The notes beneath the pieces were generated by a model, which saw nothing but the letters and a program-made list of their open reading frames with translations, made no database searches and was not told the DNA's origin. The position numbers were made by a program, and so were the translations under genes. DNA of 64,000 nucleotides, from contig JAGXKT010000001.1 in the NCBI GenBank assembly GCA_018335035.1, forward strand, positions 124,001-188,000, written 5' to 3'. This stretch comes from Phycisphaerae bacterium. GTDB lineage: Bacteria; Planctomycetota; Phycisphaerae; SM23-33. Shown here one piece after another: positions 1 to 64,000 of this stretch (the first letter of the stretch is position 1; every line of letters starts with the position of its first letter).

Positions 1-41
1 TCGCGCCTTGGCTTTTGGCTATCAACAGAGGAGTTCGTCCC

Positions 42-1139
42 ATGGCGAAGATCGATTTTGGCGGCGTCAAGGAAAACGTCGTGACGCGCAAGGAGTTTCC
101 GCTGTCCAAAGCGCGGAGCGTTTTGAAGAACGAGACCATTGCCGTGCTGGGCTACGGCGTGCAGGGGCCCGCCCAGGCGTTGAACATGGCCGATAACGGC
201 TTCAACGTCATCGTCGGGCAGTCCAAGCGGTTCAAGAAGGACTGGAACCGCGCCGTCGCCGACGGGTGGAAGCCCGGCAAGACGCTATTCGACATCGACG
301 AGGCCGCGGCGCGCGGTACCATCGTGCAGATGCTCGTCTCTGACGCGGCGCAAAAGAAGATCTGGCCGACCGTCGCCAAACAACTCAACGAAGGCGACGC
401 GCTGTATTTCTCGCACGGGTTTTCGATCGTCTACCGCGACCAGACCAGGGTCATTCCGCCGGAGGATGTGGACGTGATCCTCGTGGCCCCGAAGGGTTCG
501 GGCACGAGCGTTCGCAGGAACTTCCTGTCCGGTGCGGGCATCAACTCCAGCTACGCCGTCGACCAGGACTACACCGGCAAGGCCGAGCAGCGCTGTCTCG
601 CCGTCGGCATCGCCATCGGAAGCGGCTACCTGTTCCCCACGACCTTCGAAAAGGAGGTCTACAGCGACCTGACCGGAGAACGCGGCGTGCTGATGGGCGC
701 CCTGGCAGGCGTGATGGAGGCCCAGTACGAGACGCTCCGAAAGCACGGGCATTCGCCGTCTGAGGCGTTCAACGAGACCGTCGAGGAGCTGACGCAGAGT
801 TTGATCCGCTTGGTCGACGAGAACGGCATGGACTGGATGTACTCGAACTGCTCGGCCACCGCCCAGCGCGGCGCGCTGGACTGGAAGCCGAAGTTCAAGA
901 AGGCCGTCAAGCCCGTCTTCCAGGAGCTTTACAAGCGCGTCGCCAACGGCGACGAGACAGCCCGCGTGCTGCGCCTCTGCGGGCGGAAGGACTACCCGCA
1001 GCGCGTCGCCGGGGAACTGGCCGAGATCCGAAACTCCGAGATGTGGCAGGCCGGCAAGGCCACCCGCAACCTGCGCCCGTCCGAAAAGGCCAAGAAGGTC
1101 ACCAAGGCCACCAAGGGCGTCAAGGGTCGTAGCGGCTGA
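42..1139 (+). CDS. ilvC: Ketol-acid reductoisomerase
   Basis: Converts acetolactate or acetohydroxybutyrate to the dihydroxy acid with NADPH and Mg, the second common step of valine, leucine and isoleucine synthesis in the cytoplasm. The protein (365 aa) opens with a Rossmann glycine motif (GYGVQGPAQ) and has the catalytic knotted domain with ETVEELTQSL and SNCSATAQRGALDW segments. This matches the roughly 350-residue KARI subgroup seen in Bacteroidetes and planctomycetes. The start at 42 is chosen over an in-frame ATG at 15 because AGAGGAG lies 8 bases upstream and homologues begin MAK-NFGG. The last 20 residues (PSEKAKKVTKATKGVKG...) are an unusual lysine-rich tail beyond the conserved end. 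The genes expected upstream (ilvB, ilvN) lie outside the window. Confidence 0.96.
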   Translation: MAKIDFGGVKENVVTRKEFPLSKARSVLKNETIAVLGYGVQGPAQALNMADNGFNVIVGQSKRFKKDWNRAVADGWKPGKTLFDIDEAAARGTIVQMLVSDAAQKKIWPTVAKQLNEGDALYFSHGFSIVYRDQTRVIPPEDVDVILVAPKGSGTSVRRNFLSGAGINSSYAVDQDYTGKAEQRCLAVGIAIGSGYLFPTTFEKEVYSDLTGERGVLMGALAGVMEAQYETLRKHGHSPSEAFNETVEELTQSLIRLVDENGMDWMYSNCSATAQRGALDWKPKFKKAVKPVFQELYKRVANGDETARVLRLCGRKDYPQRVAGELAEIRNSEMWQAGKATRNLRPSEKAKKVTKATKGVKGRSG

Positions 1140-1186
1140 CGCGCCGGAAGACGACAACCCGGCTGGCGCGAGGCCAGGAGGCGGCG

Positions 1187-2026
1187 ATGACCGTGTCGCT
1201 GGATATTTATCTCGGCGACAACCTGAGCGTGCTTTCGCAGTTCGCGGCCGGGATGTTCGACCTGATCTACGTCGATCCGCCGTTCAATACCGGCAAGGCC
1301 CAGTCGCGCCTGCGCACGCGGACCGTCCGCGACGCCGATGGCGACAGGACGGGGTTCCAGGGCCGGCGCTACCGAACGGAGGCCGTTGGCTCGCAGGCCT
1401 TCGCCGACAACTTCGACGACTTCCTGGCCTTTCTCGCCCCGCGTCTCGAGCAGGCCCATCGTCTTCTGGCGCCCCGTGGAAGCTTCTTGTGCCATCTCGA
1501 CTACCGTGAGGTGCATTACGTCAAGGTGTTGCTGGACGACATCTTCGGGCGAGACGGCTTCATGAACGAGATCGTCTGGGCCTACGACTACGGCGCCCGG
1601 TCCAAGCGACGGTGGTCGGCCAAGCACGACACGATTGTGTGGTACGTCAAGGACCCAAAACGCTACACGTTCCGCTTCGAAGAGATGGATCGGATTCCGT
1701 ACATGGCCCCGGGTCTGGTGACGAAGGAAAAGGCGGCACGCGGCAAGACGCCGACGGACGTATGGTGGCACACGATTGTCCCCACCAACGGCAAGGAGCG
1801 GACGGGTTACCCGACACAGAAGCCCCTGGGCATCCTCAACCGCATCGTCGGCGTGCATTCGAACCCGGGCGATACGGTGTTGGACTTCTTTGCTGGGAGC
1901 GGCACGACCGGCGAGGCGGCGGCGCGAAGCGGGCGCAGCGCCGTGCTGATCGATTCGAACCCGGAGGCGGTGAAGATCATGTCCGAGCGGCTGGCGTTCG
2001 CTGAGCCGCGCGTGTACGGCGTCTAG
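1187..2026 (+). CDS. Orphan site-specific DNA methyltransferase (beta class)
   Basis: A predicted S-adenosylmethionine-dependent DNA methyltransferase modifying an exocyclic amino group (N6-adenine or N4-cytosine). The catalytic motif IV (DPPF, residues 30-33) comes before the SAM-binding motif I (DFFAGSGTTG, near residue 225), the order of the beta class. A TGYPTQKP segment just before motif I also fits the family. At 279 aa it is compact and has no obvious long target-recognition domain. AGGAGG lies 5 bases before the ATG. No restriction endonuclease gene is adjacent, so it may act in regulation or replication timing rather than defence. Its 3' end overlaps the convergent glycosyltransferase gene by 4 bases. 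Target sequence and base specificity cannot be read from the sequence. Confidence 0.9.
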   Translation: MTVSLDIYLGDNLSVLSQFAAGMFDLIYVDPPFNTGKAQSRLRTRTVRDADGDRTGFQGRRYRTEAVGSQAFADNFDDFLAFLAPRLEQAHRLLAPRGSFLCHLDYREVHYVKVLLDDIFGRDGFMNEIVWAYDYGARSKRRWSAKHDTIVWYVKDPKRYTFRFEEMDRIPYMAPGLVTKEKAARGKTPTDVWWHTIVPTNGKERTGYPTQKPLGILNRIVGVHSNPGDTVLDFFAGSGTTGEAAARSGRSAVLIDSNPEAVKIMSERLAFAEPRVYGV

Positions 2027-3249
2027 AATTCCAGCGGCAACTGAACCGGCTTGCCCGTCTTGATCGCCTCGCGTGCCAGTTCGTAGGCCTCGTCGTACTG
2101 CTTGGTGACGATTTCCCAGGCGACGACCTCGTCGAGGTAGCGCTTGAGGTTCTCACCCATCCGCATGCGGGCCTGTTCGTTGCAGGCCAACTCGATCACG
2201 TGCTCCTTGAGCGTGTCGCGGTTTGTGAACAGCAGGCCGCCGCGGTTCTCCAGCGTCTGAGCGGTCAGGCCTTCCATCGGCGCGGTGGTGATGTAGGGCT
2301 TGTTCAGCGCGATGATGCGCGCCAGCGTGCCGGATTGCGTTTCGTCCGTACTAGGCAGCACGATGAAGTCGCAGACGGCCATCATCTGGTAGTAGATGTC
2401 ACCGCGCGGGACGAACTCGTAGTAGTGGGCCAGGCCCTTGCTTTCGAGCAGTTGGACTTCGTCGCGGTATTTTTCGTAGTCCTTGCGATGGTTCGGGTCG
2501 CGCATCGTCCCGGCCGCCAGAAGGTCCCAATCCTCGCCGGTCCGGTTTCGGATTTCCTCGGCGATTTCCTCCCACATGCTGGTGAGGATGTCCCATCGTT
2601 TGTTGGACTGGATCCACCCGATGAGACCGACGAGGTGGCCCGAGAGGTAGGGCAGCTTGTTGAGCCCGAGCGTCTCGCGCAGCTCCGAGACCTCCTGAAG
2701 CGAGTAGCGCCGGTCGGAGCGGGCGCCGTGAGGGACGACCATGATGTTCCGCGGCGTCGGCCAGCCGCGACCGTTGAAGTTCCAGTCCAGGCGCCACTTC
2801 TGGTAGTGGCACTTGAACAGGACCACGTCGGCGCGGTGGCAGAGCTTGAAGACGAAGTCCGCTTCGTAGTCGGTCAAACGCCCGTGAATCGTGTGGGGCT
2901 CGACGACGGTGGGGATGTCGTTGATGGCGTCGAGCAGGTCGAGGAAGCCCTCGTTGCCGTCGCCGCGGCCGCGTTCATCGTGGTACTCGTACAGTCCGTA
3001 CTCGTGCTCGATGTGGACGGCATAGGGTTTGAGGCGGTGGATCTCGTCGGCCACTGGCTTCCACCAGCCGCGCTTGGACGTGTCCATCAGCGGCACAACG
3101 CCCTCGCCGGCGCCGTCAGTGTGGCTGATGACGAGGACGTCGCGGTCCGGATGCGCCTGGGCGATGAACTCGCGGGCTTCTTCGCAGAATGTGGCGATCC
3201 CGCACAGTCGCGGGGGATAACTACTGACCATTACGATCGGTGCGGGCAT
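2023..3249 (-). CDS. Glycosyltransferase family 4 protein
   Basis: A GT-B fold glycosyltransferase (408 aa). The N-terminal domain opens with SYPPRLCGIATF, and the C-terminal domain carries the nucleotide-sugar-binding region (PSTDETQSGTLARIIALNKP), where the glutamate followed by a small-residue run is typical of GT4. Donor and acceptor are unknown. It is read after the larger glycosyltransferase gene on the same strand and its start overlaps that gene's end by 29 bases, so the two are probably translated together. A second in-frame ATG 18 bases later would shorten the overlap to 11 bases. Both proteins share the P-(R/L)-x-CGIATF opening, so they look like related enzymes working on one glycan. 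Confidence 0.85.
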   Translation of the reverse strand: MPAPIVMVSSYPPRLCGIATFCEEAREFIAQAHPDRDVLVISHTDGAGEGVVPLMDTSKRGWWKPVADEIHRLKPYAVHIEHEYGLYEYHDERGRGDGNEGFLDLLDAINDIPTVVEPHTIHGRLTDYEADFVFKLCHRADVVLFKCHYQKWRLDWNFNGRGWPTPRNIMVVPHGARSDRRYSLQEVSELRETLGLNKLPYLSGHLVGLIGWIQSNKRWDILTSMWEEIAEEIRNRTGEDWDLLAAGTMRDPNHRKDYEKYRDEVQLLESKGLAHYYEFVPRGDIYYQMMAVCDFIVLPSTDETQSGTLARIIALNKPYITTAPMEGLTAQTLENRGGLLFTNRDTLKEHVIELACNEQARMRMGENLKRYLDEVVAWEIVTKQYDEAYELAREAIKTGKPVQLPLEF

Positions 3250-5620
3250 CTTGCTCCACCTTGGTTGCTACAACGGGTCCGCTCGGTTTGATGGCACGCG
3301 GGACGGGCCGCTGCTGTAAGACCTTATCGGCAGGCGGCTCGCCCAGCGTCAGCTCCGTTTGCATCTCGTGCATCAGCAACAGGGCGATCAACCACGACAG
3401 CGTGCTTTCGGCGCCCTGATTCTCGTTGACGTGGTCGGCATGCAGGGCGTCGCGACAGCCGCCCGTCGTGAAATCGTGTAACGGGATGCGCAAATCATTG
3501 TCGCCCAAGAACCACGTAAACGCCTTCCGGGCCTGGCCCAGCCAATATGTCTCGCGCGTGACATGGTAGGCCTCCACGCAGGCGTTCACCAGGGCGTGGG
3601 CCTCCAGCGGCTGCTGGTCGAACCGCGCCCGCTCACCGCCGCGGGCGTACCACCCCTGCGTGCCGATGATCGACAGATGCCCGTCCTCGTTCGTCTGGAT
3701 CTCCAGCAACCACGCCAGCACGCGCTTGCCAATGTCGATCATCCGCCCGTTCTGAAGCCACTTGCCGCTCATCAGCAGTGCGTGCGGCAGCGTGGCGTTG
3801 GCGTAGGTGACCACGTGTTCGCACCACGGCCAGTCGTCGCTCATGTTCGCCTCGAAGTAGTCCATGAGCTTCTCGGCGAGCACGTGGCGATAGCGGCGGA
3901 CCTCGCTGTCTCCGCCGAACCGGCAGAGATACTCGTGAATACCGACGATGGCGTAGGACCAGGCCCGCGGGGAGGAGAACTCCTCGACGGCGGGCAGGGC
4001 GTTGAGAAACAGCCGCGTCGCCAGGGCGATCATCGACTCGTACGGGCACAGCGCCACACCGCAGCCGACGCCCCACAAGGCGCGGGCGTGGGAATCCTCA
4101 TCGCCGGGTGCCTCGTCCCAGGTGCGGTTGTAGTGCATGTAGCCGCGGAAGCGCCCCGTCTGCTCGTCCAGCGCGTGCGACAGGAACGACAGGTACGTCT
4201 GCATCAGCCGCAGGACGCCCTCATCGTGCGTCTGGTCCCAATACCGCGTCGCGACGATCAACGCACGGGCGTTGTCCTCGGTCGTGTATCCGTGGTTGCG
4301 GTCCGGGGTGGCGAACCGGCAGTGCTGCAGAATGCCCGTCATGTCGGTCAGCGTCCGCAGGTGTCGCAGATCGATCTCCGGCAGTTCGTCTTCCTTGAGC
4401 GATGCGCCCCGTTCTCTCGGCGTTTCGGCCACTCGATGTTGACGCTCCACCCACGCCTCGCGCGCCGTCTGGAACAGATCCAGGTAGTCCTGCGCGACAC
4501 GCTTCCAGGTCATCTTGCGGCAGTAGTTGTAGGCCCGTTTTCGTATGGCGTGCCGCTCGGTCTCGTTATCCAGAAGGTCGACCACTTGCTCGGCGATGGC
4601 ATCCGAGTTACGGAACGGCACCAGCCGGCCTCGCTCGTCGGCGAGCATTTCCTGGGCGTACCAGTAGGCGGTGGAGACCACGGCCTTTCCCGTGCCCATC
4701 GCGTAGGCCAACGTTCCGGACGTGATCTGCGCCTCCTGGAGATACGGCGTGACGTACAGGTCCGCCGCACCGAGAAACTCGCACAACTCGTCCATCTCCA
4801 CGAAGCGGTTGACGAACATCACGTGGTCGGACATCCCCAGTTCATTGACCCGCCGCATCAGGGCGTTTCGGTATTCTTCGCCGCTCTCTCGCTTGATGTG
4901 GGGGTGGGTCGCGCCGAGGACGATGTAGATGATCTCCGGATGCTCGGCGACGATCTTCGGCAAGGCCTCGATGGCATACTCGATGCCCTTGCCCGGCGAC
5001 AGCAGCCCGAACGTCAGCATTACCGTCCGGCCCTCCACGCCGAACTGATCCTTGAAAAACGTCGGGTCCACGAACGGCACGTCCGGAATGCCGTGCGGAA
5101 TCAGCGCGATCTTGTCTTCCGGCACGTCGTAGATGTCACCCAGCATTCCCCGTGCCACGTCGCTCATCACCACAATGCGGTCCGAGTGCTCGGCGATTTG
5201 CTTGAGCACCTGAAGCTGCTGGCGGGACGGCTCCTTCAGCACGGTGTGCAGCGTGGTCACCAGTGGGCGGCGCAGACGCGTCAGCAACGCCAGAATGTGC
5301 GACCCACACGCTCCGCCGAAGATGCCGTACTCGTGCTGGAGACAGACGGCCGAAACCTGCTGGATGTTCAGGAACTCGGCCGCGAGGCGGTAATCGGCCC
5401 GGACGGACTGCCGCATCTCGAAGCGGACGCGCTCAGGATAGGGGTAGCCCTCGGGTACGTCGTTGGTCGCCACGGCGAACACCTCGTACTTTCGCCCCGC
5501 CTGCGTAGCGACCGCCTCGCACAAATCGTGCGTGAACGTGGCGATCCCGCACTGCCGCGGCAGGTAATCGCTAAGGAACGCGATGGCGGGCCGGTCCTGC
5601 AAGGTCTTGGATCTCGGCAT
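3221..5620 (-). CDS. Glycosyltransferase family 4 fused to a helical toroid-like domain
   Basis: A 799-aa protein. Residues 1 to about 400 form a GT-B glycosyltransferase: the opening LSDYLPRQCGIATF, a donor-site region with LTFGLLSPGKG, and an EAQITSGTLAYAMGTGKAV segment. From about residue 430 to 760 follows a second, mostly helical half rich in aromatic residues (NHGYTTEDNARALIVATRYW, PWCEHVVTYANA, TTGGCRDALHADHVNENQGAEST), which resembles the alpha/alpha-toroid folds of six-hairpin glycosidases. This is inferred from composition and motifs, not from a search. The start at 5620 is preferred to the in-frame ATG at 5686 because the glycosyltransferase domain begins there. The protein may build and trim, or sense, the same polysaccharide. 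A 30-residue linker precedes the C-terminus. Confidence 0.8.
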   Translation of the reverse strand: MPRSKTLQDRPAIAFLSDYLPRQCGIATFTHDLCEAVATQAGRKYEVFAVATNDVPEGYPYPERVRFEMRQSVRADYRLAAEFLNIQQVSAVCLQHEYGIFGGACGSHILALLTRLRRPLVTTLHTVLKEPSRQQLQVLKQIAEHSDRIVVMSDVARGMLGDIYDVPEDKIALIPHGIPDVPFVDPTFFKDQFGVEGRTVMLTFGLLSPGKGIEYAIEALPKIVAEHPEIIYIVLGATHPHIKRESGEEYRNALMRRVNELGMSDHVMFVNRFVEMDELCEFLGAADLYVTPYLQEAQITSGTLAYAMGTGKAVVSTAYWYAQEMLADERGRLVPFRNSDAIAEQVVDLLDNETERHAIRKRAYNYCRKMTWKRVAQDYLDLFQTAREAWVERQHRVAETPRERGASLKEDELPEIDLRHLRTLTDMTGILQHCRFATPDRNHGYTTEDNARALIVATRYWDQTHDEGVLRLMQTYLSFLSHALDEQTGRFRGYMHYNRTWDEAPGDEDSHARALWGVGCGVALCPYESMIALATRLFLNALPAVEEFSSPRAWSYAIVGIHEYLCRFGGDSEVRRYRHVLAEKLMDYFEANMSDDWPWCEHVVTYANATLPHALLMSGKWLQNGRMIDIGKRVLAWLLEIQTNEDGHLSIIGTQGWYARGGERARFDQQPLEAHALVNACVEAYHVTRETYWLGQARKAFTWFLGDNDLRIPLHDFTTGGCRDALHADHVNENQGAESTLSWLIALLLMHEMQTELTLGEPPADKVLQQRPVPRAIKPSGPVVATKVEQDARTDRNGQ

Positions 5621-5847
5621 GGTCCTGTGTTTCCTCGCCGCGGGTTGACGTCGTGCCCTGCGCGGGGCACTCGCGGCTGCGTACATGCTAGCGGACAGGC
5701 AGCGGTGCGTCTACCGTGACACGGCCGGGCGTGGTGGCGGCCTTCGTTTTCGGGGTAGCCGCAACACGCCAGGCCGTTGCCCCACCGTGCTTGTCTGGTG
5801 GCGCCGCAGGCGTCACAATGCCCGGGTCGCACTTGCGGAAAGCCCTG

Positions 5848-7149
5848 ATGGTTCCCGCCCGAACAAGCCGACCGGCATCCTCTCGCCGCGAGCGGTGGCT
5901 GATGGCCGCCGTGGCGGTCCTCGTGTTCTTGCCGCACTATGCCGCCCGCTCGACGGTGTACGACTCGCGGTGGTGCGTGCACCGTGCGCTGAGTCTCATG
6001 CACACGGGCGATTTGGATCTGTCGGAGTACGAGCACCTGATGGGCGAGCAACTCCACTACACGCTCGAGCGGCGCGACGGCTGCATTTACTCGACGTTTC
6101 CCATCGGAACGCCCGTGCTGGTGGCGCCGCTCGTGGCCGCCCTTGACGGGGCCTACGCAGTCTTGGGCGACGAGTCGCTGTCGGCGCGGATGGTCCGCGA
6201 CCTGGACCACGTCGGCGGCGTCCAACGGTTCATCGCCTCCATCCTCACGGCGATATCAAGCGTGCTGGTCTACTGGCTCGCCCGGCGCTGGGGTTATGGC
6301 CGCGCCGTAACGCTATCGGCCGTGGCGATCTTTGCCTTCTGCACGCCAATGTGGTCCACGGCTTCGCGGGCGCTTTGGCAGCATGGGCCTGGGGTTCTGA
6401 TGCTGCTGGTCGCCCTGTGTCTGGTGACCGCCGCCGAGCGGCGCCCGTGGCTCGCCCAATCCGCGGCGTTGCCGCTGACGATGGCGTACGTCATCCGCCC
6501 GACGTACTCGCTGGCGGCAGCTGCGCTGTCGATATACGTTCTGGTGCGTTTTCGCCGCGTGTTCCTGGCGTATGCCGCCTGGGGGCTCGCGCTCACGGCG
6601 GTATTCGCCCTGTATGGCTTCAGTGTGTACGGTACGCCGCTGCCGCCGTACTACCAGCCCGGCCGCCTCGGGGGCGGGCCCGTTCTGGAGGCACTTGCGG
6701 GCCACCTCGTCAGCCCGGCGCGGGGACTTCTGGTGTACTCGCCGATTGTGGTATTGGCCGTCGTCGGCGTCGCCGTGGCACGGCGTCGCGGCCGGGTGGG
6801 ACTGCTGAGATGGCTGTTGGTCGCCCTGCTGGTCGCCCACTGGCTGGCGATCTCGTCGTTCGCGCATTGGTGGGGCGGATACTCCTATGGGCCGCGCTTC
6901 TGGACGGACATGTCGCCGGTTCTGGTGCTTCTGTCGCTTCCGGCTCTGGCGTGGTTGGTGGCGCGTGCTGCGAAGGGCCGCTGGGCGCTTCCGGCAGCGG
7001 GGCTTCTGCTGGCCGGATGGAGTTTCTTCACGCATGCCCACGGCGCCTACGACGCTGAAGCCATGCGCTGGAACGCGACACCCGTTGACGTTGACCGCCA
7101 CCCGCGACGACTCTGGGACTGGTCGGATCCGCAGTTTCTGCGCTTCTGA
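5848..7149 (+). CDS. Polytopic membrane protein, GT-C (PMT/ArnT-like)
   Basis: About 433 aa with many hydrophobic segments. The first luminal/periplasmic loop follows the opening membrane span (MAAVAVLVFLPHYAARSTVYDSRW), as in GT-C glycosyltransferases that use a lipid-linked sugar. The loop contains D and E residues (YDSRWCVHRALSL, GDLDLSEYEHL) that could be catalytic, but the assignment is by architecture only. The start is uncertain: ATG at 5848 has GGAAAG 5 bases upstream, while in-frame ATGs at 5818 and 5716 would add arginine-rich residues. It is divergent from the GT4 pair, which suggests a shared role in cell-surface glycans. Confidence 0.65.
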   Translation: MVPARTSRPASSRRERWLMAAVAVLVFLPHYAARSTVYDSRWCVHRALSLMHTGDLDLSEYEHLMGEQLHYTLERRDGCIYSTFPIGTPVLVAPLVAALDGAYAVLGDESLSARMVRDLDHVGGVQRFIASILTAISSVLVYWLARRWGYGRAVTLSAVAIFAFCTPMWSTASRALWQHGPGVLMLLVALCLVTAAERRPWLAQSAALPLTMAYVIRPTYSLAAAALSIYVLVRFRRVFLAYAAWGLALTAVFALYGFSVYGTPLPPYYQPGRLGGGPVLEALAGHLVSPARGLLVYSPIVVLAVVGVAVARRRGRVGLLRWLLVALLVAHWLAISSFAHWWGGYSYGPRFWTDMSPVLVLLSLPALAWLVARAAKGRWALPAAGLLLAGWSFFTHAHGAYDAEAMRWNATPVDVDRHPRRLWDWSDPQFLRF

Positions 7150-7153
7150 TATT

Positions 7154-7178
7154 GATGGGGCGACGGGACCCATCTTTT
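7154..7178 (+). terminator. Probable intrinsic terminator
   Basis: Inverted repeat GATGGG (7154-7159) and CCCATC (7169-7174) with a 9-base loop, followed by TTTT. It lies 5 bases after the stop of the GT-C-like gene. The stem is short, so the call is moderate. Confidence 0.5.
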
Positions 7179-7245
7179 CCCCATTCCTTCCTTTTTTGGT
7201 TGCGAGATTCCTTCAAGTAGCTAAAATGCTAATGCAACAATGGCT

Positions 7246-7274
7246 TTGTGACTCAGTACGCAAGACTGTATTAT
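7246..7274 (+). promoter_or_regulatory. Sigma-70 type promoter
   Basis: TTGTGA (7246-7251) and TATTAT (7269-7274) are separated by exactly 17 bases in a stretch that is AT-rich compared with the rest of the window. Transcription should begin near 7281, giving a very short leader that contains the GAGGAAGGAA ribosome-binding site for the GTG start at 7294. Confidence 0.65.
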
Positions 7275-7293
7275 TTGAGGAAGGAAACAAACA

Positions 7294-7716
7294 GTGCCCA
7301 AGGCAAACAGAACAATCCAAGATGTCGAGAAGGAACTCCGGCAGAAGCAACGTCGCCTGAAGCAGCTTCAGCGTAAGCGCAGTCAGCTTGCGCGCGACCT
7401 CGAGGGCGTGGATAAGCAGATCGCCCAGCTACAGGGCACGGCGACTGCCGGCCGAACAGGCAAGAAGACAACCAAGCGGACCGCCAAGCGCGGACCGAAG
7501 CGGCGTCGTCCCAAGAACACCAAACCGCTTCAGGACTATATTGAGGATGTGCTGGCCAAGACCCCCAAAGGTATGCGCGTCCGTGACATCATGGAGGCGG
7601 TCAAGAAGGCCGGCTACAAGACGAACAGCAAAAACTTCTACAACCTCGTTGCCGGGGCGCTGAACGATAAGCGCTTTCGCAAGGTCAGCCGAGGCGTGTA
7701 CGCATTGAAGAAGTAG
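7294..7716 (+). CDS. Basic coiled-coil and winged-helix (HARE-HTH-like) protein
   Basis: A 140-residue protein with three parts. Residues 5-50 are a charged coiled coil (VEKELRQKQRRLKQLQRKRS). Residues 52-78 form a lysine/arginine-rich linker (GKKTTKRTAKRGPKRRRPK), similar to the tails of bacterial H1-like proteins. Residues 80-140 form a small helical domain ending in a beta wing (SRGVYALKK), which looks like the HARE-HTH winged helix. The likely role is DNA binding, perhaps as a nucleoid-associated protein; this is inference. GTG is the start, with GAGGAAGGAA ahead of it and a strong AT-rich promoter, so it may be highly expressed. A hairpin follows the stop. Confidence 0.8.
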   Translation: MPKANRTIQDVEKELRQKQRRLKQLQRKRSQLARDLEGVDKQIAQLQGTATAGRTGKKTTKRTAKRGPKRRRPKNTKPLQDYIEDVLAKTPKGMRVRDIMEAVKKAGYKTNSKNFYNLVAGALNDKRFRKVSRGVYALKK

Positions 7717-7742
7717 TTCCGTATTGCAGATCGATTTTCGAC

Positions 7743-7775
7743 ACGGGCGACGCGGCGTGGCGCTGCGTCGCCCGT
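7743..7775 (+). terminator. Hairpin, probable transcription terminator
   Basis: Perfect 11-bp inverted repeat, ACGGGCGACGC (7743-7753) and GCGTCGCCCGT (7765-7775), with an 11-base loop, 26 bases after the stop of the winged-helix gene. Only a weak T-run (TATCT) follows, so termination efficiency is unclear. Confidence 0.6.
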
Positions 7776-7799
7776 TATCTGCGCCGGCTGTTGGGGCGC

Positions 7800-7805
7800 T
7801 ATAAT
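7800..7805 (+). promoter_or_regulatory. -10 box of a promoter
   Basis: A perfect TATAAT lies 18 bases before the start of the D-2-hydroxyacid dehydrogenase gene. No good -35 is seen (TTATCT at 7776-7781, 18-base spacer). The predicted leader contains the GGGAGG ribosome-binding site at 7811-7816. Confidence 0.5.
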
Positions 7806-7823
7806 GCAATGGGAGGTGTGGCA

Positions 7824-8864
7824 ATGAGCCGAAGCGAACAATCGCACGAGCCGACCGAAATTCTTGTCGTCGAGGCCCACGAATGGGAGCGGGAGCGGCT
7901 TGAAGCGCAATGTCCACACGCCTGCGAGATCATCACGGCGCGTGAACGCCTGGAGGATCTCCCCGACGATCGCATTCCCGACGCATTACGCGTGTTGAGC
8001 GTATTCGTCCATAGTTCCGTTACGGCCGAGCAGCTCGACCGCATGCCGGGTCTTGAGTTGATCACCACCCGGAGCACGGGATTCGACCACATCGACGCCG
8101 ACGCGTGCCGGCGGCGGGGCATCACGATCTGCAATGTGCCGAACTATGGGGAGAATACAGTGGCGGAGCACACGTTCGGGATGCTGCTGGCGCTGACACG
8201 GAAGATTCACCGCTGCTACGAGCGGACGACGCGGGGGGATTTCAGCATCGAGGGGCTGCGGGGTGAGGACCTCTACGGCAAGACGTTCGGCGCGCTGGGC
8301 ACCGGGCGAATCGCTCGCCACGCGCTGCGGATCGCCGGCGGGTTCGGCATGAGACGGCTGGGCTACGACATCGCTCCGGATGAGAATCTCGCCCAGGCGA
8401 TGGGTTTTTCCTACGTGGATTTCGATGCCCTGCTGGGCGAGTCGGACGTGCTGAGCTTGCATGTGCCATACAACGAGAAGACGCGTCATATCGTCGACGC
8501 CGACGCTCTGGCCAAGATGAAACCCGGCGCGATTCTCGTCAACACTGCCCGTGGCGGGCTGGTCGATCCGGAAGCGCTGATCGACGCGCTGCGCAGCGGC
8601 CACCTGGGTGGCGCGGCGCTGGATGTGCTGGAGGCCGAGACTGCCGTCGCCGAAGAGGCCGAATTGCTCTCGCGAAGCTACGACGTGGACACCCTTCGCT
8701 CCGTGGTTCAGAACACCGCCCTGCTTCGGATGGAGAACGTCATCATCACGCCGCACAACGCGTTCAACTCCAGCGAGGCGCTGGAGCGGATTATCAAGGC
8801 CACGGTCGGCAACGTCCATGCTTACCTTGCCGGCACGCCGGAGAATGTCGTCGCAGCTCCGTAG
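7824..8864 (+). CDS. D-2-hydroxyacid dehydrogenase (LdhA-like)
   Basis: An NAD-dependent 2-hydroxyacid dehydrogenase (346 aa), probably a D-lactate dehydrogenase type enzyme interconverting a 2-oxoacid and its D-hydroxyacid. Visible family features are the substrate-side N-terminal domain (TTRSTGFDHID), the NAD-binding GTGRIAR motif with a following aspartate (GYDIAPDE) that favours NAD over NADP, the catalytic arginine (NTARGGLVD), the glutamate (ALDVLEAE) and the catalytic histidine (TPHNAFNS). The start at 7824 is preferred to ATGs at 7791 and 7806 because GGGAGG lies 7 bases upstream. The substrate is uncertain; other family members act on glycerate, glyoxylate or phosphoglycerate. Confidence 0.88.
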   Translation: MSRSEQSHEPTEILVVEAHEWERERLEAQCPHACEIITARERLEDLPDDRIPDALRVLSVFVHSSVTAEQLDRMPGLELITTRSTGFDHIDADACRRRGITICNVPNYGENTVAEHTFGMLLALTRKIHRCYERTTRGDFSIEGLRGEDLYGKTFGALGTGRIARHALRIAGGFGMRRLGYDIAPDENLAQAMGFSYVDFDALLGESDVLSLHVPYNEKTRHIVDADALAKMKPGAILVNTARGGLVDPEALIDALRSGHLGGAALDVLEAETAVAEEAELLSRSYDVDTLRSVVQNTALLRMENVIITPHNAFNSSEALERIIKATVGNVHAYLAGTPENVVAAP

Positions 8865-8956
8865 GCGCCGTGCGGCTTCGTTCTGGCATCCCGGGCTCCG
8901 GGGGCGGTATAAGAAGCAGCCCGCGGTGTTTCGGGGCGTGGAGTCAGGAGCAGGTG

Positions 8957-9361
8957 ATGGCCCAAAAGACGTTCGAGATTCGCACGAACAGCCGTGACGA
9001 GATGATCGACGTGACCGACCGGGTTGCCGAGGCCGTGGAGGCCTCCGGCCTGAGCGAGGGCGTGGCGACGGTGTACGTGCCGCATACGACGGCAGGCGTG
9101 ACGATCAACGAGAACGCCGACCCGAGCGTAGTCCACGACGTGATAGCGGCTTTGGATGAGGCGGTGCCCTGGCGCCAGGGGTTCTATCGCCACGCAGAGG
9201 GCAACTCCGCGGCGCACGTCAAGAGCAGCATCGTCGGTGCGGCCCAGGCGGTGCCCTTCGCGGGCGGCCGGCTGACGTTGGGGACATGGCAGGCCGTGTT
9301 CTTCTGCGAGTTCGACGGCCCGCGCTCTCGCCGCTTTCGCGTGGATGTTACGGGGCGGTAG
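8957..9361 (+). CDS. yjbQ: UPF0047 / YjbQ family protein, first copy
   Basis: A 134-aa protein of the YjbQ (UPF0047) family, small trimeric beta proteins for which a weak thiamin-phosphate synthase activity has been reported; the cell role is unsettled. Conserved features are VPHTTAGVTINE (metal-binding histidine), the HAEGNSAAHVKSS segment and the C-terminal GTWQAVFFCEFDGPR. The ATG at 8957 is chosen because AGGAG lies 6 bases upstream. A second, more divergent family member is encoded at 39149-39571. The 3' end overlaps the convergent antitoxin-like gene by 14 bases. Confidence 0.85.
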   Translation: MAQKTFEIRTNSRDEMIDVTDRVAEAVEASGLSEGVATVYVPHTTAGVTINENADPSVVHDVIAALDEAVPWRQGFYRHAEGNSAAHVKSSIVGAAQAVPFAGGRLTLGTWQAVFFCEFDGPRSRRFRVDVTGR

Positions 9362-9545
9362 GGTATTGTTCGGCAGCCGTGTTGAAGAGCGCCTCATGGC
9401 CGCTCAGCCGGGCAAGCATCTCCGCGCTGCGACGCTGAATGAGCGTCTCCAGCGCCTGTGCGATCAGTTCCTGGTGTTGCTGAACGCCGGTCAGACGCTT
9501 GGCCTGTCGCAACAGGGCCTCGTCGATGTTCAGCGTGATTTGCAT
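9348..9545 (-). CDS. VapB-type antitoxin-like protein, no toxin partner
   Basis: A 65-aa protein resembling VapB (DUF2191) antitoxins: the opening MQITLNIDEALLRQAKRLTG is a ribbon-helix-helix, followed by QHQELIAQALETLIQRRSAEMLARL, the usual helical part. Such proteins normally repress their own promoter and neutralise a PIN-domain toxin encoded directly downstream. Here the downstream side is the end of the convergent yjbQ gene, overlapped by 14 bases, and no PIN-domain ORF follows. It may be a remnant or a solitary regulator. The longer in-frame ORF reaching upstream to 9908 has no support. Confidence 0.7.
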   Translation of the reverse strand: MQITLNIDEALLRQAKRLTGVQQHQELIAQALETLIQRRSAEMLARLSGHEALFNTAAEQYPTAP

Positions 9546-9893
9546 GGATGGTATATCGGTACAACAGGCCCGTGGGGTCAATAACACAAAAGCTTCTCTG
9601 GACGGCGGCAGGCAGGGGCCGTAGCATCGTTCCAACATGATTGCACGTATTGCCACACATGTCGGTGGGGGTCGCACCGGCGACCGCGGCGGCTGGACGG
9701 TGTTGGTTTGGGTCTGGCCCCGGCCGCGCTGCGGCGCGGCCTGAGGTCTTCCGTGCGTCGGCGAATCAGTCGGCGCCGTCCCCATCGGCGATTTCTGACG
9801 CAGTCTTCCTCTCCTGTCGCCGATACCGAATGATGACAACACTGCGGGTATTCCGTACGCTTTTGCGAACGGCCCGCGCGATGAGCGACAACC
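9546..9893. other. Intergenic region upstream of trpE
   Basis: 348 bases between the divergent antitoxin-like gene and trpE. No convincing ORF, tandem Trp-codon leader peptide or attenuator hairpin pair is seen on the trpE side, so tryptophan attenuation is not supported. The trpE start has only a weak ribosome-binding site (GAGCGAC). Confidence 0.5.
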
Positions 9894-11402
9894 ATGAAAC
9901 ACTATCATCCAACGTTTGACGAGTTCCTGTCCCTATGCGAGCACGGCAACACCGTGCCGGTCTATCGCCAACTTCTTGCCGACTCGCTGACGCCCGTCAT
10001 GGCCTACGAGCGTTTGGCCCAGCCGGCCGGGTTCGCTCCGGCGGGGTACAGCTTCCTGCTGGAGAGCGTCGTCGGCGGCGAGCGGATCGGGCGGTATTCG
10101 TTCGTGGCGGCCGACCCGGAGGCGACGTTCACAGCACGCCGCGACGAGATCGTCATCCGCCGCGCCGGCGCTGAGCCGCAGACCATCGCAAGCCATGATC
10201 CCCTTGGCGAGCTGGCACGCATGCTCGATCCGCACAAGCCGGTGCATGTCGCCGGGCTGCCGCGGTTCACCGGCGGCGTGGTCGGCTTCGCGGGCTACGA
10301 CATGGTCCGCTATTATGAGAAGCTCGGTGACGGCCCGCCGGACGACCGACAGCTTCCTGATCTGTCGTTCGGGCTGTATCGCACGATGGTGCTGTTCGAT
10401 CACGTCTCCAAGACGATCAAGGTGGTTTCCAACGCACACGTCACGAGCGACGCCGGCTCGGCCTACCGCGAGGCGACAGACCGCATCGAGCGGACCATCG
10501 CGCGGCTGCGCGAAGGCGCCGGGCGCGCCGTCGGCGAGATCACGCTGGTCGGCATCCCGGAGAAGCCATTCGAGAGCAACGTCTCGCGCGAGCGGTACAT
10601 GGAGATGGTCGAGGCGTGCAAGGAGTACATCCGCGCCGGCGATATCTTCCAGGTGGTCCCGTCACAGCGACTGGCGGTGGAGACGTCGGCCGAGCCCTTC
10701 GACATCTACCGTGCCCTGCGCGTGGTCAACCCTTCGCCGTTCATGTTCATCCTGCGAACGCCGGAGGTGATGCTGATTGGCTCGTCGCCGGAGATCCTCT
10801 GCCGCGTGGAGGACGGCATCGTGACCAACCGTCCGCTGGCCGGTACCCGCCCGCGCGGCGCCACGGAGCAGGAGGATCGCCGCCTTGAGGCCGAACTGCG
10901 TGCCGACGAGAAGGAACGCGCCGAGCACATCATGCTGGTGGACCTGGCGCGGAACGATGTCGGGCGCGTCGCCGAGCCGAAGACGATCGAGCTGTCCGAC
11001 CTGATGACGGTGGAGCGCTATAGTCACGTGATGCACATCGTCTCGGACGTTCGGGGCAAGCTGGCGGCCGGCAACACGGCCTTCGACGCGCTGCGGACGT
11101 CGCTGCCGGTCGGGACGGTTTCGGGGGCGCCGAAGATCCGCGCGATGGAGATCATCGACGAGTTCGAGCCCACGCGCCGCGGCCCGTATGCCGGGGCGGT
11201 CGGCTACGTGGACTTCAGCGGCAACATGGACACCTGCATCGCGCTGCGGACGATGGCGATCTGCGGCGGCAAGGTGTACGTCCAGGCCGGCGGCGGCGTC
11301 GTCGCCGATTCCGACCCCGCGGCCGAGTATCAGGAAACGCTCAACAAGGCCCGGGCCCTGCTGCGGGCGATCGCCGTCGCCGAGGCGGGGTACGAAGCGT
11401 AG
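9894..11402 (+). CDS. trpE: Anthranilate synthase component I
   Basis: Converts chorismate and ammonia (or glutamine with TrpG) to anthranilate, the first step of tryptophan synthesis. The 502-aa protein has the N-terminal regulatory part and the C-terminal chorismate-binding domain (IRAGDIFQVVPSQR, NPSPFMF, IGSSPEIL, GTRPRGAT, ERAEHIMLVDLARNDVGR, PVGTVSGAPKIRAMEII). The LLES-x10-S tryptophan-binding signature (LLESVVGGERIGRYS, residues 54-68) is intact, so feedback inhibition by tryptophan is expected. No trpG, trpD or other trp gene is next to it, which points to a scattered pathway or to a distant glutaminase subunit. Confidence 0.96.
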   Translation: MKHYHPTFDEFLSLCEHGNTVPVYRQLLADSLTPVMAYERLAQPAGFAPAGYSFLLESVVGGERIGRYSFVAADPEATFTARRDEIVIRRAGAEPQTIASHDPLGELARMLDPHKPVHVAGLPRFTGGVVGFAGYDMVRYYEKLGDGPPDDRQLPDLSFGLYRTMVLFDHVSKTIKVVSNAHVTSDAGSAYREATDRIERTIARLREGAGRAVGEITLVGIPEKPFESNVSRERYMEMVEACKEYIRAGDIFQVVPSQRLAVETSAEPFDIYRALRVVNPSPFMFILRTPEVMLIGSSPEILCRVEDGIVTNRPLAGTRPRGATEQEDRRLEAELRADEKERAEHIMLVDLARNDVGRVAEPKTIELSDLMTVERYSHVMHIVSDVRGKLAAGNTAFDALRTSLPVGTVSGAPKIRAMEIIDEFEPTRRGPYAGAVGYVDFSGNMDTCIALRTMAICGGKVYVQAGGGVVADSDPAAEYQETLNKARALLRAIAVAEAGYEA

Positions 11403-11574
11403 GCGAAGCAGCTTGCCGCGGCTCGGGCGGCGTGCGTAGAATAGCACGTGTCGGGACGGGGCGTGCCGGGTTGGCTGCCGCCATCGGACGGCTGCGCGGA
11501 GGCGCGGACGCACGTCGGCAGCGCGGAAGCCGCGCCGTGCTCGTCTCCGCGCCCTTTCGGCATGATTCGGCGCT

Positions 11575-12693
11575 TCAGGACGCTTTGGTCAGCGCCTCGT
11601 GGGCCTCTTTGAGCTGCTTGCGGATGGGGATGTTCTGGGGGCACTTGTCCTCGCACTGACCGCACGCGATGCAGGCGTCGGCTTGGTTTCCAAGCTTGTC
11701 GTCGTCGGCGAGGGCGGCGTAGCGCCGGCGGGCATGGTCCCAGAGGCCCCAGACGCGCCCGGCGTTGTAGATACTGAAGATCCGCGGGATATCCACGTTC
11801 TGCGGGCAGGGGAGGCAGTACTTGCAGCCGGTGCAGTACAGCTCGGCCAGGGCGTCCAGCCGCTCGAGGTGTTCGGCGAGGGCGGCCTTGTCGTCGTCGC
11901 TGAGGGTGACTTCGTCGGCCGCGGCAGCGAGGTTCTCCTCGACGTGCTGCATCGTGCTCATGCCGGACAGCGCCATCGTCACGTTCGGGTTGGCCAGCAC
12001 GAACCGCAGCGCCAGCTCCGGGACGCGTTGGATGCCGGGGATCATCGTGCGCAGGACGTCGCTGTCGGCGCCGAGGCGCCCGCCGCCGACGGGGCCCATG
12101 ACGACCACGCCGACGTTCTTCTCGCGCGCCCGCGCGATGCCGTCGGCGAGCTGGCGGTCCAACAGGTTATACTGAACCGTGACGACCTCCGGATATCCGG
12201 TCTCGATGAGCTTGACCAGCGCGGCATTGTCGTCGTGGAACGAGCAGCAGATGTGCTTGATGAGCCCCTGGTCGCGTGCCTTGGCCATCCATTGGCCCGC
12301 GCGCGGTTCGATGCCCTCTGTGAAGCACTTCCAATTGACGCCATGATGGTTGTAGATGTCGATGGACTCGATGTCCAGCAATCGCAGTGAGTCCTCCAGG
12401 TGCTGCCACCATTTCTTCTCGTCGTCGTATTCGTGGTTCTTGGTGGAGACGATGACCTTGTCGCGCCAGCCCTTCAGCGCGACGCCGACGGCGCGCTGGC
12501 TGTCCGAGTTGCAGTACCCCACGGCCGTGTCGATGTAGTTGACGCCTTGCTCGAAGGCGCGGCGGATCATGGGGACGGCCTTGTCGTCGTCGACGCGCTT
12601 GGCGTCGCCGTCGCCGGTCATCGGCAGGCGCATCGCGCCGAAGCCGAGTTGCGATACGGTCAATCCCGTTCGTCCGAGTGTTCGGTAGTGCAT
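11575..12693 (-). CDS. Aldo/keto reductase with C-terminal 4Fe-4S ferredoxin-like domain
   Basis: A 372-aa oxidoreductase. Residues 1-280 form an aldo/keto reductase TIM barrel with the active-site set D/Y (IDTAVGYCNSD), K (VSTKNHEYDD) and H (YNHHGVNW). The last 90 residues hold two cysteine clusters (CTGCKYCLPCPQNVDIP and CIACGQCEDKCPQNIPI) that should bind two 4Fe-4S clusters, so electrons may come from ferredoxin instead of NADPH alone. It follows the PQQ-propeller gene on the same strand with an 18-base gap and an AAGGA ribosome site, so the two are likely co-transcribed. The substrate is unknown. Confidence 0.88.
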   Translation of the reverse strand: MHYRTLGRTGLTVSQLGFGAMRLPMTGDGDAKRVDDDKAVPMIRRAFEQGVNYIDTAVGYCNSDSQRAVGVALKGWRDKVIVSTKNHEYDDEKKWWQHLEDSLRLLDIESIDIYNHHGVNWKCFTEGIEPRAGQWMAKARDQGLIKHICCSFHDDNAALVKLIETGYPEVVTVQYNLLDRQLADGIARAREKNVGVVVMGPVGGGRLGADSDVLRTMIPGIQRVPELALRFVLANPNVTMALSGMSTMQHVEENLAAAADEVTLSDDDKAALAEHLERLDALAELYCTGCKYCLPCPQNVDIPRIFSIYNAGRVWGLWDHARRRYAALADDDKLGNQADACIACGQCEDKCPQNIPIRKQLKEAHEALTKAS

Positions 12694-12711
12694 ACGGGTC
12701 CTTGTGTGTGT

Positions 12712-14208
12712 CTACTTCAGTTTCTCGAGTTCCGCTTTTGCGGCGTCGGAAGCGGCCGTGTCGGGGAAGTCCGCCAGGATGCTGCGAAGGAGCTCGGCGG
12801 CCTTGCGGGTCATGCCCATTTTCAGATAACTGCGGGCCAATTTGAGCTTCGCGTCAGCGCGGCTTTCGTCGACGGACCGTGTGACGTCTTCGATTTCGTC
12901 CTCGGTGGGTCTGTCCTTGTGCCTCGCTGCGTCCGTTGCGTCCGCGCCCTTGCCGTCGGGGTTGAAATCCGCCCCGCGGACGTCGAAGCACATCAGGGCC
13001 TTACCGTGGCGGATGTAGAGCCGGCCGTTGGCGATCACGGGGTGCGCCCAGTGCTTGCCGTCGCCTTCGGTGATACGGAAGCTGCTGATGACGTTGAAGC
13101 CCTTGGGCGTTGCCTCGACGAGCGCAAGGTTGCCGCTGCGCTCCTCGTAGCAATAGAGCTTCCCGTCGGCGTACGTGATCGAGCCCTTGTTGTGCCAGTG
13201 CGTGTCATAGGCGGGCTCGCCGGTGTCCCAGTCGAGGCAGACCCAGTTTCCGTTTCCGTTGCCGTGCCAGCTTGACCCGTAGATATGCTCGCCGACCCGG
13301 ACCACGCTGCCATGGTGCGTGTCGAGCGTCTTGTCCGTCCACGCCGGCTCGACGGCATCGCCGCGCGGCGCCAGTTTCAGCATCACGCCGCCGGCATTGT
13401 AGCCGCTGGTGAAATAAACGCTGCCGTCGCTGTACAGCGGCGTGTTGGGATGAGCGCTGCATTGACCGCGATAGCCGTGCTTCCACAGCAGATCGCCCGT
13501 CTCAGCGTCGACACCGACGATGTGACGGTGGGTAGCCGTGACGATGATTTGCTTTCCGCGGTGTTCGATCAGCCGTGGCGAGCAGTAGGCGCTCTTGTCT
13601 GACAGCTCACGCGTGACCCACCGCGTCTTGCCGTTGGAGGTGTCCAGGGCGGCCATCGTCGCACGGGGCCCGCCGGGCGTGCAGATGACCTTGTCGTCGA
13701 CGATCAGCGGGCTCTCGGCGATGCCCCAGGCGACGTTCCGCCCGTCGAAGCGCTTCATCGCGTCGACGCTCCAATCGCGCCGGCCCGTCTTGGCATTATA
13801 GCGGGCGACGACGGCATGGCCGCTGATAACGTAGACCCACGTGCCGTCGACGGTTGGGGTCGTCCGGGCGCCGCCGTGGCTGCGCGTCCAGCCCGGTCCG
13901 TACGTCTTCTTCCACTGAAGCGCGCCCTTGGTGTCCAGGGCGAAGAGGTACTCGTCGCGCCCGACGATGCCGGTGGTGTAGATCATCCCGTCGGCGACGG
14001 CGACGGTCGAGTAGCCCTTGCCGAGATTGGCCGGCGACGTCCAGAGCTTCTCGGGGCCGCCGTCCGGCCACGTGTCCAGCAGGCCCGTCTCAATCGAGCG
14101 GTTGTCGCGGTTCGGACCTTTCCATTGCGGCCAGTCTTCCCCGGCGGCGGCTCCGGCGATTGTCGCCGCGATCAGCAGGGCGACGAGCGATGCGAATCGC
14201 GTGTTCAT
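12712..14208 (-). CDS. Secreted PQQ-propeller protein with a C-terminal TPR-like tail
   Basis: An exported protein of about 498 aa. A signal peptide (RFASLVALLIAATIAGAAAGE) is followed by DWPQWKGPNRD, the opening motif common in planctomycete PQQ-like beta-propeller proteins, then repeated blades with GxxLWK/W-type ends (SPANLGKGYSTVAVADGMIY, RWVTRELSDKSAYCSPRLIE, DLLWKHGYRGQCSAHPNTPL). No PQQ-dehydrogenase catalytic residues were identified, so it may be a binding or assembly protein like BamB. The final 45 residues (KLARSYLKMGMTRKAAELL) look like a TPR unit. ATG at 14208 is favoured over 14235 because GAGGA lies 9 bases upstream. Confidence 0.83.
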   Translation of the reverse strand: MNTRFASLVALLIAATIAGAAAGEDWPQWKGPNRDNRSIETGLLDTWPDGGPEKLWTSPANLGKGYSTVAVADGMIYTTGIVGRDEYLFALDTKGALQWKKTYGPGWTRSHGGARTTPTVDGTWVYVISGHAVVARYNAKTGRRDWSVDAMKRFDGRNVAWGIAESPLIVDDKVICTPGGPRATMAALDTSNGKTRWVTRELSDKSAYCSPRLIEHRGKQIIVTATHRHIVGVDAETGDLLWKHGYRGQCSAHPNTPLYSDGSVYFTSGYNAGGVMLKLAPRGDAVEPAWTDKTLDTHHGSVVRVGEHIYGSSWHGNGNGNWVCLDWDTGEPAYDTHWHNKGSITYADGKLYCYEERSGNLALVEATPKGFNVISSFRITEGDGKHWAHPVIANGRLYIRHGKALMCFDVRGADFNPDGKGADATDAARHKDRPTEDEIEDVTRSVDESRADAKLKLARSYLKMGMTRKAAELLRSILADFPDTAASDAAKAELEKLK

Positions 14209-14292
14209 GGCGGGGTCCTCTCTGTGATGTTTCATTCAGTGGCGCCGACGGCACCGAGTGTGTCAGTATATCCTGCAGTCTGGGCGGACGCA

Positions 14293-15588
14293 TCACAACT
14301 CATCATCCGCCGGGGCGGTCGTCGCGGCCTGCTGCGGTGCGAGGTACAGGTGCACGTTGTCCCAGCGATACTCGTCCGGCGGCCAGTAGGCATAGACCTG
14401 AATTTGAAGCCATTCGACGTCTTCGCCCAGCGTGCCGCGCGGGGGGAAGGGCGCCGCGAAATGTGTCCAGCCGTCAGCTTCCGCGCAATTGAGGTACCAC
14501 CGATAGCATTCGCGCAGGTAGCGTTTGGGATGCTTGGCGGCGTCCGCGTCGATCAGCTTCTGGCGCTTCTCAGGCGGAAGCTCGGCAAATTCGCGCGGCG
14601 TGAGCCCCAGCTCGGCGAGGGTACTTTCCGGCAGCCCGTCCCGCGCGTGCGGCGTGGCGCGGAAGCCCTTGACGAAGACCTTCGCCCCTTTGGGCCCCTT
14701 GCGGTCGACCGTCAGCCAGTAGCGCCGGCCCGGTCGGGCGCGGATGAACGTGCTGCGGAAATGCACGCCTTCCAGCCCCGCGACCGATCCGTAGCTGGTG
14801 TCTCGCGGGACGGTCGGCGGGTCGGACGGGTCCGCCTTGCCCAAGCGCAGCGCCCGCCGGTACGCCAGCCAGGGCTCGCGCGCCAGGTCGGTCCGCAGGC
14901 GCAGGATATTCCCCCGGTCGTCGCCGCCCGCCTCGATGAACGTGGCGAGGTTGTCCGGCGTTTCCCAGCCGGTCGAGCCGCGCTCGAAGCCGCCATTGGC
15001 GTTGACCGGTTCGCCGAGCCCTTCGGGGACGGGCTCGGCGCCCATCTCGGGCGGGGCCCACTCGTCGCGACCGGTGACGTCCTCGACGATCCGCCGCGTC
15101 AGCACGGCGCGGGCGCGCTCGGTATCGTCGGCGTACGTGCGCTTCCAGCCGGTCGGGCTGTCGGGGTCCGTCAGGTCCAGGCAGCGGACCGTCGCGCGAA
15201 GGCCGTCCTCGCCGGTCGTCACCGTGCCATACAGCGCCAGGTTCGCTCCGAGGCGGCGTGCCATCAGTTCGGCAGCGGCGTCGGCGTCGGCCTCGGCGCC
15301 GGTCGGGTCGGCGAACTGTTCGGTCGTAAGCCGGTCGATGACCTCGTAGGCGTCGTCGCGTCGCAGGCGCAGACGCAGCGCGTCGGCCAGGCGGATACCC
15401 GCCGGGCGCCTTGCCAGCGGCACGCGCGGGCCCGGGTCCGCCACGCCGTCAGTGACGAAGTTCAGCACCGCGACGTACGCCCGCGGCGCCGCGGCGGGGC
15501 GGGTGGACGCCTCGTCGGCGGGCCCGTCGCCGGCGACGACGGCAGCCAGCGCCGCGGCTGCGAGTGTTGTGAACGGCCGTGTTGTCAT
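14293..15588 (-). CDS. Secreted protein of unknown function, two-domain
   Basis: A 431-aa exported protein; I do not recognise the family. A signal peptide (FTTLAAAALAAVVAG) is followed by residues 35-175 resembling a FlgT/CsgG-like periplasmic domain (AYVAVLNFVTDG, LARRLGANLALYGTV). The second half (from about residue 215) has a jelly-roll flavour typical of carbohydrate-binding modules (NANGGFERGSTGW, YRWDNVHLYL). The start at 15588 is chosen because it opens the signal peptide and has GAGG 8 bases upstream. A strong promoter lies at 15626-15654. The gene reads toward the PQQ-propeller gene 84 bases downstream, so the pair may act together in the envelope. Confidence 0.65.
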   Translation of the reverse strand: MTTRPFTTLAAAALAAVVAGDGPADEASTRPAAAPRAYVAVLNFVTDGVADPGPRVPLARRPAGIRLADALRLRLRRDDAYEVIDRLTTEQFADPTGAEADADAAAELMARRLGANLALYGTVTTGEDGLRATVRCLDLTDPDSPTGWKRTYADDTERARAVLTRRIVEDVTGRDEWAPPEMGAEPVPEGLGEPVNANGGFERGSTGWETPDNLATFIEAGGDDRGNILRLRTDLAREPWLAYRRALRLGKADPSDPPTVPRDTSYGSVAGLEGVHFRSTFIRARPGRRYWLTVDRKGPKGAKVFVKGFRATPHARDGLPESTLAELGLTPREFAELPPEKRQKLIDADAAKHPKRYLRECYRWYLNCAEADGWTHFAAPFPPRGTLGEDVEWLQIQVYAYWPPDEYRWDNVHLYLAPQQAATTAPADDEL

Positions 15589-15625
15589 CGAGCGGGCCTC
15601 GCTGCCTCGGGCGGGCAGCGCCTCT

Positions 15626-15654
15626 ATCGTACTGAAGACAGTTGCCGATGCCAA
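15626..15654 (-). promoter_or_regulatory. Sigma-70 type promoter, minus strand
   Basis: On the minus strand TTGGCA (15654-15649) and TACGAT (15631-15626) are separated by 17 bases; both match the consensus at five of six positions. Transcription should start near 15619, about 30 bases before the secreted-protein gene. Confidence 0.7.
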
Positions 15655-15684
15655 AAACGATCGTTCGGCGTCACGTCAGGCGCA

Positions 15685-15713
15685 TTGCCCGCCTACGGCG
15701 TTTGTGGTATACG
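15685..15713 (+). promoter_or_regulatory. Sigma-70 type promoter giving a nearly leaderless mRNA
   Basis: TTGCCC (15685-15690) and TATACG (15708-15713) are separated by 17 bases. The ATG at 15724 is only 10 bases past the -10 box, so the mRNA would have almost no leader. It is back to back with the minus-strand promoter at 15626-15654. Confidence 0.45.
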
Positions 15714-15723
15714 CACGTCGTCT

Positions 15724-15957
15724 ATGGTTGAGGCGCTTTGGGCAGCTACGGCCGCTTCCGCAGCGCCGCTGGGTGGCGCGACCAGCCGTCCGGCGGTGTT
15801 GGGTGTGGACGCCGTCGTTGGGGGGCTCGTCGTCGCCGCGGCGCTGATCGTGATGGGCGCGCTGGTTCTGTGGAGCCGTCGCGCCATTGAGCGAGCGGCC
15901 GCCAGCGGCTTTCCCTCCGCGCGCACCGTGGTAAGGACGCACCGCCGTGAGCGATGA
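15724..15957 (+). CDS. Small single-pass membrane protein
   Basis: A 77-aa ORF with one strong membrane segment (GGLVVAAALIVMGALVLW, residues 33-50) followed by a basic tail (RTVVRTHRRER). It ends 11 bases inside the permease gene that follows, so translation of the two may be coupled. No ribosome-binding site is seen, but a promoter 10 bases upstream could give a leaderless message. No family is recognised; it may be an accessory subunit of the permease. Moderate-to-low confidence that it is expressed. Confidence 0.4.
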   Translation: MVEALWAATAASAAPLGGATSRPAVLGVDAVVGGLVVAAALIVMGALVLWSRRAIERAAASGFPSARTVVRTHRRER

Positions 15958-18241
15958 TCGCAACGTGCATGCCGAGCTGTCGCGCGATCTGAAGCTCTCT
16001 CACGTCACGCTGATGGGGCTGGGCATGATGATCGGGGCGGGTGTGTTCATCGGCATCGGCATCGCTACCGGCAAGGCCGGCCCCGGTGGCGTGATTCTGA
16101 CCTTCGCGCTGAACGGGCTGATTGCCCTGTTCACGGCCATGAGCTTTGCCGAACTGGCCAGCGCCATCCCGCGCGCTGGCGGCGTGTACAATTTCGCGCG
16201 GATCGCCTTCGGGCGGGGCGTCAGCTTTCTCGGCGGGTGGATGGAATGGTTCGCCTCGAGCGTGGCCGGCAGTTTGTACGCCGTGGTCTTCGCCGCTTAC
16301 ACCACCCAGTACGTTGCCAACGGCATCCTCGAACTGGGCCTGGTAGACGCGGAGCTGACGCGCGTCATCAAGGTCGTCGCCGTGGCGGTGGGGTTGGGGT
16401 TTCTGTACATCAACTACCGCGGCGCGTCGGAGACGGGCAAGATCGGCGCGCTGTTCACGCTGGCGCAGATGGGCTTCGTCCTGTCGATCGCTGTCGTCGG
16501 CATCGTCCGTGCCGGCGTCGAGCCGTCCCGCCTGAGCAACTTCCAGCCCTTCCTGCCGAACGGCTGGTCCGTGCTGCTCGTGACGATGGGCTTTATCTAC
16601 GTGGCGTTCGAGGGCTTCGAGGTCATCGCCCAGGCCGGCGACGAGACCATCGAGCCCAAGAAGAACATGCCCAAGGCGATGCTGTACTCCGTGCTCATCG
16701 TCACGGTGACGTACGTGCTGGTCTCGTTCGCGACGATCGTGGCCGTGCGCCCGGACGACGTCGGCGGCGCGGTCTGGCGGTGGATCGGCACGCGGGGCCC
16801 GGCGAGCGACGGCGAGACGGGCTTCGGCGACGCGGTCAACCGCATGATTCCCTACGGCGGTCTGCTGGTGACGCTGGCGGTGATCTTTTCGTCGACGTCG
16901 GCGCTGAACGCGACGATCTACTCGGCCACCCGGGCCGGGTATGCCCTCGGGCGCGACCGCATGCTGCCCGGCGCGTTGGCGCGAATCAGCCCGAAGCGGC
17001 GCACGCCGTACGTGGCCCTGACGTGCACCGGCGTGATCGTCCTGACCGTCGCGGCGCTGCTGCCGACCAAGCACGTCGCCTCGTGCGCGAGCATCATGTT
17101 CCTGTTCCTGTTCTTCCTGGTGAACCTCTGCGCGATCAAGGTGCGCCTCAACATGGGCGACGAGCTGCAGTACGGCTTCGTGATGCCGCTGTTTCCCGTG
17201 TTTCCGATCGCGGCGATCGTCGGACAGGCGGTGCTGGCGGCCAACATCGGGCACATCAGCCGCCTGGCGATCGTCGTCGCGCCGGCGTGGGTTCTGGCCG
17301 GGGTCGGCGTGTACCTGCTGTATGCCCGAAAGCGCGCCGTCGCCACGGAAGACGAAATTCAGGTGCTCGCCGAGACCGAGGGCCCGCCCGGCGGCGAGTA
17401 CCGCGTAATGGTCGCCGTGGCCAACCCCGCCAACGCGCTGTCGATGGTTCGCCAGACGTACCGCCTGTGCGAGGCGACGGGCGCGCGCGTCGAGCTGCTG
17501 CACATGGTGCCCGTCCCGCCGCAGGTGCCGCTGTCCGACGCGGACAAGTACATGACCGAGGGACGCGAGGGTATTCTCGAAAGCATGCTCTACCTCGCGC
17601 CGCTGTTTGCCATCTCCACGCACCTGCGCTACTGCCGCAACCCCGCCCGCGGCATCGTCAGCGCCGTCCGCGAGCGGCGGACGAACCTGCTGATCATGGG
17701 CTGGCACGGCCGGGCGATGCAGCGGACGTTCCGCATCGGCGCGACGGTCGACCCGGTCATCGAGCGGGCGCCGTGCAACGTCGTCGTGATGAAGGACTGC
17801 GGCGGTGATCGCGTGTTCCGTCGCGTGCTGGTGCCCGTTGCCGGTGGGCCCAATGCCGCCTACGCCCTGGAGGTTGCCGGCATCCTCGCTGATGCTGAAG
17901 CCGGCGAAGTGACGGCGTTCTACGTGGATCGCGGCGGGCGGCTACGCCGTCGGGGCGGGCAATTCGACGTGGACGGCTTCCTTGACGCCCAGCGGGAGCG
18001 CATTCGCCTGCCGGCCGAACGCGTTCGCGCCAAAACCGCCGCCGGAAGCTCCGTGGTCCGCGCGATCCTCGCCGAAGCCCGCGACTACGACCTGGTCGTC
18101 CTCGGCTGCACGGAACAACCGCTGCTGCGCCAGATCGCTCACGACCCCATCCCCGAACGCGTCGCCCAGCGCTGCGATCGCCCGCTGGTGATGGCTAAGG
18201 CCTCCGGCGGGCTGCGATCCTGGGTCCGCCGCTGGGTCTAG
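15947..18241 (+). CDS. APC-family amino-acid permease fused to two UspA domains
   Basis: A 764-aa inner-membrane protein. Residues 15-450 carry about twelve membrane segments of the amino acid-polyamine-organocation superfamily (MGLGMMIGAGVFIGIGIATG is the typical TM1 glycine motif; YNFARIAFGRGVSFLGGW and ATRAGYALGRDRMLPG are also typical). From about residue 480 two consecutive universal stress protein domains follow (YRVMVAVANPANALSM and VFRRVLVPVAGGPNA), the second ending VVLGCTEQPLL. UspA domains bind nucleotides in many proteins and may gate transport by energy state. GTG is the start, with TAAGGA 9 bases upstream. The transported amino acid is unknown. Confidence 0.88.
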   Translation: MSDDRNVHAELSRDLKLSHVTLMGLGMMIGAGVFIGIGIATGKAGPGGVILTFALNGLIALFTAMSFAELASAIPRAGGVYNFARIAFGRGVSFLGGWMEWFASSVAGSLYAVVFAAYTTQYVANGILELGLVDAELTRVIKVVAVAVGLGFLYINYRGASETGKIGALFTLAQMGFVLSIAVVGIVRAGVEPSRLSNFQPFLPNGWSVLLVTMGFIYVAFEGFEVIAQAGDETIEPKKNMPKAMLYSVLIVTVTYVLVSFATIVAVRPDDVGGAVWRWIGTRGPASDGETGFGDAVNRMIPYGGLLVTLAVIFSSTSALNATIYSATRAGYALGRDRMLPGALARISPKRRTPYVALTCTGVIVLTVAALLPTKHVASCASIMFLFLFFLVNLCAIKVRLNMGDELQYGFVMPLFPVFPIAAIVGQAVLAANIGHISRLAIVVAPAWVLAGVGVYLLYARKRAVATEDEIQVLAETEGPPGGEYRVMVAVANPANALSMVRQTYRLCEATGARVELLHMVPVPPQVPLSDADKYMTEGREGILESMLYLAPLFAISTHLRYCRNPARGIVSAVRERRTNLLIMGWHGRAMQRTFRIGATVDPVIERAPCNVVVMKDCGGDRVFRRVLVPVAGGPNAAYALEVAGILADAEAGEVTAFYVDRGGRLRRRGGQFDVDGFLDAQRERIRLPAERVRAKTAAGSSVVRAILAEARDYDLVVLGCTEQPLLRQIAHDPIPERVAQRCDRPLVMAKASGGLRSWVRRWV

Positions 18242-18810
18242 GGACGAATTGCGGCGTGCGGCCGCCCGTATGGCGGATTGTGGCGTGCGGGGTTCGGTCA
18301 TGCGGGCGCTCGTACCGGTGGTCGATCTCGTTTGCTGCAGCAAAGGCGACCGCTTGCGGAGCGACACTTCAAGCGCTAAGTAAACTTGCGTCCCAGAACG
18401 CCGAAGCAACCGAATGGCCGGGCGTCACGGCCTCTGGGCGTAGCGGAACTGCACTCGGACAGGTCGTCAGCGCCCGGCCGTTCTATGCCGTGGCGATTGC
18501 ACGCTTGTGGCACGCGCCTCTCGGACGGACCGTCCGGCCTGCCCGTGTGCGTCACGGCCATCCTGGCCGTCGTCGGTCTTCACGCCGACGCTTGACCGCG
18601 CCGCCGCGCCGGTGCGACAATGCGCCCGTACGGGCTTCGCTATGCGCCCGGCCGTGCCGTGGCCGTGTTTCGCGTTTCGGTGCTTCGTATTTCGAATTTC
18701 GTATTTGGTCGTCCCTCGGGGCGTAGCGCCCCGTACGGGTCGCTATGTGCCTGATTGACGGTAGCTGTTTTTCGGATTTCGAACTTCGTGTTTCGAATTT
18801 GGTCGTCCCT
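18242..18810. repeat. Gene-free block with imperfect short-word repeats
   Basis: No convincing ORF. The right half is built from variants of a TTTCGAATTTCGT-like word: 18665-18706 (GTTTCGCGTTTCGG..., TTCGTATTTCGAATTTCG) and 18769-18800 (TTTCGGATTTCG, TTCGTGTTTCGAATTT). A second word, GCCC(C)GTACGGG followed by (T)TCGCTATG, occurs at 18623-18643 and 18729-18747. The tRNA-Pro gene lies directly at the right edge. Confidence 0.6.
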
Positions 18811-18821
18811 CGGGGCGTAGC
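18703..18821 (+). repeat. 25-base direct repeat spanning the 5' end of tRNA-Pro
   Basis: The same 25 bases, starting ATTTGGTCGTCCC and ending GGGGCGTAGC, occur at 18703-18727 and 18797-18821. The second copy includes the first 11 bases of tRNA-Pro. The first copy stops there and runs into a different sequence, so it looks like an ectopic duplication of the tRNA 5' flank or an integration scar. No integrase is nearby. Confidence 0.8.
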
Positions 18822-18885
18822 TCAGCTTGGCTAGAGCGCCAGCTTTGGGAGCTGGAAGTCGCTGGTTCGAATCCAGTCGCCCCGA
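18811..18885 (+). tRNA. tRNA-Pro (anticodon TGG)
   Basis: Complete cloverleaf. The acceptor stem CGGGGCG pairs with CGCCCCG (18878-18884), with discriminator A at 18885. The D arm (GCTC/GAGC), the anticodon stem CCAGC/GCTGG around loop TTTGGGA giving anticodon TGG, and the T arm CTGG-TTCGAAT-CCAG are all present. The 3' CCA is not encoded (ATT follows), so it must be added after transcription. Confidence 0.96.
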
Positions 18886-19456
18886 TTCGCCATAGCCGCT
18901 TCGTGGCGACGGCGAAGAGAGCAGGGCGTGCACGCGTTTTCTGCGTGCACGCGCAAGGGCTGCACGCCCTTCGGCTAGCAAGCCCCATGCGTGAGCATGG
19001 GGTTGGTGTGCCGCGTGAGCATGGGGTCGTGGTGAAGGCCTCCCCGCCTGACGGCGGGGGCTGCATGGCGCTAGCTGGATGGCGCTAGCTCGATGGCGCT
19101 TGGCGACGTGGTTGCTCTCCCGGCCGCGCCGTGAGCGCAGCCCACGGCACCGTCGGCGAGTCGTAGCCCACGGCACACATCGTTGACGCGTGGCAGCCCA
19201 CGGCCCCCATTGTTGGTGAGTGGTGGGGTGGGCAAAGCGTTCCCCGCCGCACGGCGGGTGCGGCGCCCGTCGCGGTTTTCGTGGTGGGGCGAGCCGTCCC
19301 GGGCTGGCGGCTCGGGGCCCGCGTGGCTCGGTGTGTCACGTCCTTTCGCCTGCCTTGGCTGTGGGGTATGCTGCTGTCGCGAGGCGCCTCGGGCTTCGAG
19401 GGCGGCGGACGGGCCGAGCCCGCGAGCTCGACGGGCACATTACAGGCGGCAAGAGC
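18886..19456. repeat. Gene-free block with hairpin and tandem repeats before rex
   Basis: No convincing ORF. It holds: a 10-bp hairpin around CCCCATGC-GTGA-GCATGGGG (18983-19002), with the word GCGTGAGCATGGGG repeated at 18989-19002 and 19013-19026; a 14-base tandem unit ATGGCGCTAGCT plus two bases, about 2.7 copies (19063-19102); and three copies of an AGCCCACGGC-headed unit at 19139, 19165 and 19195. From 19220 the plus strand could be read as MVGWAKRSPPH, a peptide I associate with repeat-derived hypothetical ORFs in planctomycetes (from memory, unverified). These mark an intergenic repeat cluster. Confidence 0.65.
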
Positions 19457-20113
19457 GTGAACGACGCATCCATCCCGGAGCCGGTCATTCGGCGGTTGAG
19501 CTTGTATCTGCGGCATGTCGAGCAGCTTGCCGGGCGGGAGATCGAGACCGTCTCCAGCACGCAGCTCGGCGAGGCGTTGCACGTCACGGCTGCCCAGGTC
19601 CGAAAGGACCTGGCGTATTTCGGGCATTTCGGTCGCCCGGGCGTGGGCTACCGCGTGGGGGCGCTGCTGGCGGCGCTTCGGGGCGTGCTGGGCACGGATC
19701 GCACGTGGAACGTGGTGCTGGTGGGCGTGGGCAACCTCGGCAGCGCGTTGCTGCGGTACAAGGGTTTCCCGCGGCGGGGGTTTCGCTTCGTGGCGGCGTT
19801 CGACGCGGACCCGGCCAAGCGCGGGCGGCGTGTCGGCGGGGTGGACGTGTTTGCCATGGACGCGTTGCCGCATGTCGCGGACGAGCGGGGCGCGGAGCTG
19901 GGGTTGATCGCCGTACCGGCCGAGGCGGCGCAGGAGGTGGCCGACCGGCTTTGTGCGGTCGGGCTGCGCGGCATCCTGAACTTCGCCCCGGCGACGCTGA
20001 CGCTGCCGCCGAACGTGCCGGTCGACCCGGTGGACCTGGCGGCGCATCTGGAACGGATAGCGTTCCGAGCCGCGCGGGCATTTGACGTTGACCGGTCCGG
20101 GCCGGGCTGCTAG
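19457..20113 (+). CDS. rex: Redox-sensing transcriptional repressor Rex
   Basis: A dimeric repressor that senses the NADH/NAD ratio and controls fermentation and respiration genes. Residues 1-75 form the winged-helix DNA-binding domain (VIRRLSLYLRHVEQL, SSTQLGEALHVTAAQVRKDLAYFG), and the rest is a Rossmann NADH-binding domain with VLVGVGNLGSALL, the FDADPAKRG segment and the C-terminal swapped helix (VDLAAHLERIAFRAAR). The start is GTG at 19457, in frame and just before the conserved IPEPVIRRL opening; a weak AGGCGG precedes it. It heads a three-gene plus-strand group with the FabZ-like and UvrC-like genes. No clear TTGTGA-N-TCACAA Rex site was found in the window. Confidence 0.93.
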   Translation: MNDASIPEPVIRRLSLYLRHVEQLAGREIETVSSTQLGEALHVTAAQVRKDLAYFGHFGRPGVGYRVGALLAALRGVLGTDRTWNVVLVGVGNLGSALLRYKGFPRRGFRFVAAFDADPAKRGRRVGGVDVFAMDALPHVADERGAELGLIAVPAEAAQEVADRLCAVGLRGILNFAPATLTLPPNVPVDPVDLAAHLERIAFRAARAFDVDRSGPGC

Positions 20114-20177
20114 GTTGTGCCGTGTTCGCCGCTGGCGCGGCGTCTCGCGCGGCAGCGCGTTGCAGGCAGGAATTGCG

Positions 20178-20651
20178 ATGCCACCGAAACCCCTGGTTGA
20201 TCTATCCTCGCTGGATATGACGCAGTTCGAGGCGGACCGTGACGGGATCTACGCGGTCAATCCTCATCGCTACGAGTTCCAGCAACTGGACGGGATCTTC
20301 TTCTCTGACCACGACAGCGGGCTGATCGTCGGTTATCGCGACGTGCGGGACGACGAATTCTGGGTTCGCGGGCACATTCCCGGGCGGCCCATCTTCCCCG
20401 GCGTGCTCATGATCGAGGGGGCCGCTCAGCTCGTCAGCTACTACGTGATGAGCGAACAGGCGGACAAGGGCTTTCTCGGCTTCGGCGGCGTCGACGGCGT
20501 CAAGTTCCGCGGAACGGTCCGGCCGGGGCAGCGGCTCATCGTGGCCGGAAAGCTCCTGGAGAACCGCGCGCGCCGATGCGTCGGCGCCACCCAGGCCTTC
20601 GTGGAGGGGCACATGGTCTACGAAGGCACGATTACGGGCATGTGGCTTTGA
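20178..20651 (+). CDS. FabZ-like 3-hydroxyacyl-ACP dehydratase
   Basis: A hot-dog fold dehydratase (157 aa) that removes water from 3-hydroxyacyl-acyl carrier protein in fatty-acid elongation. The key histidine lies in the VRGHIPGRPIFPGVLMIEGA region (residues 65-84), and this motif also carries the conserved glutamate. FGGVDGVKFRGTVRPGQ is the typical third strand. ATG at 20178 has AGGA 6 bases upstream, so the longer in-frame start at 20082 is rejected. It follows rex by 64 bases. Many planctomycetes have several FabZ/FabA-like genes, so the exact role (FabZ itself or a related lipid-A or outer-membrane lipid step) is uncertain. Confidence 0.85.
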   Translation: MPPKPLVDLSSLDMTQFEADRDGIYAVNPHRYEFQQLDGIFFSDHDSGLIVGYRDVRDDEFWVRGHIPGRPIFPGVLMIEGAAQLVSYYVMSEQADKGFLGFGGVDGVKFRGTVRPGQRLIVAGKLLENRARRCVGATQAFVEGHMVYEGTITGMWL

Positions 20652-20680
20652 CCGACCGTCGCGCCGCGCGGGAGGTGACG

Positions 20681-21838
20681 ATGCTGCCGTCGACAAGCCA
20701 GTTCGACGCCCGCATCGCGGTCCAACCCCCGCTCAGCGCCGAGCGTCTGTCCGACGTGCCGGCCGCACGCGGCGTGCTGGCACTTCTGGACGAACATGAG
20801 CGCCCGGTCACGCTCATCACGGCCGCCGATATGCGGGCGCGCCTGCGCTCGCGTTTGGCACGCCGCGACGATGGCCACCCCCGAAAGGCCGCCGACCTGC
20901 GCACGGTGACCCGCGCCGTCTGCTGGACACGCACGGACGGGCATTTCGAGACGGACCTGGCGTATCTTGAGTTGGCACGGCAGCTCTGGCCGGACGATTT
21001 CGCTGAGATGCTCGCCTGGAAGCCCGCGTGGTTCGTTCGGCTCGATCTCGACGACGTGGCTCCGGCCTTTGTTGCCACGCGCGGCGGCCTTTGCGGTGAT
21101 GCATGCTGCGTGGGGCCGTTTCCATTGAGACGGGCGGCGCGGCGGTTCGTGGCTGTGCTGGAAGACGCTTTCGATCTATGCCGGGATCGCTCGCTTCTGG
21201 CCAGGGCGCCGCACGCGCGGACGTGTCCGTACGGACAAATGGGGCGGTGCCTTCGCGTATGTGACGGATCGGTGACGATGGACGCCTACCGCCGCCGGCT
21301 GAGCGAGGCGCTGGACTACGCCATCGGCCGGAGAGAGGACATCGCCGCCGAACTGCGCCGCCGCATGCAGGCCGCTTCGGACGCTCTGGACTTTGAGCGA
21401 GCGGCGGCGCTCAAGGCGCGTCTGGACCGCCTGAGCGTGTTGAACGAGGCGGACTTCCACCACGTGCGCCCGGCCGAGCGATTTCAGTTCGTTCTCATCC
21501 AGCCCGGCGGTGGACGGCGCCGCCTGCGGCCGTTCCTGGTCGACGGCGGACGCATCGCGCCGCGGGCCGTGCTGGACTGGCCGCTCAAGCGTACGCAGCT
21601 TCGCGAGTTACTGGCGAAGATGGGGCGATTCGTCAACGCGTCGGCCCGTCCGGACAACGCCGGCCCTTGGCGGGTTGGCCTGGTGGCGAAGTACCTGTTC
21701 TCCGCGCCGCAACGCCGTGGTCTGGCCGTGCATTGGACGGACGCGCTGGATGCGGCCGCGCTGACCGAGCAGATCGTCGCTGCACGCGGCGTGCTGGGGT
21801 TGTCCGATCGTGTCGGTCCGGATGCAGATGAGCGCTAA
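20681..21838 (+). CDS. UvrC-like protein with degenerate GIY-YIG region and no nuclease half
   Basis: A 385-aa protein related to the N-terminal half of UvrC. Residues 28-60 (GVLALLDEHERPVTLITAADMRARL...) align with the GIY-YIG domain opening but lack the GIY and YIG residues. The cysteine region CPYGQMGRCLRVCDGSV matches UvrC's CxxxxxGRC-xx-C segment, and RRRMQAASDALDFERAAALKARLDRL is a UVR motif. The C-terminal RNase H-like nuclease domain is absent. It is therefore not expected to make incisions alone and may be a UvrB-binding partner or decoy. GGAGG lies 5 bases before the ATG at 20681, and the gap to the FabZ-like gene is 29 bases. Confidence 0.8.
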   Translation: MLPSTSQFDARIAVQPPLSAERLSDVPAARGVLALLDEHERPVTLITAADMRARLRSRLARRDDGHPRKAADLRTVTRAVCWTRTDGHFETDLAYLELARQLWPDDFAEMLAWKPAWFVRLDLDDVAPAFVATRGGLCGDACCVGPFPLRRAARRFVAVLEDAFDLCRDRSLLARAPHARTCPYGQMGRCLRVCDGSVTMDAYRRRLSEALDYAIGRREDIAAELRRRMQAASDALDFERAAALKARLDRLSVLNEADFHHVRPAERFQFVLIQPGGGRRRLRPFLVDGGRIAPRAVLDWPLKRTQLRELLAKMGRFVNASARPDNAGPWRVGLVAKYLFSAPQRRGLAVHWTDALDAAALTEQIVAARGVLGLSDRVGPDADER

Positions 21839-21875
21839 GCCGGGCCGGCCGAGTCGCTCAAAGCTTGCGGCTGAG

Positions 21876-21893
21876 AGCTGATCGCTGAGAGCT
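21876..21893 (+). repeat. Dispersed repeat, GCTGATCGCTGA family, copy 1
   Basis: AGCTGATCGCTGAGAGCT, preceded by a related GGCTGAG word. The 12-base core GCTGATCGCTGA recurs at 36251-36268 and 39697-39714. This copy lies between the convergent UvrC-like and prfA genes. Confidence 0.75.
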
Positions 21894-21896
21894 ACT

Positions 21897-23006
21897 TTAC
21901 AGATTCGCCAGCCGCTGGGCCTTGTCGCGGGCGATCAGCGCGTCGATCAGCCCGTCCATCTCGCCGGCGAGCACGCGATCGAGATTGAAGTTCGCGCCCT
22001 GCTGGCCCTCGCCTTTCAGACGGTGGTCGGTGCAGCGGTTCTGCGGGTAGTTGTAGGTCCGCACGCGCTGCGATCTGTCGCCGGAGCCGATCATCTCCTT
22101 GCGGGCGGCCGCTTCGGCGGCGAGCTGCTGTTGGCGGAAGTGCTCGTGAACGCGCGAGGCGAGGATGCGCCGCGCCTTGGCGCGGTTCTTGTGCTGCGAC
22201 TTCTCGTCCTGCATAGAGACGGTGATGCCCGTCGGCAGGTGCTCGAGCTTGACGGCGGACTCGACCTTGTTGACGTTCTGCCCGCCGGGGCCGCTGGAAT
22301 GGCTGGTGTGTTCCTCGACGTCCTTGTCCCAGTCGATGTCGATGTCGACGGATTCGGGCTCGGGCAACACGGCGACGGTCGCCGCGGACGTGTGCACGCG
22401 CCCCTGCGATTCGGTCTGGGGGACGCGCTGGACGCGGTGTCCGCCGCCTTCGTAGCCCAACCGCGCCCAGACGCCGTCACCGGTCACGTTGGCGATCACT
22501 TCGCGAAAGCCGCCCAGCTCGGTCACACCGGCCGAGAGGATCTCAAATTTCCAGCCCTTGGCTTCGGCGTAGCGCTGGTACATGCTCAGCAGGTCCGCGA
22601 CGAACAGGGCGGCCTCCTCGCCGCCGGTGCCCGGACGGAGCTCCAGAATCACCGACCCGGTTTGCTGGTCGCTGCTCATGACCAGCAGGCCCTTGACCGT
22701 CTCGATCGCCTCGTCGGCCTGGGTGCGGAGCTGATCGACCTCGTCCGCCGCGAGGGTCTTCAGGTCGGCGTCGCCATCGGGGTCATCGAGAATTCCCTGG
22801 GCCTCGTCGGCTTGGGTCGCCAGCGCCTTGTATCGCCGGTAGGGCAGCACGATCCGCCCGAGGCGCGCGTGCTCTTTGGCGACGCGGACGATCTTGTCGG
22901 CGTCCGTGGCGACCTGCGGATCGTTCATCTGCTCTGTCAACTCGGTGTACTGGCTGTCCAGCGCATCGAGCTTGGCGATCAGGGCTTCGGAGTCCGTTGA
23001 GGACAT
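21897..23006 (-). CDS. prfA: Peptide chain release factor 1
   Basis: Recognises UAA and UAG in the ribosomal A site and triggers hydrolysis of the finished protein. The stop-codon-reading tripeptide of the RF1 type (P-x-T: QRVPQTESQGRVHTS) and the catalytic GGQ motif (SSGPGGQNVNK) are both present. The 369-aa length is normal. The start at 23006 (MSSTDSEAL) is chosen over the ORF start at 23051 because GGAGAG lies 5 bases upstream. It follows rpmE on the same strand after a 72-base gap, an arrangement seen in other bacteria. The prmC methylase often next to prfA is not found here. Confidence 0.96.
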   Translation of the reverse strand: MSSTDSEALIAKLDALDSQYTELTEQMNDPQVATDADKIVRVAKEHARLGRIVLPYRRYKALATQADEAQGILDDPDGDADLKTLAADEVDQLRTQADEAIETVKGLLVMSSDQQTGSVILELRPGTGGEEAALFVADLLSMYQRYAEAKGWKFEILSAGVTELGGFREVIANVTGDGVWARLGYEGGGHRVQRVPQTESQGRVHTSAATVAVLPEPESVDIDIDWDKDVEEHTSHSSGPGGQNVNKVESAVKLEHLPTGITVSMQDEKSQHKNRAKARRILASRVHEHFRQQQLAAEAAARKEMIGSGDRSQRVRTYNYPQNRCTDHRLKGEGQQGANFNLDRVLAGEMDGLIDALIARDKAQRLANL

Positions 23007-23078
23007 GCTGGGCTCTCCGGCCGCGAGGCGACACCGCCGACGCCGCGGCACCGTGACGGCCAGACGGAGGCTGCCGAG

Positions 23079-23309
23079 CTACTTCTTGGTCTGCTCGCGC
23101 GATTTGAAGTAATCGCCACCGAACTTCCGCTGAAACTTCTCGACGCGGCCGGCGGTGTCCACGTACTTCTGCCTGCCTGTGTAGAAGGGGTGGCAGTTGG
23201 CGCAGATGTCCACCTGGATGTCGCCGGCGGCGGATCGCGTCGTGAACGCGTTTCCGCAGACGCACGTGACTTTGCTTTCCGTGTATTCGGGATGAGTGTC
23301 CAGCTTCAT
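23079..23309 (-). CDS. rpmE: 50S ribosomal protein L31, zinc form
   Basis: A 76-aa large-subunit ribosomal protein. Cysteines 16, 18, 36 and 39 (CVCGNAF and [10 protein letters not shown]) form the zinc-binding site of the C+ type L31. The conserved [21 protein letters not shown] core is present. The start at 23309 has GAGGA 8 bases upstream; the longer ORF start at 23345 is not needed. It is probably transcribed with prfA. Confidence 0.95.
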
Positions 23310-23422
23310 GGGTCTGTCCTCGTCGGGTCGATCTTCCAGAATCACATCAGCATATCACACTGACTCGTGAGGTCAACGCTTTTCGCGGCGGAACGTGAGC
23401 GCCCGTGAGCGCCGGCGCCTCC

Positions 23423-24748
23423 TTATGTCTGGGGGACGGGGTAGGTCACGCCGCCGGCGGCGAAGACGGTCACGCGCGCCTCGCTGCCGCCGAGCTGTTC
23501 GTCGGCGGCTTCGAACGCGTCGGCCGGGTGCGCGAAAATCTCTACGCCGGGGAACCGCGCTCCCGACGCGTGCAGTGTCGGGCAGACCAGCAGAAGCGGG
23601 TTCCGGTGGAGCGTACGCAGTGCCAGGCGCACGAAAAAGGCCGCATCGCCCGCCAGTCGGGGCACGAGGCGCATCACCAGGGCGCCCAAGGCCTCCGGAC
23701 CCAGCAGGCGCACGGCGCGACGCGTCCAGGACGCCGTGAGGGGCCAGCGAGGCACCTGCATGTCGTCCAGGCCGCGCTCGCAGCGGCTCAGGCAGATGAT
23801 GGGTGCACCCGCCGCGGCCGCGTACCGCGTGTTGGCGATGCACTTGAACGATTGCCATAAATCGCCGTCCAGCGGGTGGGCGTTGGTGATCAGCACGTCC
23901 GCCGGCGCCTCGGGCACCACGCCGCAGGCCACGGCACACCGCTTGGCCAGCATGCGATGGGCGGGGACCGCCTCGCCCGTGGCGAACACGGACGGCAGAC
24001 CGGACGCGTCGAGCAGATACTGAACGGTGAACGTGGTGGTCGCGCCGGCGTCGAGTTGCGCCCCGGCCGCGTCGATGGCGCAGCGCATGGGGTTATGTTG
24101 CGGGTCGGTTCCCACGAGCTGGCGGTCCGTTCGGCCCACGCCGAGGCGGTGCAGCGCGCCGATTGTGGACTCGTGCGCACAGCCGGGGTAGAGCATCTTG
24201 TAGCCCCCGCCGAACCCCGCCTGGAGATGCGGGTTGACCGAGGAGATGATGATGCGGAGGTCGGCTTCAGCAACACGACGCTCAGTGAGCACCTCGACGG
24301 GGCCTACCTGACCGGTGTAGACATACGCCGAGCGGTCGTGCCAGGGGTTTGATCGCCATGGGATCGCGGCGGCCGCGTCGCCGAGCTTCTCGGCGGCTTC
24401 GGCATCGGTGACGGGGCGGTGGCGCCCCGTGGCGAAGCAGACGCCGATCTGCTCGTCTTTGACCCCGGCGTGACGCACCTCCCGCAGCACCACGTGGAGG
24501 ATGTCGACCAGGGGGCTGTGGCGGCTGGCGTCCTCGACGATCAGCTCGATACGCCCGCCGCGGCGTGCGGCCAACAGGCGGTCCAAGGCGGCGCCCGCAC
24601 CGGGCTGGTTCAGCGCCCGCGCCAACTGTTGCGTCCAATCCGCCGGCGCGGAGCGCATTTGCGGATCGGCCACCTGCTGTATGGTCCACGGCGCCGGGAG
24701 GGACAGTTCCAGCGCGTCGCCGCCCCAGGGCACGGAAATATCGGGCAT
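23423..24748 (-). CDS. LarA-family nickel-pincer racemase (DUF2088)
   Basis: A 441-aa protein of the lactate racemase LarA family, which uses a covalently bound nickel-pincer nucleotide to racemise or epimerise hydroxyacids. Positions matching the known LarA catalytic and cofactor residues are all present: His110 (FATGRHRPVT), His174, Lys184 and His200 in the PHLQAGFGGGYKMLYPGC...HESTIGALH segment, plus Asp73 and Arg76 (DASRH). The start has AAAGGA about 7 bases upstream. The larB, larC and larE cofactor genes are not in the window, so function depends on genes elsewhere. A D-2-hydroxyacid dehydrogenase at 7824 could link it to lactate metabolism, but many LarA homologues have other substrates. 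Confidence 0.85.
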   Translation of the reverse strand: MPDISVPWGGDALELSLPAPWTIQQVADPQMRSAPADWTQQLARALNQPGAGAALDRLLAARRGGRIELIVEDASRHSPLVDILHVVLREVRHAGVKDEQIGVCFATGRHRPVTDAEAAEKLGDAAAAIPWRSNPWHDRSAYVYTGQVGPVEVLTERRVAEADLRIIISSVNPHLQAGFGGGYKMLYPGCAHESTIGALHRLGVGRTDRQLVGTDPQHNPMRCAIDAAGAQLDAGATTTFTVQYLLDASGLPSVFATGEAVPAHRMLAKRCAVACGVVPEAPADVLITNAHPLDGDLWQSFKCIANTRYAAAAGAPIICLSRCERGLDDMQVPRWPLTASWTRRAVRLLGPEALGALVMRLVPRLAGDAAFFVRLALRTLHRNPLLLVCPTLHASGARFPGVEIFAHPADAFEAADEQLGGSEARVTVFAAGGVTYPVPQT

Positions 24749-24794
24749 TCAACGTCCTTTCCGAACGGCGCCGCCGATGAAGCGGGTGCGACGC

Positions 24795-25667
24795 TCAGCG
24801 GAGCTTCCGTCCGACGCACACATGGTACACGCCGAGCGGCTCGCGAATCGAGGCGAAATCGCCCAGTCCCGTCGGGCTCATCACGGTCGCCAGCTCCTGC
24901 GGCGTGCGATACGTCATGTGCAACCCGAACACCCGCCGACAGAACCGGTCCGTCCCGTGCGCGGGCGAGATGCTGTTGAATACGATATGCCCGCCGTCAC
25001 GCATCACGGCGGTTACGGTCGAGAGGATATCTCGAATTTGCGCGTCGGTGAGGTACTCGCAGATGCCGATCATCTTGACGATGTCGGGCGGTGTATCCAG
25101 AAGGCGCTCGACGTTGCGAACGTCGTCGCAGATATAGCGTACGCGGTCGCTGAGTCCAAGCTCGGCTGCCAGACGCTTGCCGTAGGGAAAGGCGTCGGGG
25201 TTGAGGTCGACCAGCGTGGCGTGCGCGTCGTCGCGCGCGCGGGACAGCGCGTCCAGGATGATCCGCCCGGGACCGGCGCCGAGGCACAGCACGTGGGGGG
25301 CCGGGTGCGGACACCGGTCGATCAGTCCGGCGAGGAACTGACCGGCCAGGCGGCGGCGATTCCGCAGCGCCGTCGGGATCGTCCCGCCGCTGACCAATGC
25401 CTTGTCCGCGACCTGGCGTGCACGATTCTCGTAGCTGATGACCATGCTCCGCCAGCCGCCGGGATCGGCCCAGTTGGCCGCGGCAAGCTCGCTCTTGCCC
25501 AGCCGCAGCAGGCCGCGCACCAGCGGTGGCGGCGCGTAATTGCCAAACGGGTTGATGCACAACGCCTTGACGAGACGGTCGCCGCGCGTGAGACGCTCGA
25601 AGTCCACATCCTCGGCCCACGCGCGTAGAAGCGGTTCCAGCCCATCGGGCGACGCATGCGAATCCAT
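24795..25667 (-). CDS. SAM-dependent methyltransferase, class I
   Basis: A 290-aa protein with the Rossmann SAM-binding signature VLCLGAGPGR (near residue 145) followed by an acidic turn (ATLVDLNPDAF). I do not recognise the subfamily or substrate. The long N-terminal region (LTRGDRLVKALCINPFGNYAPPP) probably forms a cap or recognition domain. It reads toward the LarA-family gene 46 bases downstream, so the two may form an operon. Starts at 25685 or 25667 are both possible. On the minus strand TATACT ends 8 bases before the 25667 ATG, so that start could be leaderless. Confidence 0.72.
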   Translation of the reverse strand: MDSHASPDGLEPLLRAWAEDVDFERLTRGDRLVKALCINPFGNYAPPPLVRGLLRLGKSELAAANWADPGGWRSMVISYENRARQVADKALVSGGTIPTALRNRRRLAGQFLAGLIDRCPHPAPHVLCLGAGPGRIILDALSRARDDAHATLVDLNPDAFPYGKRLAAELGLSDRVRYICDDVRNVERLLDTPPDIVKMIGICEYLTDAQIRDILSTVTAVMRDGGHIVFNSISPAHGTDRFCRRVFGLHMTYRTPQELATVMSPTGLGDFASIREPLGVYHVCVGRKLR

Positions 25668-25840
25668 GGCCGCAGAGTATATCAACGATCCGTCGCCAGG
25701 CCTAAAGTTTCACGCCCGCCCCGGCCGATAACACGTCCTGCGTAGCGACACGCGGGTGCCGTTGTCGCCGAGCGACGACGCAGGGCGGGCCGGACGCCGA
25801 TCGGCCGGAGTGCGGGCACGAGAGCCAGAGGATACGTACG

Positions 25841-26107
25841 ATGACCAAGCGGGAACTGATCGACGCGATCAACGGAATCAACAACACCGCCCGGCCGGAT
25901 TTCTTGGCCGATTTCAATGACGACGAACTCAGCGACTACCTCGAGCATCTACGCCAGGCCGGCGCCCCGCGACCGAGCGTCCAGCCCGAACGTTACCAGC
26001 GCTATTTCGAGAACTGTCCCGTCGCCGACGCGCCCGCGGACGATCACATGGCGCCGCAACTCGCCACGGCCGGCGCCGCAACCGCCTCGCGGCGCTGGCT
26101 ATTCTGA
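25841..26107 (+). CDS. Small acidic conserved-type hypothetical protein
   Basis: An 88-aa protein. The first 40 residues (MTKRELIDAINGINNTARPD then FLADFNDDELSDYLEHLR) look like two or three short helices, a pattern I have seen in small planctomycete proteins (from memory, unverified). The rest is less structured. AGAGGA lies 8 bases before the ATG, supporting expression. The last 9 bases overlap the end of the convergent pseudopilin-like gene. No function is proposed. Confidence 0.6.
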   Translation: MTKRELIDAINGINNTARPDFLADFNDDELSDYLEHLRQAGAPRPSVQPERYQRYFENCPVADAPADDHMAPQLATAGAATASRRWLF

Positions 26108-26740
26108 CCACCGCGGACGAGCAGGCGGCATCTTGGTGCGCCGTCCAGAACGTCGCATATGCCGCGACGTTCTGAAGGGATCCCACATCAGCTTGTCGAC
26201 CGCTTCCGGTGGCACGCGTTTAACGTGTGTGTCAAGGAAGACGATGACGTAACCGTCGGGGTAACGGGGCTCGTCGGGCAGCAGTTCTCGTCCCCCGGCC
26301 AGCGGAGCTCCCGGGCGGCATTCGAAGAACAGGACCGTGCGTGCGGGCTCCGGCGCGTCCATTCCGGCTCGCTTGAGGGCCGCGTTCATGGCGACGGCCC
26401 GGCCGCTCTCGGACGCCGACGGCGCCTGCACGAGTTCTGCAGCGGCCCCGTAGTCTGCCAGTTGCTGCTCCCACGCCTCCGGTGAGGGCAGCCGCCCGTG
26501 TTCCGACGCGTAAAGCGACGCCGCGTTGGACAAGTGAAGTACCTTGGCGGTGAACGCCGCCTGCTGCGCCAAAGCGCGAGCATGCGCAAGGGCGGGCAGT
26601 AGGATCGCGATGAGGATCGGCACTATGATGATGCCCACGGACGAGATGGCGACACCGGCAATGGCCAGTCCTTTGCCCGGTGCGTCTTGCGGGAAGGCCT
26701 GTTGAGCAGGCGGTTGTACCGGCGGGGGTGTCGTGCTCAT
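26099..26740 (-). CDS. Pseudopilin-like membrane protein
   Basis: A 213-aa protein. A proline-rich N-terminus is followed by one membrane helix that runs into a pilin-like helix (IIVPILIAILLPALAHARALAQQAAF), then a periplasmic domain with a VIVFLDTHVKRVPPE segment near the end, reminiscent of DUF1559-type planctomycete pseudopilins. The extra hydrophobic stretch (GLAIAGVAISSVGIIIV) resembles a DUF4190-like anchor. No prepilin-peptidase site (G-F-T-L-x-E) is seen, so it may remain membrane-anchored instead of being processed. AAGGA lies 8 bases before the chosen start at 26740. Confidence 0.65.
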   Translation of the reverse strand: MSTTPPPVQPPAQQAFPQDAPGKGLAIAGVAISSVGIIIVPILIAILLPALAHARALAQQAAFTAKVLHLSNAASLYASEHGRLPSPEAWEQQLADYGAAAELVQAPSASESGRAVAMNAALKRAGMDAPEPARTVLFFECRPGAPLAGGRELLPDEPRYPDGYVIVFLDTHVKRVPPEAVDKLMWDPFRTSRHMRRSGRRTKMPPARPRWSE

Positions 26741-27060
26741 GAGAGGATCCTTTCTGTCTCTATCAAACGGCCGAGATGGCGCCGCTGCCTGCCGACGGAC
26801 GCCGCCCGTCCGTACCGCTGGGCGGGCCTGTACAGGGGGCATCCAATCGCATTGGGCCTGTCAAGCAGCGGGAATCGTCGCACGGCCTGTCGGCTGTGGC
26901 GATGCCCGCGGGCGGATGCGCAGCGTGGGCGGACGGGCTTTCACTCTTGACCGACGCGGCCGGTTTCGGCATAGTCCGGGTTTCGTTGAGAGGTGTCGCA
27001 TTCTGAGGGGCCCGGTCAGCACGGCGCTGCCCGCGGAGAGGCGACCGGAATGGAGATACG
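26741..27060. other. Intergenic region before the mannosidase gene
   Basis: 320 bases. It contains the divergent starts of the pseudopilin-like and mannosidase genes and the promoter at 26947-26975. No ORF with codon use like the neighbours was seen; the short ORFs across it are not supported. Confidence 0.5.
26947..26975 (+). promoter_or_regulatory. Sigma-70 type promoter for the mannosidase operon
   Basis: TTGACC (26947-26952, five of six matches) and CATAGT (26970-26975, four of six) with a 17-base spacer. It lies about 85 bases before the GH38 start codon. Confidence 0.5.
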
Positions 27061-30000
27061 ATGGGTTCCGAGCAGGACATCCGTAAGCAGTTCGTCGAGG
27101 CCCGGTTAGGCGTCAAACGCAAGTTCCGCGGCATCGCAAACTTCCACGAACGGGCGCAGATGCGCTTTGACGTCATCCTCGATGCGATGTTTCCGACGAA
27201 GGTCCCCTTGGACGAATGGAAGATTCGCCGGGCGTACTATCGCAACGTGGACGAGTACGAGTGGGTCGACGACGACTGGTGGACGATTCGTTTCGACCAA
27301 GAGTGGGGCGGGCCGAACTACACGGCCTTCTTTCGCCGCACGGCCGAGGTGCCCAAGGAGCTGGACGGCAAGCCGCTGGCGCTGCGCATGTTCGTGCAGG
27401 GCGACGGCTTGCTCCGCGTCGACGGCAAGCCGCATCACGCCCTGGACCCGTTCCGCTTCATCGTGCCGCTGACGGACAAGGCCACGGCCGGCAGACGATA
27501 CGAGCTCGAGCTGGAGACGTACATCAACTGGCACGGCGGCGATCCGGGCCAGCGCGTCCAGCGCCCCAACGTCTTCGAGCTGGCGGACCTGGCGTCGCTC
27601 GATCGCGACGTCTGGAACGTGTACTGGGACCTCAAGGCCGCCGAGAAGCTGCTGGACATCCCCGACGTCGACGAAGGAATGGCCGCGTTCGTCGAGCATC
27701 ACCTCTGGGAGGCGATGAAGCTGATTCCGCTTCAGCAGGACGACCCCGCCGCGCGGCGGGAGGCGATTCTCGCGGCCGGTCGCGCTGTCCGCGAGTCCAT
27801 CTACAGGGCCGAGGGCTATCGCATCCCCGGGCGGATGAACCTCGTCGGGCATTCGCACCTGGACATTGTGTACATGTGGCCGTACCGGGAGTACGTCCGC
27901 AAGATCGGGCGGACGCACTCGACACAGTTGCGGCTGATGGAGCAGTACCCGCAACTGACGTTTTGCCAGAGCCAGGCGAAGCTGTACGCGGACATGAAGG
28001 CATACTGGCCGGAGCTGTACCGCCAGGTTCAGCAGCGCGTCGCCGAAGGGCGGTGGGAGCCGATCGGCGCGTTCTGGGTCGAGCCGGATTGCAACCTCAT
28101 CTCGGGCGAGTCGCTCGTCCGTCAGGTGTTCTACGGGCAGCGGTTCTGGCAGGACGAGTTCGAGATGACCAGCCGCACGTGCTGGCAACCGGACGTGTTC
28201 GGCATGTCCTGGGCGATGCCGCAAATCCTCGCGCGAAGCGGCGTCGAGTACGTCATGACCAACAAGATGGTCCCGTGGAACGATACGAACCCGTGGACGC
28301 TCAACACGTTCCACTGGCAGGGCGTCGACGGGACGAAGGTCATGGGCATCGTCCCGCCGGGACACTTCATCGGCACGGTGGACCCCGACGACATCCACAC
28401 GCAGTGGCGGGGGTATTCCGACAAGGCCACGATCGGTGAGACGGTGCACATCTTCGGGTGGGGAGACGGCGGCGGCGGGCCCGATCCCGAGGAGATCGAA
28501 AGCGCCCTGCGCTACCGGGACTTCATCGGCATGCCGGAGATGGCCTTCACCACCTGCGAGCAGGCGTTCGACCGCATCCGCGACAAGGCCGCCGACGTGG
28601 ACCTGCCCGTCTGGCGGGACGAGATCTACCTCGAAGCCCACCGCGGCACGTTCACGAACAAAGGACGGCTCAAGAAGCTCAACCGGCGCATGGAGTATCT
28701 CTGCCGCGAGGCCGAGATGACCTCCGCCCTGGCGTGGCTGTCCGGGGCGGACTACCCCGCCGAGCGCATCGAAACGAGTTGGAAGGACCTGCTCGTCACG
28801 CAGTTCCACGACGCGGTGCCCGGCACGCACACCACGGAGGTCTACGGCGAACTGCTGACCGATTACGAACGGATCGCCTCGGCGGGCGAAGCCGTGCGGG
28901 ACGAGGCGCTGCGAACGCTCATCGGCGACGACAGCGGCGACATGCTCGCCGTGCTCAACTCACTGACGCACGAGCGCAGCGACGCGTTCTCCGTCCCGGC
29001 CGCGCTGCTGAACGGGCGGAGTGTCCTCGCAGACGACGGCGGTGCCCTGCCTCAGCAGGACATTACGGACCTCGACGGCACGGAGCGCGTGCTCGTCTGC
29101 GGCGGGGCCGTTCCGGGCGTGGGCTACAGGACCTTCGCTCTGGGCGAGGCCTCGCCGGCGCCGTCCGCCGACGCGGCCCGCGCCGAGGACCGCGCGCTGG
29201 AGAACGAACACCTCCGTGCCGAATTCAACGACGACGGGGAGTTGGTCCGCCTGCTGGACAAGGACGCTGGCCGCGAGGTGCTGCCTACCGACGGCGTGGG
29301 CAACCGCTTCTGCCTGTTTGAGGACACCCCGGGACGCTACGACGCGTGGGATCTGGTGGATACCTATCGCGACCATCCGATCGACATCGCCGGCGGCGCG
29401 ACGCTGACGATCGACGAGCAGGGACCCGTGCGGGCATCGCTGCGGCTTGAGAGACCCATCGCCAACTCGCACCTGGTCCAGCGGATTTCCCTGTCCGCCG
29501 CCAGCCGGCAACTGACGTTTGAGACGCAAGTGGATTGGAAGGAGCGCCAGCGGATTCTCAAGGTCGCCTTCCCCGTGGACGTCAACACGACGCAGGCGAC
29601 GTATGACATGGCCTACGGCAACATCGCCCGACCATGCCATCGCAACACGTCCTACGACGCGGCCCGGTTCGAGGTCTGCGGGCACGAGTGGATGGACATG
29701 TCCCAGGGCGACTACGGCGTGACGCTGCTGAACGACGGCAAGTACGGGCACGAGGCGATGGACAAGATGATGCGCCTGAGCTTGCTGAAGGGGTCGATCA
29801 AGCCGGACCCGCAGGCGGATCTGGAGACGCATACGTTCACGTATGCGATCATGCCGCACGCGGGCACCTGGGTCGATGCGGACGTCCAGCGCCGCTCACG
29901 CGAGTTGAATGCGCCGATGCACGCGCGGCTGGGCGGCGCGACGGCCGGCCGGGCCGACACGCTGCTTTCGTGCGACGCGCCGGGCATGACGCTCGAGGCC

Positions 30001-30228
30001 GTCAAACGCGCCGAAGACGGCGACGATCTGATCGTCCGCCTCGTGGAGCGCTGCAATCGTCGCGTTCGCGGGACCGTCACGCTCCCGGTGCCTGTTGCCC
30101 AGGCGTGGTCCTGCGACCTCATGGAGCGCAAAGAGGCCCTGCTGGGCGTCGATGAGCTGCACGTGCCCTTCGAGGCCGGGCCGTACGAGATCGTCACGCT
30201 GAGAATTCGCCCGGCGTCGCGCGCATAA
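27061..30228 (+). CDS. Glycoside hydrolase family 38 alpha-mannosidase
   Basis: A 1055-aa enzyme that releases alpha-mannose. The zinc-site histidine and aspartate lie in GHSHLDIVYMWPYRE (His264, Asp268), and the nucleophile aspartate is in FWVEPDCNLISGE (Asp343). A second zinc histidine is in the TQFHDAVPGTHT region, and the C-terminal third has the beta-sandwich features of the family (MAYGNIARPCHRNTSYD, GVTLLNDGKYGHEA). No signal peptide is seen, so it is probably cytoplasmic. It is followed by ispD 26 bases later and by a metallophosphatase, so an operon is likely. Its substrate could be surface mannans or glycoprotein-derived mannose. Confidence 0.93.
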   Translation: MGSEQDIRKQFVEARLGVKRKFRGIANFHERAQMRFDVILDAMFPTKVPLDEWKIRRAYYRNVDEYEWVDDDWWTIRFDQEWGGPNYTAFFRRTAEVPKELDGKPLALRMFVQGDGLLRVDGKPHHALDPFRFIVPLTDKATAGRRYELELETYINWHGGDPGQRVQRPNVFELADLASLDRDVWNVYWDLKAAEKLLDIPDVDEGMAAFVEHHLWEAMKLIPLQQDDPAARREAILAAGRAVRESIYRAEGYRIPGRMNLVGHSHLDIVYMWPYREYVRKIGRTHSTQLRLMEQYPQLTFCQSQAKLYADMKAYWPELYRQVQQRVAEGRWEPIGAFWVEPDCNLISGESLVRQVFYGQRFWQDEFEMTSRTCWQPDVFGMSWAMPQILARSGVEYVMTNKMVPWNDTNPWTLNTFHWQGVDGTKVMGIVPPGHFIGTVDPDDIHTQWRGYSDKATIGETVHIFGWGDGGGGPDPEEIESALRYRDFIGMPEMAFTTCEQAFDRIRDKAADVDLPVWRDEIYLEAHRGTFTNKGRLKKLNRRMEYLCREAEMTSALAWLSGADYPAERIETSWKDLLVTQFHDAVPGTHTTEVYGELLTDYERIASAGEAVRDEALRTLIGDDSGDMLAVLNSLTHERSDAFSVPAALLNGRSVLADDGGALPQQDITDLDGTERVLVCGGAVPGVGYRTFALGEASPAPSADAARAEDRALENEHLRAEFNDDGELVRLLDKDAGREVLPTDGVGNRFCLFEDTPGRYDAWDLVDTYRDHPIDIAGGATLTIDEQGPVRASLRLERPIANSHLVQRISLSAASRQLTFETQVDWKERQRILKVAFPVDVNTTQATYDMAYGNIARPCHRNTSYDAARFEVCGHEWMDMSQGDYGVTLLNDGKYGHEAMDKMMRLSLLKGSIKPDPQADLETHTFTYAIMPHAGTWVDADVQRRSRELNAPMHARLGGATAGRADTLLSCDAPGMTLEAVKRAEDGDDLIVRLVERCNRRVRGTVTLPVPVAQAWSCDLMERKEALLGVDELHVPFEAGPYEIVTLRIRPASRA

Positions 30229-30253
30229 GGTCCGGGCCACGACGGAGGCCGCA

Positions 30254-30928
30254 ATGCCGACGGTTTCGGTCATCGTTCCGGGCGCGGGCGGCGGACGCCG
30301 CTTCGGCCCCGGGCGGAAGATCCTTCAGCCGCTGGCCGGTGAACCGGTGTTCCTCCGCGCGCTGCGACTGTTCGCCACGCGCGACGAGGTCCGCCAACTC
30401 CTGCTGGTCGTTGCGGAGGCGGACCGGGCGACGATCGAGGCCGACTACGCCGCCGAGCTGTCCGCGACGGGCACCGTGCTGGTTACCGGCGGGGCCACGC
30501 GAACCGAATCCGTCCGCAACGCCCTGGCGCACGTCGATGCGGGCGCCGAGTTGATCTGCGTGCACGACGCCGCCCGGCCCTGTACGCCGCCGGACCGGAT
30601 CGACGCGGTGTTCGCCGCGGCCGGCGACTGCGCCGCGGCCCTGCTGGCCGTGCCCGTCGATGCCACCTGCAAGCGCGTTGACGACGAGCGGCGCGTGATC
30701 GAGACGGTGGACCGCATCGGGCTCTGGGCGGCCCAGACGCCGCAGGTCTTCGCCGCGGACCTGCTGCGGCGGGCGTACCGCGATGCGACCGACGCGACGG
30801 ATGACGCGGCGCTGGTCGAACGGCTCGGTCACGCCGTCCGCGTGGTGCCGGGCGATGCACGAAACGTCAAGATCACCACGCCGGACGACCTGGCGCTGGC
30901 CGAGGCGATTCTGGGAGCCGGCGCGTGA
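30254..30928 (+). CDS. ispD: 2-C-methyl-D-erythritol 4-phosphate cytidylyltransferase
   Basis: The third step of the MEP isoprenoid pathway: joins CTP and methylerythritol phosphate. The 224-aa protein carries the nucleotide-binding opening (VIVPGAGGGRRFGPGRK, where the usual PAAGxGxR is PGAGGGRR), the catalytic arginine/lysine region, and the VHDAARPC and AQTPQVFAADLL motifs. Its stop overlaps the next gene's GTG start by 4 bases, so translation is coupled. The ispF gene that is often adjacent is absent. Confidence 0.93.
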   Translation: MPTVSVIVPGAGGGRRFGPGRKILQPLAGEPVFLRALRLFATRDEVRQLLLVVAEADRATIEADYAAELSATGTVLVTGGATRTESVRNALAHVDAGAELICVHDAARPCTPPDRIDAVFAAAGDCAAALLAVPVDATCKRVDDERRVIETVDRIGLWAAQTPQVFAADLLRRAYRDATDATDDAALVERLGHAVRVVPGDARNVKITTPDDLALAEAILGAGA

Positions 30929-31437
30929 GGGTGGCTCTCGTCAGCGATTCCCACGGCGACGTCCGCCGCCTGCGGCGCGCCCTGGACGCGCTGGTCGCCC
31001 GCGGCGCCGAGGCCGTCGTCCATTGCGGCGACGTCGGTTCGGTCGAATGCGTCGCGGCGCTGGGCGACGCGGCACCGACGGCGCTGGCGGTGGCCGGCAA
31101 CATGGACCGGCGCGTCGATCAGCTTGCCGCCGCGGCCGAGCGCGCGGGCGTGACGTTCTCCACGCGGCACGTCGAGCTGGATATCGGCGGCGGGGCCGAA
31201 ACGCCGAGCGGGCTCGTCGCCACGCACGGTGACGACGCGCGGCTGCTGGCCGAGCTGATCCGCGGCGAGCAGTTCGCCTACGTCTGCCACGGGCACACGC
31301 ACCGGCGGCGCGACGAACGGTTCGGCGCGGTGCGCGTGATCAACCCCGGCGCGCTGCGCCACCCGCGCGGCGGCAGCGGACCCGGCGCCGCGCTGTTGGA
31401 TACGGACGCGGGCGCCGTCAATTGGGTGAAACCGTAG
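30925..31437 (+). CDS. YfcE-type metallophosphoesterase
   Basis: A 170-aa calcineurin-like phosphodiesterase. The metal-binding motifs are VSDSHGD (residues 6-12), HCGDVGS, GNMD, ATHGD and the terminal GHTHRRRDER. Family members cleave phosphodiesters or phosphomonoesters, and the physiological substrate is unknown. GTG is the start and lies inside the ispD stop (GTGA overlap). The 3' end overlaps the convergent GT-C gene by 20 bases. Confidence 0.88.
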   Translation: MRVALVSDSHGDVRRLRRALDALVARGAEAVVHCGDVGSVECVAALGDAAPTALAVAGNMDRRVDQLAAAAERAGVTFSTRHVELDIGGGAETPSGLVATHGDDARLLAELIRGEQFAYVCHGHTHRRRDERFGAVRVINPGALRHPRGGSGPGAALLDTDAGAVNWVKP

Positions 31438-33070
31438 AGGCCGATGCCCTCTCGCCAGGCGGGGCATCGCCTGTGCGGGCGTAGACCTCGACGTGGCAGC
31501 CGGCACAGGAGGCCTGGGCGACCAGGCGTCCGCCGCGTTGGAGGGCTGCATACAGGGCTGATTGGGCGGCCGGGCTGCCCGGCGTGGCGCAATACTTGCT
31601 GTCCCAGTAGAACAGCGTTCCGGGCGGCGCGGCGCGCCAGCGGCGCAGGGCTTCGTGCCCGCCGACCTTCTTGGCGTTGTCGTGCAGGTAGCATATCAGC
31701 ACGTGCTGTGTGAGCGCGCGTCGCTCGGAGAGCCCCTTCCGGCGGAGTTGATCAACGCTGTGCAGCACGGCGCGGTGCATGCCGTCGACATTGTTGTCCA
31801 TCCAGAGCGGACGCACCTGCGCGCCGACCTGAGCCGCCGCCAGCATCAGCAGAAGCACGCCGCTCAGCGGCGCCGCATAGCGACGCGTTGAAGCTGTGAC
31901 CAGGGCTAGAACGAGCAATACGGCGCAGACCGTTGCGACGCACCACGACAGCGCATGCGCCTGTGCGGCACTGCGGGCCACCGCGCCGGGATGGAGATAG
32001 CCGACCAGTACCACCATTACAGGCGCGGCGACCAGCGCCGTTGACGTGGCCAGACGGCTTTCGCCGCGCCACAGGCAACGGATGCCGCCGGCGGCCAGAA
32101 CGGCCACAAGCCCGCCAACCGGTACGAGGAACCGCGCATACCCGCCTGAGGCAAAGAGCCCGAATGAGAAGATCATCCCCTGGAGCACGACTAACCCCAG
32201 CGCCAAGGCTGTGACCAGCGCTGCTCGTCGGCCCAGACGGACGGCCCCGGCCAGCGCCAACGCCGCGATGCCCACCGACGACGCTTGCGCCCAGCGGACG
32301 GCGTAGTGGTGCCAGGCTCCCCGTCCATACGCCGCAGAATGCCCCCGCAGGAAGATGTACAGCGGGGAACTGGCCGCGGGCAGGTCGACCAGCCAAGCCG
32401 CCAGGCAATACGCCGCCGGCGCCCAAAGCAGGCATGCCGCTGATCCCCACAACCAGTAGCGGCGCAGTGCGGGTCCCAGTCGCCCGTCCGCGGCGCGCCA
32501 CGCGTCCCATGCCAACGCCGCCACGAACACCGGCGCCAGGGCGAGCGTTTCCAGGCGCGTGACGAACGCGGGGCTGACGGCCACCGCCCCCCACACGCGG
32601 TTCCCGCGCAAGTAGAGCCACGTCCCCAGCGTCAGGTACAGCGCCGCGGGTGTCTCCGTCAGCGTTGTTTCGGCGAGCGTCATCACTAGCGGCTGGGCCC
32701 ACACGAAGAGCGTTGCTGCCAGGGACCACCACCGACCGACGCCGACGCGCCGCGCGATCAGCCAGGCCAGCAGGGCTACGCCCGCCGTTTGCAGTGCGCT
32801 GAGAGCCCGGCAGGCGTCCAGCCCAAACGGGGCCGCCAGCATCGTCGGGAGGTTGTAGCCCGGACGGGCCCACCAGTGGAGCATGGACTCCGTGTTGTCC
32901 CATGCATCGCGGGCGAACAGGAAGTGCGCGATGTCGTCATCTTGGTACACGCCGTCGCCGAGCAGGCCCAGGATCAGCGCGACGGCGAGGCCCACGCCCA
33001 TCAGTGCGACGGCTGCGGCAACCTCACCCCGCCCGTACCCGTGGCTTGCGCCAGCACCCGGTGCGGTCAT
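31418..33070 (-). CDS. Polytopic GT-C-type membrane protein (ArnT-like)
   Basis: A 550-aa integral membrane protein with about ten hydrophobic segments. The first periplasmic loop contains VYQDDDIAHFLFARDAWD (near residues 42-59), the acidic motif expected of GT-C glycosyltransferases that take a sugar from a polyprenyl carrier. The C-terminal soluble part contains a cysteine pair (YCATPG, CAGCHVEVYAR). It begins 4 bases inside the pyruvate kinase stop (ATGA overlap), so the two are probably co-transcribed. Acceptor and sugar are unknown. It resembles the GT-C-like gene at 5848 only in layout. Confidence 0.65.
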   Translation of the reverse strand: MTAPGAGASHGYGRGEVAAAVALMGVGLAVALILGLLGDGVYQDDDIAHFLFARDAWDNTESMLHWWARPGYNLPTMLAAPFGLDACRALSALQTAGVALLAWLIARRVGVGRWWSLAATLFVWAQPLVMTLAETTLTETPAALYLTLGTWLYLRGNRVWGAVAVSPAFVTRLETLALAPVFVAALAWDAWRAADGRLGPALRRYWLWGSAACLLWAPAAYCLAAWLVDLPAASSPLYIFLRGHSAAYGRGAWHHYAVRWAQASSVGIAALALAGAVRLGRRAALVTALALGLVVLQGMIFSFGLFASGGYARFLVPVGGLVAVLAAGGIRCLWRGESRLATSTALVAAPVMVVLVGYLHPGAVARSAAQAHALSWCVATVCAVLLVLALVTASTRRYAAPLSGVLLLMLAAAQVGAQVRPLWMDNNVDGMHRAVLHSVDQLRRKGLSERRALTQHVLICYLHDNAKKVGGHEALRRWRAAPPGTLFYWDSKYCATPGSPAAQSALYAALQRGGRLVAQASCAGCHVEVYARTGDAPPGERASASTVSPN

Positions 33071-34509
33071 GCGGCGTCCTCCCCGATCACGTGCAGCACG
33101 AGCGTGTTCGCCGTGCCGGACTGCGTGATGGGCCGGCCGGTCACGACGGCGAGCGTCTGGCCGGGCTTTGCCAGCCCGTGCTCGGCGGCGCGGCGCTCGG
33201 CCAGCGCCAGCGCCTCGCGCGTGTGTTCGACGATCGCCGCCTCGGCCGGGACGACCCCGTAGTCCAGCGCCAGCCGGCGCAGCGTCGCGCGGTGCGGGGA
33301 CAGCGCCAGAATCGGCACCGGCAGCCGCCGCTTGGCGAACAGGCGCGCCGTCCGCCCGCTGATCGTGTAGACCGCCACGGCCGCGATGTTCTCACAGGCG
33401 ACGACGTGCTCGACGGCTTGAGCCAGCGCCGCCGGCGAATCCGACGCGCCGCCGGCAAGCGGGCGGTACGTCTCGTCGTGATACGCCTGGGCCGCCTCGA
33501 CGATGTCGTTCATCACGCGGACCGCCCGGACGGGATACGTTCCCACGGCCGTCTCGCCGGAGAGCATCACGGCGTCGGCGTGGTCGAGCACGGCGTTGGC
33601 GACGTCGGAAACCTCCGCCCGCGTCGGCGACGGGGACGACGTCATCGTCTCGAGCATCTGCGTGGCGATGATGCACGGCGTGTTCGCCGCCTGGCATTTG
33701 CGTGCGATGCGCTTCTGTGCGATGGGCACGGCCGGCAGGTCCATCTCCACGCCCAGGTCCCCGCGGGCGACCATCACGGCATCGGCGGCGTCGACGATCG
33801 CGTCGATGTTGTCCATCGCCTGGGGCTTTTCGATCTTGGCGATGATCTGCGCCGCGCAGCCGCGCTCGTCCAGCGCCGCGCGCAGCGTCTTCACGTCGTC
33901 GGACGTGCGCACAAATGACAGAGCGACGTAGTCGATGCCGCCGTCCGCCTCGTCGGCGGCGCGATCGGCGATCCAGTCCAGGTCGCGCCGGTCCTTCTCG
34001 GTCAGGGCGGACAGCTCCAGCGGCGTTTGGGGCAGGTTCACGCCCTTGCCGGCCGCGAGGATGCCGCCGCGCTCGACGCGACAGCGCAGTTCGTTTTGGT
34101 CGCGGTCTTCGACGCGGAGGCGAATCCGCCCGTCGTCCAGCAGGACAGGATCGCCGATGCGGGCGGCACCGACGAGTTCGGCCAACGTTGTGGCGATGCG
34201 GTCGGCCCGTCCCTGAGTGCAGTCCCGCGCGATGGCGATCTCCTGCCCGTCGGCCAGCAGGACCGAGCCGCCGATGATGGGCCCGACGCGAATCTTGGGC
34301 CCGCACAGGTCAGCCAGCACGGCCAGGGGGGTGCCGCGTTCGCGCTCGACGCGACGAACGGCGCCACACAGCGCCGTGTGCTGATCGGGCGTGCCGTGAG
34401 CGAGGTTGATCCGCGCGCAATCGCACCCGGCATCGACGAGACGGGAAACGTCGGCCTGATTGCCACAGGCGGGGCCGAGCGTGGCGATGATCTTCGTGCG
34501 GGCATCCAT
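33067..34509 (-). CDS. pyk: Pyruvate kinase
   Basis: Transfers phosphate from phosphoenolpyruvate to ADP, the last step of glycolysis. The 480-aa protein carries ARINLAHGTPDQH, LADLCGPKIRVG, the catalytic IIAKIEKPQAMDNIDAI region, the metal-binding VMVARGDLGVEMD, and the CIIATQMLETMTSSPSPTRAE motif. PPDK, encoded at 44526, catalyses the opposite direction (pyruvate to PEP), so regulation of one or both is expected. The -10 box lies only 6 bases before the ATG, with no ribosome-binding site, suggesting a leaderless mRNA. Confidence 0.95.
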   Translation of the reverse strand: MDARTKIIATLGPACGNQADVSRLVDAGCDCARINLAHGTPDQHTALCGAVRRVERERGTPLAVLADLCGPKIRVGPIIGGSVLLADGQEIAIARDCTQGRADRIATTLAELVGAARIGDPVLLDDGRIRLRVEDRDQNELRCRVERGGILAAGKGVNLPQTPLELSALTEKDRRDLDWIADRAADEADGGIDYVALSFVRTSDDVKTLRAALDERGCAAQIIAKIEKPQAMDNIDAIVDAADAVMVARGDLGVEMDLPAVPIAQKRIARKCQAANTPCIIATQMLETMTSSPSPTRAEVSDVANAVLDHADAVMLSGETAVGTYPVRAVRVMNDIVEAAQAYHDETYRPLAGGASDSPAALAQAVEHVVACENIAAVAVYTISGRTARLFAKRRLPVPILALSPHRATLRRLALDYGVVPAEAAIVEHTREALALAERRAAEHGLAKPGQTLAVVTGRPITQSGTANTLVLHVIGEDAA

Positions 34510-34515
34510 AGCGGT

Positions 34516-34544
34516 ATTCTAGCTTGGATACAGCTGAACCACAA
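34516..34544 (-). promoter_or_regulatory. Promoter of pyk, leaderless type
   Basis: On the minus strand TTGTGG (34544-34539) and TAGAAT (34521-34516) are spaced by 17 bases. The pyk ATG begins 6 bases after the -10 box, so the mRNA probably starts at or next to the start codon. Confidence 0.6.
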
Positions 34545-34776
34545 AGGCCGCAGAGCAGGCGACGTGATGAGCCAACTGTGCATCGGAAGCATTTGGGACA
34601 TATCGCTGCGCGCCCGTTCGGACGGGCGCGTCACGACCGCATGACGCGGCACGGGCGCATCGCCGACGGACAGGGTTTACGGTTTCCCGTCGGGCGTCCG
34701 CAGATGCTGCAACGTTCCACGACTGCCGTGGTCTCTGCGGTGATCGGGAGATGTCGAGGCCCGCCGGCGGCGCATG

Positions 34777-34802
34777 AAAAGCGCCGCCCGAAAGCGGCGC
34801 TT
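34777..34802 (-). terminator. Intrinsic terminator of the cold-shock gene
   Basis: Read on the minus strand, AAGCGCCGC and GCGGCGCTT form a 9-bp stem around TTTCGG, followed by more T residues (TTTTC). It is 22 bases after the cold-shock stop. Confidence 0.75.
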
Positions 34803-34823
34803 CATGCGGGACCAGTCTGCGCC

Positions 34824-35027
34824 TCACGTGGCGACGCGCACGTTCAGCGCTTTGGCGCCCTTAGGGCCGTCACTCCTTTCGAATTCGACACTCTGGCCCT
34901 CTTCCAGACTCTTGAAGCCATCCATGGCGATGTCGCTATAGTGCACGAACGCGTCCGTGCCATCGTCCATTGTGATGAATCCGAACCCCTTGGAGTTGTT
35001 GAACCACTTGACCGTTCCGGTAGCCAT
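34824..35027 (-). CDS. Cold-shock domain protein (CspA family)
   Basis: A 67-aa single-stranded nucleic acid chaperone. It carries the RNA-binding motifs KGFGFI (RNP1) and DAFVHY (RNP2, an A replacing the usual V), with the normal five-strand barrel length. AAGGAG lies 8 bases before the start at 35027. The long in-frame upstream ORF to 35198 is unlikely to be translated; the region is more probably a long 5' leader like those of csp genes elsewhere (inference). Confidence 0.93.
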
Positions 35028-35252
35028 ACGTCGGCTCCTTGTTTGCAGCACGGCACCGTCGGATTCACGGGACACGTCACAAGCGCACGGATCGCGCGGA
35101 ATTACCCGGAGAGAATGCACAAACGCGTTTTGCGTGACATGCGCGAACGAAACACCCTTGCGTATCCTGCAAATGGCCCGCCTGCCCAGCGGGTCCAACC
35201 GGCGAGCGGGAAACGCTTCCCCGACTACTCACCGGCCCCATCTAACTGAACC

Positions 35253-36236
35253 TCAAATGTACCTTCCCATCATCGATACGTCAAGAAGATTCCGGCACAA
35301 CTTGTCGCGCAGACGCACGGTGGCGAGCAACGTGGCCGCAACGGCGGCGTCGTCCAATACGCTGAGCGACATGCCGGGGCTTGTGATCGTTCGAACGCAC
35401 CGGCCGCGCGGCGCAAACTGCTCGGCGCGCGTCGGCCCGAACAACACCACGGTCGGTGTGCCGACAGCCGCGGCGAGGTGGCTGACGCCGGAATCATTCC
35501 CGACATAACCGTGCGCCCCGCTCAGAACGCCCGCCAGCGTCGAAAGCGACGGCTGGTCGAGCACGGGTAGCCCGGCAAACGCCTCCCGTGACGGGCCGCG
35601 CTCACGCTCGACGGGACCAAGCACAACCGCCGGCCGGATGCTGTGCGGCATATGCCGGGCGAGCGTCGCGAACTTCTCCGCCGGCCAGCACTTGTCCCGC
35701 GACCCGGCGCCGGGATGCAGGACAACGTAAGCCCTGTCCGGCGCGACGTGCGCCGCGGCAAGCGCCTCGCCCGCCTGCCGCCGCCAATCGCGCGGGACCG
35801 GCCAGGGATGCTCGGCGGGGATCGGTGTCGGCCCGAGCAGGTCGGCCCACAGGTCGAGCAGATGCCCGCGCGCGTGGGGCGGCGGGCGGACGGGCAGCAC
35901 GGCCGCGTCTGTCGCGCCGCACATCGTCGCCAGGCGCGGGCCGTTGCCGCCGAAGCAACTGACGACGCGATCGTGTGTGCCGAGAAGCCCGGGCAGGGCG
36001 CGGTCGCCGATCGGCGTATCGCTCATCAACTCGTGTATCGGCAGCGCGTCGAAGTCCATCGCGCGATCGCAGGCGCCCAGCCCGACCAGCAGATGCGCCT
36101 TCTCGCCGCGGGCGACGAGCGTGACCGCTCCGTCAATCGCGCGCAACAGATGCCCGAACAGCACCACGTCGCCCAGCGCGCCGGGGTGTACGGCCAGGAT
36201 GCGTCGGCTCGGCGAGTCACTCGTGCTGTGGTTCAT
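35253..36236 (-). CDS. Glycosyltransferase family 9 (heptosyltransferase-like)
   Basis: A 327-aa GT-B enzyme of the ADP-heptose:LPS heptosyltransferase family. The features are HPGALGDVVLFGHLLRAI (N-terminal domain), VLHPGAGSRDKCWPAEKF and GYVGNDSGVSHLAAAVGTPTVVLFG (donor-binding C-terminal domain). It would add a heptose or a related sugar to a lipid A core or to a similar surface polysaccharide, though the donor cannot be read from sequence. It follows mnmA on the same strand with a gap of 36 bases that holds a copy of the GCTGATCGCTGA repeat. No ribosome-binding site is visible before the ATG. Confidence 0.88.
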   Translation of the reverse strand: MNHSTSDSPSRRILAVHPGALGDVVLFGHLLRAIDGAVTLVARGEKAHLLVGLGACDRAMDFDALPIHELMSDTPIGDRALPGLLGTHDRVVSCFGGNGPRLATMCGATDAAVLPVRPPPHARGHLLDLWADLLGPTPIPAEHPWPVPRDWRRQAGEALAAAHVAPDRAYVVLHPGAGSRDKCWPAEKFATLARHMPHSIRPAVVLGPVERERGPSREAFAGLPVLDQPSLSTLAGVLSGAHGYVGNDSGVSHLAAAVGTPTVVLFGPTRAEQFAPRGRCVRTITSPGMSLSVLDDAAVAATLLATVRLRDKLCRNLLDVSMMGRYI

Positions 36237-36250
36237 GGGGGGTCGCTGAT

Positions 36251-36268
36251 GGCTGATCGCTGACGGCT
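36251..36268 (+). repeat. Dispersed repeat, GCTGATCGCTGA family, copy 2
   Basis: GGCTGATCGCTGACGGCT, preceded by TCGCTGAT. It lies in the short gap between mnmA and the GT9 gene. Confidence 0.75.
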
Positions 36269-36272
36269 CTTT

Positions 36273-37340
36273 TCACGCCTCGATCCACCCGCCGCCGAGC
36301 AACACATCGCCGTCATAGCAGACGGCCGCTTGTCCCGGCGCCGGGGCGTGGACGGGCTCGTCGAAGCGTACGTCGAACGTCTCGTCGCCGATGCGCCTAA
36401 CGCGGGCCGGCGCGCCGAGGTGGTTGTAGCGGACCTGCACCGTGGCATCGAACCGCTCGGGCACGTCCTGTTGCCAGCAGGCGCCGCCGGCCGTCAGGGT
36501 GCGCGACGCGGCGCCGTCGCGTGGGGCGACGACGACGGCGCGGCGGTCCGGGTCGATCCGCGTGACGTACAGCGGCTCACTCGCCGCGACGCCCAGCCCG
36601 CGCCGCTGGCCCACAGTGAAGTGCGCGTAACCGTCATGCGTGCCGAGGACGGCGCCCGACATATCCTCAATCGGGCCCGGCGCCAGTGCTGTGTCGTGCC
36701 GGACGGCGGCTTGCCCGGCCCGACGCGCGAGGTACGCACGGTAGTCGCTGTCGGGGATGAAGCACACGTCCTGGCTTTCCGGCCTGTCGCTTGCGGGCAA
36801 GCCCAGCCGCCGCGCGATCCGGCGGGTCTCGTCTTTGCCGGACAGCTCGCCGACCGGCAGCACCAGTCGCTCAAGCGCCGCGGGCGGCAGGGCGAACAGG
36901 GCGTAGGACTGGTCCTTGTGGCGGCAACGGCCCCGTGCGAGGGCGGCCGCGCTGTCGCGCTGCGCGCGGCGGGCATAGTGCCCCGTGGCCACCAGGCGTA
37001 CCCCCAACCGGTCGGCGACGGACAGCAGCGTCGGGAACTTCACCCACACGTTGCATCGCGCGCAGGGGTTCGGCGTCCGCCCGGCGGCATATTCGGCGGC
37101 GAAGTAGTCGACCACCCGCCCGAAGGCCTCGCCGGCGTCAACAACGTCGAAGCCGATTCCCAGTGCCTCGGTCACGCGGCGTGCGTCCGCGGCCGGGTCC
37201 GCGCCCTCGCCCGCGGCCTCGTGCATCCGCAGGAAGACGCCGTGAACGGCGTATCCGGCCTCGCACAGCAGCGCCGCGGCGACGGCAGAGTCCACGCCGC
37301 CGCTGAGGGCGACGACCACTTTGTGTGTTGCCTCCGCCAT
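36273..37340 (-). CDS. mnmA: tRNA-specific 2-thiouridylase
   Basis: Puts sulphur on uridine 34 of tRNA-Lys, -Glu and -Gln with ATP and a sulphur donor. The 355-aa protein has the ATP pyrophosphatase loop SGGVDS (residues 13-18), the catalytic cysteine 93 in NPCARCNVW and the second catalytic cysteine in DVCFIPDSDYRAYL. The start at 37340 (MAEATHK) is chosen over 37394 because the family begins at this point. A TACAAT box is 6 bases upstream with no ribosome site between, suggesting a leaderless mRNA. It probably reads through into the GT9 gene. Confidence 0.95.
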   Translation of the reverse strand: MAEATHKVVVALSGGVDSAVAAALLCEAGYAVHGVFLRMHEAAGEGADPAADARRVTEALGIGFDVVDAGEAFGRVVDYFAAEYAAGRTPNPCARCNVWVKFPTLLSVADRLGVRLVATGHYARRAQRDSAAALARGRCRHKDQSYALFALPPAALERLVLPVGELSGKDETRRIARRLGLPASDRPESQDVCFIPDSDYRAYLARRAGQAAVRHDTALAPGPIEDMSGAVLGTHDGYAHFTVGQRRGLGVAASEPLYVTRIDPDRRAVVVAPRDGAASRTLTAGGACWQQDVPERFDATVQVRYNHLGAPARVRRIGDETFDVRFDEPVHAPAPGQAAVCYDGDVLLGGGWIEA

Positions 37341-37346
37341 GGCGCC

Positions 37347-37352
37347 ATTGTA
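37347..37352 (-). promoter_or_regulatory. -10 box before mnmA, leaderless type
   Basis: TACAAT on the minus strand, 6 bases before the mnmA ATG (37340). The -35 position (TGCGGC) is poor, so this is a moderate call. Confidence 0.45.
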
Positions 37353-37387
37353 CCGCACGCACGCCGCCGGCCGCAGTGGGACGCGGT

Positions 37388-37416
37388 TTGACAAATCGCC
37401 GGCGGGCGGGTCTACT
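37388..37416 (+). promoter_or_regulatory. Sigma-70 promoter with consensus -35
   Basis: A perfect TTGACA (37388-37393) and TCTACT (37411-37416) with a 17-base spacer. The ATG of the VTT-domain gene is only 10 bases past the -10 box and has no ribosome site, so the transcript is nearly leaderless. It is back to back with mnmA. Confidence 0.65.
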
Positions 37417-37426
37417 CCCCGTCACG

Positions 37427-38203
37427 ATGTCCGATTCCGCGACAGAGCATTCAGCCGATTCGAACCGGCCGGTGGCGTCCGACCCCCGCTGCGGGCGGTG
37501 CGGCATGGGCGTTGCGCCGGAGGCGCGCTTCTGTGACCATTGCGGCGCGCGGCTCGGTAAGCATGCGTCCGTTCCATGGTGGCACCTGCACCGGCGTCTG
37601 TACGACTGGACGCTTGCGTGGGCGTATCGGCCTTCGGCGGCGGTGGCGCTGTTCGTGCTGAGTTTCGCCGAGAGCAGCTTCTTTCCCGTGCCGCCGGACG
37701 TGCTGCTGATGCCGCTGGTGCTCGGCAATCGCCGCAAGTGGTTTCGCTATGCCCTGACGTGTTCACTGGCCAGCGTGCTCGGGGCGGTCGCGGGCTTCAT
37801 GATCGGCTGGCTGGCGTGGGGGGCGGGCGTCGATCGCCTGTTCTTCGACTACGTGCCGGGCTTCACCTCTCACGTCCACGAAGTCGTCAGCAGCCGATAC
37901 GACCAGTACAACTTCTGGATCGTCTTTACGGCGGGCTTTACGCCCATTCCCTTCAAAGTCATCACGATCACCGCCGGCGTGTTCGGCACGAGCGGTGCCG
38001 TGGAATCGCCGCCGGTCTTTTTCGCCGTCTTTCTCGTGGCCGCGACGGTCAGCCGCTCGGCGCGGTTCTTCCTCGTCGCCGGGCTGATGCGGCTGTTCGG
38101 CCCGCGCATCACGCCGTTTATCGAGCGCTACTTCGGCTGGTTGACGCTGCTGTTCGTGGCGCTGCTGGTCGGCGGGTTCGTGGTGATCAAGTATGCATTC
38201 TAG
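37427..38203 (+). CDS. Zinc-ribbon and VTT (DedA/YqaA-like) membrane protein
   Basis: A 258-aa protein. Residues 22-40 form a zinc ribbon (CGRCGMGVAPEARFCDHCG) in the cytoplasm. About five hydrophobic segments follow, with the conserved VTT (SNARE-associated/DedA) signature region (FAESSFFPVPPDVLLMPL and FTAGFTPIPFKVITITAG, with the F-x-x-x-PxP-x-K motif). Family members are involved in lipid flipping or membrane homeostasis. The zinc ribbon in front is an extra domain that ordinary YqaA proteins lack. The promoter and leaderless start at 37427 support the short N-terminus; the ORF beginning at 37325 is not supported. Confidence 0.8.
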   Translation: MSDSATEHSADSNRPVASDPRCGRCGMGVAPEARFCDHCGARLGKHASVPWWHLHRRLYDWTLAWAYRPSAAVALFVLSFAESSFFPVPPDVLLMPLVLGNRRKWFRYALTCSLASVLGAVAGFMIGWLAWGAGVDRLFFDYVPGFTSHVHEVVSSRYDQYNFWIVFTAGFTPIPFKVITITAGVFGTSGAVESPPVFFAVFLVAATVSRSARFFLVAGLMRLFGPRITPFIERYFGWLTLLFVALLVGGFVVIKYAF

Positions 38204-38608
38204 AGCTTGTCCGCGCTGCGGCGTGATTGTGTGCGACACAGAGACCCAGAGGCCATACGGTCCGCATGGGCGCCGAGCACAGCATCGAAATGCAGACCAT
38301 TGCGAGCCGGCGGAGACGCTGACGCCGGCGTCTGTGCATAGGTCGCTGTTGTTTCGGCGGGCGCCGATACGTGTGCAGCAGCGCCAATTCGATCCCGCCG
38401 GTCATCTCGCATAGCGGCGATGGCGTCCCGTCAGCGCCTTGGCTGGGGTACGACCAAGGCGTCAGACGCGCCTGACGCCTAACGAAGACAGCGGCTACAA
38501 GAAGACGTCGTCAATGCAGCATTCTCAAGCGAACAGAGACCCAGAAAACAAAGCGCGTCGTCCTTGTTCTCTGCTTCTCTGGGTCTCTGTGGGGCAGTTC
38601 GGTGCCTC
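38204..38608. repeat. Gene-free region with CACAGAGACCCAGA repeats
   Basis: 405 bases with no convincing ORF. The 13-base word ACAGAGACCCAGA occurs directly at 38238-38250 and 38533-38545, and inverted at 38578-38590. The last two form a long hairpin (next entry). A short ORF with CPRCG and CD residues at 38193-38414 was considered and rejected. Confidence 0.6.
38533..38590. other. Long hairpin between the VTT and zinc-ribbon genes
   Basis: A 13-bp perfect inverted repeat (ACAGAGACCCAGA, 38533-38545, and TCTGGGTCTCTGT, 38578-38590) with a 32-base loop that contains a further short inverted pair (ACAA and TTGT). It lies between the two convergent genes and could act as a bidirectional terminator, or be part of the dispersed repeat family. 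Confidence 0.6.
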
Positions 38609-39112
38609 TCACGCACTGATTTTCTCGCGGAGCTGGTTGAGGTAGCCGTTTTTGACCTTGGGCGGCATGTCGTCCAGCGCCGGCTCCAAAGCGTTGCCCA
38701 TAAGGAACTCGTCGACGGCCTGCGTGCCGGTCTTGCCGTAGGCGGCGAGCTTCTCGGCATGCGTCTCGGCGCGGTCCAGCTTGCCGGCGGCCATGTCCAG
38801 ACAGTAGTTGACCACGAAGTGATGCAAGTCGCGGCTGGAAACTTCGTCGCGCTGATCAAGGGGGACCTGTTCGCGCATGTCGTCCTCGTCGAGCTGCGAC
38901 AGCTCCTGGTCGACGAGACGATGGAGTTCCTCCTCGTGGCGACGTTCGGCCTCGTTGTCCACGGGGGTCAACGGCAGGGCCTGCTCATCATCGCCGACCG
39001 CCGGAACGTACGTCGAGCCCCCGCAGTAGGGGCATTTTCCGCGCTGCCCGCCTGCATTGTCCGGGGCCTTGATCTCTTTACGGCAATGCTCGCACTGGAA
39101 ACTGATAGACAT
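38609..39112 (-). CDS. Zinc-ribbon protein with an alpha-helical tail
   Basis: A 167-aa protein. The first 40 residues carry a zinc ribbon (FQCEHCRKEIKAPDNAGGQR and GKCPYCGG), similar to the finger of MJ0042-type domains. The rest is a charged helical region (RHEEELHRLVDQELSQLDED, HAEKLAAYGKTGTQAVDEFL) without a recognised family. It is cytoplasmic in appearance. GGGAGA lies about 9 bases before the start at 39112. It follows the UPF0047 gene on the same strand by 36 bases, suggesting co-expression. Function unknown. Confidence 0.7.
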   Translation of the reverse strand: MSISFQCEHCRKEIKAPDNAGGQRGKCPYCGGSTYVPAVGDDEQALPLTPVDNEAERRHEEELHRLVDQELSQLDEDDMREQVPLDQRDEVSSRDLHHFVVNYCLDMAAGKLDRAETHAEKLAAYGKTGTQAVDEFLMGNALEPALDDMPPKVKNGYLNQLREKISA

Positions 39113-39148
39113 GGGCTTGTCTCCCGTCACGAGTCGCCGTCGCGGCGG

Positions 39149-39571
39149 CTACTCGCCGATGACCTTGACCAGCACCCGCTTGGGGCGCCGGCCGTCGAAT
39201 TCGCCGTAGAAGATCTGCTCCCACGGACCGAAGTCCAGCTTGCCGTCGGTGACGGCGACGACGACCTCCCGGCCCATGATCTGACGCTTGTGATGCGCGT
39301 CGCCGTTGTCCTCGCCCGTGCGATTGTGGTGGTAACGCTCGGGCGACGCGTCGAACGGCGCAAGGTCCTCAAGCCACTGCTTGTAATCTTCGTGCAGGCC
39401 CGGCTCGTCGTCGTTGATGAACACGCTAGCCGTGATGTGCATCGCGTTGACCAGGCACAGTCCCTCGGCTACGCCGCTGGAGCGGAGCACCTTCTCCACC
39501 TCGTCGGTGATGTTGACCAGCGCCATCCGCTGTGGCACGTTGAACGTCAGATACTCGGTCGTCGATTTCAT
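39149..39571 (-). CDS. UPF0047 / YjbQ family protein, second copy
   Basis: A 140-aa protein of the YjbQ family, distinct from the copy at 8957. Here the motif set is [19 protein letters not shown], the [16 protein letters not shown] segment with its metal-binding histidine, and the C-terminal [20 protein letters not shown]. The two copies come from different subfamilies (HTTAGVTINE in the first, [12 protein letters not shown] here). The activity is unsettled. It is followed by the zinc-ribbon gene and is divergent from the radical SAM gene, with a GCTGATCGCTGA repeat between. Confidence 0.85.
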
Positions 39572-39696
39572 TTCGCCGCCTCCCGGCCATTCGTATGATA
39601 ACGCGTATGCCTGCAGCTTTCAGCAATCAGCTACCGGCGGGCAATGATCGGAACGTTGCATCGCGCATCGCGCCAATGGGGGGGGCGTTCGCTGGA

Positions 39697-39714
39697 AGCT
39701 GATCGCTGATAGCT
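39697..39714 (+). repeat. Dispersed repeat, GCTGATCGCTGA family, copy 3
   Basis: AGCTGATCGCTGATAGCT. An inverted-type relative (CAGCTTTCAGCAATCAGCT) lies about 90 bases to the left near 39613. It sits between the divergent UPF0047 and radical SAM genes. Confidence 0.75.
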
Positions 39715-39771
39715 CGTCGCTGGCGTGCCCCTGGCTGGCTCGGCGCCGTCACAGGGGAGCGACTCACCCGA

Positions 39772-41538
39772 ATGGAACACGACATCGACATCATGCTCTC
39801 CGGCGTCCGCCGACCCGTCCAGTACGTCGGGCTGGAGGTCAACGCGCGCTGCGCGGGCTTCACCGCCGCGGAGGTGTCGGTCGCGCTGGCGTTTCCCGAT
39901 ACCTACGCCATCGGCATCAGCCACCTCGGCAGCCACGTGCTCTACCACACCCTGAACGACCTGCCCGGCGTCGCGTGCGACCGGACGTACTGCCCCGCGC
40001 CGGATGCCGAGCGGCTCATGCGCGACGAGAAGGGTCGCCTGTTTGGCTGGGAGAGCCGCCTGCCGCTGGACGCCTTCGACGTGCTGGGCTTCTCGCTGAG
40101 CTACGAGCTGTGCGTCACGAATGTGCTGACGATGCTCGACCTGGCCGGGCTGCCGCTGCGGGCGGCCGACCGCGACGAGACCCATCCCCTGATCGTCGCC
40201 GGCGACGCCCTGGCCGACAGTCCCGAGCCAATGGCGCCGTTCATCGACCTGTTCCTCGCCGGCGACGGCGAGGCGACCATGCCCGCGTTGGTCGAGCTGC
40301 TCCGCCGCGTCAAGCAGGACGGTGCCCCGCGCGAGAAAGTGCTTCTCGAGGCCGCGCGGACCGTCCCCGGCGCCTACGTGCCGCGGTTCTACGTCCCGGA
40401 GCCGGTCGCCGAGACGGGGTTGTCCGTTCCGCGACCGGTCCGGCCCGACGTGCCGGAACGCATCGAGCGGGCGCACCTGGCGGACCTGTCCGCCTCGCCG
40501 GCGATGGAGGCGCCGCTGGTGCCGCTGGCCGAGGGCGTCCACGAGCGCGTGATGATCGAGATCATGCGCGGCTGCCCGAACGGGTGCCGTTTCTGCCAGG
40601 CCGGGCACGTGCGCCTGCCGGTGCGGTGGCGGCCGGTTGATGACATCGTCCGGATCGCGCGCCGCGCGATCGACGCGACCGGTTACGACGAAATCGCGCT
40701 GTTGAGCTTGTCGACCAGCGACTACCCGCGCCTCGATGAGCTGATCGATCGCCTTCGGGCGGAGTTCGCCGGCGAGCACGTCTCGCTGTCGCTGCCGTCG
40801 CTGCGGGTGGACGCCCAACTGAAGCACCTGCCGAAACTGACCAGCGACGTACGCAAAGGCGGGCTGACCATCGCGGCCGAGGCCGGCTCGCAGCGGCTCC
40901 GCCGGGCGATCGGAAAGCGCATCAGCGAGGCGGACATGCTCGCCGGCGTTCGTGCGGCGTACGAAGCGGGCTGGCGGAAGGTGAAGGTCTACTTCATCGC
41001 GGGCCTGCCGGGCGAGACGGAAGCGGATATCGATGCGATCGCCGACCTGTGCCGTCGGCTCAGCGCCACCGGCCGCGAGGTGATCGACCAACCCGGGGCG
41101 ATCAACGCCGGCGTCTCGTGGTTCGTCCCAAAGCCGCACACGCCGATGCAGTGGGAGCCGATGGCCGGCGAGGACTACTTCTGGTCTGTCCGGCGGCGCC
41201 TGAAGGAGGCGACGCGCCGCTCCCCCGTGCACGTGAAGTTCCACCGCATCGAGCGGAGCATTTTAGAAGGCGTCATCGCCCGCGGCGATCGGCGCGTCGG
41301 CGATGCGATCGAGCGCGCCTGGCGCCGCGGCGCGCGGTTGGACGCGTGGAACGAGCATTTCGACGACGACCGGTGGCGCGCCGCCTTCGCGGCCGTGGGA
41401 ATCGACCCCGACGCCATCGCCCGCCGGACGCTTGAGGTGGGGGTCCCGCTGCCGTGGTCGCACATCCGCTGCTGTCGTAGCGAGCAATTCTGTGCCGACG
41501 GACGCGGCCGGATGCTGGAGGCGCTGGGCGAGCGCTAG
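39772..41538 (+). CDS. B12-binding-domain radical SAM protein
   Basis: A 588-aa protein of the TIGR03960 type. Residues 15-210 form a cobalamin-binding-like Rossmann domain, and the radical SAM domain follows with the 4Fe-4S motif Cys268-x3-Cys272-x2-Cys275 (RGCPNGCRFCQAG). Downstream, AAEAGSQRLRRAIGKRIS and GLPGETEADIDAIADLCRRL are typical of the family. Its reaction is not known; in other genomes such genes sit next to a TIGR03936 partner, ribonuclease G or ribosomal proteins L21 and L27. Here no partner is adjacent. The ATG has GGGGAG about 13 bases upstream, rather far, so the start is only moderately certain. Confidence 0.88.
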   Translation: MEHDIDIMLSGVRRPVQYVGLEVNARCAGFTAAEVSVALAFPDTYAIGISHLGSHVLYHTLNDLPGVACDRTYCPAPDAERLMRDEKGRLFGWESRLPLDAFDVLGFSLSYELCVTNVLTMLDLAGLPLRAADRDETHPLIVAGDALADSPEPMAPFIDLFLAGDGEATMPALVELLRRVKQDGAPREKVLLEAARTVPGAYVPRFYVPEPVAETGLSVPRPVRPDVPERIERAHLADLSASPAMEAPLVPLAEGVHERVMIEIMRGCPNGCRFCQAGHVRLPVRWRPVDDIVRIARRAIDATGYDEIALLSLSTSDYPRLDELIDRLRAEFAGEHVSLSLPSLRVDAQLKHLPKLTSDVRKGGLTIAAEAGSQRLRRAIGKRISEADMLAGVRAAYEAGWRKVKVYFIAGLPGETEADIDAIADLCRRLSATGREVIDQPGAINAGVSWFVPKPHTPMQWEPMAGEDYFWSVRRRLKEATRRSPVHVKFHRIERSILEGVIARGDRRVGDAIERAWRRGARLDAWNEHFDDDRWRAAFAAVGIDPDAIARRTLEVGVPLPWSHIRCCRSEQFCADGRGRMLEALGER

Positions 41539-41568
41539 CCGCCGCCATACGGGCGGGCCCATTCGGCC

Positions 41569-41597
41569 GCGACAGAACGGGCCGTTTGCCCTATAAT
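41569..41597 (+). promoter_or_regulatory. Sigma-70 type promoter
   Basis: GCGACA (41569-41574) and a perfect TATAAT (41592-41597) with a 17-base spacer. It lies 37 bases before the aldolase start and gives a short leader with AGGAG at 41621-41625. Confidence 0.65.
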
Positions 41598-41633
41598 GCG
41601 GAGCCACCCAATGGCTATCGAGGAGTGCCGACG

Positions 41634-42584
41634 ATGTATCGCCCGGAAATCAAGGTCGTTGACTGTACGATTCGCGACGGCGGATTGACGAATAACTCGC
41701 ACTTCACGCTGGAGACGGTCCGTGCGGCCTACAACGCCGCGTGCCGCGCCGGCGTGGATTACGTCGAGCTGGGGTACCGCAACAGCCGGGAGATGTTCAG
41801 CCCGGACGAGTACGGCCCCTGGCGCTTCAGCGACGATTCGCAACTCACCGAGGTTACTGAGGGCATCGACCCGGGCGCCACGAAGCTGGCTGTGATGATG
41901 GACGCGCACAAGTCCACGCCGGACGACATCCTCCCCGGCGAGGATTCGCCGGTGGACCTGATCCGCGTGGCGACGTACGTCAAGGACATCGACAAGGCGA
42001 CGCACCTGGCCAAGGTCGCTCACGAACGCGGCTACGAGACGACGGTCAACATCATGGCCATCTCGTGCGAGGGCGGCCCGACCCTTGACGAGGCCCTCCA
42101 GCAGATCGAGCAGGAGACGAACGCCCTGGCTGTTTACGTCGTGGACAGCTACGGCGCCCTGTACAGCGAGGAGGTCCACTTCCTCATCGAGCGGTACAAG
42201 ATGTTCATCAAGACCAAGGAAGTCGGCGTCCACATGCACAACAGCCAGCAGCTCGCCTTCGCCAATACCATCGAGGGCATCATCAAGGGCGCCAATTACG
42301 TTGACGGGACGCTCTACGGGCTCGGACGCGGGGCCGGCAACTGCCCGACCGAACTGCTGCTGGGCTTCCTGAAAAACCCCAAGTTCGACATCGAGCCGCT
42401 GCTGGAGGTGATTGGCGAGCACATCCTGCCGCTGCAGAAGGAGATCGACTGGGGCTACCACATACCGTACATGCTCACCGGCATTCGCAACCTGCACCCC
42501 CAGGCCGCCATCGAGTGGATGAACAGCGAGCAGAAAGACAACGTGGCCGCGTTCTATCGAAAGCTCGAGACGGAATTCGAGTAA
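41634..42584 (+). CDS. DRE-TIM metallolyase (aldolase catalytic domain protein)
   Basis: A 316-aa TIM-barrel enzyme of the DRE-TIM superfamily, which includes HMG-CoA lyase, 4-hydroxy-2-oxovalerate aldolase and isopropylmalate synthase. The signature TIRDGG (residues 11-16) supplies the catalytic arginine and metal-binding aspartate, and VHMHNSQQLAFANT carries the metal-binding histidines. The closest resemblance is to short proteins labelled only aldolase catalytic domain-containing, whose substrate is unknown. ATG at 41634 has AGGAG 8 bases upstream, so the ORF start at 41586 is not used. Confidence 0.82.
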   Translation: MYRPEIKVVDCTIRDGGLTNNSHFTLETVRAAYNAACRAGVDYVELGYRNSREMFSPDEYGPWRFSDDSQLTEVTEGIDPGATKLAVMMDAHKSTPDDILPGEDSPVDLIRVATYVKDIDKATHLAKVAHERGYETTVNIMAISCEGGPTLDEALQQIEQETNALAVYVVDSYGALYSEEVHFLIERYKMFIKTKEVGVHMHNSQQLAFANTIEGIIKGANYVDGTLYGLGRGAGNCPTELLLGFLKNPKFDIEPLLEVIGEHILPLQKEIDWGYHIPYMLTGIRNLHPQAAIEWMNSEQKDNVAAFYRKLETEFE

Positions 42585-42590
42585 CGGCGG

Positions 42591-42620
42591 TAGTCGGTAG
42601 TCCGTAGTCGGTGGTCGGTC
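42591..42620 (+). repeat. Tandem GTAGTCGGTAGTCCGTAGTC repeat
   Basis: About four imperfect copies of a 7-8-base unit (GTAGTCG, GTAGTCC, GTAGTCG, GTGGTCG) directly after the stop of the aldolase gene. It differs in sequence from the GCTGATCGCTGA family but sits in the same kind of place. Confidence 0.75.
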
Positions 42621-42716
42621 ATCGGGGCGCGCTCTCTATCTCGTTGCTCCACCAATGCAGCGGCGTAACCACCCGTATTCCGCCGGCAGCGAAGCGGCCA
42701 GCCCTGCAATTCGCCA

Positions 42717-43529
42717 TCACCCCGTGCGCGTGCGGATCGCCCGCCCGGTCAGCCATGCCTCGATCAGCGCGTCGTCGGCGGTGATCCTGCCGAATACGCG
42801 ATACCGTGAGGCGTCCAGCACGGGCGACTCGCCGGCGCGCTCGCGGACCACCTCTCGCGGCGCGACGCCCTGGGAATGGACGAAGAACACGCCCTCCGGC
42901 CCGCACGTCAGCAGCCCGACGTGGTAGTCCAGGCCGACGACGTACGCGCCTTCGCCGCAGGACCGCACGGCCGCGACGAAGCGCTCCAACGGGGCGTTCG
43001 AGAACCGCCGCACGTGCGCCTCGCCGGTCAGCGAGAGGATGATCCGCTCGGCCGGCTGCTGGGCGAGCCGCACACGTTCCACACGCAGCCCCGCGTCCCG
43101 AAGCACCGTCGAGACGAAGTACCCGCAGGCGATCGCGCCCTCGCCGGGCGTTTGGCTGGTTCCGTGGAACGCCCATGGCGTGCCAAGCCAGCGCGGCGCG
43201 ATGTCACGCGCGATTGCCCTGACAAGCGCCTGGCGAGCTTCATTGAGCACGCGCCGGCGTTCGGAACGTGTGGCGGCGGCCCGGTAGCGCCCGGCCAGGG
43301 CGTCGCGGCGAGCGCGAACGTTTGCCAATACCTGCCGATAGGGCGGTGGGGGCGCCGGCGGCGCTGGTCGCTCGTCGCGTCGAGCGGAACCGGGCATCAC
43401 CGACTCGGGCGCGGCGTCTGAATCGCACCCGACCGAAGCGGCCGACAGGATCGCGGCGAGCGCTGCTGCTGTGCGCACAGTGTGAACGAGACGTTTCGCC
43501 GATACCCGCCGTGAACCCAACAGGATCAT
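42717..43529 (-). CDS. Lipoprotein with an NlpC-like Cys/His domain
   Basis: A 270-aa protein. A signal peptide ends in SAASVGC, with Cys35 as the likely lipid site. The mature part has a proline-rich linker, a basic helical region and a C-terminal domain that resembles papain-like NlpC/P60 peptidases: Cys135 in IACGYFVSTVLRDAG, His203 in LDYHVGLLTCG and His218 in FVHSQG. These could be the catalytic residues of an envelope amidase or cysteine peptidase. This is inferred from the residue spacing and was not searched. It follows the TerB-like gene on the same strand after 20 bases, so the two are probably co-transcribed. Confidence 0.72.
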   Translation of the reverse strand: MILLGSRRVSAKRLVHTVRTAAALAAILSAASVGCDSDAAPESVMPGSARRDERPAPPAPPPPYRQVLANVRARRDALAGRYRAAATRSERRRVLNEARQALVRAIARDIAPRWLGTPWAFHGTSQTPGEGAIACGYFVSTVLRDAGLRVERVRLAQQPAERIILSLTGEAHVRRFSNAPLERFVAAVRSCGEGAYVVGLDYHVGLLTCGPEGVFFVHSQGVAPREVVRERAGESPVLDASRYRVFGRITADDALIEAWLTGRAIRTRTG

Positions 43530-43549
43530 TCTTTTTCCCGCGACTGTCG

Positions 43550-44338
43550 TCAGAACACCAGCTTGTCGTATTTCTCGTGCTCGGGGCTGCGCCACCACTT
43601 GCCGGCCGCCAGCACGCCCTGCTCATCGGCGGAGAAGTCCTCGCCGACGAGCTTCCCGAGGGCTTCTGCGGCGGCCTGGCGGAGGCGCGCGTTGCTGATT
43701 TCGTCGTCCACGTCGCCGAAGGCGGCCTGCTGGGCGAGGTAGAACACCGGGCGTGTATCGCCCAGATCGCCGAGCGTCCGGGCAATGCGGACCTTCAGCT
43801 CAATGGCATCGTCGGCGCCGTCGGGGCGGCGGTAGCTTTCGAGCATCCGCAGCAGAGGCATCACGGCCAGCTTGCCGAAGCCGGCGAGTTTGTCGAATGC
43901 CTCTTTGCGTTGCGGCTCGTCCCACTCGGTGAAGTGTGCGTAGAGGTCGCGCACGATTTCCTCCATCGCGGCGGCCTCTTCTTCAGTCGGCTCGACCTGG
44001 CGGACCAGCGTGTCGACGTCCTCACCGGAAAGCCCCACGCGCTTGGCTAGGCGATGGAGAATGTCGCGCTCCAGCTCGTCGATCCGCCCGTCGGACGAGG
44101 CCGCCTCGACGAGAAGCCGGCCGGTCTGCTCCGCCGCCTCGCGGTCCTGGGGCACCGAGACATGATTGCGATCCCGCTTGACATCATCGACGAGCTTGGT
44201 GAATTGCTTCGCGTCCACGCCAAGCTTGCTGCGCAGCCGCTCGATGTAACGCTTTTCCTCTTCGCTGAGTTGCCCGTCGGCCAAGGCCAGGACCATCACG
44301 TTCTTGAGGTTCTCGTGGGCGCGGTCGACATCGGTCAT
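43550..44338 (-). CDS. TerB-like and HEAT-repeat protein
   Basis: A 262-aa cytoplasmic protein. Residues 1-130 contain two TerB-like helical segments with acidic metal-binding spots (LADGQLSEEEKRYIERL and ASSDGRIDELERDILHRLA). The second half is HEAT-like (AGFGKLAVMPLLRML, RLRQAAAEALGKLVGED), suggesting a protein-interaction scaffold. The role is unknown; TerB proteins are often linked to stress. AGGAG lies about 8 bases before the ATG, with a TAGAAT -10 candidate at 44373-44368 on the minus strand. Confidence 0.78.
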   Translation of the reverse strand: MTDVDRAHENLKNVMVLALADGQLSEEEKRYIERLRSKLGVDAKQFTKLVDDVKRDRNHVSVPQDREAAEQTGRLLVEAASSDGRIDELERDILHRLAKRVGLSGEDVDTLVRQVEPTEEEAAAMEEIVRDLYAHFTEWDEPQRKEAFDKLAGFGKLAVMPLLRMLESYRRPDGADDAIELKVRIARTLGDLGDTRPVFYLAQQAAFGDVDDEISNARLRQAAAEALGKLVGEDFSADEQGVLAAGKWWRSPEHEKYDKLVF

Positions 44339-44441
44339 GGCATTGTCTCCTCTGTGGCGACGGGCGCATTCTAACGCCGCAGCTCGTGTGAGGAAAGGTG
44401 CGACGGATTGTTTGCCGCGTATCGGTAGCGCCTGCGCGCAA

Positions 44442-44473
44442 GAAAGCCGAGGGATCGTAATCCCTCGGCTTTC
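44442..44473 (-). terminator. Intrinsic terminator of ppdK
   Basis: Perfect 14-bp stem, GAAAGCCGAGGGAT (44442-44455) and ATCCCTCGGCTTTC (44460-44473), around a CGTA loop. Read on the minus strand the stem ends CGGCTTTCTT. It is 52 bases after the ppdK stop. Confidence 0.85.
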
Positions 44474-44525
44474 GGGTTCTCATGCCTGCGGCGTGCGTGG
44501 CCGCGGGTAGTCGACTGACGACAGA

Positions 44526-47312
<2,787 letters not shown>

Positions 47313-47444
47313 CGGGAACTCTCCGTTACTGGGTCCTGGAACCGGGGACAAAGCGGGCCGAGTATCCTAGGAACGCGCGGCGAATGTGTCAAAGCAATTC
47401 GCTGCCCAACGGGCGGATGGCTTGCGACGTTCGCGACGCCGTGG

Positions 47445-47472
47445 TTGCCCGTTGGCGTGCGGCGTGTATCCT
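47445..47472 (+). promoter_or_regulatory. Promoter, leaderless type
   Basis: TTGCCC (47445-47450) and TATCCT (47467-47472) with a 16-base spacer. The DUF58 gene ATG starts 6 bases after the -10 box, and no ribosome-binding site is present. Confidence 0.5.
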
Positions 47473-47478
47473 GTAGGC

Positions 47479-48405
47479 ATGGCCAAGCGGCGATACGAGT
47501 TTGCCGACGAGGCGTTTCTGGCGCGGCTCGAGCGGCTCCACCTGATCGCCAAGCGGCTGGCGTCGCGACAGACGGCCGGCGCGCGGCGGTCGGGCGGCAT
47601 CGGCGACGGACTGGAGTTCGCCGACCATCGCGCCTACAGTCCGGGTGACGACATCCGTTTCATCGATTGGCCGTACTACGCGCGCATGGACAAGCTGCTG
47701 CTGCGCCTGTTCCACCCCCACAGCGACCGCGACGTGGTGATCTTGCTGGATACGTCCGGTTCGATGGCCCCGACGCTTCCGGGCACATCGCGCCGTGCCG
47801 GTGAAAAGTTCAACGCAGCGCGGCGCATCGTGGCGGCCCTGGCGTATGTGGCGATGGGCGCGCTGGACCGCGTGGTCTGCCAGCCGTTCGGCGAGACGCT
47901 CGGTGTGGCAATGCACTCCGGGCGCAACCGACGTCAGGTGTTGGCGGTTTTGGACTTTCTGGCCGGACTGGAGCCCGGGGGGGGCACGGCGCTGTCGGCG
48001 TGCGTGCGTCGGATGGTCCGGGCGCGGTCGGCACGAGCGGCGGCGGCCATTGTGGTGATTGTCAGCGACCTCGTGGACGCCGGCGACGCGCTGGACGATG
48101 CGCTGGGCTGCCTGACGGCCGGCGGTCATGACGTGGCCGTGCTGCAGGTGTACGGGCGCGCGGACGCCGATCCTCCGGCCGAGGGCGCCATCGCCGTCTA
48201 CGATGCCGAAACGCAGAGCCGACTGGACGTGCACGTGACCGATGCGCTGCGACGAAGCTACCGGCGGCGGTTCGAGGCGTTCCGCGCCGGCTGCGAGCGG
48301 CTGTGCCGCGCACGCGGCGCGAGCTACGCTGCGGCGCCGAGCGATCTGCCCATGGAGCGCTTCGTGCTGCACACGCTGCGGCGGGCGGGCGTGCTGGCGG
48401 GGTAG
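47479..48405 (+). CDS. DUF58 / von Willebrand factor A-like protein
   Basis: A 308-aa protein of the DUF58 family, which usually works with a MoxR AAA ATPase in folding or inserting metals into target proteins. The DUF58 signature (GDDIRFIDWPYYARMDKLLL) is followed by a VWA-type metal-ion-dependent adhesion site (LLDTSGSMAP). The start at 47479 has a leaderless-type promoter in front. No MoxR-like ATPase gene is adjacent, although a large VWA membrane protein is encoded at 60744. Confidence 0.85.
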   Translation: MAKRRYEFADEAFLARLERLHLIAKRLASRQTAGARRSGGIGDGLEFADHRAYSPGDDIRFIDWPYYARMDKLLLRLFHPHSDRDVVILLDTSGSMAPTLPGTSRRAGEKFNAARRIVAALAYVAMGALDRVVCQPFGETLGVAMHSGRNRRQVLAVLDFLAGLEPGGGTALSACVRRMVRARSARAAAAIVVIVSDLVDAGDALDDALGCLTAGGHDVAVLQVYGRADADPPAEGAIAVYDAETQSRLDVHVTDALRRSYRRRFEAFRAGCERLCRARGASYAAAPSDLPMERFVLHTLRRAGVLAG

Positions 48406-48463
48406 GCAGTGGGAACTTTGCCGCAGGCCGACACGTAGCGACCAGTAGGTACCACCGGACGTG

Positions 48464-48469
48464 TATAAT
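48464..48469 (+). promoter_or_regulatory. -10 box upstream of the HtrA gene
   Basis: A perfect TATAAT, 67 bases before the HtrA ATG. No good -35 is seen at the expected distance, which could mean activator dependence. Confidence 0.4.
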
Positions 48470-48536
48470 ACGCGCAGGACCGGGCGGAGCGATCCGCCGG
48501 CGCCGAAGACAATACCCCGACCGAAAGGATGCAAGC

Positions 48537-50084
48537 ATGACGAGTCGAGTGAAGCAGTGGATGCCGCTGACGGTCATCGTCGCGGTCGCGCTGGCGGCCG
48601 CGGCTACGATGCCGTGGTGGATTGGGCGGATATCGTGCGTGGCCGCCGAGGACGACAGCGAGGACAGCGAGGCGGTCGTCGAGGCCCGCGCTGCCCGAGC
48701 GCGGCTGGCCGAGTTGAGCAAGCACGACCGGCTCTCGGAGTTATTCGCCACCGTCGCTACGGCGGTCAAGCCGGCCGTGGTCGAAATCCGTGTCAGCAAG
48801 AAGGTCAAGGTCGGCCCGCCGAGCCAGTTGCCCGACGGCATGAAGGAGTTCTACGAGCGGTTTTTCCGCGATCTGCCGCCGGAGTTGCAGCGGCGTTTCG
48901 ACGGGCCTGAACAGCGCTTCTTCGAGCAACACGGACTGGGCAGCGGGGTGATCGTCGAGGCCGAGGAGGGCTACGTGTTGACGAACCATCACGTGGTGCG
49001 CGGCGCCAGCGAGGTGGAGATCGTCCTGGCCGACAAACGCACGTTCGAGGCCGAGTGGATTCGCAACGATCCCAAGAGCGATTTGGCCGTGGTCAAGATC
49101 GACGCCGAAAATCTAGTCGAGGCGCCGCTGGGCGACAGCGACGAGACCCGCATCGGCGAGTGGGTTCTGGCCATCGGCGCCCCGCGCGGGCTTCCGCAGA
49201 CGGTCACGGCGGGGATTATCTCGGCCAAAGGGCGCCGCACCGGCGATACGGAGATGTACCAGAACTATCTCCAGACCGACGCGGCGATCAACCGGGGCAA
49301 CTCGGGCGGGCCGCTGGTCAACATGCGCGGCGAGGTCGTCGGCGTCAACAACGCCATCGTCACCTACAGCGGCGGCAACGAAGGCATCGGCTTCGCGATT
49401 CCGTCGAACATGGCCGAGAACATCATGACCCAATTGATCGAGAGCGGCGAGGTCACCCGCGGTTACCTCGGTGTGCGGATACAGAACGTCGACGAGAAGC
49501 TCGCCAAGAGCTTCGAGCTGCCCCACACACGCGGGGCGCTGGTCGCGCAGGTCGCCGAGGGGAGCCCCGCCGCCGACGCCGGGCTCAAGGAGGGCGATTT
49601 CATCACGGCCATCGAGGACGATGAGGTCGCCGACGTCAACGAGCTGCGCAACGCCGTGGCGCGTCTTCGCCCGGACAAGAAGGCGGATTTCACCGTCTAT
49701 CGTCAGGGCAAGAAGCGCACCATTCCCGTGAAGATCGGCAAGCAGCCGGACGACATGGCTGCGGCGTTCGGTGAGCCGGCTGAGCCGTCGACGGCGGCGG
49801 CGGAGAGCTACGGCATCGAGGTAGCCAGCGTGACCGAGGACATGCTCGAGCGATTCGGATATGACAAGCCGATCGAGGGTGTCGTCATTACGGAGGTGCG
49901 CGGCGGCACGGACGCGGCGGATCAAGGGCTGCGTCCGGGCATGGTCATCACGCACGTCAACGGCAAGGCAATCACGTCGCCGGGACAGTTCCAAAGCGCC
50001 CTGGATGACGACGGTATTCGCCTGCGCGTCACGGGGCCGCGCGGCGCGACCCGGTTCGTGTTCATCACACCGGAAGACGACTAG
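48537..50084 (+). CDS. HtrA/DegP-like serine protease with two PDZ domains
   Basis: A periplasmic protein-quality protease (515 aa). An N-terminal hydrophobic segment (LTVIVAVALAAAATMPWWIG) serves as signal anchor. The trypsin-like domain has His in VLTNHHVVRGA, Asp in KSDLAVVKI and Ser in NRGNSGGPLV. Two PDZ domains follow (GYLGVRIQNVDE... and the last 90 residues with DQGLRPGMVITHVNG). AAAGGA lies 7 bases before the start. The gene is first in a run with Hsp20 and Lon, although a terminator follows it, so each may be regulated separately. Confidence 0.93.
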   Translation: MTSRVKQWMPLTVIVAVALAAAATMPWWIGRISCVAAEDDSEDSEAVVEARAARARLAELSKHDRLSELFATVATAVKPAVVEIRVSKKVKVGPPSQLPDGMKEFYERFFRDLPPELQRRFDGPEQRFFEQHGLGSGVIVEAEEGYVLTNHHVVRGASEVEIVLADKRTFEAEWIRNDPKSDLAVVKIDAENLVEAPLGDSDETRIGEWVLAIGAPRGLPQTVTAGIISAKGRRTGDTEMYQNYLQTDAAINRGNSGGPLVNMRGEVVGVNNAIVTYSGGNEGIGFAIPSNMAENIMTQLIESGEVTRGYLGVRIQNVDEKLAKSFELPHTRGALVAQVAEGSPAADAGLKEGDFITAIEDDEVADVNELRNAVARLRPDKKADFTVYRQGKKRTIPVKIGKQPDDMAAAFGEPAEPSTAAAESYGIEVASVTEDMLERFGYDKPIEGVVITEVRGGTDAADQGLRPGMVITHVNGKAITSPGQFQSALDDDGIRLRVTGPRGATRFVFITPEDD

Positions 50085-50096
50085 GCAGGATGAGGG

Positions 50097-50128
50097 GCGG
50101 CGCGGCGTCCGCGCGGGCGCCGCGCCGC
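50097..50128 (+). terminator. Intrinsic terminator after the HtrA gene
   Basis: Perfect 11-bp GC-rich stem, GCGGCGCGGCG (50097-50107) and CGCCGCGCCGC (50118-50128), with a 10-base loop, followed by GGTATTTTA. Confidence 0.75.
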
Positions 50129-50216
50129 GGTATTTTACCTTAACCGGATCGTCACGGAGTGATATCGTGTCGGTGGCGCATGAGTCACGCAGGTCTGAGG
50201 TGAAAGGGTCAGGGTT

Positions 50217-50669
50217 ATGGCACACGTCATTGAACTCGCAGACCGTCGCGAGCCGAAACGCCTCGATGAGCACTTCGCCCGATGGGCCGATCAGATCATC
50301 GGGCCGCCTTATCGAAAGTATCGCGGCCGCCGGGGCTGGAGCCCGCCGGCCAACTTCTGCGAGTACGCAGATCACTACTGTCTGATCGTGGAATTGGCGG
50401 GCATGTCGGCCGAGCGCATCGACCTGCGCGTCGAGCCGCCCCATGCGAGGCGACAGCGGATGCGCACGGCCGGCACGCTGCTGGTCAGCGGCGAGCGTCC
50501 CGCGCCGCAGGCGCCGGAGTCGCCACAGGCCCGATACCTGCACCTGATGGAAATCGACCACGGCCCGTTTAGCAAGAGCTTCGAGCTGCCCCCCGACGCC
50601 GATGTCGACAGCATCGAGGCCGTCTACCGCACCGGCTACCTCTGCGTGCGGATCGCCAAGAAGCGATAG
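50217..50669 (+). CDS. Hsp20 / alpha-crystallin family small heat-shock protein
   Basis: A 150-aa ATP-independent chaperone that holds unfolded proteins. The alpha-crystallin core (FCEYADHYCLIVELAGMSAE, then KSFELPPDADVDSIEAVYRT) is intact, but the N-terminal arm is short and basic (YRKYRGRRGW). A proline-rich insertion lies between strands (RPAPQAPESPQ). The terminal IAKK replaces the more usual I-x-I tail motif. Only a weak AAAGGG site is seen upstream. It stands between HtrA and Lon on the same strand, consistent with a stress-response cluster. Confidence 0.85.
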   Translation: MAHVIELADRREPKRLDEHFARWADQIIGPPYRKYRGRRGWSPPANFCEYADHYCLIVELAGMSAERIDLRVEPPHARRQRMRTAGTLLVSGERPAPQAPESPQARYLHLMEIDHGPFSKSFELPPDADVDSIEAVYRTGYLCVRIAKKR

Positions 50670-50701
50670 CCGCTTCGCGTCGCCTGACCGGAGAAACGCC
50701 C

Positions 50702-53167
50702 GTGGCCGACAAGAAGCCGACAAAACCCAACATCATCGGAGAACACGACGACGGCACGCCCGTCGGCGCGTCCCCATCAGGCCCGACCGTGCAGCACCAC
50801 ACGCCGTCGGCGCGCAGCGATGAGGTGCCGCGGGAACTGGCCGTGCTGCCCGTACGCGATACGGTGCTTTTTCCCGGATCGGTGATTCCGCTGTCGATTG
50901 AGCGCGACCGCTCGCGACGCTTGCTCAGCGACGTGTTGCCCAAGCAGAAGGTCATTGCCGTCGTCTGCCAGAAGGATGCCGACGTTGAGGAGCCCGGAGC
51001 GGATGATTGTTATCAGGTCGCCACGGCTGTGACCGTTCTCAAGCTGCTGCGCCTCGAGGACGACCGCCGGGGCGCGATCGTGCACGGCCTATCGCGGGTT
51101 CGCATCGACCGATGGATCGCCGAGCAGCCGCATCTGCAGGCGGAGGTCACGCCGCTGACCTCCGAGGCCGCCGAAGACAAGCGGACCGAGGCCCTGGAGC
51201 AGACGGCCCGGCGGCTGGCGCGCCGTGCGCTGGACCTGATGCCCAACGTGCCCGACGAGGCGGGCGTCGTGCTAGACAACATCGAAGGGGCCTCGGCGCT
51301 GGCGGACTTCCTGGCGGCGAACCTGCCGATCGAGGCGGCAGACAAGCAGAAGCTCCTCGAGACCATTGGCGTCAACACGCGGCTTCGCAGCGTGGTCGAG
51401 GAACTCCAGCGCCAACTCGAGGTGCTGGAGCTGTCGAACAAGATTCAAGCTCAGGTCAAAGAGCGGATCGACCAGTCGCAGCGCGAGTATTACCTCCAGG
51501 AGCAACTCAAGGCGATACAGGAGGAGCTGGGTCAGACAGACGAGAAGACGGCCGAAATGGAGGAATTGCGCCAGCGGCTAAACGAAGCGGGCCTGCCGGA
51601 CGGTCCGCGCGCCACGGCCGATCGCGAGTTGAAACGCCTGGGCGACATCCCCACCGCCTCGCCCGAGCACAACATGATCCGAACGTACCTCGAGTGGCTT
51701 GCCGATCTGCCGTGGAACAACGCCACGGCCGACAAGCTGGACATCGCCCGGGCGCGGAAGGTACTCAACGAAGACCACCACGATTTGAACAAGGTCAAGC
51801 GGCGGATTCTGGAGTACCTGTCCGTGCGCAAGCTCGCGCCGCACTCCCGCGGGCCGATCCTGTGTTTCGTGGGGCCGCCGGGCGTGGGCAAGACGTCGCT
51901 GGGCCAGTCGATCGCGCGAGCATTGGGGCGGAATTTCATCCGAATGTCGCTCGGGGGCATGCGCGACGAGGCCGAACTGCGTGGGCACCGCCGGACGTAC
52001 ATCGGCGCCATGCCCGGGCGCATCGTTCAGGAGGTCCACAAGGCCGGCACGAACAACCCGGTATTCATGCTGGACGAACTGGACAAGGTCGGCAAGGACT
52101 TCCGCGGCGATCCGGCCTCGGCATTGCTGGAGGTGCTCGATCCGGCCCAGAACGACACGTTTCAGGACCACTACTTGAACGTCCCGTTCGATCTGTCGAA
52201 CGTGATGTTCATCGGCACGGCCAACGTGATGACGACGGTGCCGCCGGCACTGCGCGACCGGATCGAGGTGATCGAGTTGCCCGGCTACACGGAGCAGGAC
52301 AAGCTCCGCATCGCCACCGGCTACCTGGTGCCGCGCCAGCTCGACGAGAACGGGCTGACCGCCTCCCAGGCCAAGTGGAAGGACGCGGCCGTTCAGTACG
52401 TCATCGCCCGCTATACACGAGAGGCGGGTGTTCGCGAGCTGGAACGCCAGATCGGGACGGTCTGCCGGGGCATCGCCGCGATGATCGCCGAGGGCAAGGC
52501 CAAGACGCGCACCGTAAACAGGAAGCTTGTCCGCGAACTGCTCGGTCCGGAGAAATACGAGTCGGACGTCGCCTTGCGCACCTCGACACCCGGCGTGGCG
52601 ACGGGCCTGGCCTACACGCCGACCGGTGGCGAGATCATTTTCATCGAGGCGGCGATGTACCCGGGCAAGGGCGAACTGACGCTGACCGGACAGATCGGCG
52701 ACGTCATGCGCGAAAGTGTCCAGGCGGCGTTTTCGCTCGTTCGCAGCCGGGCCGATGCGCTTGGCATTGATGCGGCCGGGCTTGGTAAGAAGGACGTTCA
52801 TGTGCACGTTCCGGCCGGGGCGGTTTCCAAGGACGGGCCATCGGCCGGTGTGGCCATGGTCACGGCGCTGACGAGCTTGCTGACGGGAAAGTCGGTTCGC
52901 CCGGAGGTGGCGATGACCGGCGAAATCACGCTACGGGGGCTTGTGTTGCCCGTGGGCGGCATCAAGGAAAAGGCGCTTGCCGCCAGGCGCGCAGGCATTT
53001 GTAGCGTTGTCCTGCCTGATCGAAACCGCAAGGACCTGGAAGACATCCCCCCCCAGGCCAGACGTGAGTTGCGGTTCAAATTCGTTCGCAAGATCGATGA
53101 TGTCCTCGAGGTTGCGCTGGACGGATCGGCGGGCCGCGGCTCCCGACGCCGATCACAAGGCACATAG
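50702..53167 (+). CDS. lon: ATP-dependent Lon protease
   Basis: Degrades misfolded and regulatory proteins using ATP. The 821-aa protein has the N-terminal LAN domain (ELAVLPVRDTVLFPGSVIPL), coiled-coil region, AAA ATPase with Walker A (GPPGVGKTSLGQ) and Walker B (MLDELDKV) motifs, and the serine-lysine protease domain: Ser714 in KDGPSAGVAM and Lys757 in GGIKEKALAARRAGI, spaced by the expected 43 residues. GTG is the start, with GGAGAA 5 bases upstream. It is 32 bases after the Hsp20 gene, so the two are probably co-transcribed. Confidence 0.97.
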   Translation: MADKKPTKPNIIGEHDDGTPVGASPSGPTVQHHTPSARSDEVPRELAVLPVRDTVLFPGSVIPLSIERDRSRRLLSDVLPKQKVIAVVCQKDADVEEPGADDCYQVATAVTVLKLLRLEDDRRGAIVHGLSRVRIDRWIAEQPHLQAEVTPLTSEAAEDKRTEALEQTARRLARRALDLMPNVPDEAGVVLDNIEGASALADFLAANLPIEAADKQKLLETIGVNTRLRSVVEELQRQLEVLELSNKIQAQVKERIDQSQREYYLQEQLKAIQEELGQTDEKTAEMEELRQRLNEAGLPDGPRATADRELKRLGDIPTASPEHNMIRTYLEWLADLPWNNATADKLDIARARKVLNEDHHDLNKVKRRILEYLSVRKLAPHSRGPILCFVGPPGVGKTSLGQSIARALGRNFIRMSLGGMRDEAELRGHRRTYIGAMPGRIVQEVHKAGTNNPVFMLDELDKVGKDFRGDPASALLEVLDPAQNDTFQDHYLNVPFDLSNVMFIGTANVMTTVPPALRDRIEVIELPGYTEQDKLRIATGYLVPRQLDENGLTASQAKWKDAAVQYVIARYTREAGVRELERQIGTVCRGIAAMIAEGKAKTRTVNRKLVRELLGPEKYESDVALRTSTPGVATGLAYTPTGGEIIFIEAAMYPGKGELTLTGQIGDVMRESVQAAFSLVRSRADALGIDAAGLGKKDVHVHVPAGAVSKDGPSAGVAMVTALTSLLTGKSVRPEVAMTGEITLRGLVLPVGGIKEKALAARRAGICSVVLPDRNRKDLEDIPPQARRELRFKFVRKIDDVLEVALDGSAGRGSRRRSQGT

Positions 53168-53215
53168 GCGCTGCCGAGAGGCGATTCAGCGGCCGACCAT
53201 GCCGGCAAATTCGAT

Positions 53216-53244
53216 TTGCTCGCTGAGGCGCCCTCAGGTAATAT
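53216..53244 (+). promoter_or_regulatory. Promoter with a palindrome in its spacer
   Basis: TTGCTC (53216-53221) and TAATAT (53239-53244) are spaced by 17 bases. The spacer contains CTGAGG-CGC-CCTCAG (53223-53237), an inverted repeat that could be a repressor operator. The next gene starts 134 bases later. Confidence 0.5.
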
Positions 53245-53378
53245 GAGTAGTGCGTTAGCGAGGTGGTGGCGATACGCACGCGACACCTGCCCCGTCGGGT
53301 CGGCGTCGCGTAACGGGCGCGACCCCATCGCACCGGTCGGCAAACCTGTCCGGAATACAGCTCTGGGAGTCCAAGAAC

Positions 53379-53897
53379 ATGTCACACAGATTGAGACGGA
53401 TCCGTGGCGCGGCTCGGCTGGACATAGGCCTGGGCGGGAACCGCAAGTCGGAATTCCTGATGATTGGCGTGCTGGGACTGATCATCGTCATCGCATTGAC
53501 GATCGCGATTGCGCAAATCGTCGGCGGCGGCGGGGACGGCGGTAGTGACGAGCCGCAGGAGGTGCGGTACCAGTGCCAGAACCCCGAGTGCGCGAAGGAT
53601 GGCAAGAAGTACGAGTGGTCGCCCGAGGGCGATCATCGAAGGGCCTCACCGGAGTTCGCGCAGTATAACTATGTGGAGTGCCCGCAGTGCGGCGAGAAGT
53701 CCGGGCTCCTCATGACGAAGTGCCCCGAATGCGGCAAGTGGTATGTGTCGGAGAGCACGAGGAACTTGGTCGAAAACGCAGGCGGGGTCCCCCCCGGACG
53801 CGGCGGCCGTATGCCGGAAGCCAAGTGTCCGCATTGCGGCACGGTTCTCTCGGAGTATTACGACCAGCAACGCCGCGAGCGTGAGGGGAAAGACTGA
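53379..53897 (+). CDS. Membrane-anchored multi-zinc-ribbon protein
   Basis: A 172-aa protein. One membrane segment (FLMIGVLGLIIVIALTIAIAQI, residues 26-48) is followed by a soluble part with four cysteine pairs arranged as zinc ribbons: CQNPEC, CPQCG, CPECG and CPHCG. The cysteines suggest binding of two or three zinc ions. It does not match a named family I know, but similar proteins are common in planctomycetes. The upstream leader is about 130 bases long. GGGAG lies about 9 bases before the ATG. Confidence 0.7.
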   Translation: MSHRLRRIRGAARLDIGLGGNRKSEFLMIGVLGLIIVIALTIAIAQIVGGGGDGGSDEPQEVRYQCQNPECAKDGKKYEWSPEGDHRRASPEFAQYNYVECPQCGEKSGLLMTKCPECGKWYVSESTRNLVENAGGVPPGRGGRMPEAKCPHCGTVLSEYYDQQRREREGKD

Positions 53898-53965
53898 CTG
53901 ACCTCGCATTGGCGATGGCGGGCTGGGGCGCATCGCGGAGTCTCCACGGACGCCTCGTGCGTGAG

Positions 53966-53986
53966 GCGAAACGGCATTTCGCTTTT
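53966..53986 (+). terminator. Weak intrinsic terminator
   Basis: GCGAAA (53966-53971) and TTTCGC (53977-53982) with a 5-base loop followed by TTTT, 68 bases after the zinc-ribbon gene stop. Confidence 0.5.
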
Positions 53987-54170
53987 GTGACGAGTTTTTT
54001 CTTGCCCCAAAGGGGGGTAAAGACCGTATATTGGTGGAAGAGTGGGGTGGACAACATGGGCGGCTTGCGATGACTGCGGTGCGTCCCCCCCCGCGCGCCA
54101 CGGCACGTAGGCCGCCCTCTCTATTTGCCCTTGTACCCGGCGGTATCGGCCGGTGGGACGGCGCATAACG

Positions 54171-54197
54171 ACGGGCCCGCGTGTGCGGCGGGCCCGT
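54171..54197 (-). terminator. Hairpin, possible terminator of rho
   Basis: Perfect 10-bp stem, ACGGGCCCGC (54171-54180) and GCGGGCCCGT (54188-54197), with a 7-base loop. It lies 70 bases after the rho stop and could serve either strand. Confidence 0.6.
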
Positions 54198-54266
54198 TAT
54201 TGGTGGTGCCGCCGATGGTCTCCGCGTGACGCGCTCAACCAGAGCGGCCGTGACGCGTGTTGACGG

Positions 54267-55427
54267 CTACAGATTGCGCGTGTCGAAGGAGCGGAGGAAC
54301 TCGTCGTTGGTGTCGAATTTCTCCAGGGCCCGCAGCAGCGTGGGCAGCTCTTCGTCGACGTTCAAACCGGAGAGGAACCGCCGTAGCATGTGCATCTTCG
54401 GCAGTTGCCACGGCTCGACGAGCAACTCTTCCTTTCGCGTGCCGGACTGCGGAATGCTCAGCGCCGGCCAGACGCGCTTCTCGGCGAGCTTGCGATCGAG
54501 CTGGAGTTCCATGTTGCCGGTGCCCTTGAACTCCTCGAAGATGAAATCATCCATGCGGCTGCCGGTCTCGATCAGTGCGGTCGCGAGGATGGTCAGCGAG
54601 CCGCCGTCCTCGAGGCGTCGTGCGGCGCCGAACTGGCGTTTGGGGGTCTCCAGCGCGCGGATGTCCACGCCGCCGGTCATGGTGCGTCCCGAGCCCTCGA
54701 CGTAGCGGTTGTAGGCCCGGCCGAGGCGCGTCAGCGAGTCCAGCAGCACGACCACGTCCTGGTCGAACTCGGCCATGCGTTTGGCCCGCTCGATGGTGAA
54801 CTCGGCCACGCGGACGTGATTCGAGATTGACTGGTCGTTGTTGGAGGCGATGACCTCGGCCTCGGGGCACTTGCGTTTGAAGTCGGTGACCTCCTCGGGG
54901 CGCTCGTCGACCAGGAGGATCATCACGTTGCAGTCGGGATTGTTCTCCGCCAGGGCGTTGGCGATCTGCTGAAGCAGGATGGTCTTGCCGCTTCGCGGGG
55001 GGGCCACGAGCAGGCCGCGTTGCCCCTTGCCGATCGGGCAGATCAAGTCCAGCACGCGCATCTCGATCGGTCCGCCCGGCGTTTCGAGTTTGAGTTGCGG
55101 GTGCGGGTCGACGACGGTGCGCTGGTTGAACGGCGTGACTTCGCTGTAATCGTCAACGCTCTTGCCGTTGATCGAGAGGATCTTTTCCAGCTTGGGCCCG
55201 CCCTTGCGTTTCGTCGGCGGGACGACCTCGCCCTCGATGTGCAGGCCGGTTCGCAGCCCGCCATGGCGGACGAAGTCCTTTCCCACGAACACGTCGCCCG
55301 GGGTGGGGCGGTAGTCGTTCTTGCCCTGCCGCAAGAAACCGTAGCCCTTTTCCGTGATCTCCAATACGCCGGAGCCGACGTCCTTGCCGTCGGCCGCTTG
55401 TTGTCTCGTGTTGACTGCTTGATCCAT
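54267..55427 (-). CDS. rho: Transcription termination factor Rho
   Basis: An RNA-dependent ATPase hexamer that ends untranslated transcription. At 386 aa it is a compact form: the N-terminal RNA-binding cold-shock-like domain (KGYGFLRQGKNDYRPTPGD) is close to the start, and the extra N-terminal Rho_N domain of longer homologues is absent. The ATPase has Walker A (APPRSGKTILL), the Q-loop region (EFDQDVVVLLDSLTRLGRAYN) and the R-loop (TGNMELQLDRKLAEKRVWPA). The start at 55427 is chosen because GGAAGG lies 7 bases upstream; 55526 is an unlikely start. Confidence 0.96.
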   Translation of the reverse strand: MDQAVNTRQQAADGKDVGSGVLEITEKGYGFLRQGKNDYRPTPGDVFVGKDFVRHGGLRTGLHIEGEVVPPTKRKGGPKLEKILSINGKSVDDYSEVTPFNQRTVVDPHPQLKLETPGGPIEMRVLDLICPIGKGQRGLLVAPPRSGKTILLQQIANALAENNPDCNVMILLVDERPEEVTDFKRKCPEAEVIASNNDQSISNHVRVAEFTIERAKRMAEFDQDVVVLLDSLTRLGRAYNRYVEGSGRTMTGGVDIRALETPKRQFGAARRLEDGGSLTILATALIETGSRMDDFIFEEFKGTGNMELQLDRKLAEKRVWPALSIPQSGTRKEELLVEPWQLPKMHMLRRFLSGLNVDEELPTLLRALEKFDTNDEFLRSFDTRNL

Positions 55428-55598
55428 GTCCGTACCTTCCTCAGTGTGACGAGCCCCGCTGTGCGATTCGGTTCCTTCTGCTGGTCGAGACCCCGCCTCC
55501 GTCGGCGGGCAGAGAGCGTCACGCACACACCCTTATACCCCCTCGTGGCGCTATCCTACTGTGCGACGGTGAGTATCCAAGAATTTTTTACGCGAAAA

Positions 55599-56336
55599 TC
55601 AGGCCGCACCCGACTCGCCGGCGGCAGCCAGCGCTTCGCGGAGGTCCAGCGTGCCCTCGTAGTACGCCCGCCCGACGACCACACCGGCACAGCCAGCGTC
55701 GCGGCATCGCCGGATATCGTCGATTCGCCGGACGCCGCCGGAGGCGATCACCGACACGTCCGTGGCGGCGATGACGTCGGCCGTGGCATCGACGTTCACA
55801 CCGGTGAGCATGCCGTCACGGGCGATGTCCGTGTAGACGATAGCGCCGAGATCGCTTCCGGCCACGCGTCGTGCCAGCTCGACCGGGCCCAACTCGAGCG
55901 GCTCGGTCCACCCCTCGGCGCAGAGCCGCCCGCCGCGTGCGTCCAGGCCCAGGGCGAGCAGCGAGCCCGGCAGCGTCGCGTCGTCCAGCAGCTCCTGGAA
56001 CCAGTCCCATTGTTTCATCGCGGCCGAGCCGACAACCAGCCGGTCGACGCCGAGATCGCGGTACGTTTCGATGGCGCTACGGTCGCGAATGCCTCCGCCG
56101 AATTCGATATGCAGATCGACGGCGTCACGGATGGCGCTGACGGCGGCCGTGTTGGCGAGTTGCCCGTCGCGGGCGGCGTCGAGGTCCACGACGTGGACCC
56201 ATCGCGCACCGGTGTCGGCGAAGCGGCGTGCCATGTCTGCGGGGTCGTCGGCGTAGGTCGTTTGCCGGTCGTAATCGCCCTGGGCGAGGCGGACGACCTT
56301 CCCGTCGCGAAGATCAATAGCGGGGAGAAGCTCCAT
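55599..56336 (-). CDS. hisA: Phosphoribosylformimino-5-aminoimidazole carboxamide ribotide isomerase
   Basis: An Amadori isomerase (245 aa, TIM barrel) in histidine synthesis. It has the paired phosphate-binding sites and catalytic aspartates (AIDLRDGKVVRLAQGDY and VYTDIARDGMLTGVN). The order on the minus strand is hisH then hisA, 64 bases apart, a common gene pair. No hisF or other his genes are in the window. Confidence 0.95.
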   Translation of the reverse strand: MELLPAIDLRDGKVVRLAQGDYDRQTTYADDPADMARRFADTGARWVHVVDLDAARDGQLANTAAVSAIRDAVDLHIEFGGGIRDRSAIETYRDLGVDRLVVGSAAMKQWDWFQELLDDATLPGSLLALGLDARGGRLCAEGWTEPLELGPVELARRVAGSDLGAIVYTDIARDGMLTGVNVDATADVIAATDVSVIASGGVRRIDDIRRCRDAGCAGVVVGRAYYEGTLDLREALAAAGESGAA

Positions 56337-56400
56337 GGCGTCTCAGGGCTATGCGGCGCACACGCCGCAGCCGACACGTGTCTCGGGCCGCACCATCGCT

Positions 56401-57024
56401 CTACAGCTTGACGAAGTTCTCGAGCAGCTTCAGTCCCACGGCCTGGCTCTTCTCGGGATGGAACTGCGTGGCGAAGACGTTCCCGCGCTGCACGGACGAG
56501 ACGAACTCGTAGCCGTAGTCCGTCGTGGTGACAATCGCGTCGTCGTCCATCGGCACCACGTGATAGCTGTGGGCGAAGTAGACGTAGGCGTCATTGTCGA
56601 TGCCGTCCAGCAAGGGCGTGTCGCGCCGTCTTCGAATGCGGTTCCAGCCCATGTGCGGCACGCTCAGCCGGACCGTCCGCCGCACGTCGTCGGGAAAGTC
56701 GAACCGCACGACCTTGCCTGCGAGCAGCCCCATGCCCGTATGCCGGCCGTTCTCGTACGATACGTCGAACAGCAGTTGCAGTCCGAGACAGAACCCGAGG
56801 TAGGGCACGCCGTCGCTGATCGCGTCGCGGACGGGCTTGAGCAGCCCGCGGGCTCGAAGTTGCCTCATCGCATCGCCGAACGCTGCCACGCCGGGCAGAA
56901 CAAGTTTCTCGGCGCGCGCAAGGTCGAGCGGGCTGGCGACAAGTTGCGCCTCGCCGCCGGCGTGCTCGAGGCCCTTGACGACGCTACGCAGATTCCCAAT
57001 GCCGTAGTCGATGACGGCGATCAC
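56401..57024 (-). CDS. hisH: Imidazole glycerol phosphate synthase, glutaminase subunit
   Basis: Supplies ammonia from glutamine to HisF for imidazole glycerol phosphate synthesis. The 207-aa class I amidotransferase has the nucleophile cysteine in YLGFCLGLQLL and the catalytic histidine and glutamate in TQFHPEKSQ. The start is placed at GTG 57024, giving the usual VIAVIDYGIGN opening, with GGGAAG about 8 bases upstream; an in-frame TTG at 57039 is less likely. HisF must be encoded elsewhere. Confidence 0.93.
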   Translation of the reverse strand: MIAVIDYGIGNLRSVVKGLEHAGGEAQLVASPLDLARAEKLVLPGVAAFGDAMRQLRARGLLKPVRDAISDGVPYLGFCLGLQLLFDVSYENGRHTGMGLLAGKVVRFDFPDDVRRTVRLSVPHMGWNRIRRRRDTPLLDGIDNDAYVYFAHSYHVVPMDDDAIVTTTDYGYEFVSSVQRGNVFATQFHPEKSQAVGLKLLENFVKL

Positions 57025-57075
57025 GGAAGAACTTCCCAACGCCCGCGTCGGCGAAGCGCGTCGTCGGTCGGGACG

Positions 57076-57765
57076 CTACCGGCTGACGACGGAAATCTCA
57101 ACGCGGCGGTTCTTGGCCTTGCCGGCCGCCGTCTTGTTCGGTGCCACCGGGTGCGTCTTGCCCATGGCCACGGTCTCGATGCGCTCGGCGTCAACGCCGT
57201 TGTCGCGCAGGTAGTGCGTCACGGCCATGGCGCGATTGGCCGAGAGATCCAGGTTGTCCTTCCAGAGCTTCTTGCTCCGGCGGATGGGGTCGCCGTCGGT
57301 GTACCCGTAGACGCGGACGGTCATTCCGGCGTACTGACCGCGGAGTTTAGCCAGGATGCCGGCCAGAGCCCGCTTGCCGCCGTCGGTCAGCGTGGCCCGT
57401 CCCGGCGCGAACAACACGTCGCTGCCCAGCGTGATGATCCGCGTCTCGCCATCGGGGCGCGGTGGTGGCGGCGTGTCGCCGCCGCGCACTTTATCCTCCA
57501 GCTTCGCTATTTCGCGATTGGCCTGCTTGAGATCGCTCTCGGAGGCCTTCAGATCGAGCTGGAGTCTTGTGTTTTTGGATTCGCATTGCGACAGGTCACT
57601 GCGCAACTGCTGGGCCTGTTGTTGCGTCGCGGCGTGCTCGGCGCTGAGATCGGCATACTGGCCCTGGAGGGACTTGTACTTCTTCTCCCAGTTCGTGCAT
57701 CCGATCGTGCCCGCTGCCAGCACGGCCAGAACGATGGTGGCCAAGGGGATTTTGACGATTCTCAT
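57076..57765 (-). CDS. OmpA/Pal-type outer-membrane lipoprotein
   Basis: A 229-aa lipoprotein. The signal peptide ends in LAAGTIGC, giving a lipid-linked cysteine. A coiled coil (LQGQYADLSAEHAATQQQAQ and QLDLKASESDLKQANRE) follows, then a proline-rich spacer and an OmpA-like peptidoglycan-binding domain with the characteristic GYTDGDPIRRSKKLWKDNLD and LSANRAMAVTHYLRDNGVD segments. It probably ties the outer membrane to the wall. AAGGAG lies about 9 bases before the start. Confidence 0.88.
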   Translation of the reverse strand: MRIVKIPLATIVLAVLAAGTIGCTNWEKKYKSLQGQYADLSAEHAATQQQAQQLRSDLSQCESKNTRLQLDLKASESDLKQANREIAKLEDKVRGGDTPPPPRPDGETRIITLGSDVLFAPGRATLTDGGKRALAGILAKLRGQYAGMTVRVYGYTDGDPIRRSKKLWKDNLDLSANRAMAVTHYLRDNGVDAERIETVAMGKTHPVAPNKTAAGKAKNRRVEISVVSR

Positions 57766-57887
57766 GCCGTCTGCTCCTTCTATCCATACGCCCGCAGTCT
57801 TCGAACCCACGTCCACAGGGGGATTATACTCATCTGATGCGCCGATGATAGGATTCGGTCCCGAAAAATCCCGCGGCAGGAAAATGA

Positions 57888-58397
57888 CTACAGCAGATCG
57901 CGCAGCAACGGGCGCAGCAACGCCTTGGCGCCGCACAGGCCCAGAATGCCACCCAAAACGACTACCGGCGTCAGCCAGGACCATTGCTCCATAACGGTGA
58001 TCCCGAGCGCCACGCCCGCGGCCGGCGGATGCGCGGTGTTCGTGACGACCATTGCGAAGATCGCCACCCCCACTGCGGTTGCACCGAACACCGCGTGCGG
58101 ATAGTTGTCGATTGCCCAGACTTGCTGCGGCAGGGGGGTGATGTGCATCAACCACCACGCCAGCGTGCCGGCGATCGTCCCGATGACGTAGCCGCCGACG
58201 AGGTAGCGAACACGGGCGACGCGATGCTGCGGCATGGTAAAGGCGATGAACGTGCTGGCCCCAAGAGCTGCGATCACCGTGACGTTGGAGATGGCGCACA
58301 GACCACCGAGAACGACGAACATCGCCGCCATGGCCAGAAGGCACTGAAGCACATACGGGCGCTTGTGCCGCAGGAACTGTCTGTCAAGTACATGCAT
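57888..58397 (-). CDS. HPP family membrane protein
   Basis: A 169-aa protein with four hydrophobic segments and the name-giving motif HPP in NTAHPPAAGVALG, which fits the HPP family (a cyanobacterial member was reported to transport nitrite). The N-terminus (QFLRHKRPYVLQCLLAMA) and the TFIAFTMP loop also fit. No ribosome-binding site is evident before the ATG at 58397. Function in this organism is unknown. It reads toward the OmpA-type lipoprotein gene but 122 bases separate them. Confidence 0.75.
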   Translation of the reverse strand: MHVLDRQFLRHKRPYVLQCLLAMAAMFVVLGGLCAISNVTVIAALGASTFIAFTMPQHRVARVRYLVGGYVIGTIAGTLAWWLMHITPLPQQVWAIDNYPHAVFGATAVGVAIFAMVVTNTAHPPAAGVALGITVMEQWSWLTPVVVLGGILGLCGAKALLRPLLRDLL

Positions 58398-58553
58398 AGG
58401 CCGGCCGAAATATGCTCTGCGACCGGGGCATCGCGCCCGGCTCAAGTCCGCCTCATGCCCAGTATTAAATCGGCGGACGCGCGGGGCATAATGAGCGAAT
58501 CTTTCGGTCCGTTCGCAGGTTGTACTATCGATGCCGAAGAAAGGAAATGCGCC

Positions 58554-59852
58554 ATGACCCGCATGTGTCGTCTCGTGTGCCTCGGCGGCCTGGTTGCCGC
58601 CATCGCCATGCCGCTCCAGGCGGGCGATTGGCCTCAGTGGCGCGGCCGCCATCGCTCCGGCGTGACCGCCGAGCCATCGGGATACGCCGATGGTTGGACG
58701 CCCAAACGCCTCTGGACCCGCGAGGTCGGTGCGGGGTGTACGTCGCCCGTACTCGTCGACGGCCGGGTGTACGTGATGGGCTACCACGGGCCGCGGGATC
58801 ATCGCAAACGCGCCGGGCACGACGTGGTCTACTGTCTGGACGCACGCACCGGCGACGTGGCATGGAAGCAGCGTTATCTCTGTCGCTATCAGGGCCGGCA
58901 TCGCAACGGGGATACGAAACGCTACGGCGGCCCCAATTCCACGCCCACCGTTGACGCCGAGACCGGCTACCTCTACACGCTCAGCATCGACGGCGACCTG
59001 CGCTGCTGGAACACGCGCGAGAAGGGACGACTCGTCTGGTCGCAGAACCTCTACGACGCTTACAAAGTTGAGCGCCGGCCGAACGTCGGCGGGGGGCTTC
59101 GAGACTTCGGCTACACGACCACTCCGCTGCTTGCCGGCGAGACGGTTATCGTTGAGGTCGGTTCGACGCGGGCGGGGACGGTGATGGCCTTCGACAAGCG
59201 CGAGGGCGCGCGGCGGTGGGCCTCGCAATGCAAGGACCCCGGCGGGCATTCCAGCGGACCGGTGGCGATGACCGTCGAGGGCGTTCCGTGCGTCGTGACG
59301 CTGACGCTTCGCCGGCTGGTCGTGATGCGTATCGACCCCGGCCATGAGGGCAAGACCGTCGCCTCGGTCGACTGGAAGACCGCCTACGGGACCAACATTC
59401 CCACCCCGGCCGTCGTGGGCAATCGCGTGCTGGTCACCTCGGCCTACAACGTCAGCCGCACGGCGATGTTCGAGATTTCCACCGGCGGCGCCAAGCGCCT
59501 GTGGACGAGCCGAGCGCATGCGACCGTGTCCAGCCCGCTCGTTAACAACGGCCGCGTGTATCTGGTCCGCGGGGCATGTACCTGCCTCGATGCCGCCACG
59601 GGCGAGCGCCTCTGGCGCGGCGGGCGGTTCGACCACGGCTCATGCCTGATCACCGGCGACGACAAGCTTGTCGCGTTCGGCCGGCGGGACGTGGCGCTTC
59701 TGGACGCCACGGCAGACGACTACCGCGAGCTGGCGCGGCTCCGTGGCGTGGTCGGCGACGTGTGCTACCCGCACGTGACGCTGGCCGATGGTATCCTGCT
59801 GTGCAAGGACAAGAGCGGCAAGCTCGTGGCGTTCGACGTGGGCGGGCGGTGA
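58554..59852 (+). CDS. Secreted PQQ-propeller protein, second copy
   Basis: A 432-aa exported protein. A signal peptide (LVCLGGLVAAIAMPLQAGD) is followed directly by WPQWRGRHRSGV, the opening motif shared with the protein at 12712, and by repeated beta-propeller blades (VYCLDARTGDVAWKQRY, LYTLSIDGDLRCWNTREKG, TVMAFDKREGARRWASQ). It resembles a PQQ-like BamB repeat protein; a quinoprotein function is not established. AAAGGAA lies about 8 bases before the start. The two copies are about 44 kb apart, each next to unrelated envelope genes. Confidence 0.83.
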   Translation: MTRMCRLVCLGGLVAAIAMPLQAGDWPQWRGRHRSGVTAEPSGYADGWTPKRLWTREVGAGCTSPVLVDGRVYVMGYHGPRDHRKRAGHDVVYCLDARTGDVAWKQRYLCRYQGRHRNGDTKRYGGPNSTPTVDAETGYLYTLSIDGDLRCWNTREKGRLVWSQNLYDAYKVERRPNVGGGLRDFGYTTTPLLAGETVIVEVGSTRAGTVMAFDKREGARRWASQCKDPGGHSSGPVAMTVEGVPCVVTLTLRRLVVMRIDPGHEGKTVASVDWKTAYGTNIPTPAVVGNRVLVTSAYNVSRTAMFEISTGGAKRLWTSRAHATVSSPLVNNGRVYLVRGACTCLDAATGERLWRGGRFDHGSCLITGDDKLVAFGRRDVALLDATADDYRELARLRGVVGDVCYPHVTLADGILLCKDKSGKLVAFDVGGR

Positions 59853-59861
59853 GCCGGGCGG

Positions 59862-60116
59862 TCAGCCCGTCGGGCGAATCCGCGCCGGCACGCGCAAGGT
59901 GCAGACCACCGAGGAGGCGACGAACCGTTTCGGCTTGTATGTCTCCTTGATCGGGATGAGATGGACCTCGCCGCGGGCGCGGCGGCAGAGCTTGCACGTG
60001 ACTCCGATCTGCCGGGTCAGTTGCATCACGGCGAGGAACTCCGTGATGTCCTCGGCCGGGACGGATAACGTGATGATCTGGGCGGTGCTATTGGTCGGTT
60101 CGCTGAGCCCCGTCAT
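59862..60116 (-). CDS. Small hypothetical protein
   Basis: An 84-aa ORF (opens MTGLSEPTNSTAQIITLSVP, middle VTCKLCRRARGEVHLIPI) convergent with the second PQQ gene and ending 9 bases after it. It has a CKLC cysteine pair but no recognised family. The start is a guess; the frame stays open further upstream. Codon use is compatible with a real gene, but support is limited. Confidence 0.4.
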   Translation of the reverse strand: MTGLSEPTNSTAQIITLSVPAEDITEFLAVMQLTRQIGVTCKLCRRARGEVHLIPIKETYKPKRFVASSVVCTLRVPARIRPTG

Positions 60117-60358
60117 GGCGGCCGGCTGGGCGAGTGGCGGTACCGCGCCCGCCGGATGGCTAATCGCATACGGGGCGTAGCGGATGCGAGGCGGCAGGCG
60201 ACGCGCCCGTGATGCGGGTGCGCCCGTGACCCGGGTCGGGAGGCGGCAGGTCGGCGCGGAGTAACACGCCGGCCCGCCGCGGTCGTCCACCGTCGCGCTG
60301 GCATGCAGGCCGCGTGTATGCCACAATGGCTTCGGACCATGGATCAGGTGGGCGGTCG

Positions 60359-60694
60359 ATGACGGAGCAGGTGAATCCGGGCCGGGAGCGACGCGAAGAT
60401 GCGCGACGGGCTGCGGCGCACCGCGTGGTCGTTCTGGACGGGAACGACCGCGTTGTCGCGCGTGGGCGTACGGCGAACATCTCTGTCGACGGCGTGCTGC
60501 TGATCGCACCGCGCACCGAGGCGCTGCGACAGGGCCGAGAGGTGGTCGTTGAAATCGACGTGCCCAAGATCGCTCACGGACAGGTCCGCCGGGGACAGCA
60601 CCGTACAGTACGCTATCGCGGACGCGTTGTGCGGACACAGCAGCTTGGGCAGTTGCTCGGCGTGGGGCTGGAGTTTGTGGAGAAGCTCGCCTGA
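60359..60694 (+). CDS. PilZ-domain protein
   Basis: A 111-aa single-domain protein. The first part has the arginine motif RERREDARRAA and the core has TANISVDGVLL, matching the c-di-GMP-binding pattern of PilZ (RxxxR and (D/N)xSxxG). It probably reports c-di-GMP levels, with an unknown target; no flagellar or cellulose genes are adjacent. The start at 60359 is favoured over 60314 because AGGTGG lies 8 bases upstream. Confidence 0.75.
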   Translation: MTEQVNPGRERREDARRAAAHRVVVLDGNDRVVARGRTANISVDGVLLIAPRTEALRQGREVVVEIDVPKIAHGQVRRGQHRTVRYRGRVVRTQQLGQLLGVGLEFVEKLA

Positions 60695-60743
60695 GCATGC
60701 CGCCGCGGGGATTATCCGTGCGGGACAGCAGGCCTGTCGGCGC

Positions 60744-63224
60744 TCACTGCCGCCGGATGCGTGTCACTGCCCAGTCGACGAGCATCACCGCAAGGGCGAC
60801 CAGCAGCACGTGAGCACAGATCGGCCGGCGGTCGGCGCTTCCCCAGCGCCGCGCGAGAGTGGGCAACTCGCCCGGGGCAGTGATACGTCCCCCGGTGCGC
60901 TCGGCGAGCCGCCGCAGCGCGTCGCGATCAGCACCGATGGATTGAAACTCCGGGCGGATGCGCGCGTCGGCGGCGCCGCGCCAGATCATCTCGTCACCGC
61001 GTCGGATCGTTACGGCCTGCGGGCCCTGCCCGACCGGCAGCGTCGCGCTGTAGCGTCCGGGGCCGATTTGCACAAGTCGCGCCTCGCGGGGCGCGCCGTC
61101 CGTGCCGATATCGGCCGCGGCAGCGACGAGATTCAGCCCGTCCAGCGGCCAGGCCTCTGGCAGCCGGTCCGGGCGCACGGCGCGAAGGCGCACGTGTAAG
61201 GTTGCGCCGTCGCGCCGGACGCGCACGGTCAGACCGGGGCTGCGGGGCGGGCGCAATACGGCCCGCGTCTGGGTGGCCAGCATGGAATCCAGTGGCGCGT
61301 CGGGGGTGGTCAGGGCGGGTAGGTCGGTGGCCAGGGAGATCGCCATGCCGAGCCCGACGCGACGACGGGCGAGCACGGGGTCGCCCGACGGCGCGACGCG
61401 GGCGAGGACGTCCGCGCCGGGTTGGCGTTGCGAGACGATGTATGCCGTCAGCGGCGAGAGGTCCTCCGGCGCGGCGCCGATCACGGCGGACGGCTCGGCG
61501 CGCAGCGCAAACCGTCCGCGCCGCAACGGCTTACCGCGCAATTGCTGGAGGAACTCCACGAACAACTCGTCGAGGTCGCCGAGGTCCGCGGCGGTGCGCA
61601 GAGGCGCGTCGAGTCGGTCGGCCAGCGCCCTCAGCGGTGCTTGGCGGGGGTCGTCGGCCGGACCGGCGACCACCATCGCCAGATGCCGGTCGCCGCTGAA
61701 CAACGCCGCCGCCGCGCGGGGCTCGAATGCCTCGTCCAACAGGTCGCTGACCAGGATGACGAGCGTTTGGCGGTCGTCGCTCGGGGCGAGCTGGACCGCC
61801 CGGCCCAGGGCGGGCAACACGTCTGTTTGCCCGGCGGGTCGGACCTCGCCCAAAGCGTCGTGGACGGCGGCGAAGTCCGGGCGGGCTGGCCCGCTGTCGT
61901 AAATGACGTGCGGGCGGGCGGCGAAGGTCACCACGGCCAGGGCGTCGCGCGACATCAGGTGCGCTTCCAAGGCCATGATGGCTTCGCCGGCAAGGTCGAA
62001 TTTCCGGCGTCCGCGCGCGAGGGCGGCGCCGGCTTGGGCGCCCATCGAGCCGGACGCGTCGAGCGCGACGATGACCTTCAGCGGCGTACGCTCGTACGGC
62101 CGGGCGGTCAGGGCGGCGACGGCGTTGAGCGGATCATCGCGGTCGGCGGGCGTGCGGTGCGGCCCGCTCCCGAGGTGCAGCAGCCCGCCGCCGGCGCGGA
62201 CGTACGCGGCCAGGGCACGCCGCTGGTCCGCATCCAGTTGGCGCCCAGTCGCATCGACCAGAACGACAGCGGCGTACGAGTCCCAGCCATCGCGGGCGAC
62301 CGGCGCCGCAGCGGGCGCAATGTGTTCGACGTCGACGTCTGCGCCGAGTGCCGCGGCGAGACCCTCACGGCGGTAGCCGTCGGGGGCGATCCATGCCACA
62401 CGCCGCCGGCGTCCGACGGCCACGACGCGCCGCACGTCGTTCTCGGCGAATGCGTCGCGGCCCAGCAGGCGGACTTCGTAGACGGCATCGGCGTCGGTCG
62501 GCGCCGCCGAATCGGTCAGCGTCACCGTCGTCGCCCCGCCGGCCGACAGGTCGACACGCCGGGGCGGGAATATCCGCTCGTCGGGCCGGTTGCGACGCAG
62601 CGACACGCGCCGTGTCTGGTCCGCGGAGGCGGTGAGCGTGGCGCGAAGCCGCACGTGACCGGCCGGAGCGCTCGGGGGGCGCTCAGCCGCCAATGCCGCG
62701 ATGCATGCGTCCTGTCCCGGCGCCGTCAGAGGCACCACGGCGACTGGCAGGCCGGTTTGCCCCAGCGTATCGGCTGCGGCGGACCATTGCGCGTCCTGGA
62801 AGTTGCCGTCTGTGACGATGACAACGCCGGCGATCTGGTCGCTTTGTGCTGTTGCCAGTCGCAGGGGCGCGCCGATGTGCGTCGTCGAAGCGTCCACGTC
62901 GCCGCCGGACGGGGCGACCTGCGCGGCGAACACGTGCCGCCGGACGGGCAAATCCGCCGGCCAGTCTGGTCCGTGCTGGCCCCGCACCGAGCCCGACACG
63001 TCGCGCAGCAACAGGTAGGGCTTGGCGGCCCCGGGCCCCAGCGGCATCGTCGGGCGGGCCAGCGCGCAAACCCCCAGCGCCAGCGCTGCCGATTGCAGCG
63101 CCACGCTGAGCCGCCCGACGTGCCGCCCGCGGCGCCGCGCCCACACCGCAATCAGCGGCGGCGCCGTGACCACGACCAGCGCCGCCAGCGCCCACGGCTG
63201 CGTGAAACCCAAAGCGGCTGTCAC
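60744..63224 (-). CDS. Large VWA membrane protein with a GATase-like middle region
   Basis: An 826-aa protein. The N-terminus has two membrane segments (ALAALVVVTAPPLIAVWARR and SVALQSAALALGVCALA) of BatA type, then a first VWA-like region (LLLRDVSGSVRG), a beta-rich part, a class I glutamine amidotransferase-like fold from about residue 365 (WIAPDGYRREGLAAAL and AYVRAGGGLLHLGSG), and a second full VWA domain (VIVALDASGSMGAQAG, residues near 440-600). A final membrane span precedes the basic end (VTRIRRQ). Start: GTG at 63224, preceded by AAAGG. This BatA/DUF1355-like architecture is common in planctomycetes; function unknown. Confidence 0.72.
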   Translation of the reverse strand: MTAALGFTQPWALAALVVVTAPPLIAVWARRRGRHVGRLSVALQSAALALGVCALARPTMPLGPGAAKPYLLLRDVSGSVRGQHGPDWPADLPVRRHVFAAQVAPSGGDVDASTTHIGAPLRLATAQSDQIAGVVIVTDGNFQDAQWSAAADTLGQTGLPVAVVPLTAPGQDACIAALAAERPPSAPAGHVRLRATLTASADQTRRVSLRRNRPDERIFPPRRVDLSAGGATTVTLTDSAAPTDADAVYEVRLLGRDAFAENDVRRVVAVGRRRRVAWIAPDGYRREGLAAALGADVDVEHIAPAAAPVARDGWDSYAAVVLVDATGRQLDADQRRALAAYVRAGGGLLHLGSGPHRTPADRDDPLNAVAALTARPYERTPLKVIVALDASGSMGAQAGAALARGRRKFDLAGEAIMALEAHLMSRDALAVVTFAARPHVIYDSGPARPDFAAVHDALGEVRPAGQTDVLPALGRAVQLAPSDDRQTLVILVSDLLDEAFEPRAAAALFSGDRHLAMVVAGPADDPRQAPLRALADRLDAPLRTAADLGDLDELFVEFLQQLRGKPLRRGRFALRAEPSAVIGAAPEDLSPLTAYIVSQRQPGADVLARVAPSGDPVLARRRVGLGMAISLATDLPALTTPDAPLDSMLATQTRAVLRPPRSPGLTVRVRRDGATLHVRLRAVRPDRLPEAWPLDGLNLVAAAADIGTDGAPREARLVQIGPGRYSATLPVGQGPQAVTIRRGDEMIWRGAADARIRPEFQSIGADRDALRRLAERTGGRITAPGELPTLARRWGSADRRPICAHVLLVALAVMLVDWAVTRIRRQ

Positions 63225-63374
63225 GATAGGGGCCTTTCGACTGGAGTCGCCGCAAGTGTAGGGCTCCGGAGCCGCGCCGACAAGGAACCGCGACGGCGTG
63301 TTTTCCGTGGACAGACGCCGGGCTGTGGCGCGTAGTATGAGTGACCTGTCCCGCTTCAACACGGAGACGTGTCG

Positions 63375-64000
63375 ATGCACACGAAGGAAGTCAAGGTCAC
63401 GTTCCAGCCCCACGGCCGGACGGTGTATGTCCTGCCCGGGACGAAAGTGGTCGAGGCCGCCGCGCGCGGGGGGCTGCCCGTCGAGGCGCCCTGCGGCGGC
63501 AACGGCACGTGCGGCAAGTGCCGCGTGCAGTTCGCGAGCGGGGCTCCGGACCCCACCGAGGCCGAACGCCGCGCGATCGGCGACGCCGATTGCAATGCCG
63601 GCTGGCGGCTGGCGTGCCAGGCCGCCGTCGCCGAGGAGGCGGTTATCTCCGTGCCGCCCGCGTCGCGCGCGAGCGACGTGCACAAGATCCTCGCCGAACG
63701 CCAAACCGGCCCGGCCGAGGACGTCGCCCCGGCCGTCCGCAAGGTACACGTCCGCCTCGACGAGCCGACGCTGGACGATCACGTGGCCGATCTGGAGCGC
63801 CTCGCCGCCGCCGTCGGCGACGTGACCGTGTCGCTGGAGGTTCTTCGCGAGCTGCCCAGGCGGCTGCGCGGCGGGGCGTTCACCGGCACGGCCGTGCTGA
63901 CGGATCACCGCCTGGTCGATTTCGAGACGGGCGACACGACGGGCGAGTGCTACGGCGTGGCGTTCGACATCGGCACCACCACGCTCGTCGGCTCGCTGAT
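63375..64000 (+). CDS. Ferredoxin and ASKHA-domain protein, 5' part (RACo-like)
   Basis: Cut off by the window end; 208 residues visible. An N-terminal 2Fe-2S ferredoxin domain has the cysteines Cys40, Cys46, Cys49 and Cys81 (CGGNGTCGKC, then DCNAGWRLAC). A middle domain follows (KVHVRLDEPTLDDHVADLER), and the ASKHA ATP-binding domain starts at GVAFDIGTTTLVGS. This is the arrangement of RACo-type reductive activators of corrinoid proteins, which restore inactive Co(II) to Co(I). It suggests a corrinoid methyltransferase in the genome. An ATG with CGGAGA about 9 bases upstream supports the start. Confidence 0.88.
   Translation, partial: MHTKEVKVTFQPHGRTVYVLPGTKVVEAAARGGLPVEAPCGGNGTCGKCRVQFASGAPDPTEAERRAIGDADCNAGWRLACQAAVAEEAVISVPPASRASDVHKILAERQTGPAEDVAPAVRKVHVRLDEPTLDDHVADLERLAAAVGDVTVSLEVLRELPRRLRGGAFTGTAVLTDHRLVDFETGDTTGECYGVAFDIGTTTLVGSL

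What the first reader, a model, noticed from the sequence alone, without database searches (positions are those of the whole stretch)
20681..21838. UvrC paralogue with dead GIY-YIG region and no RNase H nuclease half
The protein keeps the UvrC cysteine segment (CPYGQMGRCLRVC) and UVR motif but lacks the GIY and YIG residues and the C-terminal nuclease. It sits after rex and a FabZ-like gene, not with other repair genes. A UvrB-binding protein without cutting ability could act as a competitor or adaptor of excision repair.
Basis: partly seen in the sequence, partly recalled or inferred. Interest (0 to 1): 0.55.

Follow-up and report, generated by a model that had tools for sequence, protein, structure and literature searches.

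The report
Nuclease-dead UvrC relative of Phycisphaerae
This gene encodes a relative of the DNA-repair cutting enzyme UvrC that has lost its cutting sites but keeps its metal-binding-type cysteines and its partner-binding motif; about half of the sampled bacteria of one class keep it, so it probably steers or supports repair without cutting.

Summary
Window 20681-21838 encodes a 385-aa UvrC/Cho-like protein that AlphaFold2 models at pLDDT 94.8. Residues 15-109 have the UvrC GIY-YIG fold, yet its catalytic residues are replaced: T for the YIG Tyr, T for the Lys, R for the third Tyr, Y for the Glu, F for the Asn. There is no RNase H half. Nothing suggests a broken uvrC. The same genome has intact uvrA, uvrB and a canonical short uvrC. 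The protein belongs to one well-supported family in Phycisphaerae, found in 191 of 397 class genomes searched. In 94 informative members the Lys, third Tyr, Glu and Asn are never present and the YIG Tyr once. Three of four UvrC cluster-type cysteines are invariant in 95 of 95, the fourth kept in 89; the UvrB/UvrC-type UVR motif is kept; dN/dS of close pairs is 0.10-0.31. Architecture matches the published "Cho-like" class, but with a dead nuclease. A divergent FabZ-like gene lies directly upstream in 54 of 80 loci. Most likely it docks on UvrB as a non-cutting competitor, adaptor or scaffold in excision repair; binding is inferred, not shown. It is a new variant of a known kind.

The parts
20681..21838 (+). 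Nuclease-dead Cho-like/UvrC paralogue, 385 aa
   Evidence: Translation; NCBIfam/Pfam; 191 of 397 class genomes have a family match at E<=1e-40
20671..20676 (+). GGAGGT, ribosome-binding-like sequence before the ATG
   Evidence: Read directly from the sequence
20723..21007 (+). Degenerate GIY-YIG domain (residues 15-109)
   Evidence: AlphaFold2 model; Z 9.4 to 1yd6_C and 8.0-8.2 to the T. maritima UvrC domain; catalytic columns lost
21179..21262 (+). Four-cysteine segment C167-x14-C182-x7-C190-x3-C194
   Evidence: C167, C182, C190 in 95 of 95 and C194 in 89 of 95 family members; spacing of 14 in 92 of 95
21347..21433 (+). UVR (UvrB/UvrC) motif, residues 223-251
   Evidence: PF02151 above its cut-off; M229 90, F238 83 (Y 12), E239 84, A241 95 of 95; profile hits UvrB chains
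21482..21799 (+). C-terminal domain (residues 268-373), probably the UvrC region between UVR and RNase H
   Evidence: TIGR00194 match runs to model position 288; family profile aligns over 29-379 with full-length UvrCs but only 33-272 with short UvrCs; by itself the domain finds no clear fold and only weak profile support
20178..20651 (+). Divergent FabZ-like dehydratase gene, conserved upstream neighbour, 29 nt before the paralogue
   Evidence: PF07977 86.7 bits, FabZ 87.2 bits under its cut-off of 113; directly upstream on the same strand in 54 of 80 loci

Best explanation
It is a Cho-like paralogue of UvrC whose 3'-incision nuclease died once, at the base of a Phycisphaerae family, and which has been kept ever since for a job that needs no cutting. 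Proposed mechanism: its UVR helices pair with the UVR domain of UvrB, as those of UvrC do, while its four-cysteine domain (the segment that carries a [4Fe-4S] cluster in UvrC) and a basic helix of the dead GIY-YIG domain hold DNA. Docked on the UvrB-DNA pre-incision complex in place of, or beside, the cutting UvrC, it delays, licenses or redirects incision, or holds UvrB for a repair or recombination step that needs no incision. Shown here: homology, fold, loss of the site, conservation of cysteines and UVR, purifying selection, coexistence with UvrABC. Inferred: UvrB binding, cluster and DNA binding, and the effect on incision.
For: Catalytic columns in 94 informative members: K32, Y43, E76 and N88 equivalents in none, Y29 in 1, while the UvrC comparators that cover the columns keep all of them. 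One clade, 100/100 support, apart from UvrC. Fold kept. Cysteines nearly invariant and UVR kept. UVR is nearest to UvrB-type UVRs. The third Tyr is replaced by Arg/Lys in 94 of 94 and R52 is R or K in 93 of 95, so a basic helix is selected. dN/dS 0.10-0.31 in the 14 closest pairs. uvrA, uvrB, uvrC present in the own genome; 35 of 40 relatives with the family have a UvrC over the cut-off. A catalysis-independent role of UvrC has precedent in H. pylori (PMC9426483, section 7 read whole), and the cysteine loop helps UvrC bind DNA (same paper, passage).
Against: No binding data. The most conserved neighbour is a FabZ-like gene, not a repair gene. ClpC of the same genome also has a UVR-like segment, so UvrB is not the only possible partner. 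The family is absent from about half of the class genomes (206 of 397 without a match at E<=1e-40), so excision repair does not depend on it.
Confidence: 0.45

Rival explanations
1. A helper subunit of the short UvrC: the class's UvrC lacks the region between UVR and RNase H, and this protein supplies that region and extra DNA contacts in trans, so that a non-cutting and a cutting subunit work together.
For: Own UvrC (458 aa) matches TIGR00194 only at 5-234 and 367-538. The family profile aligns over 29-379 with full-length UvrCs but only 33-272 with short ones.
Against: Class genomes without the family also have short UvrCs, e.g. G049 473 aa, G054 457 aa, G057 474 aa. The C-terminal domain alone matches full-length UvrC only weakly (E 0.13, probability 0.4%).
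Confidence: 0.15
2. A UVR adaptor outside excision repair, for example for ClpC, in the manner of McsA-type adaptors (recalled).
For: The genome encodes a ClpC-like protein (named by eye) whose middle region matches the UVR end of the UvrB model. The gene does not sit with repair genes.
Against: The family UVR profile finds UvrB chains first and a ClpE chain only at E 0.049. The conserved DNA-repair-type cysteine segment and GIY-YIG fold would be unexplained.
Confidence: 0.12
3. A partner of the FabZ-like gene: a DNA- or redox-sensing protein whose role is tied to acyl-chain or envelope metabolism; the UvrC ancestry is only history.
For: FabZ-like gene directly upstream on the same strand in 54 of 80 loci, median gap 38.5 nt, with the dehydratase motif in 50 of 55; downstream, AsmA-like and ManA-like genes recur (names by eye).
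Against: 25 of 80 loci hold no such FabZ ORF (L104 has no upstream DNA). Close spacing may be an inherited operon only. UVR and cysteines stay UvrC-like.
Confidence: 0.13
4. Still a nuclease, with a rebuilt GIY-YIG or other site.
For: GIY-YIG fold kept; new conserved residues appear in the domain, e.g. E90 75 of 95, D92 60 of 95, W117 84 of 95.
Against: The Glu, Lys, third Tyr and Asn are lost in all 94 informative members and the YIG Tyr in 93; changing the second Tyr alone abolished the T. maritima domain (stated in PMC9426483).
Confidence: 0.06

Closest known systems
Cho-like subfamily of UvrC (GIY-YIG, C4, UvrB-binding; one member, Gloeobacter violaceus, in Dunin-Horkawicz 2006, PMC1564403, passages seen)
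   Same: Same domain order; no EndoV/RNase H, no HhH, no exonuclease domain
   Different: GIY-YIG site destroyed in the whole family; strong matches confined here to the window's class
DnaQ-Cho / Cho-like+Exo of Actinobacteria (NCBIfam PRK07883 models)
   Same: Best NCBIfam match, 109.7 bits over residues 21-365 against model 207-551 of 563
   Different: No exonuclease domain; far under the cut-off of 495; dead GIY-YIG
UvrC
   Same: GIY-YIG fold, four cysteines, UVR, in the same order
   Different: No RNase H and HhH; catalytic residues lost; 62.7 bits against a cut-off of 285.45
E. coli Cho
   Same: A UvrC paralogue without RNase H
   Different: 31 bits against a cut-off of 367; has UVR and a UvrC-like C-terminus instead of the Cho C-terminal domain described in PMC1564403; no nuclease site
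L180, a Cho-like protein of another Planctomycetota class (G345)
   Same: About 400 aa, no RNase H, best NCBIfam match also PRK07883.1-4 (151.4 bits)
   Different: YIG, Arg, third Tyr, Glu and Asn present by eye; branches on the UvrC side of the tree on a long branch

Membership tests
UvrC (TIGR00194) | Score over the curated cut-off | tested here: not met
   62.7 bits against 285.45
UvrC (TIGR00194) | C-terminal RNase H-like nuclease | tested here: not met
   No PF08459 at E<=10 in P0001; none in 33 members at E<=0.1; present in own UvrC
UvrC (TIGR00194) | GIY-YIG catalytic residues | tested here: not met
   fold kept
UvrC/Cho four-cysteine domain | Four conserved cysteines, C-x14-C-x7-C-x3-C here | tested here: met
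   95, 95, 95 and 89 of 95; spacing
UvrC/Cho four-cysteine domain | Binds a [4Fe-4S] cluster | not testable with these tools
   Known for UvrC (passage citing Silva 2020 in PMC9426483); not measured here
UVR motif proteins (PF02151) | Score over the gathering cut-off | tested here: met
   27 bits against 21.5 in P0001; 26 of 33 members match at E<=0.1
Cho-like (PMC1564403) | GIY-YIG, C4, UvrB-binding order without EndoV/HhH and without ExoIII | tested here: met
   the 385-aa protein has only these and a C-terminal domain
Cho-like (PMC1564403) | Functional GIY-YIG nuclease site | tested here: not met
   0 of 94 keep Lys, third Tyr, Glu or Asn; 1 of 94 keeps the YIG Tyr
DnaQ-Cho (PRK07883 models) | N-terminal DEDD exonuclease and score over cut-off | tested here: not met
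   Match starts at model position 207; 109.7 bits against 495
Orthodox Cho (NF007833) | Score over cut-off | tested here: not met
   31 bits against 367
UvrB-binding protein | Physical UVR-UVR contact with UvrB | not testable with these tools
   Sequence only: profile finds UvrB UVR chains

The most novel reading that the evidence does not exclude
Phycisphaerae run excision repair with a non-cutting UvrC-like subunit beside a shortened cutting UvrC: a cluster-carrying pseudonuclease that occupies UvrB on DNA and decides whether and where the real nuclease cuts, possibly linked to the cell's redox or lipid state through its FabZ operon.
Probability: 0.2. Interest if true: 0.75.

Novelty: new variant of a known kind. 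Interest (0 to 1): 0.5.

Why it matters
Non-cutting relatives of repair enzymes can turn into sensors and adaptors, and how bacterial UvrB recruits UvrC is still poorly understood (stated in PMC8837605, passages seen). A natural family that keeps the docking and cysteine parts of UvrC and has dropped both nucleases is a ready-made separation-of-function tool for asking what these parts do without cutting. Searches of the held open-access library with UvrC plus Cho/GIY-YIG/paralog/inactive, with Phycisphaerae, with Planctomycetes and repair, and with nuclease-dead/pseudoenzyme terms listed no description of such a family (listings and abstract starts only, apart from the papers named).

Tried and rejected
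Truncated or frameshifted uvrC: rejected. Annotation artefact or pseudogene: rejected, dN/dS 0.10-0.31 (the 14 closest pairs of 30 sequences). Hidden RNase H remnant at the C-terminus: the domain alone (model pLDDT 92.5) finds only Z<=3.7 in the PDB and Foldseek E>=0.13; RNase H-like and actin-like chains appear among weak rows, so neither shown nor excluded. Plasmid relatives: none by tblastn at E<=1e-5. A PDB search with the single protein gave nothing below E 0.12. No paper holds both Rv2191 and UvrC in the library. Strict complementarity with short UvrC: not supported, since genomes without the family also have short UvrC. The family alignment could not seed a contig scan because it was too diverged, so a ten-row alignment was used; the 80 named loci are therefore the best 80 of 96 found and lean to the window's relatives.

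The residue numbers Y19, Y29, K32, R39, Y43, E76, N88 follow the T. maritima UvrC domain as I recall it; Y19, Y29, Y43 and N88 also appear in PDB titles. Names such as rex, prfA, ClpC, AsmA-like, ManA, XerC/D and H1-like are by eye or recalled, not from a family search. Rows dropped: 25 duplicates between the two sets; L104 lacks the N-terminal half; L104 and L157 left out of A3; 30 of 95 family rows used in the tree. One UvrC comparator (L051) lost its N-terminus through my trimming, not in nature.

Full report
OBSERVATION. The ORF at 20681-21838 on the + strand codes for 385 aa, with GGAGGT at 20671-20676. Pfam finds only the UVR motif, residues 223-251. NCBIfam's best match is the DnaQ-Cho type model PRK07883.1-4 (109.7 bits, residues 21-365 on model 207-551), then uvrC TIGR00194 (62.7 bits), both far under the cut-offs. 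All 33 members of the first family alignment match both models at E<=0.001.

THE SITE IS DEAD. Aligned with the class's own UvrCs, the stretch [29 protein letters not shown] of the genome's UvrC pairs without a gap with GVLALLDEHERPVTLITAADMRARLRSRL of the window protein. Across 95 distinct family members, 94 with this region, the YIG Tyr is kept in 1, the following Lys in 0, the third Tyr in 0 (Arg 87, Lys 7), the Glu in 0 (Tyr 65, Phe 22), the Asn in 0, the GIY Tyr in 42 and the Arg in 27. UvrC comparators keep all of them: 9 of 9 or 10 of 10 with letters there.

THE FOLD IS KEPT. The AlphaFold2 model on 78 sequences has pLDDT 94.8 and pTM 0.92. Residues 15-109 superpose on the UvrC GIY-YIG domains: 1yd6_C Z 9.4, rmsd 2.5 over 84 residues; T. 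maritima entries Z 8.0-8.2. The other GIY-YIG entries T4 EndoII (Z 7.6) and R.Eco29kI (4.2) also appear. Foldseek's best E-value was only 0.024, so the fold assignment rests on Foldseek probability 1.00 to 1yd6, the Z-scores and the sequence homology together.

WHAT IS CONSERVED INSTEAD. C167, C182 and C190 are in 95 of 95 and C194 in 89 of 95; R168 in 94 and G196 in 95. Spacing of the first pair is 14 in 92 of 95. The UVR residues M229 (90), E239 (84), A241 (95), K245 (84, Arg 9) and F238 (83, Tyr 12) are kept. With the family profile, UVR matches UvrB chains in the PDB (best E 5.2e-5), the GIY-YIG part matches UvrC 1yd6 at 4.0e-4, and UVR matches ClpE at 0.049. Close pairs show purifying selection, dN/dS 0.098-0.311 in 14 pairs.

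DISTRIBUTION. 40 of 60 related genomes have a family member over 100 bits (counted). In a sample of 392 genomes of the phylum, 12 have a match of 190 bits or more, all in the window's class; the next, 130 bits (G338), is a 636-aa UvrC-type frame with an intact motif. In the class, 191 of 397 genomes match at E<=1e-40; of those at least 90% complete and at most 5% contaminated, 124 of 283. The 80 best named loci of 96 found are nearly all titled Phycisphaerae, Phycisphaerales or Planctomycetota. A tree of 30 family rows, 34 UvrCs and one Cho-like row puts the family in one clade with 100/100 support; the Cho-like row L180 has a very long branch and its place is unsure. Loss of the site once, at the family's base, is the simplest reading; it is an inference.

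THE GENOME. uvrB (1020.6 bits), uvrA (1332.8 bits) and uvrC (375 bits in one frame) are all present over their cut-offs. That UvrC has GIY-YIG, UVR and RNase H domains but lacks model positions 234-367. Of 60 related genomes 51 have a UvrC over the cut-off, and of the 40 with the family 35 do. The five without are G002, G004, G012, G021 and G055; G021 has UvrC in pieces. Among the listed class UvrCs the same middle gap is seen with and without the family, so the protein is not a fixed complement to short UvrC.

THE C-TERMINAL PART. TIGR00194 matches to position 288, and the whole family profile aligns with full-length UvrCs over 29-379 (E 5.4e-35) but with short UvrCs only over 33-272 (E 4.2e-26). 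The C-terminal domain alone hits the expected stretch of full-length UvrC, but at E 0.13 and 0.4% probability, and no solved fold clearly. So it is probably the UvrC region between UVR and RNase H; this is weakly supported.

NEIGHBOURS. A FabZ-like ORF lies directly upstream on the same strand in 54 of 80 loci (median gap 38.5 nt, 50 of them within -60 to 150), on the other strand in 1, and is not seen in 25, of which L104 has no upstream DNA. In the window the gap is 29 nt. The gene is FabZ-like but under the FabZ cut-off, and the genome has another FabZ over the cut-off. Its dehydratase motif is present in 50 of 55. Other recurrent neighbours are fewer. No repair gene was recognised among the recurrent ones; XerC/D-like recombinases occur in 20 loci (named by eye).

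PRIOR KNOWLEDGE. Dunin-Horkawicz et al. 2006 (PMC1564403; passages) divide UvrC relatives by architecture; Cho-like without exonuclease (one protein, G. violaceus) has this order, with no mention of lost sites in the passages seen. H. pylori UvrC acts in microimport formation with both catalytic sites and the HhH motif mutated (PMC9426483, section 7 read), a precedent for a non-cutting UvrC function; the same paper cites a [4Fe4S] loop of UvrC that takes part in DNA complexes (passage). The alkyltransferase-like proteins are a recalled precedent for a dead repair enzyme that recruits excision repair.

VERDICT. A real, conserved, nuclease-dead Cho-like family. The most likely role is non-cutting docking on UvrB in excision repair (0.45), with helper-of-UvrC, FabZ-linked and ClpC-adaptor rivals. 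The binding partners are untested.

Noticed in passing
L045 (own genome C76) and class UvrCs: UvrCs of this class lack the region between UVR and RNase H (model 234-367) and end near model position 538-555, with or without the paralogue.
   Followed up: partly
L180, G345:C1:1983500-1986800: A Cho-like protein of another Planctomycetota class without RNase H, with GIY-YIG residues intact apart from the Lys (YVGM), beside a normal UvrC (L181).
   Followed up: partly
20178-20651: Divergent FabZ-like gene, under the FabZ cut-off, with a conserved place before the paralogue; the genome has a separate full FabZ frame on C24.
   Followed up: partly
L163, L143, L088 and others: Small histone-H1-like, XerC/D-like, AsmA-like and ManA-like genes recur around the paralogue in 14-20 loci each; names by eye.
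   Followed up: no
L118, L121, L157: Records titled Methylococcaceae or Actinomycetes carry clear members of this family; possibly mislabelled genome bins.
   Followed up: no
15947-18241: ORF that by eye looks like an APC-type amino-acid permease fused to universal-stress-protein domains.
   Followed up: no
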